Source of the DNA: an uncultured Bacilli bacterium
GTDB lineage: Bacteria > Bacillota_I > Bacilli_A > RF39 > UBA660
DNA: 38,052 nucleotides
Direction: 5' to 3'
Assembly (NCBI GenBank): GCA_944332265.1
Contig: CALVJQ010000014.1
Location: 1-38,052 of the forward strand
Positions within the stretch are counted from its first letter, which is position 1, and the number at the start of each line of letters is the position of its first letter. Both the position numbers and the translations under genes were made by a program. The notes beneath the pieces were generated by a model. It ran no database searches. It was not told where the DNA came from and saw only the letters and a program-made list of their open reading frames with translations. Positions 1 to 38,052 of this stretch are shown in pieces.

Positions 1-263
1 ATCATGTTTTTAACATAGTCAGCATGTCCTGGGCAGTCAACGTGCGCATAGTGACGAGTTTCAGTTTCATACTCAACGTGAGCAGTATTAATAGTAATAC
101 CTCTTTCTCTTTCTTCTGGAGCTTTGTCGATATCTGCATAATCAACGAACTTACCAAAATATTTTGTGATAGCAGCAGTTAAAGTTGTTTTACCATGGTC
201 AACGTGTCCAATAGTACCAATATTAACGTGTGCTTTTGAACGGTCAAATTTTTCTTTTGCCAT
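1..263 (-). CDS. tuf: Elongation factor Tu, N-terminal part (runs off the left edge)
   Basis: GTPase that delivers aminoacyl-tRNA to the ribosomal A site in the cytoplasm. The 87 visible codons start [16 protein letters not shown], continue with the P-loop GHVDHGKTT, the switch I region with ERERGITI, and DCPGHADYV (G3 motif). These are diagnostic of bacterial EF-Tu. The start ATG at 263-261 follows a strong AGGAGGAG ribosome binding site (271-278). It is the last gene of the str cluster, 70 bases after fusA, and has a plausible promoter of its own in that gap. The C-terminal three quarters lie outside the window, so integrity cannot be judged. Confidence 0.97.
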
Positions 264-295
264 TATATTTCTCCTCCTTTTATATATACATACAT

Positions 296-324
296 ATTTT
301 ATCTAATGCTTGAAATATTTTCAA
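296..324 (-). promoter_or_regulatory. Candidate tuf promoter overlapping an inverted repeat
   Basis: On the minus strand there is a -35 TTGAAA (324-319), a 17-base spacer and a -10 TAAAAT (301-296), about 33 bases before the tuf start codon. The -35 lies inside an exact 7-bp inverted repeat (CTTGAAA at 309-315, TTTCAAG at 319-325). No T-run follows the repeat in the direction of fusA transcription, so it is not a good terminator. Secondary tuf promoters are common in Bacillota; activity here is inferred. Confidence 0.45.
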
Positions 325-333
325 GTATTATTT

Positions 334-2409
334 TTATTGAGCGCTGTTTTTCTTTATAATCTCATCAGCAATAGATTTTGGAACTTCTTCATAATGATCC
401 ATTGTCATTGTAAAGTTACCACGTCCTTGAGAATTTGAACGCAATGTAGTAGCATAACCAAACATTTCTGATAATGGAACCATTGCTTCAATCTTAAGAG
501 CATTTCCACGAGATTCTTGTCCTAGTGGACGTCCACGTCTACTAGTTAAATCTCCCATAACATTACCCATATATTCTTCTGGAACAACTACTTCTACTTT
601 CATAATAGGTTCAAGAAGAACAGGTTTACATTTTTTCAAAGCTTCTTTTAAAGCCATACTAGCAGCAATTTTAAACGCCATTTCAGATGAGTCAACATCA
701 TGATATGATCCATCAAATAATGTTGCTTTAATATCTACCATTGGATATCCTGCTAAAATTCCACCAGCCATAGCTTCTTGTAATCCTTTATCAGTAACAG
801 GAATATATTCACGTGGAACAACACCACCAACAATAGCATCAACAAATTCATAGCCTTTATCTTTATTAGGTTCAAAACGAATCCATACATGACCATATTG
901 TCCACGACCACCAGATTGTTTAATATACTTACCTTCACATTCACCAGTTTGTGTTAATGTTTCACGATAAGCAACTTGTGGTCTACCGATATTAGTTTCA
1001 ACGTTAAATTCATCTTTCATACGTCTAACTAATACTTCTAAGTGTAACTCACCCATACCACTAATAACTGTTTGACCAGTTTCAGGATCAGTTCTATATT
1101 TAAATGTTGGATCTTCTTCTGCTAATTTTTGTAGAGCAACTCCTAATTTATCTTGATCAGCTTTAGATTTAGGTTCTACAGCTTCATCAATAACAGGTTC
1201 TGGGAATTCCATACCATTCATGATAACTGGATTTTTCTCATCACATAAAGTATCAGCAGTAGTAGTATTTTTTAAACCAACCAAAGCAGCAATTTCACCA
1301 GTATAAACTTCAGAAATTTCTTTTCTTTGATTAGCATGCATTTGTAAAATACGTCCAACTCTTTCCTTAACATCTTTAGTACTATTATAAATATAAGAAC
1401 CACTAGTTAAATGTCCAGAATAAACTCTAAAGAAAGCCAATCTACCAACAAATGGATCAGTCATTATTTTAAATGCCATTGCTGTAAATGGCTCATTATC
1501 ACTTGGATGACGTTTAACTAAATTACCATTCTTATCTGTACATTCAATAGCTTCAACATCAGTTGGAGCAGGCATGTAATCTATTACAGCATCTAAAGCT
1601 AACTTAACACCTGTATTTGATAATGCACTTCCACATAATACAGGGAAGAATTCAGCTTTTAAAACACCTTTTCTAATAGCACTTTTTATTTCATCAACAG
1701 TTAATTCTTCACCTTCAAGGTATTTTTCCATTAAAGCATCATCGAATTCAACTGCTTTTTCAATTAATTCTACTCTTTTAGTAGCAACTAAATCTTTCAA
1801 ATTATCTGGAATTTCAATTTCAGTATAATTTTCATGTTCATCAGTTCTATCAAAATGATAAGCTTTTTGTGTAATTAAATCAACAATTCCATTAAATTCT
1901 GATTCAGCACCAATAGGCCATTGAATAGGTGCATAATTTACCCCTAATCTCTTACCAATTGTATCAAGACTAAATTCAAAATCAGCACCAATCTTATCCA
2001 TTTTATTAACAAATATCATTCTTGGAACTTTATATTCTGTAGCTTGACGCCAAACAGTTTCAGATTGTGGTTCAACACCAGCATTACCATCTAATAAACA
2101 AATAGATCCATCAAGAACTCTTAATGATCTTTGAACTTCAATTGTGAAGTCTACGTGTCCTGGAGTATCAATTATATTCAAACGGTAACCTTTCCAATGT
2201 GCAGTAGTAGCAGCACTAGTAATAGTTATACCACGTTCTTTTTCTTGTTCCATCCAGTCCATTTGTGATTCACCATCATGTGTCTCACCTATTTTATGTG
2301 TAATACCAGTATGGAATAAAACTCTTTCTGTAAAAGTAGTTTTACCAGCATCTATATGTGCCATAATACCAATATTACGTATTTTATCTATTGAAACATC
2401 TCTTGCCAT
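334..2409 (-). CDS. fusA: Elongation factor G
   Basis: Translocation GTPase that moves tRNA and mRNA through the ribosome and helps recycle ribosomes. At 691 residues it has the usual family length. The G domain shows AHIDAGKTT at about 17-25, the switch I stretch with RGITI at about 59-63, DTPGH at 81-85 and NKMD at 135-138. Domains II to V follow, including a domain IV with [10 protein letters not shown] and a domain V containing TSRRGR. The start ATG follows AGGAG (2416-2420), 12 bases after the rpsG stop, so it is cotranscribed with rpsL-rpsG. The sequence fits canonical translocase EF-G rather than a Tet(M)-like protection protein. Confidence 0.98.
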
Positions 2410-2421
2410 ATCTTCAAACTC

Positions 2422-2889
2422 CTACCATCTATAATGAGCAAATGCTTTATTAGCTTCAGCCATTTTATGAGTATCTTCACGTTTTTTAACAGCTCCGCCT
2501 ACTCCATTTGCTGCATCAATTATTTCATTAGCTAAATTAACAGCCATACCTTTACCATTTCTAGTCTTAGCATAATTAACTAACCAACGTAATGCTAAAG
2601 CTTGGCTTCTTTCATCAGAAACTTCAATAGGAACTTGAACATTAGAACCACCAACTCTTCTAGATTTAACTTCTAAAAGTGGTTTTATATTTTCAAGAGC
2701 TTTTTCATAAACTTCCATTGGTTCACTACCAGTTTTTTCTTTTACCATGTCAAAAGCTTCGTATAAGATTCTTTCAGCAGTACCTTTTTTACCATCTTTC
2801 ATAATTTGGTTAATTAACTTAGTAACAACCTTTGAATTATATATAGGATCTGGTAATACGTCTCTTTTAACAGCACGTCTCTTACGCAT
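2422..2889 (-). CDS. rpsG: 30S ribosomal protein S7
   Basis: Primary assembly protein of the 30S head that binds the 3' domain of 16S rRNA and lines the E site. It starts [15 protein letters not shown], then shows [16 protein letters not shown] and the conserved [15 protein letters not shown] segment. At 155 residues it matches the usual bacterial length of about 156. It has a good ribosome binding site (AAGGAGAT) just upstream and sits between rpsL (36 bases before) and fusA (12 bases after). In other bacteria S7 can repress this operon; I see no obvious S7 target in the short rpsL-rpsG gap. Confidence 0.98.
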
Positions 2890-2925
2890 ATTTATATCTC
2901 CTTCCTTTATTTATTTAAAAAAGTC

Positions 2926-3345
2926 TTATTTACTATCTTTAGGTTTCTTAGTACCATATTTACTACGGCTTTGTTTTCTGTTATTAACTCCTTGAGTATC
3001 CAATGTACCACGAATAATATGATAACGAACACCGATTAAGTCTTTAACACGACCACCACGTACTAAAACAACACTATGTTCTTGTAAATTATGTCCTTCT
3101 CCTGGAATGTAAGTATCAACTTCTCTACCATTTGACAATCTAACACGAGCATATTTACGTAATGCAGAGTTAGGTTTTTTTGGTGTACGAGTTCCAACTT
3201 TTGTACATACTCCTCTTTTTTGTGGACTATTTTGAACAGTTGATTTTCTTTCTTTACTGTTAAAACCTACATTTAAAACAGGACTCTTACTTTTTTTAGT
3301 TTTGTCTTTTCTGTTTTTTCTAACTAATTGATTAATAGTTGTCAT
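2926..3345 (-). CDS. rpsL: 30S ribosomal protein S12, with Ile at the Pro90-equivalent site
   Basis: Decoding-centre protein of the small subunit. I start it at the ATG at 3345-3343 ([12 protein letters not shown]), preceded by GAGGAGGA at 3351-3358. A longer in-frame reading to 3372 would place that binding site inside the gene and has no family support. The product is 139 residues. [11 protein letters not shown] (54-64) carries Lys56 and RGGRVKD carries Lys101; these are E. coli Lys42 and Lys87, both unmutated. The universally conserved KDLPGVRYH loop reads KDLIGVRYH: residue 104 (E. coli Pro90) is Ile, codon ATC at 3036-3034. In E. coli, changes at Pro90 are linked to streptomycin resistance or dependence. 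First gene of the str operon. Confidence 0.97.
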
Positions 3346-3436
3346 ATATGTCCTCCTCTCATATACACACATCCTGGTGTATCCAATATCTTATTAAATT
3401 AAGTTCTACCTAGATAGAACCACAATTTAAAATGCA
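3346..3436 (-). promoter_or_regulatory. Candidate structured 5' leader of the str operon
   Basis: About 90 nucleotides between the predicted transcription start and the rpsL start codon hold two hairpins on the minus strand. The first pairs 3415-3420 with 3403-3408 (GTTCTA/TAGAAC, 6 bp). The second pairs 3377-3382 with 3363-3368 (ATACAC/GTGTAT) and ends 4 bases before the ribosome binding site at 3351-3358. This could be a ribosomal-protein autoregulatory leader. I cannot match it to a named Rfam family by eye, so function is inferred. Confidence 0.45.
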
Positions 3437-3441
3437 TAAAT

Positions 3442-3470
3442 AATATACCATTTAACTTCCTTAATGTCAA
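3442..3470 (-). promoter_or_regulatory. Consensus promoter of the str operon
   Basis: Minus strand: -35 TTGACA at 3470-3465, exactly 17 bases, then -10 TATATT at 3447-3442. This is a near-perfect sigma-A type promoter placed about 97 bases before rpsL, separating the str operon from the exported-protein pair upstream. Confidence 0.85.
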
Positions 3471-3492
3471 CAACAAAAAGAAATAATTATTA

Positions 3493-3999
3493 CTATTTAT
3501 AATCATTATATCCTTCTGTAGTATACTTATCACAATTTATATAAGTATTTATATTAAATTCAGCATTAAGTTCATCCTCAATTGTAACATCACCTTTAGC
3601 ATAAATTACTGAAAAACCTTCACAAGTATTGTCATTTATATCCTTTTTAGTTAAATATCCATTATCAACTAAAGCGTTAATATCCAACTTTAACTTATTA
3701 GATTCCATTGGATATATCTTATTATCCTTTACATACTGTAAAGCAGCTTCATTTACTACCTTTTCAATACTTTTATATTTGTTTAAAAAATTATTATTTA
3801 CTGAACCAGCTATAATTACTACAACAATTAAAACTACTACAATCGTCCATACACCCAATATCATTCTAACTTTCTTTGGCAAGTCCATAAACTTTTTATA
3901 TAAATTTTTAAAAAATAAAACTATTTTCCTTATTAAACGTTTTAAACTCCTTTTTACTTTGCTTCCAAAACTTCTTTTCTTCACATTTTTCTTTTCCAT
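3493..3999 (-). CDS. Single-pass exported protein, paralogue of its upstream neighbour
   Basis: Not a family I can name. The 168 residues have a very basic N-terminus (about 1-45, many Lys/Arg), one membrane segment at about 46-67 (GVWTIVVVLIVVVIIAG), and an outside domain of about 100 residues. The outside domain has two cysteines in the pattern NTCEGFSVIYA ... YINCDKYTTEGY. The same pattern closes the neighbouring gene at 4011-4487, so the two are paralogues with a probable disulfide. The start ATG follows GGAGTGAT, 11 bases after the upstream stop, so the two form an operon. They lie between rplL and rpsL, where rpoB-rpoC usually sit. Could be a cell-surface or pilin-associated protein. 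Confidence 0.7.
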   Translation of the reverse strand: MEKKNVKKRSFGSKVKRSLKRLIRKIVLFFKNLYKKFMDLPKKVRMILGVWTIVVVLIVVVIIAGSVNNNFLNKYKSIEKVVNEAALQYVKDNKIYPMESNKLKLDINALVDNGYLTKKDINDNTCEGFSVIYAKGDVTIEDELNAEFNINTYINCDKYTTEGYNDYK

Positions 4000-4010
4000 A
4001 ATATCACTCC

Positions 4011-4487
4011 TTAATATCCTTCAGTCATATAATTACTACAACTAATATACGATTTTATTACATACTCTAAATTCTCATCTTGATAAACATTACTATAACC
4101 TGTACAAGTTTCATTTCCAAACTGATCTTTAAAGCCACTAATATATCCTAAACCAATTAAAGTATCAGAACTAACTTTTTCAATATCAACTGTCAAATCA
4201 AAATTATAATCATTTATATAATTCATAGTTGCTCTTTTAAACAAATCTTCTAAATTAGAGTAATAGTTATAATCTACAGTTTTCTTTTCCGTTTCTTCTT
4301 CCTTTTTATTTTCTTCTTTCGCTTTCTCTATTAACTCTTGATGTTTTTCATTATACTCTAAATGATCCTCTTCAATTGTTTTATGTAATGAATCTATAGA
4401 ATAAACAGCAAATAGTAAGAAAAGCAATAACACACTTGTATAAATAATCATATCACGCAATCCAAAGCCATTATTATTGAGTTTCAT
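4011..4487 (-). CDS. Prepilin-like exported protein, paralogue of its downstream neighbour
   Basis: I start it at ATG 4487-4485. A GTG 12 bases upstream lies in the GGGGAT that serves as ribosome binding site. The product (158 residues) begins MKLNNNGFGLRDMII and continues with a hydrophobic helix to about residue 28. A short basic leader ending in Gly, then Phe, with Asp at +5 where type IV prepilins have Glu, looks like a prepilin peptidase site; this is inference. A charged linker rich in Glu and Lys follows, then a domain ending in NETCTGYSNVY ... YISCSNYMTEGY, shared with the next gene. The two cysteines probably pair outside the cell. A TATAAT box (4520-4515) lies about 28 bases upstream. 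Confidence 0.7.
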   Translation of the reverse strand: MKLNNNGFGLRDMIIYTSVLLLFLLFAVYSIDSLHKTIEEDHLEYNEKHQELIEKAKEENKKEEETEKKTVDYNYYSNLEDLFKRATMNYINDYNFDLTVDIEKVSSDTLIGLGYISGFKDQFGNETCTGYSNVYQDENLEYVIKSYISCSNYMTEGY

Positions 4488-4556
4488 GCCTATCCCCACT
4501 TTCGCTTGATATAATTATAATACAAAATATCCTATTTTTCTATACTGCATTATATC

Positions 4557-4584
4557 AAAAAAAAAGTGACAATGTCACTTTTTA
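4557..4584 (-). terminator. Terminator of the rplJ-rplL operon
   Basis: A 10-bp stem (4583-4574 with 4570-4561, core GTGAC/GTCAC), 3-base loop and a run of T on the minus strand, directly after the rplL stop codon. Classic intrinsic terminator; it cuts rplL off from the exported-protein pair downstream. Confidence 0.9.
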
Positions 4585-4953
4585 TTAAACTAACTCAACA
4601 GTTGCGCCAGCTTCTTCTAATTGTGCTTTAATTTCTTCAGCTTCTTTAGCAGAAACATTTTCTTTAACATTTCCACCATTATCAGCTAAACCTTTAGCTT
4701 CAACTAATCCAAGACCAGTTATTTCTTTTAATAATTTAATAACTTGCATCTTAGTAGCTCCAGCTTCTTTTAATACTACTGTTTTAGTAGAATTATCTTC
4801 TTGAGCAGCACCTGCAGCAGGAGCAGCAGCTACAGCTACAGCACTTGGATCTACTCCAAATTCTTCCTTCATTGCGTCAACTAATTCTTTAACTTCAAGA
4901 ATAGTCATTTCTTTTAAAGCACTTATAAATTCATCTTTAGTTAATTTTGCCAT
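4585..4953 (-). CDS. rplL: 50S ribosomal protein L7/L12
   Basis: Stalk protein that recruits translational GTPases; two or three dimers bind the L10 tail. The 122 residues show the N-terminal dimer domain (about 1-33, LTKDEFISALKEM), an Ala-rich hinge (about 36-52, AVAVAAAPAAGAA) and the globular C-terminal domain with KMQVIKLLKEITGLGLVEAK (about 68-87). Length matches the family. It lies 26 bases after rplJ and is followed at once by a strong terminator, so rpoB does not follow in this operon as it does in most bacteria. Confidence 0.98.
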   Translation of the reverse strand: MAKLTKDEFISALKEMTILEVKELVDAMKEEFGVDPSAVAVAAAPAAGAAQEDNSTKTVVLKEAGATKMQVIKLLKEITGLGLVEAKGLADNGGNVKENVSAKEAEEIKAQLEEAGATVELV

Positions 4954-4979
4954 CTTTCATTTTCCTTTCTTTATTTAAA

Positions 4980-5471
4980 TTATTTTTCTAATTGTTCTGC
5001 ATACAAATTAAGTCCAATAGCTAAATCTCTAACATATTGAATCATTCCACCAGCTAACATAGTTAATAAGCCATCTCTTGATGGAATAGATGCATATTCA
5101 TTAATAACCTCTAAATCTACAGGAGAACCACTAATAACTCCAACAGTTATATTAGCTTTGTCATGATCCTTAACGAAATTAGATATAACTTTAATTGGCT
5201 CTAATAAGTCTTTACCAAATAATACAGCATTTGGTCCTTCCAAGAAACCATCTAAGTTGATATTCAAATCATCAACAGCTCTTTTTAATAGTGTATTTTT
5301 ATATATTTTTACTTCACTATCTACTTTTCTAAGTTCTCTTCTTAAATCGCTTAAATCAGAAACAGTTAAACCTTGATAAGTAAAAATAATAACAGATTCA
5401 CTATTTTCTAAGTTGTTTTTGATTTCTTCAACAATCTTCTTTTTGTTTTCTAAAATCTTTGCACTTGCCAT
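4980..5471 (-). CDS. rplJ: 50S ribosomal protein L10
   Basis: Base of the ribosomal stalk; its C-terminal helix binds L7/L12 dimers and its N-terminal domain binds 23S rRNA. The 163 residues include VIIFTYQGLTVSDLSDLRRE (about 29-48), KNTLLKRAVDD and GPNAVLFG, typical of the family. The start follows AAAAGGAGGG. It has its own consensus promoter overlapping the end of rplA and an L10 leader in between, so L10(L12)4 probably represses its own mRNA as in Bacillus and E. coli. Confidence 0.97.
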   Translation of the reverse strand: MASAKILENKKKIVEEIKNNLENSESVIIFTYQGLTVSDLSDLRRELRKVDSEVKIYKNTLLKRAVDDLNINLDGFLEGPNAVLFGKDLLEPIKVISNFVKDHDKANITVGVISGSPVDLEVINEYASIPSRDGLLTMLAGGMIQYVRDLAIGLNLYAEQLEK

Positions 5472-5494
5472 TATTTCCCTCCTTTTAGGATATT

Positions 5495-5521
5495 TAAAAA
5501 GCTTCCCTCACCGGAAAGCTT
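5495..5521 (-). terminator. Hairpin with T-run in the rplJ leader (possible attenuator)
   Basis: Minus strand stem of 9 bp with one G-T pair (5521-5513 with 5507-5499, AAGCTTTCC/GGGAAGCTT), 5-base loop, followed by Ts. It lies between the L10-binding structure and the rplJ binding site, in the position of the intrinsic attenuator described for the L10 operon of Bacillota. Control by transcription attenuation is inferred from the shape. Confidence 0.6.
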
Positions 5522-5524
5522 AAA

Positions 5525-5610
5525 ACACATTAAAATAAATGTTAAATTTAAGACTTTCCTCGGCAAGATTTACTTTTGTACTTGCTGTCTTCGGAGATTC
5601 GCTTTTTCTA
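5525..5610 (-). ncRNA. L10 leader (autoregulatory L10/L12 binding RNA)
   Basis: The minus strand holds TCCGAAGACAGCAAG (5596-5582) and CTTGCCGAGGA (5567-5557). These are the two strands of the conserved stem-loop that L10 recognises, with the CCGAAGACAGC...GCCGAGG signature known from Bacillus rplJ leaders. It lies between the rplJ promoter and start codon. The outer boundaries are approximate. Confidence 0.85.
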
Positions 5611-5618
5611 ACAATCAT

Positions 5619-5647
5619 ATTATATTCTAATAACAACTAAATGTCAA
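5619..5647 (-). promoter_or_regulatory. Perfect-consensus promoter of rplJ, overlapping the rplA stop
   Basis: Minus strand: -35 TTGACA at 5647-5642, exactly 17 bases, -10 TATAAT at 5624-5619. The -35 is built from the last sense codons of rplA (Phe-Asp-Ile) just before its TAG stop. Transcription would begin near 5612, just before the L10 leader. Confidence 0.88.
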
Positions 5648-6335
5648 AAGAATTTTGATCAATTTTAATTCCAGGACCCATTGTACTAGAAATAGATATG
5701 TTATTAATATATTTACCTTTTACTACACTAGGTTTTGCTTTAGCAATAGTACTAACAACATAATTTAAGTTTTCTAATAACTTATTATCATCAAAAGAAA
5801 CTTTTCCTATTACAGTATGTACATTTCCATATGAATCAGTTTTATATTCAACCATTCCTTTTTTAATATCAGAAACAGCTTTACCTGTATCCATAGTTAC
5901 TGTACCAGTCTTAGGATTAGGCATTAATCCCTTAGGTCCTAAAACACGTCCTATCTTTCCTAATTGAGCCATCATATCAGGAGCAGCTACGATAACATCA
6001 TAATCGAACCAGTTTTCATTTTGAATCTTATCAATCATATCAGTATCTCCAACATAATCAGCACCTGCAGCTCTAGCAGCTTCAGCAGCCTCACCTTTAG
6101 CGATAACTAATACTCTTCTAGTTTTACCAGTTCCATTAGGTAATACCATAGATCCTCTTAATTGTTGATCGGCTTTTTTAGTATCAAGATTTAAATTTAA
6201 AGCTACTTCTACAGTACTATCAAAAGAAGTTATAGAAGTTTCTTTAACTAATTTAATTGCTTCTTCTTTAGTATAAAGAGTACTCTTATCTACTTTTTTA
6301 GAAGCTTCCACATACTTTTTACCTAACTTTCTCAT
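5637..6335 (-). CDS. rplA: 50S ribosomal protein L1
   Basis: Protein of the mobile L1 stalk, which binds helices 76-78 of 23S rRNA and guides deacylated tRNA out of the E site; also the repressor of its own mRNA in other bacteria. The 232 residues include [39 protein letters not shown] and [16 protein letters not shown] (about 132-147), all canonical. The start follows AGGAGG. It is 54 bases after rplK and cotranscribed with it. A possible L1 target is seen in the rplK leader. Confidence 0.98.
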
Positions 6336-6389
6336 TTTTTACCTCCTAATTGTGGTTTATTAGCGGATTTTTTATTTAAAAATAATTAA

Positions 6390-6977
6390 TTATTCGTTTT
6401 CTTCTTCAGTAGTATCTTTTTCTCCGATTACTTCTACTTCATGAGCTTCATTAACTTCAGCTTCTAATTTAGCTAATTCTGCTTCTCTCTTAGCTTCTTC
6501 TTTTTCTTCAGCTTCAGCTTCTTTTTGTTGTTCAGCTAATTCTTGATCATTCAAGCCTTTAACTGCAACACCCATGTTTCTAGCAGTACCTTCGATAATT
6601 TTCATTGCTGATTCAACATCATAAGCATTTAAATCTGCCAATTTAGTTTCAGCAATTTGTCTTAAATCATCAATTGTGATTGTTGCTACAACTTCATTAG
6701 CACCTTTAGCGCTTCCTTTTTGAATTTTAGCAACCTTTTTAATTAAGAATCCAGCTGGAGCAGATTTAAGAACAAAGTCAAAAGTTCTATCTTCATATAT
6801 TGTAATAACTACAGGAATAACATCTCCCATTTTATCTCTTGTTGCATCATTAAATTTAGTACAGAACTCTTGTAAATTAACACCTGCAGGACCCAATACA
6901 GTACCAACTGGTGGTGCTGGAGTTGCCTTACCTGCTGGAATTTCAAGTTTAATTTTCTTTACGGCTTCTTTTGCCAC
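6390..6977 (-). CDS. rplK: 50S ribosomal protein L11 with a charged C-terminal extension
   Basis: GTPase-centre protein that binds 23S rRNA helices 43/44; also needed for RelA-type stringent signalling in other bacteria. I start it at GTG 6977-6975 (reads [13 protein letters not shown]), 8 bases after AGGAGG (6991-6986). The in-frame GTG at 6986 overlaps that binding site and is rejected. Residues 1-140 are normal L11, with [25 protein letters not shown] and a C-terminal [10 protein letters not shown]. About 55 further residues (141-195) form a highly charged, Glu/Lys/Ala-rich tail that should be helical or disordered. Standard L11 is about 141 residues, so the tail is unusual. Confidence 0.96.
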
Positions 6978-7009
6978 GAAAAACACCTCCTAAAAAATTT
7001 TTTTCGCGA

Positions 7010-7046
7010 AAGTGGTCAAAGGCAATCCGCTTATTCCCTCCCACTT
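7010..7046 (-). promoter_or_regulatory. Likely L1-binding leader of rplK-rplA
   Basis: Minus strand hairpin closed by AAGTGG (7046-7041) and CCACTT (7015-7010), with internal loop sides GTGGGAGGG and TTTGACCAC. The GTGGGAGG element copies the L1-binding site in helix 76-78 of 23S rRNA, as known for L1 operon leaders. It sits 20 bases before the rplK binding site. Repression by L1 is inferred from this likeness. Confidence 0.65.
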
Positions 7047-7051
7047 AAGCT

Positions 7052-7075
7052 AATTATATATAAAAATATATAATT
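7052..7075 (-). repeat. AT-only inverted repeat in the rplK leader
   Basis: A 9-bp inverted repeat (AATTATATA at 7052-7060, TATATAATT at 7067-7075) with a 6-base loop, between the promoter and the L1-type hairpin. It contains no G or C and has no T-run, so it is not a normal terminator. Role unknown. Confidence 0.5.
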
Positions 7076-7084
7076 GCACCTAAG

Positions 7085-7113
7085 ATACTATCATACAATT
7101 AATACAATTGCAA
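7085..7113 (-). promoter_or_regulatory. Promoter of rplK-rplA
   Basis: Minus strand: -35 TTGCAA at 7113-7108, 17 bases, -10 TAGTAT at 7090-7085. It falls just downstream of the stop codon of the gene at 7131 and separates the ribosomal-protein operon from it. Confidence 0.7.
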
Positions 7114-7130
7114 GCCTAAAATAAAAGTGT

Positions 7131-8093
7131 TTATCTCATTTTATAAGTCAAAACTAAATCCACATCACTGGCTTCAAATCCAAGTTCATCATATGGTAAT
7201 ACTTTTGAAGAAATTGCTCTAACTTCTAAAGCATCATTATGATATAAAAAATCAGTAGCTTCTTCTATCCTTGTATTCGTTCGATAACCTAATAATATTT
7301 GACCTTTTTTATTTAATAAATGCCTAACTTGTTCCATTACTAATTTATATTTTTCTTTTTCAATCTCATCTTCCAAACTTAAATTCATAAAATAACTGCG
7401 TTCTAACTCATTCCTAACCATACACTCTATAATATTCGAAAGATACAAAATATCATACTTTACATCAATTTCACTTTTTATATTAGCAATATCAACTTCT
7501 TTAAAAGATGGAAACTCCATTTTTAACAACTTCGATTTTAAAATTAAATACTCATTTCTCATATTATAAAAAGGCATTCCTCTAACTACAATCATCAAAC
7601 TATTATAAAAATTATTAGGTGCTACAAAATTTCCAAATTGTTTTCCCATATTAGTTATATAAAAAATAACTTCTTTCCAAAATAAAGCTACATCAGCAGG
7701 TAATACCTTTAAAACTTTTAACAAAATATCATAGTCCCAAAAACTTTTTTCAATATTATAATTATGTACTGGTACAAAAAAATTTAAAAATTCATTATAA
7801 TCAAGAGTCATTATAGCCCCTATTTTTAAATAAGTAATATAATACGCAAACCTATTTATATCAAATAAATCTACCTTCCTTGCTCCATAATAAATCGAAG
7901 CTAAATACTGATCTCCACTAGCTGCTACTGACCAAACATTTTTATCTTTATAATCTAAGATTTTACTAATCCCTTCTTGATTTTCTGTTGTAAAAAGAAA
8001 AGATGTACTATACTTATTAAATGAATGTCCACTATTTTTCTCCTTATTTAAAAACATAATAGCTTCCTTAATATCCTCATAAACTTCTTTCAT
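7131..8093 (-). CDS. BtaA/DUF3419-like SAM-binding protein
   Basis: The N-terminal half holds NVWSVAASGDQYLASIYYGA (about 52-71), then VDLFDINRFAYYITYLKIGA and LDYNEFLNFF. This is the pattern of the DUF3419 family, whose known member BtaA moves the 3-amino-3-carboxypropyl group from SAM to diacylglycerol. A later DILYLSNIIE fits a methyltransferase-fold motif. Betaine-lipid synthesis is not implied; the substrate is unknown. I start it at ATG 8093-8091, six bases after GAGG; the ATG at 8105 has no binding site and its next codons are that site. At 320 residues it is shorter than BtaA (about 400). It is a single-gene unit with its own consensus promoter, set between nusG and rplK. Confidence 0.65.
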   Translation of the reverse strand: MKEVYEDIKEAIMFLNKEKNSGHSFNKYSTSFLFTTENQEGISKILDYKDKNVWSVAASGDQYLASIYYGARKVDLFDINRFAYYITYLKIGAIMTLDYNEFLNFFVPVHNYNIEKSFWDYDILLKVLKVLPADVALFWKEVIFYITNMGKQFGNFVAPNNFYNSLMIVVRGMPFYNMRNEYLILKSKLLKMEFPSFKEVDIANIKSEIDVKYDILYLSNIIECMVRNELERSYFMNLSLEDEIEKEKYKLVMEQVRHLLNKKGQILLGYRTNTRIEEATDFLYHNDALEVRAISSKVLPYDELGFEASDVDLVLTYKMR

Positions 8094-8119
8094 TTTATCC
8101 CTCATGTCATTAGTGAAGT

Positions 8120-8148
8120 ATTATACATATTCATATTTTAAAAGTCAA
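8120..8148 (-). promoter_or_regulatory. Promoter of the BtaA/DUF3419-like gene
   Basis: Minus strand: -35 TTGACT at 8148-8143, 17 bases, -10 TATAAT at 8125-8120. The -35 overlaps the T-run end of the nusG terminator, so the gene starts a new transcript at once. Confidence 0.85.
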
Positions 8149-8173
8149 AAAAAATGACATTAAATGTCATTTT
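8145..8173 (-). terminator. Terminator of the secE-nusG operon
   Basis: A 10-bp stem (8173-8164 with 8160-8151, AAAATGACAT/ATGTCATTTT), 3-base loop, then Ts on the minus strand, overlapping the nusG stop codon. Confidence 0.88.
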
Positions 8174-8708
8174 ATTGTAATTTATTAACTTGAAATAACT
8201 CAACTTCAACGGGTGTTTCTTGACCAAATAAATCTATTAATACATTTAAACGATTATTTTCAGCATCGATACTATCAACTACACCATTCATTCCCTTAAA
8301 TGGGCCATCAACAATTGTAACCTTAGAACCAACATTCATCTCTGATTCAATGTTTACTCTACTCATTCCCATTGTTGCTAAAATACGATCTATTTCTTGT
8401 GGCATTAATGGTGTTGGTTTAGCCTTATGACCAGAAGAACCAATAAATCCTGTAACTCCAGGAGTATTACGAACAATATACCAAGCTTCATCAGACATAA
8501 TCATTTCAACTAAAACATATCCGGGAAACATTTTCTTAACCTTTTCTTTTTTTACTCCATCTTTAACCTCAACTTCTGTTGTTTCTGGAATAATAACACG
8601 GAAAATATGATCTTGCATTCCCATTGATACAGCTCTTGATTCTAATTTTTCTTTAACTTTAGATTCATGTCCACTATAAGTATTAACTACATACCATTCT
8701 TTTTCCAT
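8172..8708 (-). CDS. nusG: Transcription termination/antitermination factor NusG
   Basis: Binds RNA polymerase and couples it with Rho or the ribosome. The 178 residues begin EKEWYVVNTYSGHESKVKE, the N-terminal NGN domain (about 3-110, with FPGYVLVEM and VRNTPGVTGFIG). A KOW domain follows at about 125-178 (GSKVTIVDGPFKGMNGVV). Length and order match Bacillus NusG. The start ATG is one base past the secE stop, and its ribosome binding site (AAAGGGG) lies inside the secE coding end, so translation is coupled. Confidence 0.97.
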   Translation of the reverse strand: MEKEWYVVNTYSGHESKVKEKLESRAVSMGMQDHIFRVIIPETTEVEVKDGVKKEKVKKMFPGYVLVEMIMSDEAWYIVRNTPGVTGFIGSSGHKAKPTPLMPQEIDRILATMGMSRVNIESEMNVGSKVTIVDGPFKGMNGVVDSIDAENNRLNVLIDLFGQETPVEVELFQVNKLQ

Positions 8709-8709
8709 C

Positions 8710-9084
8710 TTAGAACAACCCCTTTATAAGTGATGCTATTAAATCTATTCCTACAAAGAATAAACATAATAATACACAAAATATTATAACAGCTAATGAA
8801 TATTTAAATATATCTCCAACACTAGGCCATACAACTTTTTTAAGTTCCTTACTTACCTGTTTAAAATAGCCGTCTTTCTTTTCTTTTTCTTTCTTTTTAC
8901 TTTCTTTTTCTTTATTATCTTTTTTATCTTCTTTTACATCATCTATATAATCATCATCTATATCAAAGTCTTCATCGATATCTTCAACTACATCAATATC
9001 TTTTTCTTCTTTATCTTTTTCTTCTTTTTTAGTTTTTACTTTTTCTTCAACCAAAGCATCTTTTATAGTCTTCTTTCTCGCCAT
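8710..9084 (-). CDS. secE: Preprotein translocase subunit SecE, with a long charged N-terminus
   Basis: Membrane subunit that clamps SecY in the export channel. The SecE core is the last 53 residues: YFKQVSKELKKVVWPSVGDI (about 73-92) with the hallmark ELKKVVWPS, then one membrane helix at about 93-117. Single-helix SecE of Bacillota is normally about 60 residues. Here about 70 extra residues precede it, rich in Lys, Glu and Asp in alternating blocks (for example EDIDEDFDIDDDYIDD). They should be cytoplasmic and largely disordered. The start follows GAGGTGG. Cotranscribed with nusG. Confidence 0.93.
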   Translation of the reverse strand: MARKKTIKDALVEEKVKTKKEEKDKEEKDIDVVEDIDEDFDIDDDYIDDVKEDKKDNKEKESKKKEKEKKDGYFKQVSKELKKVVWPSVGDIFKYSLAVIIFCVLLCLFFVGIDLIASLIKGLF

Positions 9085-9108
9085 AAATCCACCTCTTTTT
9101 TTGTATTT

Positions 9109-9130
9109 AAAAAAAACACCTTTATGTGTT
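9109..9130 (-). other. Small hairpin with T-run in the secE leader
   Basis: Minus strand AACAC (9130-9126) pairs with GTGTT (9119-9115), followed by eight Ts. The 5-bp stem is weak for a terminator. It may be an attenuator of secE-nusG or chance in AT-rich sequence. Confidence 0.3.
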
Positions 9131-9141
9131 CAACAAGAATA

Positions 9142-9171
9142 TACCACACTATAATACTAAAAAGCAAGAAA
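9142..9171 (-). promoter_or_regulatory. Candidate promoter of secE-nusG
   Basis: Minus strand -35 TTGCTT, an 18-base spacer and -10 TATATT in the gap between sigH and secE. Spacing is one base longer than ideal. It fits a new transcript starting after the sigH terminator. Confidence 0.55.
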
Positions 9172-9178
9172 AAAAGAG

Positions 9179-9196
9179 TAAAAACATCAGTTTTTA
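9179..9196 (-). terminator. Weak terminator after sigH
   Basis: A 7-bp stem (TAAAAAC at 9196-9190 with GTTTTTA at 9185-9179), 4-base loop, including the sigH stop codon. A run of seven Ts follows about three bases later. Weak because the stem is nearly all A-T. Confidence 0.5.
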
Positions 9197-9808
9197 GCCC
9201 TTTTCAATTATTTTTTTTATCTTATTCTTTATTCTTTGCATAGCATTATCAACTTGTTTTAAATCTTTACCTAATAAAGTAGCAATTTCATCATACTTTA
9301 AACCATTAATCATTAATGAATATACTTCATATTCATTATCTGATAAAGATTTCTTAATATTTGTGACTAATTCTTCTTTTTCTTCTTCTTTTACAATATT
9401 TTCCAAAGGATCATTTTCTTTATTATCAGATAATAAATCTTTTAATGGTGCCGTATAAGAACTATATATATGTTCCAAACTTAAAGAGTCATTTAATAAC
9501 TGGTTTTTTAATCGCCCAGCTTTTTTTATTGCTACTTGTAATCTTCTATCAACACATAAAGTAATAAAACTAGCTAAAGAACAATTTTTATCATCACGAT
9601 AACTATTTAAAGCATCACTAAAACCAACTAAAGCTTCTTGATATAAATCATGATAATCATAACCCAATAAATTAGCTATTCTCATATATTTTTTCATTTC
9701 AATATTAATAATATATTGATATTTCATAAATAAATAATCTTTTGCTTCATCTGAAGATTCATGAATCATATTAATTAATTCATTATCATTAACTTCATTA
9801 TAATCCAT
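9194..9808 (-). CDS. sigH: RNA polymerase sigma factor of the SigH type
   Basis: Sigma-70 family factor of 204 residues. Region 2 spans about 24-95 (LGYDYHDLYQEALVGFSDAL, then SFITLCVDRRLQVAIKKA). Region 4 spans about 150-200 (LSDNEYEVYSLM, EIATLLGKDLKQVDNAMQRI). The region 4 tail VDNAMQRIKNKIKK closely follows the SigH pattern of Bacillus and Listeria. Synteny agrees: rlmB upstream, secE and nusG downstream, as in Bacillus. In Bacillus SigH drives early sporulation genes, in Staphylococcus competence genes; the role here is unknown. The start follows an AGGTTTAG-type site, 8 bases after the rlmB stop. Cotranscribed with mrnC and rlmB. Confidence 0.88.
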   Translation of the reverse strand: MDYNEVNDNELINMIHESSDEAKDYLFMKYQYIINIEMKKYMRIANLLGYDYHDLYQEALVGFSDALNSYRDDKNCSLASFITLCVDRRLQVAIKKAGRLKNQLLNDSLSLEHIYSSYTAPLKDLLSDNKENDPLENIVKEEEKEELVTNIKKSLSDNEYEVYSLMINGLKYDEIATLLGKDLKQVDNAMQRIKNKIKKIIEKG

Positions 9809-9816
9809 TACTAAAC

Positions 9817-10500
9817 CTACTTATTTACAATTCCATAAATCAAAATAGCTGCCGCAACTGAAGCATTTAAACTATTTACATGACCATATTGAGGAATAGC
9901 TAATATTTGATCACAATTCTTCTTAACCAATCTACCTACTCCATTACCTTCACTACCTATAATTAATAAAACTTTATCAGCAAAAGACACATTTTTATAA
10001 TTTTCTCCATCCATATCTGCTGCATATACAAAATATCCATTATCTTTAAATTCATTTATTACATTAACTAAGTTATTAACCATTGCAATATTCACATGCT
10101 CTAATGCCCCAGCACTGGTTTTCATAACTGTTGCTGTAACAGAAACACTTCTATCCTTAGGAATAATAATCGATTTTATACCAGCCGCTTCACATGTTCT
10201 TATAATAGCTCCAAAGTTATGTGGGTCTTCCAAATGATCTAACATTACAACTACTTTATCATTTAGCATTGTATGAAAATCAATATATTCAAAATCATCA
10301 ACAACAATAATAATTCCTTGATGTCTTCCTTCAACCATTCCATCCATTTTTTTTATATCCATAAAAGAATAACTAATTTTATTATCTTTAATAAAATTAA
10401 TAATATCTTTATCATTAAAATTATTAGCTAAATAAACTTTTTTAATAGTTTTAACATTATCACGTAATTCATTAAAAACATTTTTACCAAATACTTTCAT
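9817..10500 (-). CDS. rlmB: 23S rRNA (guanosine-2'-O-)-methyltransferase RlmB (TrmH family)
   Basis: SpoU/TrmH-type enzyme with a trefoil knot that methylates the 2'-O of a guanosine in 23S rRNA using SAM. Seen: a short N-terminal RNA-binding domain ending in EGRHQGI (57-63), motif 1 DPHNFGAIIRTCEAAG (92-107), motif 2 LLIIGSEGNGVG (178-189) and motif 3 IPQYGHVNSLNASVAAAI (202-219). At 227 residues it is slightly shorter than the usual 245. Its binding site AGGAG is made from the last codons of mrnC, and the two genes are one base apart. Confidence 0.92.
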   Translation of the reverse strand: MKVFGKNVFNELRDNVKTIKKVYLANNFNDKDIINFIKDNKISYSFMDIKKMDGMVEGRHQGIIIVVDDFEYIDFHTMLNDKVVVMLDHLEDPHNFGAIIRTCEAAGIKSIIIPKDRSVSVTATVMKTSAGALEHVNIAMVNNLVNVINEFKDNGYFVYAADMDGENYKNVSFADKVLLIIGSEGNGVGRLVKKNCDQILAIPQYGHVNSLNASVAAAILIYGIVNK

Positions 10501-10501
10501 T

Positions 10502-10864
10502 TTACTCTCCTAATATAAATTCCATTATCTCTTTAATACGTTCATTATTATGTTCAAAATAAAGTTTGCCAATTAAAGTTTCCAACCCCGTTGCTAAACG
10601 ATAAGTTACAATATCTGTATGTTTCTTTTTAGGACCTTTAGCATTACGCCCCCATTTAATTATCGCCAATTCATCTTCCGTTAAAAATTTACATTCTTCC
10701 ATTCTTTCCAAGTGTCTTCGTTGACTCCTAGCACTTACATAATCTAAACTACGTTGTTGTAACTCGCCAATTTTTGAAATTCCCCTACGAATTAAATTTT
10801 CCCTAACATATTGCTCATATATAGTATCACCCATATAAGCTAGTATCAAAGGACTATCAATCAT
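10502..10864 (-). CDS. mrnC: Mini-ribonuclease 3
   Basis: RNase III-like dimeric enzyme without a double-stranded RNA binding domain; in Bacillus it matures 23S rRNA ends. I start it at ATG 10864-10862 (MIDSPLILAYMGDTIYEQ), after GGTGGTGAG; upstream reading is unsupported. The product is 120 residues. The catalytic-core motif LILAYMGDTIYEQYVRENL (6-24) has the conserved Asp, and WGRNAKGPKK and TDIVTYRLATGLETLIG are also typical. In Bacillus the order is cysS-mrnC-rlmB-yacP-sigH; here cysS is 19 kb away and yacP is missing. Confidence 0.93.
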   Translation of the reverse strand: MIDSPLILAYMGDTIYEQYVRENLIRRGISKIGELQQRSLDYVSARSQRRHLERMEECKFLTEDELAIIKWGRNAKGPKKKHTDIVTYRLATGLETLIGKLYFEHNNERIKEIMEFILGE

Positions 10865-10894
10865 TTTTCTCACCACCAATAATTTATCACAATT

Positions 10895-10926
10895 CAAAAA
10901 AAAAGCAAGATATCCTTGCATTTTTT
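10895..10926 (-). terminator. Terminator after the coiled-coil gene pair
   Basis: Minus strand GCAAG (10919-10915) pairs with CTTGC (10909-10905), flanked by further A-T pairs, then nine Ts. It overlaps the stop codon of the gene at 10925 and isolates that pair from mrnC. Confidence 0.82.
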
Positions 10927-11146
10927 ATCCTATTCTTTTAATTAATTCATCTAAATATTTTTTAGCATCAGCTATTTCTACTTCTAAATTACTTAATTCT
11001 TCTTGTAAACTATTATATTCATCAATTTGTTTATTCAAAGAATCAAGTTCATTCTTTTTCTTATTAATTCTTTCTTTTAAATTAACAATTGCTTTATTTT
11101 GTTTTTCGTCTTCAATTGAAGAAGGTCCATCTATTTTAATTAACAT
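10925..11146 (-). CDS. Small coiled-coil protein of unknown function
   Basis: No family recognised. The 73 residues have a short N-terminus (MLIKIDGPSS) and then an almost continuous predicted coiled coil (about 14-72, LKERINKKKNELDSLNKQID). The same type of helix closes the protein of the gene just upstream (LKEKIKVKEKILEDLNKQIV), so the two may be related or form a hetero-coiled coil. The start is ATG 11146-11144; a GTG three bases earlier is possible. The ribosome binding site AAAGGAG overlaps the upstream stop codon, so translation is coupled. Confidence 0.6.
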   Translation of the reverse strand: MLIKIDGPSSIEDEKQNKAIVNLKERINKKKNELDSLNKQIDEYNSLQEELSNLEVEIADAKKYLDELIKRIG

Positions 11147-11160
11147 CACTTCACTCTCCT

Positions 11161-11877
11161 TTAAAGCAAATCTTCAATATCTATAGAACCAATATCTTCT
11201 AGTTGCTTCTTACTATCAATTATTTGTCTATCTAAAAACTCGCTTTCTTCAAGCAAAGATTCAATCTCAACAATCTGTTTATTTAAATCTTCTAATATTT
11301 TTTCTTTAACTTTTATCTTTTCTTTTAATTGCCTAATAACATCCATAATATTATTATTATTTTGTTTCTTTACATCTCTCTTTGGTAATTCTATTTCAAA
11401 ATCTTCATTATTTTTATTAAACTTTTCCACTTCTTTTAAGATTTTTTCATATTCTAAACAATCTATTATTTTACCATTAGCACATATCTGATTTACTTTA
11501 CCTTTTATTGTTAAATAAAAATCAATATTAACATCTTCTTTTGAAATAACATCAATTAACTGTTCTAAAAATAATTTTAAAACTTCTATATTCATCTCTT
11601 TTAAACCAACAATCATTTGATTATTATTATCTTCATTTAAGGTATAACTAAATAAATCAATTAAATTATCATATACAACAACACCATTATTAGAAAAAGC
11701 TGGATTAATCATCTTAGTTAAATTACAAGCGTCTTCAATTATATGATTATTAATTCCTAATACATCTTTATCTTTTTTTAGTGCTTTTATATCTAAGGCA
11801 TTATAATAAAATCTACCATCTACACCATAACCATCTTTATTCGGAAAAACATTAAGTTCTACTGCTTTTAATATCAT
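11161..11877 (-). CDS. Protein of unknown function with a C-terminal coiled coil
   Basis: No family recognised. The 238 residues have an N-terminal domain of about 165 residues (start MILKAVELNVFPNKDGYGVD), a polar linker with a run of Asn (about 172-175), and a coiled coil at about 178-230. There is no signal peptide or membrane segment, so it is probably cytoplasmic. The start follows AAAGGGG with 7 bases spacing. It forms a two-gene unit with the small coiled-coil gene downstream, with its own promoter upstream and a terminator after the pair. Confidence 0.65.
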   Translation of the reverse strand: MILKAVELNVFPNKDGYGVDGRFYYNALDIKALKKDKDVLGINNHIIEDACNLTKMINPAFSNNGVVVYDNLIDLFSYTLNEDNNNQMIVGLKEMNIEVLKLFLEQLIDVISKEDVNIDFYLTIKGKVNQICANGKIIDCLEYEKILKEVEKFNKNNEDFEIELPKRDVKKQNNNNIMDVIRQLKEKIKVKEKILEDLNKQIVEIESLLEESEFLDRQIIDSKKQLEDIGSIDIEDLL

Positions 11878-11923
11878 ATTATAACCCCTTTTCTTCTATT
11901 ATAAACGATACTATTATAAAACA

Positions 11924-11953
11924 AGTATACATAGCAAAAGCTAATCATGTCAA
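11924..11953 (-). promoter_or_regulatory. Promoter of the coiled-coil gene pair
   Basis: Minus strand: -35 TTGACA at 11953-11948, an 18-base spacer, -10 TATACT at 11929-11924. It starts four bases after the trxB stop codon. Confidence 0.7.
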
Positions 11954-11957
11954 GCAA

Positions 11958-12848
11958 TTATTCTAATATAGAATTAATTATTTTATTAGCAACAACTGCT
12001 CCTTCCCCAACTGCTACACTTATTTGATACAAATCTTTTTTTATTGTATCACCAATTGCATAAATACCTTTTATTTTTGTTTCAAAAGACTGATTTACTA
12101 AAACATATCCCTCATTAGTTAATATATCTAAATTACTTAAAAAATTAGTAATTGGTTTAAAACCAATATAAACAAACAAAGCTGATACTTTAAGTTTACT
12201 ATCATCAGTAAAAACAATTTCATCCAATATACCATCTTTGTCTTTTAATTTGGCAATTACTTTTTCGTATAAAATTTCTATATTACCTGTCTCTTTTACT
12301 CTACTAGCATTATATCCTATAACACTTAACTTATCGCGTCGATGTATGATATATACTTTTTTACAAATATTTGCTAAATACAAAGCTTCTTGTAAAGCAG
12401 ACTCTCCTGCCCCAAGTACTGCAACTTCTTTATTTCTATAAAAAGCCCCATCACATAATGCACAATTACTAATACCATGACCACGTAAATTATCTTCATT
12501 TTCTATTCCTATTTTCTTAGGAATTCTACCAGTTGCTATTATAATATTTTTAGCCAAATATTCTCCATCTTTTGTAACAACCTTCTTAACATCTCCATCT
12601 AATACAGATAAAACTTCCTTATTAATAACTTCAATATCCAAATTATTAATAGCTTCTAAAAAATTAAAGGCAATATCTGGTCCACTAGAACCATATAAAC
12701 CAGCATAATTATCTACTCTATCTATATAATTCAAATAACCACCAACCATAGCTTTATCAAAACATAATAACTTTAATCCAGCTCTCTTAGCATATATTGC
12801 TGCACTAACTCCAGCAGGTCCCATCCCAATAATAATTAAATCGTACAT
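11958..12848 (-). CDS. trxB: Thioredoxin reductase
   Basis: FAD flavoenzyme that uses NADPH to reduce thioredoxin. I start it at ATG 12848-12846 (MYDLIIIGMGPAGVSAA), after AAAGGAA inside the lgt end; the longer reading overlaps lgt. In the 296 residues: FAD-binding GMGPAGVSAAIYA (8-20), the redox pair CALC (Cys129, Cys132) followed by DGAFYRN, NADPH-binding GAGESALQEALYLA (146-159) with HRRD, and the second FAD motif GIYAIGDT. Four bases after the lgt stop, so coupled to it. The usual CxxC is CATC or CAVC; CALC is a minor change and should be active. Confidence 0.94.
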   Translation of the reverse strand: MYDLIIIGMGPAGVSAAIYAKRAGLKLLCFDKAMVGGYLNYIDRVDNYAGLYGSSGPDIAFNFLEAINNLDIEVINKEVLSVLDGDVKKVVTKDGEYLAKNIIIATGRIPKKIGIENEDNLRGHGISNCALCDGAFYRNKEVAVLGAGESALQEALYLANICKKVYIIHRRDKLSVIGYNASRVKETGNIEILYEKVIAKLKDKDGILDEIVFTDDSKLKVSALFVYIGFKPITNFLSNLDILTNEGYVLVNQSFETKIKGIYAIGDTIKKDLYQISVAVGEGAVVANKIINSILE

Positions 12849-12852
12849 TATT

Positions 12853-13665
12853 TTATTCCTTTCTAAGCATTTTCTTATCATAATATTGATCTTTTTTTAA
12901 CTTATTAAAACATAAATAAACAAAAAAGATAAAACCTAATATAAACATCAATAGAGAAACTAACTGAGCCACTTTAAAATCTCCAAGCATCAAAGAATCA
13001 GTTCTTAAAGACTCTATTAAAAACCTTCCTATACTATACCACATCATATAAAAACAAGTTAATTGTCCACTTTTCAAATACTTATAATATTTTCTAATTA
13101 TAATTATTAAAATAAAACCTAATATACACCATAGAGATTCATATAAAAAGGTTGGATGATAATAAATACCATCTATATTCATCCCATCTATTATAAAAGA
13201 AGGAATATGTAAATTTTCTAAATTAGCTAATGTTGTCACTGGTCCATGAGCTTCACCATTAAAAAAATTACCCCATCTACCAATTGCTTGAGCAAGTATC
13301 AAAGAAGGAACAACTATATCAGCTACTCTTAAAAAATTAACTTTTTTAATTTTACTATAAATAATTAAAGTAATAAGTCCCGCAATTATTCCCCCATGAA
13401 TAGCTAATCCACCATTCCATACTTTTATAATATCTATAAGATTATTCCTATATAAATTAAAATTAAAAATTACATAATATAATCGAGCACCTATAATTCC
13501 AAAGACAACTACCCAAAAACCTAAATTAAAAATAAAATCTTCTGGTAAATTAAACTTCTTACCTTCTCTTAAAGCTAAGATAAAACCAATTACTATTCCA
13601 ACTAATATTAAAACAGAATACCATCTTATACTAAAATTTCCAATACTAAATATTTCTGGATTCAT
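12853..13665 (-). CDS. lgt: Phosphatidylglycerol-prolipoprotein diacylglyceryl transferase
   Basis: Polytopic membrane enzyme that adds diacylglycerol from phosphatidylglycerol to the lipobox Cys of prolipoproteins, the first step of lipoprotein maturation. The 270 residues begin FSIGNFSIRWYSVLILVG. They contain the HGGIIAG stretch (about 90-96) and the family signature QAIGRWGNFFNGEAHG (about 127-142), and about seven hydrophobic segments. The start follows AAGGAGG. An extended -10 (TGATATAAT) lies just upstream, after the terminator of the preceding gene. lgt and trxB form a unit, an arrangement also found in Bacilli. Confidence 0.96.
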   Translation of the reverse strand: MNPEIFSIGNFSIRWYSVLILVGIVIGFILALREGKKFNLPEDFIFNLGFWVVVFGIIGARLYYVIFNFNLYRNNLIDIIKVWNGGLAIHGGIIAGLITLIIYSKIKKVNFLRVADIVVPSLILAQAIGRWGNFFNGEAHGPVTTLANLENLHIPSFIIDGMNIDGIYYHPTFLYESLWCILGFILIIIIRKYYKYLKSGQLTCFYMMWYSIGRFLIESLRTDSLMLGDFKVAQLVSLLMFILGFIFFVYLCFNKLKKDQYYDKKMLRKE

Positions 13666-13699
13666 TATTTATCCTCCTTAAGTAATCGTATTATATCAT

Positions 13700-13728
13700 A
13701 AAAAAGAATTAGGTTACTTTAATTCTTT
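13700..13728 (-). terminator. Terminator upstream of lgt
   Basis: A 9-bp stem (AAAGAATTA at 13728-13720 with TAATTCTTT at 13711-13703), an 8-base loop, then Ts on the minus strand, overlapping the 3' end of the gene at 13714. Confidence 0.65.
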
Positions 13729-14082
13729 TAAAGTACTTACTAATTCTTCTATTTCTTTAGGGGTCTTCAATGCCCCACTTTTATGATAGTATGTTCCATA
13801 TTCATCATACCAAGAAATCCTCCATTTTGGTGATAAAGGAGCATGATCTTTACTTTTATCTGGCCAATAATCATATTCATCTATTTCTTCAAAATCCCAA
13901 ATCAAATTGTTAATAAAATCCAACTTATCAACAGTAATATTATATTCCCATAATTTGCCATCAACATCTATTACATTTGCTTCCAAATTGACAATTATAT
14001 AATTATCTCGATTATATTCTAACTCTAATCTTTTAACTTTTGGTTTATTTCTAACTATCTTTTTAACATCTAAACTAACCAT
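13714..14082 (-). CDS. Small acidic-aromatic protein of unknown function
   Basis: No family recognised. The 122 residues have no signal or membrane segment. The C-terminal half is rich in Trp, Tyr and Asp (YDYWPDKSKDH, WRISWYDEYGTYYHKSG) and ends in a short helix (KEIEELVSTLKELK). It is likely a small globular cytoplasmic protein. Two ATG codons are adjacent; I prefer the second (14082-14080) because the AGGTG site, which overlaps the uvrA stop codon, is better spaced from it. Translation is therefore coupled to uvrA. A role in repair is not implied. Confidence 0.6.
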   Translation of the reverse strand: MVSLDVKKIVRNKPKVKRLELEYNRDNYIIVNLEANVIDVDGKLWEYNITVDKLDFINNLIWDFEEIDEYDYWPDKSKDHAPLSPKWRISWYDEYGTYYHKSGALKTPKEIEELVSTLKELK

Positions 14083-14090
14083 CATATCAC

Positions 14091-16895
14091 CTACAAATAT
14101 TTCTCTAAAAATTGACCTGTATAACTTTCTTTAACTTTAACAATTTGCTCTGGTGTCCCAGTAGCTACTACTGTTCCTCCCATATCGCCACCTTCAGGTC
14201 CTAAATCAATAATATAATCCGCAACTTTAATAACATCTAAATTATGTTCAATAACAATAACTGTATCACCGTTATCAACAATTCTTTGCAAAATAACTAA
14301 CAACTTTTTAATATCATCACTATGCAAACCTGTAGTTGGTTCATCTAGAATAAAGACACTTTTACCAGTTGCTTTCTTTTGAAGTTCTTTTGCTAACTTA
14401 ACTCTTCCAGCTTCTCCACCAGACAAAGTAGGAGCAGACTGTCCAAGTTCAATATAAGATAAACCCACATCATACATAACTTGTAACTTACTCTTTACTC
14501 TAGGTATATTATCAAAAAACTCTAAAGCTTCAGAAACACGCATATGTAAAACTTCAGAAATATTTTTTCCTTTAAATTTAACATCTAAAGTTTCACGATT
14601 ATACCTAGTTCCTTTACAAACTTCACAAGGAACATAAACATCTGGCAAAAAATTCATTTCAATTCTTTTAACACCATCGCCATAACAAGCTTCGCAGCGG
14701 CCACCTTTTACATTAAATGAAAAACGATTCTTACCATAACCTCTCATCTTAGATTCTTTCATATTCGCAAAAACATCACGAATGTCATCAAACACTCCAA
14801 CATAAGTAGCTGGATTACTTCTAGGAGTTCTTCCAATAGGATCCTGCGTAATATGAACAACTTTATCAATATTATCCATTCCTTTAATTTCTTTACAATT
14901 TCCTACTATTGTTTTAGACTTATAAACTTTTTTAGTTAAAGCATTAAACAAAATATCATTTACTAAAGTTGATTTTCCACTACCAGAAACTCCAGTTACA
15001 CAAATGAATTTACCTAAAGGGAATTTAACATTTATATTTTTTAAATTATGTTCTTTTGCTCCTCTTACTTCTAAAAACAAACCATTACCTTTTCTTCTCT
15101 TTTTCGGAACTTCAATTTTTTCTTTACCTGTTAAATAACGACCAGTTAAAGAATTAGGATTAGCCATAACTTCTGCTGGCGTTCCTGCTGCCATTACATG
15201 ACCTCCATTGACTCCTGCTCCAGGACCTATATCAACTAAATAATCAGCAGCTAACATCGTATCAGTATCATGTTCTACAACAATTAAAGTATTCCCTAAA
15301 TCTCTCATTTCCTTCATAGAAGCAATCAACTTTTCATTATCCCTTTGATGTAAACCAATACTAGGCTCATCTAGAACATATAAAACACCAGTTAATTTAC
15401 TGCCAATTTGTGTTGCCAAACGAATACGTTGCGCCTCTCCACCAGATAAAGTACTAGCAGAACGATTTAATGTAATATAACCCAAGCCAACATTATTTAA
15501 AAATTCCAATCTATTACAAATTTCTTTAACTAACAATTCACTTATTTTCTTTTGCTCATTACTAAGCTTTAAATTACACATGAAATGATATAAATCTTCA
15601 ATACTCATAGCTGTCATATCATAAATATTTTTCTTATTAATAAAGACATTCAAAACATTACTTTTTAAACGAGTTCCATGACAAAGAGGGCATTCTTGCT
15701 CAATCATAAAACCTTCTATCCATTCACGTATCCAACCAGCAGTTGTTTCTATTTGACGTCTCTCTAAATTATTAACAATTCCTTCAAAAAAATCACTTTT
15801 AGTTCGAATATTACCATTTTTAGATACATATTTAAAATCTAAAACCTCAGGTGTACCATATAAAATTTTATCTAATTTATCTCTAGGAATTTTCTCAATC
15901 GGCATATTTAAATCAATATCATAAAAATCTGCTACTGTTGCTACTTCTGTATACATTGTATTTTGATCTTGAGTTAAAGTTAAAATTCCACCTTGATTAA
16001 TACTTTTTTTACGATCAGGAATTAATAAATCTTCTGATATTTTCATCTTCATGCCTAAACCATTACATTCTGGGCAAGCTCCCCAAGGAGAATTAAAAGA
16101 AAACATTCTTGTTTCTAAAAGAGGCATTGAATAATTACAATGAATACAAGCATAATTTTCACTCATTAACAATTCTTCTGAACCGATAATATTAAACAAA
16201 GTCATTCCATTAGCTAAAGCACAACTAGTTTCTATTGATTCAAATATTCTACTTCTATCACTATCTCTAACTACAACACGATCAACAATAACCTCAATAT
16301 TATGTTTTTTATTCTTTTCCAGTTTAATATCCTCTGCTAAATCATAATGTTCTCCATCTACTCTAACTCTACTATACCCTTTTTGGCGCAAATCATCTAA
16401 TAGTTGAACTTGCATTCCTTTTTCACCACGCACAACAGGTGCCATTATTTCTAATTTAGTTCCTTCAGGAAATGACATAATTTTATTAGTCATTTCTTCA
16501 ATACTTTGACTTTTAATAGGCTCATGATGATTTGGACAATAAGGAACTCCAATACGGGCAAATAATAACCTTAAATAATCATATATCTCTGTTACTGTCC
16601 CAACAGTACTACGAGGATTATTATTAGTACTCTTTTGATCAATACTAATACTTGGACTCAATCCCTCAATGCTATCAACATCTGGCTTACTACTTCCACC
16701 TAAAAATTGTCTGGCATAAGCAGATAAACTCTCTACATACCTTCTTTGTCCTTCAGCATAAATAGTATCAAAAGCTAAACTACTTTTACCAGAGCCAGAA
16801 ACTCCCGTCATTACAACTAACGAATTCTTAGGAATTTCCAAATCAACATTTTGTAAATTATTTTCTCTTGCTCCCTTTATTATTATTTTGTCCAT
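14091..16895 (-). CDS. uvrA: Excinuclease ABC subunit A
   Basis: Damage-sensing ATPase of nucleotide excision repair; a UvrA dimer loads UvrB at the lesion. The 934 residues have two ABC ATPase halves. Each has a Walker A (GVSGSGKSSLAFD at about 31-43 and GVSGSGKSTLVND at about 636-648) and a signature (LSGGEAQRIRLA and LSGGEAGRVKLA). Zinc-binding Cys pairs appear in CIHCNYS, CPECNGLG, CPLCHGTR, CEACYGDG and CEVCKGTR. The start follows AGGAGG, and the first 38 bases overlap the end of the upstream gene. uvrB is 9 kb away rather than adjacent as in most Bacilli. Confidence 0.98.
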   Translation of the reverse strand: MDKIIIKGARENNLQNVDLEIPKNSLVVMTGVSGSGKSSLAFDTIYAEGQRRYVESLSAYARQFLGGSSKPDVDSIEGLSPSISIDQKSTNNNPRSTVGTVTEIYDYLRLLFARIGVPYCPNHHEPIKSQSIEEMTNKIMSFPEGTKLEIMAPVVRGEKGMQVQLLDDLRQKGYSRVRVDGEHYDLAEDIKLEKNKKHNIEVIVDRVVVRDSDRSRIFESIETSCALANGMTLFNIIGSEELLMSENYACIHCNYSMPLLETRMFSFNSPWGACPECNGLGMKMKISEDLLIPDRKKSINQGGILTLTQDQNTMYTEVATVADFYDIDLNMPIEKIPRDKLDKILYGTPEVLDFKYVSKNGNIRTKSDFFEGIVNNLERRQIETTAGWIREWIEGFMIEQECPLCHGTRLKSNVLNVFINKKNIYDMTAMSIEDLYHFMCNLKLSNEQKKISELLVKEICNRLEFLNNVGLGYITLNRSASTLSGGEAQRIRLATQIGSKLTGVLYVLDEPSIGLHQRDNEKLIASMKEMRDLGNTLIVVEHDTDTMLAADYLVDIGPGAGVNGGHVMAAGTPAEVMANPNSLTGRYLTGKEKIEVPKKRRKGNGLFLEVRGAKEHNLKNINVKFPLGKFICVTGVSGSGKSTLVNDILFNALTKKVYKSKTIVGNCKEIKGMDNIDKVVHITQDPIGRTPRSNPATYVGVFDDIRDVFANMKESKMRGYGKNRFSFNVKGGRCEACYGDGVKRIEMNFLPDVYVPCEVCKGTRYNRETLDVKFKGKNISEVLHMRVSEALEFFDNIPRVKSKLQVMYDVGLSYIELGQSAPTLSGGEAGRVKLAKELQKKATGKSVFILDEPTTGLHSDDIKKLLVILQRIVDNGDTVIVIEHNLDVIKVADYIIDLGPEGGDMGGTVVATGTPEQIVKVKESYTGQFLEKYL

Positions 16896-17415
16896 CTTCT
16901 AACCTCCTCTTAAGCTTTAATATTTCTTCACTTGTTAATAAAACATCTCTATCAAAAGCTTGTTTAAAACCAAATTGAAAATATAACAAAAATCTACTTA
17001 ATCGATAATCTCCACTAAACTTCTCCCAAAATAACATCTTTTCTTGTTCATTTAATCTAAAAGTTGCTAAAAACTTTTCAATATTAAATCCATTATCAGA
17101 TAACATCAAATTAATGATTTCTTCTCTAGTTAAAAATTTATTGATAGTAATAGTTGATACCACATACATATCATAATAACCATAATATTCATCATCATAT
17201 CTTAAACAATTCCCACTACCAGTAACTTTTGCAACCAATACATTATCATCTACATATCTAAATACATCAGCTAATTCAGTACATAGATGAAAACCACAAC
17301 CAAAAGAACCAAATTTAACTTTTCCCTCTATATGATAAGTTTCACCTTCTACAAAAGACTTTCCATATCTATTAGTTTTATCTAAATTAAATGCCTTATA
17401 CCCGTCAATTTTCAC
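16858..17415 (-). CDS. DUF7666-like protein of unknown function
   Basis: The N-terminal half begins KIDGYKAFNLD, then GKSFVEGETYHIEGKV and GCGFHLCTELADVFRYVD. That order (GYKAFN, G..Y.VG..Y, GFH.C..L.DVF) is the pattern of DUF7666-type proteins often met in phages and mobile regions; the link is by memory of the motif, not by a search. The C-terminal half looks helical, with a Lys/Arg-rich end. The start is GTG 17415-17413, six bases after AAGGAG. The gene is two bases from the radical SAM gene and overlaps uvrA by 38 bases, so all three are transcribed together. Confidence 0.6.
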   Translation of the reverse strand: MKIDGYKAFNLDKTNRYGKSFVEGETYHIEGKVKFGSFGCGFHLCTELADVFRYVDDNVLVAKVTGSGNCLRYDDEYYGYYDMYVVSTITINKFLTREEIINLMLSDNGFNIEKFLATFRLNEQEKMLFWEKFSGDYRLSRFLLYFQFGFKQAFDRDVLLTSEEILKLKRRLEDGQNNNKGSKRK

Positions 17416-17417
17416 AT

Positions 17418-18221
17418 CTATCTCCTTAATTCATAAAAATTACATTTTTGACATAAAGGATGAACTTTTACATTATGTCTAAAACCAAGATTAATTTCTT
17501 TAAAAAGTTCGCTACTTATTATATCATTTAAATTTTGTTTGTAAATATTTCCCAAATTAATAATTCCTTGACTATCCAAACAACACGGAACAACAGTTCC
17601 TTCTACTAAAATAGCAATATGATCCCTAGTCCCACGACAACTACCATCTTTATTCCAATAATCATTATCATAAGACGGCCAAATAAATTCTTCTTCAATT
17701 TCAAAAAAGACATTATTAGATAACTTAAGTTTATTTAAATCACCTATATTTACTTTGTAATGTTCATTTAGTTTATCTATTATTTTATCTTTATATTCAT
17801 TTCCTACCCATAGGCGAAAATTAATAATCGTTCCATTATTCACTAAATCATCTGTCTTATTAAAAATATCATTTATATACTTATCTAAAGATTTACCATA
17901 TTTTAATTGAAAACTATGTAAAGAAATATTTAATTGTCTAATAGGTATTTGACTATCTAATCTTTCAATTAAATATCCATTAGTAGTTATATTAACAAAG
18001 TATCTCTTACTAGCCATTAAAATAAGTTTATTAATCAATGGATGCATTAAAGGTTCTCCCATTACATGAAAATATAAATATTTAGTATACCCCTCTAATT
18101 TATCCAATAATATTTTAAACTCTTCTTCTTTAATATTTTTATTAGTTCGTTTATTTCCAATACAAAAAGAACAATTTAAATTACATCTATTTGTAATCTC
18201 AATATATATTTTTTTAAACAT
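17418..18221 (-). CDS. Radical SAM protein with a SPASM-like C-terminal cysteine cluster
   Basis: The start of the 267-residue product, IEITNRCNLNCSFC, carries the CX3CX2C motif (Cys13, Cys17, Cys20) for a 4Fe-4S cluster that cleaves SAM. The GEP-like motif (VMGEPLMHP) and NITTNGYL are also typical. More cysteines follow in the C-terminal part (GSCRGTRDH, VVPCCLD, HPLCQKCNF), the layout of a SPASM/twitch auxiliary cluster. Such enzymes modify peptides or proteins; the substrate is unknown and no precursor peptide is evident nearby. I start it at ATG 18221-18219 after GGTGAG. It has an extended -10 (TGTTATAAT) facing the divergent regulator gene. Confidence 0.85.
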   Translation of the reverse strand: MFKKIYIEITNRCNLNCSFCIGNKRTNKNIKEEEFKILLDKLEGYTKYLYFHVMGEPLMHPLINKLILMASKRYFVNITTNGYLIERLDSQIPIRQLNISLHSFQLKYGKSLDKYINDIFNKTDDLVNNGTIINFRLWVGNEYKDKIIDKLNEHYKVNIGDLNKLKLSNNVFFEIEEEFIWPSYDNDYWNKDGSCRGTRDHIAILVEGTVVPCCLDSQGIINLGNIYKQNLNDIISSELFKEINLGFRHNVKVHPLCQKCNFYELRR

Positions 18222-18237
18222 ATGGCTCACCACATAC

Positions 18238-18310
18238 AATTATAACATACCTTTGTTCGATAAAAAACAAAAAAACAATATATAAATAACATTTATAAAA
18301 TGTTATAATT
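18238..18310. promoter_or_regulatory. Divergent promoter region with inverted repeats
   Basis: The 11-mer ATGTTATAATT occurs once on each strand: minus at 18248-18238 and plus at 18300-18310. Each supplies an extended -10 (TGTTATAAT) for one of the two divergent genes. A perfect inverted repeat ATAACATT-TATAA-AATGTTAT (18286-18306) overlaps the plus-strand -10. It is a natural candidate operator for the XRE regulator it precedes. Good -35 boxes are not evident. Binding is inferred. Confidence 0.5.
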
Positions 18311-18367
18311 AACACTTCTATCACATAATTCTTTTTTCTATAAAATTAAATTAACGGAGTTGATTTC

Positions 18368-18703
18368 ATGAATAGAATTAAAGAACTAAGACAAAAAAGA
18401 AACATAACTCAAATAAGATTAAGCACTGAAATTGAAGTTTCCCAAGAAACTATTTCAGCATATGAAAATGATAAAGCTGAACCAAGATTAGACAATTTAG
18501 TTAAAATTGCTGATTTTCTAAACACATCAACAGATTATTTACTAGGTAGAACAGATGATGATTCTCCTCTAATTGATTTAGCTAATAATGTTGTCGACAA
18601 ACAATTAAATGAATTAATTAACAACTATGCACGTTTAAATAATCTTCAAAGAAAAGATTTAGTATGGTATAGTGGCATAATTGAAAATAAAGATCTAAAA
18701 TAG
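18368..18703 (+). CDS. XRE (Cro/CI) family transcriptional regulator
   Basis: The only gene on the plus strand. The 111 residues begin with a classic helix-turn-helix: IKELRQKRNITQIRLSTEI, then VSQETISAYENDKAEP and LVKIADFLNTSTDYLLGRTD (about 4-60). A short C-terminal helical region follows (about 70-111), probably for dimerisation. A GGAG site sits 10 bases before the ATG. It diverges from the radical SAM-DUF7666-uvrA run and converges with the gene at 18718. The inverted repeat in its own promoter suggests autoregulation and perhaps control of the divergent genes; the signal is unknown. Confidence 0.85.
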   Translation: MNRIKELRQKRNITQIRLSTEIEVSQETISAYENDKAEPRLDNLVKIADFLNTSTDYLLGRTDDDSPLIDLANNVVDKQLNELINNYARLNNLQRKDLVWYSGIIENKDLK

Positions 18704-18720
18704 ACCTTTATTTTTTTTTA
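18684..18720. terminator. Bidirectional terminator between convergent genes
   Basis: Arms 18686-18696 and 18702-18712 pair over 11 positions with one mismatch (AATAAAGATCT/AGACCTTTATT), 5-base loop, then a run of Ts on the plus strand; extra A-T pairs extend the stem. It ends the XRE gene and overlaps the stop of the gene at 18718. Confidence 0.78.
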
Positions 18721-19452
18721 CTTATTATCATCTTGTACAATATTAACTTTAGCCATCTCTTCAGGTGAAGACTTAGTAATTACAACATTTCTACCTTTTT
18801 TTACATTACCTATACCATCTAAAGAATCAGCCATCTTTTTCAAATCCTGAATAATTTTATCAGAATCTTTATTAGACATAAAATCAAAATAATCCATCTC
18901 ATCACCTATTAAAGATTTATATGGATCATTAGGTCCATAAACAATTGGTGGAATAGTAATTCGATCTTTATCATATTTTAAACATTTATTAAAATTATTA
19001 ATTACACCAACAACTTCCATTCCCATATACTGTGCTTTAATATCAAGCATCGCTTCTAAACTAACATCAAATCCATCACTATTCTGTTTTTTCATTTCGT
19101 CAGTCTGTTTCATAAGAGTTTCAATATTTCTTAAGCCAAAAACACCAATCAACTTTTCCCTATCATATTCCTCATAATCATCAATATCTTTCATTAACCC
19201 ACGTGATAAATGTCTACTTACTAAATCTTCAGCAGTCGTTTCTGGTACTTCAACATTATAATCCATACTCTTATACTTTCCATTTTCCATTTGAATAAAA
19301 AAAGACAAAAAATTATCAACATAAGTATATAAAAATACATCGTATATAATTCTTCCATTTTCCAAAGTTGTTAATATTGTAAGACTTTTACGTACTCCAT
19401 AACCAGCGAAAATATATTTAGCAGGAAAACTCTTAAACATATAACCTAACAT
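18718..19452 (-). CDS. Protein of unknown function
   Basis: No family recognised. The 244 residues contain no membrane segment. A beta-rich N-terminal part (about 1-75, KSLTILTTLENGRIIYDVFL) is followed by a charged helical middle, and a C-terminal tail with DPYKSLIGDEMDYFDFM and KDSDKIIQDLKKMADSLDGI. The start ATG at 19452 follows GGGTGA inside the end of the short-chain dehydrogenase gene, two bases away, so the pair is coupled. It ends at the terminator shared with the XRE gene. The coupling suggests a shared process, but nothing in the sequence says which. Confidence 0.6.
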   Translation of the reverse strand: MLGYMFKSFPAKYIFAGYGVRKSLTILTTLENGRIIYDVFLYTYVDNFLSFFIQMENGKYKSMDYNVEVPETTAEDLVSRHLSRGLMKDIDDYEEYDREKLIGVFGLRNIETLMKQTDEMKKQNSDGFDVSLEAMLDIKAQYMGMEVVGVINNFNKCLKYDKDRITIPPIVYGPNDPYKSLIGDEMDYFDFMSNKDSDKIIQDLKKMADSLDGIGNVKKGRNVVITKSSPEEMAKVNIVQDDNK

Positions 19453-19454
19453 AA

Positions 19455-20216
19455 TTATTCACCCTTTTCAATCTTCTTCTTTTGAATACGATACACAATC
19501 TTTAAAGACATTCTATTAGAAATAAAACGATTAAAAAACAAACCCAATTTTACTGTAATACCAGGAACAATAATCAATTTCCTCTTTAGCATTTTATCAA
19601 TACCATATCTAGCTACATATTTGCTATCTAAAGCTTTCATATTAAAAGAACCACCAGCAACCTTATTAAAGTTTGTATTAACTGGTCCAGGGCAAAGACA
19701 ACTAACATGAACATTACTCTTTACTTTTCTTAACTCCTCATATATTCCCATTGTCCATTTAGTTACATAATTTTTCGTTGCATAATATGTATTAAGTATT
19801 GGCCCAGCCAAAAACCCAGCACTACTAGCTACATTTAAAATATATCCTTTATCTTTTTCTACCATATCTTTTAAAAATAACTTAGTTAAAATATGAACGG
19901 CAACAATATTTAAATCTATCATTTTTAATTCCTTATCAATATCTAATTCCCAAGTATTTCCAAATAATCCAAATCCTGCATTATTAACTAAAATATCAAT
20001 ATCTTCATTTTTAAAATTATCATATAATTTAAAACAATTTTCCTTCCTTGATAAATCTGCAGGATACAAAACAACATTAGTCTTAATTTCTTCAGCTGTT
20101 TCTTTTAACTTATTAATATCTCTACTAACTAAAATTAAATCATATCCTAATTTACTTAAATAAATGGCTATGTCTTTTCCAATCCCCGAACTAGCTCCCG
20201 TTACTAATGCTTTCAT
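19455..20216 (-). CDS. Short-chain dehydrogenase/reductase
   Basis: NAD(P)-dependent Rossmann-fold oxidoreductase of the classical SDR type. The 253 residues have the cofactor motif TGASSGIG (about 5-12), NNAG (about 82-85), the catalytic Ser (VASSAG), YATKN (Tyr and Lys of YxxxK) and PGPVNTNF. The Arg after the second strand (SRD) suggests NADPH preference. Near the C-terminus is a hydrophobic, basic helix (GLFFNRFISNRMSLKIVYRI) seen in some membrane-bound SDRs of lipid metabolism. The start is ATG 20216-20214 after AGGTG; an upstream GTG is less likely. Substrate unknown. Confidence 0.9.
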   Translation of the reverse strand: MKALVTGASSGIGKDIAIYLSKLGYDLILVSRDINKLKETAEEIKTNVVLYPADLSRKENCFKLYDNFKNEDIDILVNNAGFGLFGNTWELDIDKELKMIDLNIVAVHILTKLFLKDMVEKDKGYILNVASSAGFLAGPILNTYYATKNYVTKWTMGIYEELRKVKSNVHVSCLCPGPVNTNFNKVAGGSFNMKALDSKYVARYGIDKMLKRKLIIVPGITVKLGLFFNRFISNRMSLKIVYRIQKKKIEKGE

Positions 20217-20281
20217 AACTATCACCTACTATTATTTTACCAAATATCGTCTTCAATAATAAATAAATTTTATCTTCATAT

Positions 20282-20308
20282 ACAAAAAACAGAGTCAAAC
20301 TCTGTTTT
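20282..20308 (-). terminator. Terminator after the pyrophosphatase gene
   Basis: A 10-bp stem (AAAACAGAGT at 20308-20299 with ACTCTGTTTT at 20295-20286), 3-base loop, then Ts on the minus strand, overlapping the stop codon. Confidence 0.9.
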
Positions 20309-21917
20309 AATTCTCTAATAAAGGTGGTATTATTTGTTTCTTTCGCGATACTACTTTATCTAAATAAACACCTTGTTCAATATTTTCTAAACCAAAAGCT
20401 TCTTCAATTACTTCTTTAGCTTCTTCATTAAAGAAAAGATAAGAACCATTTTTTATAATATCAGTCACAAATAACAAAGCTATCTTATAATTACCAACCA
20501 AAGACATATTATTTAACTCAGCTACAAATTCTTCTTTACGTGCCAAAATTTCATCAAAGTCTAAAGTTATTACCTGACCAACTGCCAAATCAGATTCTTT
20601 ATTCTTATAATATTTCATATCTGAATGAATAATCTCTTCAACACTCATTCCTGAAACACTACTAGCAGCCTTAAACATCTTCATTCCATATTCTTGAATA
20701 TCTAATTCAGCAATTTTAGCTAATTCATTTGCCACTTTAATATCCATTTCCGTAACCGTCGGAGACTTAAATAATAACGTATCAGATAAAATTGCAGATA
20801 ACATAATTCCTGCTATATCTTTAGGAATACTAACATGAGCTTCTTGAAACAATCTATAAATTATTGTACAAGTACATCCAACAGGCATACTTCTAAAATT
20901 AATTGGCCTTGAAGTTCCAATAGTTCCTAAATTATGATGATCTATTATTTCTAAAATATTAGCTTCATCAATACCATCACAACTTTGAACTTGTTGATTA
21001 TGATCAACTAAAATAACATTTTTTCTTTCAAAATTACTAGCATCAACTAATCTCATCATTCCTAGACATAAATTCTTCCTATTCACAATAGGGTAATTAG
21101 TATGACCTAATTTATTAGTTACTTCAATAAAATCATTTCTATAATCTGTAACACTAAAAGTAATAGGATGAGGATTAATATTTAATAACTTAACATAATT
21201 ACATAATTTAACCATATTAGCAGTCTTAAAAGTTCCTAATGGAACTCTTATAATATTAACTCTTTTTAATGTTGCCAAATTAATTAAATCTTCACTTAGT
21301 TCTACATTATTTACTAAAAGAACTAATTTAACTCCAGAATTAATTGCATATTCTTGAATCTTATATCTATCTCCAACAATAACAATATCATTATTCGTAA
21401 GATTAACACGATTAATAAACGTCTCACTCTTATAAGCTGCTGCTAATATATTTCCTTCTATCTCATTATCAAATTTTAAAACTTCATAGGCATTTAAAGT
21501 CTCTAAAATATTAGCATAAGATGTATTTAAATACGTAATATCTCCTTCAATTAAATACTTAGATATTTCTTTAACATTTACATAACCTGTTAATTTTTTT
21601 TGTTTATTAACTAAAGGTAAACCCGTAACTCCTAATTTAACTAATAATTTATATGCACTATATATCGAAGAATGTTCTTCAACCATTGCTTCTTTATTAT
21701 AATGCATATTCCTTATCTGAACTTTTACATCATTTAAAAATTCAGGTTCAGGGATATTAAAATATGATAAAACAAATTTTGATTCTTTATTTAAATTACC
21801 TAATACTCGAGGCTCAGTTCTTAGTCCCATTTGATTTTTCAAATAAGACAAACTAATACTTGCACAAACAGAATCAGTATCAGGTACTTTATGTCCAAAA
21901 ATATAAGTAGTTTGCAT
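20307..21917 (-). CDS. CBS/DRTGG-containing manganese-dependent inorganic pyrophosphatase (family II)
   Basis: DHH-family enzyme that hydrolyses pyrophosphate to phosphate. The 536 residues have metal-binding IFGHKVPDTDSVCASIS (6-22), a first CBS repeat (about 75-125, GVTGLPLVNKQKKLTGYV), a DRTGG-like middle domain, a second CBS repeat, then VDHNQ and the signature IIDHHNLGTIGT. The C-terminal DHHA2 domain ends in the substrate-binding SRKKQIIPPLLE. The inserted CBS-DRTGG-CBS module binds adenine nucleotides in known members and tunes activity. The length fits the regulated CBS-PPase class (about 540). A single-gene unit; the start has a modest AAGTGAT-type site. Confidence 0.93.
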   Translation of the reverse strand: MQTTYIFGHKVPDTDSVCASISLSYLKNQMGLRTEPRVLGNLNKESKFVLSYFNIPEPEFLNDVKVQIRNMHYNKEAMVEEHSSIYSAYKLLVKLGVTGLPLVNKQKKLTGYVNVKEISKYLIEGDITYLNTSYANILETLNAYEVLKFDNEIEGNILAAAYKSETFINRVNLTNNDIVIVGDRYKIQEYAINSGVKLVLLVNNVELSEDLINLATLKRVNIIRVPLGTFKTANMVKLCNYVKLLNINPHPITFSVTDYRNDFIEVTNKLGHTNYPIVNRKNLCLGMMRLVDASNFERKNVILVDHNQQVQSCDGIDEANILEIIDHHNLGTIGTSRPINFRSMPVGCTCTIIYRLFQEAHVSIPKDIAGIMLSAILSDTLLFKSPTVTEMDIKVANELAKIAELDIQEYGMKMFKAASSVSGMSVEEIIHSDMKYYKNKESDLAVGQVITLDFDEILARKEEFVAELNNMSLVGNYKIALLFVTDIIKNGSYLFFNEEAKEVIEEAFGLENIEQGVYLDKVVSRKKQIIPPLLEN

Positions 21918-21981
21918 CCAATCACTTCTTCCTTGCCTTTACTTTTATCAGTATATCATACCAATTTTTAAATTAAAATAA

Positions 21982-23382
21982 TTATTTAATTTTATAAACT
22001 AAATCTAAATCAACCCATACAACAGGATTTTTTTTAAACCATTTAGGTAAAATTTCAGGATTATCACAATCAGCTTCCATATAATTATCTAAACGATATA
22101 AATTATGCGTTCCATTATCACCAATTACATTATCTTTTATAATATATCCTTCATCTTTTAAAGCTTCACGGAATTTATTTATTAGTCTCTCTTCATAAAC
22201 TTCAACTGGTTTAGCATAATATTTTTGTACTTCTAGCGCTCCAACTACTCTTCCCATACGCCCTTTTACATAATCTTTTTCATAACACTTTGCAAACAAA
22301 TAAAGAGATTCAGGTACTTCAGAAATATTCCATTTAGCTAAAGAACATTTAACAACATAATCACCAACTCTAAAAGCTCTAGTTGTACTTCCTCTTCTTC
22401 CTATCACAGAAATTAATTTACAACCAGTACTTTTTTCCAAATACTTATCAACATACTCCAAAAACCTATCACCTAAACCACATAAAAAGATATGGCTTAT
22501 TATTGCTTCATCTACTTTACTAAAATAGCGAATTTTTCTATCAAAATAATCCCAAACATCCTTATCAATATATTTTCTTTTTTTCTTATAAAGAACAAAC
22601 TTATACTCCTTAGAAGTTAAAAAGAATTCTGTCGTATCTTCATTTAATAGTTCAGGATACCTCCCATAATCATAGCCACTTTCTATAGTATTCATTCCCA
22701 TATCAAGTAATTTGGCTAAAGAATTACATGAATAATTATCAAAAATAAATCTTTTTAATAATTGATATTTCTCAATTCCTAAATTATTTTCAACTATCAA
22801 ATAAGCAACTCTGCTAACATAAAATTCATCTACCAAACATTCTTTTCCATCACTAGTACTAAATTTAATAAAACTTAAAATATCTTGATAGATCTTATTA
22901 AATTCCCAATAATAATTATCTGCAATTTCAACCATTGCTAAGCCACGAACTTTCAAATTATCATTATTAACCAAAAAAGATAAAATATCAGAGTTTTTAG
23001 CTGCAAAAGCATACCTTAAAGTAAAATAAATAATATCAGAATTAAACTCAACTAAAATAGAAATATTATTTTTTATAAATTCAAGACTCCACTCTGAACT
23101 ACCAATAAAATCACTCAAAAAATTATTTTCAAATAATAATGAAAAATCTTTATTTAGTATAGATATACAAAAATCTTTATATATTTCTCTATCATATACT
23201 AACAAAAAAACTAAAGAAGGATAATTATTCTTTAATGATTCAAATAACTTAGATACATAACTATCTTCCAAATTAAGTAAATGAATATACTTAAATAAAC
23301 TCTTAATTTCTTCTTCAAACATTGTATCTAAAATACTAATATTACCTTTAAGAACTTCACTAACCATTTCATCTAATTGCAT
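21982..23382 (-). CDS. Helical protein of unknown function with a conserved-looking C-terminal domain
   Basis: No family assigned. The 466 residues have a long all-helical N-terminal part (about 1-320) that could be a HEAT-like array. The C-terminal part of about 140 residues (from about 322) shows ISVIGRRGSTTRAFRVGDYV ending in VVK, then ALEVQKYYAKP, GDNGTHNLYRLDNYMEADC and VVWVDLDLVYKI. A Gly-rich turn, a VVK lysine and a late hydrophobic-DLD strand recall a very reduced protein-kinase fold, but that is weak inference. No membrane segment. The start follows GGGGG. It is 61 bases upstream of nothing but intergenic sequence leading to uvrB, with no clear terminator after it. Confidence 0.6.
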   Translation of the reverse strand: MQLDEMVSEVLKGNISILDTMFEEEIKSLFKYIHLLNLEDSYVSKLFESLKNNYPSLVFLLVYDREIYKDFCISILNKDFSLLFENNFLSDFIGSSEWSLEFIKNNISILVEFNSDIIYFTLRYAFAAKNSDILSFLVNNDNLKVRGLAMVEIADNYYWEFNKIYQDILSFIKFSTSDGKECLVDEFYVSRVAYLIVENNLGIEKYQLLKRFIFDNYSCNSLAKLLDMGMNTIESGYDYGRYPELLNEDTTEFFLTSKEYKFVLYKKKRKYIDKDVWDYFDRKIRYFSKVDEAIISHIFLCGLGDRFLEYVDKYLEKSTGCKLISVIGRRGSTTRAFRVGDYVVKCSLAKWNISEVPESLYLFAKCYEKDYVKGRMGRVVGALEVQKYYAKPVEVYEERLINKFREALKDEGYIIKDNVIGDNGTHNLYRLDNYMEADCDNPEILPKWFKKNPVVWVDLDLVYKIK

Positions 23383-23443
23383 AATTATCCCCCTTTTTTA
23401 CAAGGGCTTTATTATAGCATTATCCCTAATATTTAGCAAATCA

Positions 23444-25399
23444 TTATTCACTCTTCATTTCAAATAATATATCTCTTAATTCCATAGCTCTTTCAAAATC
23501 TAAAGCTTTAGCTGCTTCTTTCATTTGCTCTTCAATTGATTGCATCAATTGTACTTTATCTTTCTTAGACATCTTACTATTTTCTTTCTTATCCAATTCT
23601 TCATCTATCTTATTGCTTATTACTTCTCTTATTTCTTTAATAATAGTATGTGGAACAATACCATGATCTTTATTATATTTTTCTTGTATCTTTCTTCTTC
23701 GCGCAGTCTCACTAATAGCTTCATCCATTGCTTCACTAATCGTATCAGCATACATAATTACATGACCATTAGCATTTCTAGCAGCTCGACCAATCGTCTG
23801 AATTAAACTCCTACTACTTCTTAAGAATCCTTGCTTATCAGCATCCATTATTCCTATCAAACTAACTTCAGGAATATCTAAACCTTCACGTAATAAATTA
23901 ATTCCTACTAAAACATCATATTTACCTTGTCTTAACTCCTGAATTATTCTTAACCTATCTAATGTTTTTACTTCACTATGTAAATAAGCAACTTTAATAC
24001 CAATATCTTTTAAATAATTAGTTAATTCCTCAGCCATCCTAATTGTTAATGTTGTAATTAAAACTCTTTCATTTTTTTCTTTTCTAATATTTATTTGTTC
24101 TATTAAATCATCTATTTGTCCTTCAGTTTTCTTAACTTCAATAGTAGGATCCAATAAACCAGTTGGTCTTATTATTTGTTCAACAAACTGATGATTAGTC
24201 TTTTCAAGTTCATAATCTCCAGGTGTTGCAGAAATATAAATTGCTTGATTTATTTTACTTTCAAACTCTTCATATTTAAGCGGTCTATTATCTAAAGCAC
24301 TAGGTAAACGAAAGCCGTAATCAACTAAAGTTTGTTTTCGCATTCTATCCCCATTATACATCCCTCTAACTTGAGGAAGAGTTACATGGGATTCATCAAC
24401 GACTAACAAAAAATCTTCTGGAAAAAAATCAATTAAACAACAAGGTGTTTCTCCTTCTTCACGCAATGATAAATGCCTTGAGTAATTTTCAACTCCATTA
24501 CAAAAGCCCGTTTCCTTTAACATTTCTAAATCATAATTTGTTCTTTCCCTTAATCGTTGCTCTTCAAGTAATTTATTATTATCGTGTAAAACTTGCAATC
24601 TTTCCTTTAGTTCTTCCTCAATTCTTCTAATAGCTTCTTTTAATTTTTCGGGTCCAGTAACAAAATGAGAAGCAGGAAAAATACTAATTGTTTTTTTACC
24701 TTGTAAAACAACACCTGTTAAAGGATCAAAAGTACAAATACGGTCAACTTCATCACCAAACAATTCTATTCTAATCCCATTAGATCTTTCATTTACTGGA
24801 ACGATATCAATTATATCTCCTCTAACTCTAAAAGTCCCACGATGAAAATCTAAATCACTACGTTCATATGTCATATCAATTAATTTGTTAATAATATCAT
24901 TTCTTTTTACAATATCTCCAACATTTAAAGTTAACATCATCTTTTCATATTCTTCTTTTTCACCTATACCATAAATACAGGAAACAGAAGCCACTACAAT
25001 AACATCTCTATTATTAATTAATGCGCTTGTAGCTCCATGACGCAATTCATCTATCTCATCATTAATAGAAGCATCCTTTTCAATATATGTATCACTTTGT
25101 GGAACATAAGCTTCTGGTTGATAATAATCATAATAAGACACAAAATATTCTACATGATTATTAGGAAACAACTCTTTAAATTCAGAATATAATTGCCCAG
25201 CAAGTGTCTTATTATGAGCCAAAATTAAAGTTGGTTTATTAACTTCTTTTATTACATTAGCTATTGTAAAAGTTTTACCTGTTCCAGTTGCTCCAAGTAA
25301 AACTTGGTTTTTTTCACCATTCTTAATTCCTTCAACTAATTTCTCTATTGCTTGTGGCTGATCTCCACTTGGCTTATATTTTGACACTAATTCAAACAT
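23444..25399 (-). CDS. uvrB: Excinuclease ABC subunit B
   Basis: Central damage-verification helicase of nucleotide excision repair, handed over by UvrA and used by UvrC. The 651 residues have Walker A GATGTGKT (36-43), the beta-hairpin region with [12 protein letters not shown], the DESH box ([11 protein letters not shown]), [14 protein letters not shown], and motif [13 protein letters not shown]-terminal UVR domain (about 615-650, [16 protein letters not shown] pattern) binds UvrC. Length is normal. The start follows GGGAGG. uvrA lies downstream at 14091-16895, not adjacent. Confidence 0.98.
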
Positions 25400-25485
25400 A
25401 TTTAAAACCTCCCTTCATTATTATTTTATTTACTATTAAAGTTTTATACGAATTTATCATCTTTTTTCGCTACGCCTTTCAACTT

Positions 25486-26565
25486 TTAACCATTTAAGCA
25501 TATACTATCACTTTTACTTAAGTCTGAACTTCCAAAGTGAATTTCATTATCACTACAAATAACCATAGATATGTCATATTTTACACTAATATAATTTTTA
25601 ACCCCTATATTTTGGCCAACATAATCCATTTCGTTTTCCAAATCATCAAGTGTTATATAATTATCTTTAAAAGCATCAACCAAATTCATCTGAAAATCAT
25701 CATCTGTATTATAATATATATCTACACAATGAAAATATATATTTTTACCTAATAATTCTATTTTCTCACTTTCTAAACATTCTTCTTTTTTTACTAAATA
25801 AAATTTTGAATTATCTGAGCTTGTTTTAATGTTTTTTAGATATTCAAAACCAACTATTAAATCAATTATTATTATCAAAATTAATAGTATAACAAATATT
25901 ATTCTCATAACAATTCTATTAATATTCATTTTGCTACAAAAAATATTTCTTAGTTTATCAAAATTAATGAATTTATTAAATAACATAAAGAAAAATAACG
26001 CACCAAATAAATTTAAAATAATATCATCTATATCAAACCATCCTACAGAAAAAATAAACTGTAAGAACTCTATTAAGCATGTTACTAATAATAAAACTAT
26101 TAATTGTAATTTTATATTCTCATATTTTTTATTCTTTAAAACTAGCAAAATAGTTAGCGGACTTAACATAACAAAATTACCAACAATATTATAAATAGCC
26201 ACTTTTATACCAGATTTTCCACTAATAAAATTGAAAATAGTTTTAAAAGGAATAAAATTAATTTCATTTATATAAAGTTCAAAATATTCCTTATTTATTA
26301 ATCCAAATCCACTTCTATTATTAAATAAAGTTAAATTCGATAATAATATCAAATATAAAATAATATATAATATTATATTTTTTTTATATACTTTTTCATT
26401 ATCAAGTATATTTCCTAGAAAAAATATATATCCACACAACAATATTATATATATTATATTAAATATTATATTTAAGTTATATGTTTGACTAAGCATAGTA
26501 ACTATAAAAATAGCTATTGATATATATACAATTATATATCCAAGACATGACAAACTTTTTTTCAA
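25486..26565 (-). CDS. VanZ-like membrane protein with an extra C-terminal outside domain
   Basis: The 359 residues have about seven hydrophobic segments between about 8 and 245. The VanZ pattern is present: INFIPFKTIFNF (about 102-113), YNIVGNFVMLSPL, LIEFLQFIF and FDIDDIILNLFGALFFF. VanZ of the vancomycin cluster raises teicoplanin resistance by an unknown route; most VanZ-like proteins are of unknown function. After the last helix (about 220-243) come about 115 residues outside the membrane with three or four Cys (EECLESEK, YFHCVD, VICSDN, SICLNG), not part of ordinary VanZ. The start is probably TTG 26565-26563, so the N-terminus is less sure. Very AT-rich. Confidence 0.72.
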   Translation of the reverse strand: MKKSLSCLGYIIVYISIAIFIVTMLSQTYNLNIIFNIIYIILLCGYIFFLGNILDNEKVYKKNIILYIILYLILLSNLTLFNNRSGFGLINKEYFELYINEINFIPFKTIFNFISGKSGIKVAIYNIVGNFVMLSPLTILLVLKNKKYENIKLQLIVLLLVTCLIEFLQFIFSVGWFDIDDIILNLFGALFFFMLFNKFINFDKLRNIFCSKMNINRIVMRIIFVILLILIIIIDLIVGFEYLKNIKTSSDNSKFYLVKKEECLESEKIELLGKNIYFHCVDIYYNTDDDFQMNLVDAFKDNYITLDDLENEMDYVGQNIGVKNYISVKYDISMVICSDNEIHFGSSDLSKSDSICLNG

Positions 26566-26619
26566 AATAAATCACACTCTTTTCCAATAATGCTATTTAC
26601 ATATAATAATTAATTACTA

Positions 26620-27918
26620 TTAATTAATTAAATATTTTGTTAATACCTCATCTTTATTAATACCAAATTTATTAACTATTATATCAATTATTACTTCTTG
26701 TAATAAATTATATTTAATTAATAAATCTTCTGTCTTTAAATTTAACTTAACTAATTTATTTTTAAATTCATTATATAATAAGACAATCTCTTCTATTTTC
26801 ATATACTTAGTTACTCTATTTATCTTATAATTTAAATCATTAAAATAATTATTAATATTATTATCTATACTACTAATAATTCTTTTATTTAATACAATTA
26901 ATAAATCTTTAAAAGTAGGAACAACCCAAAGACTTCCTCTAAATATTATATAATCACTCTTTTTTTTATAAATACTAGCAACTCTTTGAAACTCCAAAAT
27001 AATATTCCTATCTAATTCACTATTTTCTATTTTAAGAACTAATTCATTATATAAAGTTAGTAACCTACTAAAACTATATTTAGTAATAGTCATATCCATT
27101 AACTTATTATAAATATCTTCATTAGCTTTAAAAAAAGTTAATTCCTTATACAAATTATCAACAATTAGTTTAGCAAAATAATAATACTTTTCAAGTGGAT
27201 ATGTAATATCTACTTTCTTCTTTTTCATATCTAACATATCTTTTTCCAATTTATAAACACTTTGTATATATATTTTTCTTCTTTTTTCAAAAGGAGATAA
27301 TTTATTTGAGAATTCTCCCCAAACATCAAAAGTATCTCCTTTCTTTAAACATTTATTATATAAAATAAATTCATTATTTAAAGACCTTTTATCTATTGTT
27401 AATAAGCTACCATTTTTAACTAAATTCAAATACAAATAATTATTTTTATCTATTATTTTTTTAAAAACAAAATCTTGTTTTCTCTTAGGCAAATCCACCT
27501 TTTCTTCATTAGCTTTTTGTAATTGTAATTCTTTAAATTCCATCTCTTTATAATAATTAATTAATTCCTTAAATATATCACTAAGAGTATTATTATTTAT
27601 TATTTTTTCCAACACTTTTTTATATCTACCTGATATATCAGTCGATTCTAACAATCCCAATAAGTTTTCTATATCTTTCTCTTTTTTTAATTGCTTTCTT
27701 AATTCAATATTCTTTAATTGTTCTAATTTTCTATCTATCTTTTCCAAACTTCTATTTTTTTTACTATTATTACTTTTATTATCAAGATAATTTAACCAAT
27801 TAATATGTAACGAACTAGCTATATTAACTGAATATTTATTTATATATTCTATTAATTTTAGTATCAACATGTTTATAACTCTAATATTATTCACAAATAC
27901 TGAATTCTTCGTCAACAT
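26620..27918 (-). CDS. Large basic helical protein of unknown function
   Basis: No family recognised. The 432 residues are rich in Lys, Asn and Ile. Segments at about 57-85 (RSLEKIDRKLEQLKNIELRK) and around 115-145 look like coiled coil. The middle (about 150-225, NYLYLNLVKNGSLLTIDKRS) looks beta-rich. The C-terminal half is helical. No clear signal peptide or membrane helix; a hydrophobic patch at about 12-22 is too short. The start follows AAGGTGAT with 3-4 bases spacing. It lies 54 bases upstream of the VanZ-like gene and shares its very low GC. Function unknown. Confidence 0.6.
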   Translation of the reverse strand: MLTKNSVFVNNIRVINMLILKLIEYINKYSVNIASSLHINWLNYLDNKSNNSKKNRSLEKIDRKLEQLKNIELRKQLKKEKDIENLLGLLESTDISGRYKKVLEKIINNNTLSDIFKELINYYKEMEFKELQLQKANEEKVDLPKRKQDFVFKKIIDKNNYLYLNLVKNGSLLTIDKRSLNNEFILYNKCLKKGDTFDVWGEFSNKLSPFEKRRKIYIQSVYKLEKDMLDMKKKKVDITYPLEKYYYFAKLIVDNLYKELTFFKANEDIYNKLMDMTITKYSFSRLLTLYNELVLKIENSELDRNIILEFQRVASIYKKKSDYIIFRGSLWVVPTFKDLLIVLNKRIISSIDNNINNYFNDLNYKINRVTKYMKIEEIVLLYNEFKNKLVKLNLKTEDLLIKYNLLQEVIIDIIVNKFGINKDEVLTKYLIN

Positions 27919-27955
27919 ATTATCACCTTCATCTCTATAATATCAAAAAAACTAT

Positions 27956-27982
27956 TATAAAAAAAGGCAATTCCTTGCCTTT
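27956..27982 (-). terminator. Terminator after the exported protein gene
   Basis: An 8-bp stem (AAAGGCAA at 27982-27975 with TTGCCTTT at 27970-27963), 4-base loop and Ts on the minus strand, overlapping the stop codon at 27981. Confidence 0.88.
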
Positions 27983-28946
27983 ATTCTAATTCTAAATACT
28001 GACGTGGTCCCACTAATACTACATTATCTTCATTATCTAAATACATCGAAGAATAAAATACTAAATTAGCATAATCACCTTCATAATCTTCCTTATCAAA
28101 AGGAACCACACATTCATTTGTATTATCACTACATAAATAACTAATATTAATTAAATAACTATCAGCATAAGTAACACCTCTAAATTTATCTTTTCCATTG
28201 TTACTAACTAAAGTCACTTCAAAATCACGTAAATTATCCCCAACTATTTTTCCTTCATTTAATAGATAATTCTTTACCTTTTCCGTATAAATCTCATTTA
28301 ATTGTTCAAAATAAACTCCACTATTTTTAAAAGAAAAAACATTATAAATTTCATTATATTTATTTATTGATATATATAATTTAATATTATTATAATCATC
28401 GAATTCTTTATCATATTTAAAACAATCATTACTTCCATCTTTACATATTACAGATAAACTTAATAAATAATCACTTCCACCTTCATCATTTTCTGAATCA
28501 GTAACAAAATCATTAATAACTAAAGATTCTAAATTACTTTTATCTAATTTTTCATTCTTTATTTCATAATCAACAAATAATTCATATAAAAAATTTCGAA
28601 AATCATTTTCATTAGGCTCTTCACAAGTTTTATATAATACAGACCCAATATATCTTTCCCCGCTATCACAATATAAAACTTTATAACCTAAACCATTAAA
28701 CAAAGTCCCTCTCTCAACTTTACTAGAGATTGCAAAAATTGGTTTGCCTCCTACAAAATTAACACGCCAAAAATCAAATAATATTACTCCTAAAATACAT
28801 AATACTACTATTACTAATATTGTTATATTACGATGCCTCTTCTTTAAACGATTAAATTCATTTACAACAGCATTTTTATCATTAACGTCTACTCCATAAA
28901 ATTCATTTTTAGATGAATCTATACGCTTTTTACCTATTATATTCAT
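27981..28946 (-). CDS. Single-pass exported protein of unknown function
   Basis: No family recognised. The 321 residues have a basic cytoplasmic stretch (about 1-40, with RLKKRHRN), one membrane helix at about 41-62 (ITILVIVVLCILGVILF), and an outside domain of about 255 residues. The outside part has several Cys (VLYCDSGER, YKTCEEPNE, VICKDGSNDC, YLCSDNTNEC) that could form disulfides, and it looks like two similar halves: VICKDGSNDCFKYDKE and YLCSDNTNECVVPFDKE occur in comparable settings. It may be a duplicated domain. The start follows a GAGGGTG site; a TGGTATAAT extended -10 lies upstream. Confidence 0.62.
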   Translation of the reverse strand: MNIIGKKRIDSSKNEFYGVDVNDKNAVVNEFNRLKKRHRNITILVIVVLCILGVILFDFWRVNFVGGKPIFAISSKVERGTLFNGLGYKVLYCDSGERYIGSVLYKTCEEPNENDFRNFLYELFVDYEIKNEKLDKSNLESLVINDFVTDSENDEGGSDYLLSLSVICKDGSNDCFKYDKEFDDYNNIKLYISINKYNEIYNVFSFKNSGVYFEQLNEIYTEKVKNYLLNEGKIVGDNLRDFEVTLVSNNGKDKFRGVTYADSYLINISYLCSDNTNECVVPFDKEDYEGDYANLVFYSSMYLDNEDNVVLVGPRQYLELE

Positions 28947-28985
28947 TACACACCCTCTATTCTTTTTTTATTATACCATTAATTT

Positions 28986-29010
28986 TAAAAAAAAGAGAGC
29001 TAACCTCTCC
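28986..29010 (-). terminator. Terminator after the pseudo-metallopeptidase gene
   Basis: Minus strand GAGAG (29009-29005) pairs with CTCTC (28999-28995), 5-base loop, then nine Ts. It includes the last codons and stop of the gene at 29000. Confidence 0.85.
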
Positions 29011-29671
29011 TAATACTATCAAGTAAATTTTTAACCCCTTTATTAATAAGTAAAATTACTCGAGATATTTCTGAAAAAGCCATCATATTACATATTTTTT
29101 GTAAATATTCCAATTCTTTTTCATCTACTATTTTATATTTTTCTCCATTAGAAATTGCTTGTTTAGCTATCTTAAAACCTACTGGTACCATAACAATTTC
29201 ATATAATAAAACTAAACTAAATAACACCAAAGCAACCATCAAAATTCCTTCATCTAACATAAAAACCCACATTAAAAGAATAATACCTATTATTATATAA
29301 CCAAATTCAACAAAATTATCTAACATTCCCTTTGTTTGAATAACTGATTTATCATTTTTATTCATAATTGCTTGAATTGTAAAATATAAAGCAACTGCTG
29401 TTGAATATATTGAAGTTCCATAATAAACACTAGAAGAAAGGCGAACAACTTCTTGTTTACTATCAAAATGATCAGTTAAATCCCCTGTTTTTATCTCTAC
29501 TATATAAATGTCTTTCATATCATAACTATCCAATAACTTACGAGAAACTTCAAATCCAGTTAACTTACTATTAGCTTCAATATTCTTATATTTATCACTG
29601 AAAATTTTCTCAATAATAAAGCATAAAAAGGGAATTAACAATAAAATAATCAATATATATAAACTATTCAT
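29000..29671 (-). CDS. YugP-type membrane metallopeptidase homologue, catalytic residues lost
   Basis: Homologue of the YugP/PF04298 zinc metallopeptidases (about 225 residues; 223 here). An N-terminal membrane helix (about 3-21) is followed by LTGFEVSRKLLDSYDMKDI (37-55), IKTGDLTDHFDSKQEVVRLS and VYYGTSIYSTAVAL, matching the family in order. Where family members have AHExxHAxQ, this protein has LYFTIQA: the HExxH site is YFTIQ (96-100, codons 29386-29372). The downstream PVEF, whose Glu should be the third zinc ligand, is PVGF (Gly165, codon 29179-29177). It should not bind catalytic zinc. The frame is intact, with about three membrane helices. It follows cysS by 9 bases, with AGGAGG overlapping the cysS stop. 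Confidence 0.8.
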   Translation of the reverse strand: MNSLYILIILLLIPFLCFIIEKIFSDKYKNIEANSKLTGFEVSRKLLDSYDMKDIYIVEIKTGDLTDHFDSKQEVVRLSSSVYYGTSIYSTAVALYFTIQAIMNKNDKSVIQTKGMLDNFVEFGYIIIGIILLMWVFMLDEGILMVALVLFSLVLLYEIVMVPVGFKIAKQAISNGEKYKIVDEKELEYLQKICNMMAFSEISRVILLINKGVKNLLDSIRRG

Positions 29672-29680
29672 AAAGTCCTC

Positions 29681-30991
29681 CTATATTATTTTACGTTCAA
29701 TTAATATATTTCTCATTTTATCAGCATTTTCATAATCTTTATTATTTCTATATTCTAACCATTTATTATATATATCCTTATCATCTTCACTCAATGTAAT
29801 AAAATCATATTCTAATCCTAAGATATAATTTATTAACATTATCTTATCATATACATCACTAAATTCTTCTTTAGCTCTTATTTTATTATTAAGTTCTTTA
29901 ATTAATTCTAATAAATAAGTTATCAAATTAGAAGTATTAAAATCTTCATCCATTATTTGATTAATTTTCTCATCTTTTTTAATATTGCCTACTTTAATAC
30001 CATGTAACTGAATTTCTAAATTAGCTTGTTTTAAAGCATTATATATCTTATCATTTATCGTTCCACATTCTTTAAATAATTGTTCTGTAAAATCAAAAGG
30101 CAATCTATAACTAGTCTTTAAAATACTAAGACGAATTATATTAGCTGGATATTTTTCTAATAATTCATGAGCTGTAATAAAATTACCTAAAGATTTACTC
30201 ATTTTAACTCCATTAACCATTACATGACCATTATGCATCCAATAGTTAGCTAAATTTGTTCCAGCAGCCGCTTCACTTTGCGCCATTTCATTCTCATGAT
30301 GAGGAAATTTTAAATCTATTCCACCACCATGGATATCTATATTATCTCCAAATAATTTATTTATCATAACTACACATTCAGTATGCCATCCGGGACGTCC
30401 TTTTCCAAAAGGCGAATCCCAAGTAATACCTTCTTTAGTTTTTTTCCACAAAACAAAATCAAATGGATTTTCTTTATTTTCATCTACTTCTACTCTATTA
30501 CCAGCATCTAAATCGCTTAATACTTGCTTACTTAACTTACCATAATCTTCTATTTTACTAACCCTAAAATATACATCATCACCACTTTGATAAGCATATC
30601 CTTTATCCATAAGTAATTTTATATAAGCAATTATTTCATCCATAGTTTCTGTTACTTTAGGACGATAATCTATATCTAAACAATTTAAAGCTTTAACATC
30701 ATCTAAATATATTTTAATATATTTTTCAGTCAATTCTTTCTCTGTAATTCCTGCCTCTTTAGCTGCTTTAATAATTTTATCATCAACATCAGTAAAATTA
30801 CTTGCATATTTAATATTATAACCACAATATTTAAAATATCTATATACCATATCAAAGATGATAACAGGACACATATTTCCTACATGAGCATAACTATATA
30901 CTGTTGGTCCACAAACATACATATTAATTTCCCCATCTTTAATTGGTTTAAATTCCTCAATTTTTCCACTTAATGTATTAAACATTTTCAT
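29681..30991 (-). CDS. cysS: Cysteinyl-tRNA synthetase
   Basis: Class I enzyme that charges tRNA-Cys. I start it at ATG 30991-30989 (MKMFNTLSGKIEEF), after GGAAGGTGAT. The 436 residues show CGPTVYSYAHVGN near residue 27 (zinc-ligand Cys plus the HIGH-like HVGN) and WHTECVVM (Cys ligand). GGGIDLKFPHHENEMAQ supplies the His/Glu ligands, and VKMSKSLGN is the KMSKS loop. The C-terminus is slightly short of the usual 460-470. In Bacillus it sits upstream of mrnC; here it is about 19 kb away and cotranscribed with the pseudo-metallopeptidase. Confidence 0.97.
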   Translation of the reverse strand: MKMFNTLSGKIEEFKPIKDGEINMYVCGPTVYSYAHVGNMCPVIIFDMVYRYFKYCGYNIKYASNFTDVDDKIIKAAKEAGITEKELTEKYIKIYLDDVKALNCLDIDYRPKVTETMDEIIAYIKLLMDKGYAYQSGDDVYFRVSKIEDYGKLSKQVLSDLDAGNRVEVDENKENPFDFVLWKKTKEGITWDSPFGKGRPGWHTECVVMINKLFGDNIDIHGGGIDLKFPHHENEMAQSEAAAGTNLANYWMHNGHVMVNGVKMSKSLGNFITAHELLEKYPANIIRLSILKTSYRLPFDFTEQLFKECGTINDKIYNALKQANLEIQLHGIKVGNIKKDEKINQIMDEDFNTSNLITYLLELIKELNNKIRAKEEFSDVYDKIMLINYILGLEYDFITLSEDDKDIYNKWLEYRNNKDYENADKMRNILIERKII

Positions 30992-31041
30992 ATTATCACC
31001 TTCCATATATATAAGTGCTTTTATTTTAGCATAAATTAATC

Positions 31042-31071
31042 AAAAAAAATACTATATAATTAATATATAGT
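31042..31071 (-). terminator. Terminator after the Clp N-domain gene
   Basis: An 8-bp stem made only of A-T and two G-C pairs' worth of sequence (ACTATATA/TATATAGT, 31071-31064 with 31058-31051), 5-base loop, then eight Ts on the minus strand. Confidence 0.7.
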
Positions 31072-31072
31072 C

Positions 31073-31435
31073 TTATCCAAAATCTTGTATATTTTTATTA
31101 CTTAATATATCTAAATATATTTTTTCAATATCATAACCCCCAACTAATAATAAATTATAAGCTATACTATCATCATTTGTTAAAATCTTAATAAGAACAT
31201 CATATATATTAAAAGATTCATTTTTTATCTTTCTTAATAATGGAGTATATAAAGTATATTCACTTTCTTTATGTGATTGACCAATTACTTTTATAATATC
31301 TTTTTTAAAAGTTTCATATGTAATAAATTCATTTCCAAATAACTTTAAAAAAGCTAAAAATATATGTTCTGTCCCAACATATGGTTGACGCAATTCTTTC
31401 ATTTCTCTTTCTGCTATCAAAAATAATTCATCCAT
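31073..31435 (-). CDS. Stand-alone Clp N-terminal (Clp-R) domain protein
   Basis: The 120 residues match only the N-terminal double repeat of ClpC/ClpB-type chaperones. The first repeat has LIAEREMKELRQPYVGTEHI (about 6-25, with the hallmark VGTEHIFLAFLK). A weaker second repeat is at about 65-115 (PLLRKIKNESFNIYDVLIKI, then LLLVGGYDIEK). There is no ATPase domain and no sign that the gene continues: a good terminator follows and cysS comes next. In full ClpC this domain binds adaptors such as MecA or McsB and, in B. subtilis, phospho-arginine. A free copy could act as an adaptor or decoy. The start follows AGGTGAT. Confidence 0.75.
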   Translation of the reverse strand: MDELFLIAEREMKELRQPYVGTEHIFLAFLKLFGNEFITYETFKKDIIKVIGQSHKESEYTLYTPLLRKIKNESFNIYDVLIKILTNDDSIAYNLLLVGGYDIEKIYLDILSNKNIQDFG

Positions 31436-31478
31436 ATAATCACCTAATAAAGTATATGAATTATCTTAATAAAAAATG

Positions 31479-31505
31479 AAAAAATCTACATTAAATGTAG
31501 ATTTT
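31479..31505 (-). terminator. Terminator after the YfcC-like transporter gene
   Basis: An 11-bp stem (AAAATCTACAT at 31505-31495 with ATGTAGATTTT at 31491-31481), 3-base loop, followed by two groups of Ts on the minus strand. It overlaps the stop codon. Confidence 0.85.
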
Positions 31506-32922
31506 AAACATATAATACAATTGCCATTATTAATAAAGCCACTAACATAAATGCTAAGACAAATTTCCAAATATATTTCAACCAATCTTTATAAGAAACA
31601 TTTAAATATGTTAAAGCTGATAATAATATAAAACTTGTAGGTCCAGCAATTAAAGCTAAACCAGTTCCTAGTCTCCATAAAATAATAGATGCTACAACAC
31701 TACTTGTAAAAGCAACTGCTAAATAAGGAGCAAATGTAAATGCTGAATAGCTAGGATCTCCAATAAATATTTGGGCAATAATAGCAATTAATAATAGTAA
31801 CAACACATTAAATGTTCCATCTCCGAACAAATAATTAATCATTGTATTTTGCCATGGGAAACTTGTTGCTAAGAATAAAAGAACATAAGATAATGCAAAA
31901 ATAAATGCAACTTTGCTTATTCTTCTCATTCCACGTCCAAAGAATTTAATAAATTCATCAACTTTCATCTTATTTACCAATGCAATAATTACAACACCAA
32001 CAAATAAGAAGAACATAATATTCATTAAACTTTCCCATTCTCCAAAGCCAGTAAAATAACTACCTAACAATGAATAAAAAATTGGAACATCAGCAATTTC
32101 AAATGCAGAAGTAAAACTTGTATGTAATTCAGAAAAGAAATTAATACCAAAGCTATCAAACCAAGATATATAACCTAAAACAGCATTAACAATTATTATT
32201 ATTGAAACTACAATAATAGGCCATATTTTTACCTTACGAGATTTTTTTACTTTACTTTCATCTAAAGGTACAGGATAAAACATATCATCCTCAGTTTCAG
32301 AAACATTACAATTTTTCTTCATATGCAAAATTGCAAATAAAGTAAATAGAATATAAGCTGCTAAAAATAAAGCTACTTTTACTCCCATCCAGTCCATAAT
32401 TTCTACTCCAGTAGATTCATATAAATACTGAGCTTCTCCTAACCCAAAGGTTAGACCTAAATATCCAATAAATATACCACCAAATCCTGCACTTAAAGCA
32501 GTTATTTTATCATAACCATTTCTTAAAAATACAGATATAATAAATGGCGATAAAAATAATAAAGATAATATATTATTACTTATAGATATATATGCTCCAG
32601 TTAATAATAAAACTATAGCCAAAGCAATACTTTCCTTGCCTTTAATTAAATTAGCAGTCTTATCAACTAACTTACGATAAATTTTTGTTTGTGATAAAAC
32701 TCCATAACAACCACCTATTAAGAAAATATAAAATAACTCATATCTCTTATAGTACATGGCTGACAAAACTAAAGCAAATAAATCAAAAAGTCCTGCTCTA
32801 TAATAACCTGCTGGCGAAAAACTTCCTGAATTAAATACACCAGCTTCTACTATCCATGACATTACTAAACAAATTAACATCATAAATAATAAAATAAATA
32901 TTTTATCATTTTTATTTTTCAT
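31504..32922 (-). CDS. Polytopic membrane transporter, YfcC / C4-dicarboxylate carrier-like
   Basis: About 11-12 hydrophobic segments over 472 residues. The N-terminus (LICLVMSWIVEAGVFNSGSF, then SPAGYYRAGLFDLF) resembles the YfcC-like C4-dicarboxylate anaerobic carriers of the ion transporter superfamily, where the first helix is followed by a PAG-type motif. YISISNNILSLLFLSPFII and FPWQNTMINYLFGDG may be re-entrant hairpins. Substrate unknown; the family call is by overall likeness and moderate. Two ATGs are adjacent; I prefer the second (32922-32920) because GGAGG is better spaced. A TGTTATAAT extended -10 lies upstream at about 32950. Confidence 0.6.
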   Translation of the reverse strand: MKNKNDKIFILLFMMLICLVMSWIVEAGVFNSGSFSPAGYYRAGLFDLFALVLSAMYYKRYELFYIFLIGGCYGVLSQTKIYRKLVDKTANLIKGKESIALAIVLLLTGAYISISNNILSLLFLSPFIISVFLRNGYDKITALSAGFGGIFIGYLGLTFGLGEAQYLYESTGVEIMDWMGVKVALFLAAYILFTLFAILHMKKNCNVSETEDDMFYPVPLDESKVKKSRKVKIWPIIVVSIIIIVNAVLGYISWFDSFGINFFSELHTSFTSAFEIADVPIFYSLLGSYFTGFGEWESLMNIMFFLFVGVVIIALVNKMKVDEFIKFFGRGMRRISKVAFIFALSYVLLFLATSFPWQNTMINYLFGDGTFNVLLLLLIAIIAQIFIGDPSYSAFTFAPYLAVAFTSSVVASIILWRLGTGLALIAGPTSFILLSALTYLNVSYKDWLKYIWKFVLAFMLVALLIMAIVLYV

Positions 32923-33032
32923 CATATCCCTCCTTTAAAAATTATAACATAATAATTAATAAAAGACGTAAAAATAAACTACTATTAAGCCTAAAATACT
33001 TAAAAAATAACATAAAATCATAATTATAAATT

Positions 33033-33064
33033 AAAAAGTCTAATACAATATTAGACTTTTAATT
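33033..33064 (-). terminator. Terminator after lysS
   Basis: Minus strand stem AAAGTCTAATA / TATTAGACTTT with a 3-base loop and a short T-run, directly after the lysS stop codon. Strong intrinsic terminator. Confidence 0.87.
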
Positions 33065-34550
33065 AATTTCGTTCTTTCATTGTTGGAAACAATAATACAT
33101 CTCTTATAGATTCTTGTTCTAAGAATAACATACACAATCTATCGATTCCATAACCAATTCCTCCAGCTGGAGGCATTCCATATTCCAATGCTTCAACAAA
33201 ATCCATATCAATATCATTTGCTTCATCATTTCCTAAATCTCTTTCTGCTAACTGAGCCTCAAATCTTTCTAATTGATCTACTGGATCATTTAGTTCAGTA
33301 TAAGCATTAGCAAATTCTTTTCCCGCAATAAATAACTCAAAACGATCAACAAAACGAGGATCTTCAGGATTTTTCTTTGTTAATGGACTAATCTCAATAG
33401 GATGACCATATAAGAAAGTTGGTTGAATTAAAGTTTCCTCTACATATTTTTCAAAGAATAAATTAACAATATGACCAAAAGACTTCTCATGTTCTTGAAC
33501 TTCAATATGATGTTCACTAGCCAAATCTAAAGCCTTCTCTAAAGTCATGTCCTTATCCTTAAAATCTATACCAGTTTGTTCTTTAATTGCCTCAGTCATA
33601 CTAATTCTCTTCCAAGGACCTTCTAAGTTAATATCATAACCACCAAATTTATAATCCATTTTATTAAATACATCTTTAGCAATAGTTTGGAACATCTTCT
33701 CTGTTAAATCCATCATTCCTTCTAAATCACTATATGCTAAATAAGCCTCCATTAAAGTAAATTCTGGATTATGTTTAGTATCCATTCCTTCGTTTCTAAA
33801 TACTCTACCTATTTCATAAACTGCTTCCATACCTCCAACTAATAATCTTTTTAAAGGTAATTCTAAAGCAATTCTTAAATACATATCTAAATCTTGAGTA
33901 TTATGATGAGTAACAAAAGGCCTTGCACTAGCTCCCGTAAGTAAAGTTGTAAGAATAGGAGTTTCAACTTCGGTAAAACCTCTTCCATCCATATAATTTT
34001 GAATACATCTAATTATTTTAGGACGCATAAACGCAACTTTTCTAGATTCATCATTCATTATTAAATCAACGTAACGTCTTCTATATCTTTCTTCAATATC
34101 TGTTAAACCATGGAATTTCTCTGGTAATGGTTTCAACGCTTTAACTAAATGAGTATATTCTAAACATTTAATTGTAACTTCCCCAGTTTTAGTCTTCATT
34201 ATTTTCCCACGTACTCCAACAATATCTCCAATATCAGCAGTCTTAAATAATGAATACACTTCTTCCCCAACATCATTAATTGAGATATAAATTTGAATAG
34301 AATCAGTTTTATCTTTAATTGTAAAGAAAGATGCTTTCCCCATTTTTCTAATAAACATAATTCTTCCTGCAACTACCGCTTCATCATCCATTTCTGCAAA
34401 AGCATCATGATCTATATCTGCATATTTATCTTTAATATCTTTTGCCCAAGCAGTTCTATCAAAACGATGACCAAATGGATCCATTCCCATTTCTCGTAAT
34501 TGTAAAGCCTTTTCCCTTCTTACTAATTCTTGCTCTGTAAACTCACGCAT
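33063..34550 (-). CDS. lysS: Lysyl-tRNA synthetase (class II)
   Basis: Charges tRNA-Lys. The 495 residues have the N-terminal OB-fold anticodon-binding domain (about 55-150, VAGRIMFIRKMGKASFFTIK). The class II catalytic core follows: motif 1 around GRGFTEVETPIL, motif 2 with EIGRVFRNEGMDTKHNPEFT, and motif 3 GGIGYGIDRLCMLF near the C-terminus. Length is normal (about 495). The start follows AGGAGAG. Expression is probably controlled by the T-box leader just upstream, which reads the charge state of tRNA-Lys. Confidence 0.98.
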   Translation of the reverse strand: MREFTEQELVRREKALQLREMGMDPFGHRFDRTAWAKDIKDKYADIDHDAFAEMDDEAVVAGRIMFIRKMGKASFFTIKDKTDSIQIYISINDVGEEVYSLFKTADIGDIVGVRGKIMKTKTGEVTIKCLEYTHLVKALKPLPEKFHGLTDIEERYRRRYVDLIMNDESRKVAFMRPKIIRCIQNYMDGRGFTEVETPILTTLLTGASARPFVTHHNTQDLDMYLRIALELPLKRLLVGGMEAVYEIGRVFRNEGMDTKHNPEFTLMEAYLAYSDLEGMMDLTEKMFQTIAKDVFNKMDYKFGGYDINLEGPWKRISMTEAIKEQTGIDFKDKDMTLEKALDLASEHHIEVQEHEKSFGHIVNLFFEKYVEETLIQPTFLYGHPIEISPLTKKNPEDPRFVDRFELFIAGKEFANAYTELNDPVDQLERFEAQLAERDLGNDEANDIDMDFVEALEYGMPPAGGIGYGIDRLCMLFLEQESIRDVLLFPTMKERN

Positions 34551-34575
34551 TTTTTATCTCTCCTTCTTTATAATA

Positions 34576-34787
34576 AAAAAAGTTATAGACTAAAGGGGCG
34601 AAATATTCGCGGTACCACCCTTCTTCAATCTATAACTTGATTATCTCTTTAATCTTTAACGGAATCATCCGGGCTTAAGCCACTCAAAGGTTTTTATTCA
34701 TATTAGGCTTATTACTAGTTCCCACCATCCTAGCTCTCTTTAAACAGTATCTAATACTACTCGTCCTTATCAGCGATTTCTGCGCTA
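34576..34787 (-). ncRNA. T-box leader with a Lys (AAA) specifier
   Basis: The minus strand carries the T-box core AGGGTGGTACCGCG (34621-34608), canonical for tRNA acceptor-end sensing. Upstream is a stem I with GAGTAG on its 5' side (S-turn) and GAATAAAA on its 3' side, in the specifier-loop arrangement GAA-N-codon-A. The specifier codon is AAA at 34695-34693, i.e. Lys, matching lysS. Downstream, AAGTTATAGA and TCTATAACTT plus inner pairs form a long terminator stem ending in seven Ts (about 34637-34574), which the antiterminator would replace when uncharged tRNA-Lys binds. Boundaries are approximate. Confidence 0.93.
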
Positions 34788-34816
34788 ATAATACTATAGT
34801 TTTTTTAATTTGTCAA
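34788..34816 (-). promoter_or_regulatory. Consensus promoter of the lysS T-box transcript
   Basis: Minus strand: -35 TTGACA at 34816-34811, exactly 17 bases, -10 TATTAT at 34793-34788. The -35 begins seven bases after the stop codon of the preceding gene. Confidence 0.88.
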
Positions 34817-34822
34817 ACTATT

Positions 34823-35764
34823 TTAATCATCTATAAAACTTAAAGTTAAACACATTCTACTGTTTTCTGGTTTATCTAATTCTTTTTTTACTTCTTTTAC
34901 TTTATCAATTAAATCTTTAACTAATTTAACTGTTTCATTTTCCCCATTATATATATCTATTATATCTTTTGGAATTTCACTATTAAACCCATATTGCTTA
35001 ATTAAATCAACTATTTCTTCTCTATGAATTTGCTTTGCCAAAGGCCAAGTATCTGAAAAACTACCATTTGGTAAAATAAACCTTGTTTTAATATACCTTA
35101 AAACGTCTCTTTCTTTATATAAATTATAAGCTCCCTCATGTAATACTCTTGTTAAACCAAATTCATTAATTGCCATCAATTTATAACCAATTTGTTCATA
35201 ATCGAATTTTAAACTTTTAAAATATTTAGCTCTTCTCGGTAATAGCCCAACATGATAATTTTTTGAATTTTTATACTTTTCATCTATATAAACAGCATCA
35301 ATAACCTTTGTATGAAAATGATATACTTTATTAAAAGAACCTTCATTATACATTTGTTGATACCTTAATTCACATAAGACATCATTTTGTGGATCATATT
35401 GTTTATAAGATATACAACCCGTATAACCTTCATCATCTGGCACCGGCAAAGAATAAAAATTCAAAACATGTTCATGATTATTTTCATCAATAAGGTAAAA
35501 ATTATCACTAAAATATACCTGAAAAGGTTCAATATATACTGAAATTAAATTATCTTCTTCATCTACACTAAAATATATAGGATTATTATCTTTATCTATA
35601 TAAACACAACCATTTTCACATCGTGCTAAAAAACATAACTTATCATCAGACAAAATAGCAAACATTTTAATATCTTCTTTTCCAAATACATCATATAAAA
35701 TATTCATTACATTAGGAATTTTAGCAACTACATCATCATCACATTCTATAATCTTATTTTGCAT
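34823..35764 (-). CDS. Tandem paralogue 3 of an uncharacterised three-gene family
   Basis: No family recognised. The 313 residues share a layout with the two genes upstream: a mixed beta-rich N-terminal half, a GYTGCISYKQYD and LCELRYQQMYN segment in the middle (about 138-165), an INEFGLTRVLHEGAYNLYK segment later, and a helical end (EIVDLIKQYGFNSEIPKDI). No membrane segment or signal, so probably cytoplasmic. I start it at the second of two adjacent ATGs (35764-35762), six bases after GGAGG. The start lies inside the last codons of its neighbour, so translation is coupled. Confidence 0.65.
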   Translation of the reverse strand: MQNKIIECDDDVVAKIPNVMNILYDVFGKEDIKMFAILSDDKLCFLARCENGCVYIDKDNNPIYFSVDEEDNLISVYIEPFQVYFSDNFYLIDENNHEHVLNFYSLPVPDDEGYTGCISYKQYDPQNDVLCELRYQQMYNEGSFNKVYHFHTKVIDAVYIDEKYKNSKNYHVGLLPRRAKYFKSLKFDYEQIGYKLMAINEFGLTRVLHEGAYNLYKERDVLRYIKTRFILPNGSFSDTWPLAKQIHREEIVDLIKQYGFNSEIPKDIIDIYNGENETVKLVKDLIDKVKEVKKELDKPENSRMCLTLSFIDD

Positions 35765-36704
35765 CATTATCCTCCATAGTAAAATTTAATTTTCTTTCTT
35801 CCTCGACTGAACCCATCTCATATTCTTTAATAAAACTAGCAATTTCTTTATACTCTTCAAGTATTTGATTATTACCATTAACCGAATCAAATAGATAATC
35901 AGGAATAGAAAATCTAAACCCTAATTTCTCAATATAAGATTTCATCTGTTCAAAAGTATTATGAACTAAAGGTAAAAACACTAATGCTTGATTATCTTTA
36001 ATAGTTCTATTAAATTTAAAATATCGATGTAATGTCTCTTCTTTTTGTAATTCATATGCCCCATGTTTTAAAAAATTAAATAGTCCATATTCTCTAATCG
36101 TAACCCAATTATAATTAAGAAAATCATTATCATAATTGCACTCCCCTTTGATATACCTATCGGTCTTCAAAGGTCCATAAGTATTCCCATTTTTAACAGA
36201 TAATCCATGTTCAACAATAATTTGAAAAGGCATTCTCTCTTTTGCGTAATAATAAACATTTTTTTTATGATTATACATTTGCTGATAAGTTAATGTAAGT
36301 CTTTTATTACTTTTTTCATCAAATTGAACATATATAATAATCCCATCATATCCATCATTATCTACTCCATTTGACCTTTTATATAATGATAAAGATTGTA
36401 CTATCGAACTATCTCTTTCTTGAACAGTTAACAAATCATCATACATCGTTAATTCATAATCATCAAAGCCAGCTTGAAAGATATTATAATTATCATCTAA
36501 AGAAAACATTTCATAACTAATATTTTTACCTTCTAAGGTATACAAAATACATAAATTATTTCTTCTTTGTAAAATTTTTGTCTGACCATTAACTTCTATT
36601 TTAAAATAAATCCCCTCTAAATCACCAAACAAATCATTTATAAAATAAAATATCAAATTGTATTTTGGAATATCCATTTCTTTTAATTCTTTAATCGTTA
36701 CCAT
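35754..36704 (-). CDS. Tandem paralogue 2 of an uncharacterised three-gene family
   Basis: No family recognised. The 316 residues match the downstream gene in pattern: GYDGIIIYVQFD then LTLTYQQMYNHKK (about 118-148), IREYGLFNFLKHGAYELQKE (about 200-219), and a C-terminal SYIEKLGFRFSIPDYLFD. The two are clear homologues of low identity. No signal or membrane segment. The start follows AGGTGG, which overlaps the TAG stop of the gene upstream. It overlaps the downstream gene by 11-14 bases. All three form one operon. Confidence 0.66.
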   Translation of the reverse strand: MVTIKELKEMDIPKYNLIFYFINDLFGDLEGIYFKIEVNGQTKILQRRNNLCILYTLEGKNISYEMFSLDDNYNIFQAGFDDYELTMYDDLLTVQERDSSIVQSLSLYKRSNGVDNDGYDGIIIYVQFDEKSNKRLTLTYQQMYNHKKNVYYYAKERMPFQIIVEHGLSVKNGNTYGPLKTDRYIKGECNYDNDFLNYNWVTIREYGLFNFLKHGAYELQKEETLHRYFKFNRTIKDNQALVFLPLVHNTFEQMKSYIEKLGFRFSIPDYLFDSVNGNNQILEEYKEIASFIKEYEMGSVEEERKLNFTMEDNDAK

Positions 36705-36715
36705 AATTTAACCAC

Positions 36716-37639
36716 CTATTTCCCTATTTTAAATTCTAAATTCTTATTATAAACATCTATAATAGCTTGATATTCTTCTATTATAAATTCTCTATTATTA
36801 AAAAAATCTATTAAAGTATCAGGTATATTTAATAAAAAACCTTTACTTAAAACTATATCCTTCATATCCTGCACTTTAATCCCCTTTAAAAAAGGAAAAC
36901 CAGTTATAGTTATATAATCTCCTATATGAAATAACTCCCTATAAAATCTTGAAAAAGACACTTCATTATCATATAACGAAACAGTATTATCACTTGTAAT
37001 CGCATCAATACCAAACTCTCTTAATGCAACCAAGTCATATTGCCATCTATTATCCATGATATCAAAATCCAAACGATAAAAAGCATCTTTTCTTTTTCCA
37101 AAATAACTTTTACCTAAAACTCCATTTTCAAAAATATACAAAAAAGGATCTCTAATATAAGCACCATATAATTTTTTATTATTAATTTCTCCATGAGTCA
37201 TTTGCTCATAACGCATAGTTAAACTTATATCATCATTAGCTTTATATTGCCCAAAGTCTAAAACCGCATTATTTAAAACTCCATTTAATTCATTAATATC
37301 CTTACTTAATTGCAAATAATATCTATTTTTCATTTCATCAATTAACATAACTCCATTATCTAATAAAACGAATTGATAATCTTTATCAAAAACTTTTTTA
37401 GTAAAAGATATTAACTGCATATTATCATCAACCTGCATAATGTTATATATAACATCATGCTTACTATTCAAATATAAACAGAAAAAAATATTATTACTAT
37501 AAAACAAATAATACTCTTTATTATCTATTAAAACTGAAAATCCATCAGCTATATCCCATCCAAGCATTTGAATTGTTGCTAATATTCTTTTACCTAATTT
37601 AGTACTCGTATCTATGTTAATTCTGCCAATATCAACCAT
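36716..37639 (-). CDS. Tandem paralogue 1 of an uncharacterised three-gene family
   Basis: No family recognised; the most divergent of the three. The 307 residues keep the shared landmarks: FGQYKANDDISLTMRYEQMT (about 129-148), VALREFGIDAITSDNTVSLY (about 205-224), and VLSKGFLLNIPDTLIDFFNN near the end. The start follows GGTGGAG. It is the first gene of the operon and has a good promoter of its own just upstream. Probably cytoplasmic. Confidence 0.64.
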   Translation of the reverse strand: MVDIGRINIDTSTKLGKRILATIQMLGWDIADGFSVLIDNKEYYLFYSNNIFFCLYLNSKHDVIYNIMQVDDNMQLISFTKKVFDKDYQFVLLDNGVMLIDEMKNRYYLQLSKDINELNGVLNNAVLDFGQYKANDDISLTMRYEQMTHGEINNKKLYGAYIRDPFLYIFENGVLGKSYFGKRKDAFYRLDFDIMDNRWQYDLVALREFGIDAITSDNTVSLYDNEVSFSRFYRELFHIGDYITITGFPFLKGIKVQDMKDIVLSKGFLLNIPDTLIDFFNNREFIIEEYQAIIDVYNKNLEFKIGK

Positions 37640-37662
37640 AACTCCACCAACTTTTTCTCTTT

Positions 37663-37691
37663 ATTATAGTAATTAACCTAAAATATAGCAA
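37663..37691 (-). promoter_or_regulatory. Promoter of the three-paralogue operon
   Basis: Minus strand: -35 TTGCTA at 37691-37686, 17 bases, -10 TATAAT at 37668-37663. It starts just after the typA terminator. Confidence 0.78.
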
Positions 37692-37716
37692 GAAAAAAAG
37701 TAGAATAATCTACTTT
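37690..37716 (-). terminator. Terminator after typA
   Basis: An 8-bp stem (AAAGTAGA at 37716-37709 with TCTACTTT at 37704-37697), 4-base loop, then Ts on the minus strand, overlapping the typA stop codon. Confidence 0.87.
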
Positions 37717-38052
37717 CTATTTAATCTAAATCTTTCATTAGGATCTAAGATTTTCTTTCTTAATCTAATAGCATTAGGTGTAACTTCAACTAGCTCATCA
37801 TCTTGAATAAATTCCAATGCTTCTTCCAAACTAAATGTCTTTGGTTTAATTAAAGCAATCGCCTCATCAGATCCAGAAGCTCTAGTATTAGTTAATTGTT
37901 TATTTTTACAAGGATTAACATTTAAATCATTATCACGATTATGAATTCCTACAATCATTCCAACATATACTTCTTCAGCAGGTCCAACTATTAAAGTGCC
38001 TCTATCTTGTAAATTAAATAATGAAAAACCAAGTGTTTTACCATTTTCCATT
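37710..38052 (-). CDS. typA: GTP-binding protein TypA/BipA, C-terminal part (runs off the right edge)
   Basis: Ribosome-associated translational GTPase. Only the last 113 or so residues are present. They match the BipA C-terminal domain: [20 protein letters not shown], then [58 protein letters not shown] and [20 protein letters not shown]. The GTPase domain and start lie beyond the window. Confidence 0.95.

Follow-up and report, generated by a model that had tools for sequence, protein, structure and literature searches.

Does a YugP-like gene that has lost the zinc site of its family still encode a working protein, or is it a gene in decay? The question is raised by a 223-residue PF04298 member without HExxH, read from 29671 to 29000 on the minus strand in the open reading frame list of the window, by which we mean the whole stretch of 38,052 nucleotides analysed here, from the genome that we call G000 (all window features given below lie on the minus strand). 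Proteins of the YugP type occur widely and have hardly been studied; YugP itself is classified as MEROPS family M65 (PMC3890501).

The zinc site and the predicted fold

An earlier note on this DNA held that the protein follows the PF04298/YugP family almost end to end, and the profile comparison agrees. Pfam PF04298 (Zn_peptidase_2) covers residues 5–200 (E 8.5e-33; profile positions 3–198 of 218) with 114.2 bits against a curated cut-off of 27, which places the protein inside the family. The active copy of G005 reaches 277 bits, and most HExxH-bearing copies found score roughly 230–290. No NCBIfam family matches the window protein.

The changes from HExxH to YFTIQ and from PVEF to PVGF, both proposed before, are borne out by the family alignment. 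YFTIQ (residues 96–100; 29372–29386) stands in a predicted helix spanning residues 88–106, and Gly165 (29177–29179) takes the place of the glutamate of PVE, a residue presumed to be the third zinc ligand and invariant in 56 HExxH-bearing relatives. No HExxH occurs elsewhere in the window protein, whose single histidine, H68, lies outside the motif. The loss of the site is wider than first noted: the same 56 relatives all have Q103, R114, S169 and Y201 (numbered as in the window protein), and 98% of them have R171; all five differ in the window. The flanking motifs had been described as intact, which is true of the N-terminal half (GxEVxRxxLD and DHxDxxxxVVRLS, with the fold residues G39, L47, D48, G63, D67, L78 and S79 kept) but not of the C-terminal half, which has lost the PVEFxASxR and AAxTYVA blocks. 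Judged from the alignment, every presumed zinc ligand has been lost together with the surrounding catalytic-site residues, and we infer that the protein carries no zinc. A base-calling error is very unlikely, since the nearest orthologue, in G002 (Candidatus Coprovivens excrementavium, contig CALVVU010000001.1; 52% protein identity), independently lacks HExxH (YYASQ, with PLNF at the second site).

AlphaFold2 models the window protein with a mean pLDDT of 93.8 and a pTM of 0.88, and an active orthologue with a mean pLDDT of 94.8. The two predicted models were compared by the order of their elements, which is identical, and on this count the fold is shared; near residues 161 and 199, however, the model of the window protein has interrupted helices where those of the active one run through. 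The retained N-terminal domain core (residues 27–82, from TGFEVSRKLLD to TDHFDxxxxVVRLS; 29426–29593) comprises, according to the family alignment and AlphaFold2, helix 39–49 and strands at 56–79. A sequence search of the PDB returned no relative, and by sequence YugP itself has no solved structure. Foldseek on the predicted models gave weak zincin matches only (E > 0.1), namely to the mini-zincins jannalysin, abylysin and selecase and to the BlaR1 peptidase domain, and these do not amount to family membership.

The cysS neighbourhood and the constraint on the gene

Directly upstream and transcribed in the same direction lies cysS (29681–31006; PF01406, 4.8e-122), a neighbour of yugP at the loci of relatives across the family. 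A Shine–Dalgarno-like AGGAGG (TATAGGAGGACTTTATG; 29677–29682, give or take about a base) stands ahead of the yugP ATG and overlaps the stop codon of cysS, the gap between the genes is 9 nt, and an intrinsic-terminator-like hairpin followed by a T run (28993–29011; one found, 0.2 expected) overlaps the yugP stop codon, so that cysS and yugP look like neighbours in one transcription unit ending at about 28993. The link to cysS claimed earlier is thus a close one, and it holds family-wide. A 321-residue predicted membrane protein with cysteine pairs and no match in the Pfam scan, p27981 (27981–28946), adjoins cysS–yugP in most of the genus and is a possible candidate partner of the YugP-like protein. 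Between cysS and a DcuC-type carrier, most loci of the genus also hold a 120-residue ORF with a match to Clp_N only (31073–31435 in the window). Farther off, at 34823–37639, stand three tandem paralogous ORFs of 307–316 residues; the one that was scanned has no significant Pfam family.

The gene order of the window (lysS, the DcuC-type carrier, Clp_N, cysS, yugP, p27981) is the same in G002. Protein identity between the two genomes is 68–92% for five neighbouring genes, against the 52% of yugP, and the dS of yugP is like that of its neighbours. For the window–G002 pair, dN is 0.37 and dS 0.92, giving a dN/dS of 0.40 (95% bootstrap 0.26–0.57) compared with 0.13–0.27 for active pairs at like dS; these ratios, calculated by Nei–Gojobori with Jukes–Cantor correction, are approximate because dS is high. 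The ratio is 0.31 over residues 27–110 and 0.87 over residues 169–223. The pair G011–G014 also has dN well under dS, though its dS is saturated. Under neutral simulation about 14 in-frame stops are expected and not one of 2000 runs stayed stop-free; neither the window copy nor that of G002 has a stop or a frameshift. Constraint on the window gene is therefore weakened but real: weaker because the gene exceeds active orthologues of like dS about two- to threefold in dN, with part of the tail near neutral. An intact orthologue in the same place, the ratio of 0.40 and the zero stops in both copies speak for the selected pseudoenzyme, rather than a decaying gene, that the earlier note had proposed.

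Losses among relatives and second copies

Of 386 genomes in this family of gut Bacilli that were searched for PF04298, 275 gave a match. The sequences read in detail were those of low scorers and second copies, so the counts that follow come from a sample biased toward low scorers and do not translate into frequencies. The cysS-linked locus is without HExxH in at least 24 genomes, spread over ten genera (g1, g9, g12, g21, g22, g63, g77, g117, g122 and g169); the locus of the inactive copy is NhaC-linked in G011 and G014. Each lineage has its own replacement (YFTIQ, YYASQ, HQAGH, RLSFH, YLATK, FIAMQ, REAVS, QQCAY and others). The YFTIQ/PVGF form, raised earlier as possibly conserved, was accordingly not found in these relatives, and the want of a new motif common to the lineages counts against a defined new function.

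In g1, g12, g22 and g63, sister species keep HExxH at the same locus, which makes at least four separate losses likely, provided that each genus is one lineage and no copy was replaced horizontally. In the tree, the inactive copy L040 (G012) is nested among active g1 copies with support 96/87. Parsimony on this tree counts three losses, and the inactive branches, about 0.8–2.2 in length, are grouped together; this grouping looks like long-branch attraction, and for that reason we prefer the same-locus comparisons within genera over the tree count. Holding the window and G002 copies together with seven g1 cysS-linked copies was not rejected (p-AU 0.08). Very divergent copies occur in g77, g81, g117 and g143, and even the most divergent cysS-linked copies keep an open frame of about 205–230 codons.

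One copy, in G008 (L039:5275–5958), has HQAGH with PVE kept: both presumed histidine ligands stay, only the catalytic glutamate is changed, and the protein may still bind zinc. Among genome contigs, a search with the window protein alone gave no match, and one with the window–G002 alignment gave the G002 record and two weak matches; phage records yielded 11 weak matches, unannotated and below 60% identity.

A second, active copy (B) stands elsewhere in the genome in g1, for example in G002 (L013), G014 (L029) and G011 (L023). Seven genomes combine an inactive copy with a high-scoring one elsewhere (G002, G011, G014, G022, G189, G363 and G415), HExxH having been read directly in five of them and deduced for G363 and G415 from scores of about 274 bits. 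In G189 about 5.4 kb separates the inactive copy next to cysS from the active one, both being on one strand (L106:3685–4362 and 9765–10514). In at least 11 genomes, 90–99% complete, the cysS-linked copy is inactive and no active copy accompanies it (G034, G196, G133, G253, G337, G402, G225, G093, G317, G212 and G305). The sole PF04298 copy found in the window genome is the inactive one, in an assembly with a gap at the B locus: contig C15 of G000, colinear with G002, stops within a gene at 37504, 2.1 kb before the position that the B copy takes in G002, and the region downstream of that copy was not found at high identity in G000. Over the last 11.5 kb of C15 (L137), identity to G002 climbs from 84% through 93% to 97% toward the contig end; where the rest of G000 was compared with G002, it stands at about 78–85%, except near fusA (92%). 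A recent transfer is a possible source of this rise.

A proposed role without cutting

What stands out in these observations is that the site has been lost again and again at one locus; this suggests a lasting role in which the protein need not cut. We hypothesize that the product of the window gene is a YugP (M65-type) membrane protein without catalytic activity, which selection maintains and which works through binding, and on the sequence evidence we consider this probable, short of confident. Peptidase activity would have become dispensable at the cysS-linked locus, in several lineages after the arrival of a second, active copy, and binding would be the function that remained to the protein. 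The zincin-like domain kept at the N-terminus (helix 39–49 and a three-strand sheet) may hold a peptide or a membrane-protein partner, a placement that we favor because this part has the lower dN/dS, while the helices would anchor the protein in the membrane as a scaffold or a substrate-sequestering decoy. Pairing with the active B-type copy might also occur where one is present; in species without one, the protein would act alone. A broader version is possible but doubtful, namely that cysS-linked YugP has a conserved non-catalytic function for which the peptidase is dispensable, so that its HExxH-bearing orthologues would be mainly binding proteins too. If the peptidase is dispensable, the active site could have disappeared many times over in separate lineages, with the protein itself retained.

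Three other readings have to be weighed against a binding role. The dead copy could be a dedicated regulator, a pseudo-subunit that either heterodimerizes with the active B-type copy or competes with it for substrate. The seven genomes with both kinds of copy would fit this, as would a bacterial precedent, the heterodimer of zinc-free Csd2 and active Csd1 (PMC5053510). As the general rule that the earlier note had in mind, however, regulation of an active paralogue fails in the 11 or more genomes where the inactive cysS-linked copy is alone, and in the window genome it is the only copy found, given the gap at the B locus; we judge a dedicated regulator rather unlikely. Slow decay, i.e., a redundant gene that is being lost, with its frame open by chance and its translation kept only through upstream cysS, would explain why the protein has changed faster than active orthologues and its neighbours, why the C-terminal ratio is so high and why some genera hold very divergent copies. 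It is harder to square with the zero stops in either species at a dS of 0.92, with a confidence interval of dN/dS that stays below 1 and with the open frames of the most divergent cysS-linked copies, and we regard it as improbable. A changed enzyme, with a new active site on the old fold that is either metal-free or held by other ligands, is the least credible of the three and very improbable indeed: the protein is under selection and predicted to be fully folded, and the G008 copy retains both presumed histidines, but at the old site the window and G002 copies agree in Y96 and Q100 only, which makes no new conserved polar cluster, and the replacements differ between lineages. A selected, catalytically dead protein that works through binding is thus the reading that we carry forward.

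Known systems offer partial parallels. The window protein resembles Bacillus subtilis YugP in its Pfam match over nearly the whole profile, its size, its membrane helices and its N-terminal motifs, but is without the HExxH, the PVE glutamate and the C-terminal catalytic-site block. Plant plastids hold FtsHi, an AAA+ family, and we know of no sequence relation between FtsHi and the window protein. In B. subtilis, deletion of yugP by itself has no effect on germination, and spore germination is delayed only in combination, foremost with loss of htrC (PMC13393411). Csd1–Csd2 of Helicobacter pylori (M23B) is alike in having a metallopeptidase homologue with incomplete metal ligands, Csd2, metal-free and paired with its active relative Csd1 (PMC5053510); the family is unrelated, however, and for the window protein pairing is hypothetical, with several genomes in which no active copy was found. 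The FtsHi pseudo-proteases (M41) are membrane metalloprotease homologues with a changed HExxH that have kept a function (PMC11266112; PMC8197885), and a review of inactive metallopeptidase homologues mentions neither M65 nor YugP (PMC11266112). Our literature search found no report of inactive PF04298/YugP members. The repeated loss of the active site at one conserved locus, beside a tRNA synthetase gene, has left pairs of active and inactive proteins in nature, through which binding and the presumed cutting could be told apart as functions of the family.

A second PF04298 paralogue without HExxH came to light in this family of gut Bacilli. It is 253–294 residues long, has a near-constant motif (AMASQKSCLAILD) together with VLKTEIKAQ, and was found at L108:3395–4204 and at L032, L081–L085, L087, L105, L107 and L109–L111. 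It does not stand beside cysS, and the five loci inspected share no neighbourhood. The protein is very similar across at least seven genera, with an eighth, g71, represented by a fragment, and may be either strongly conserved or horizontally spread.
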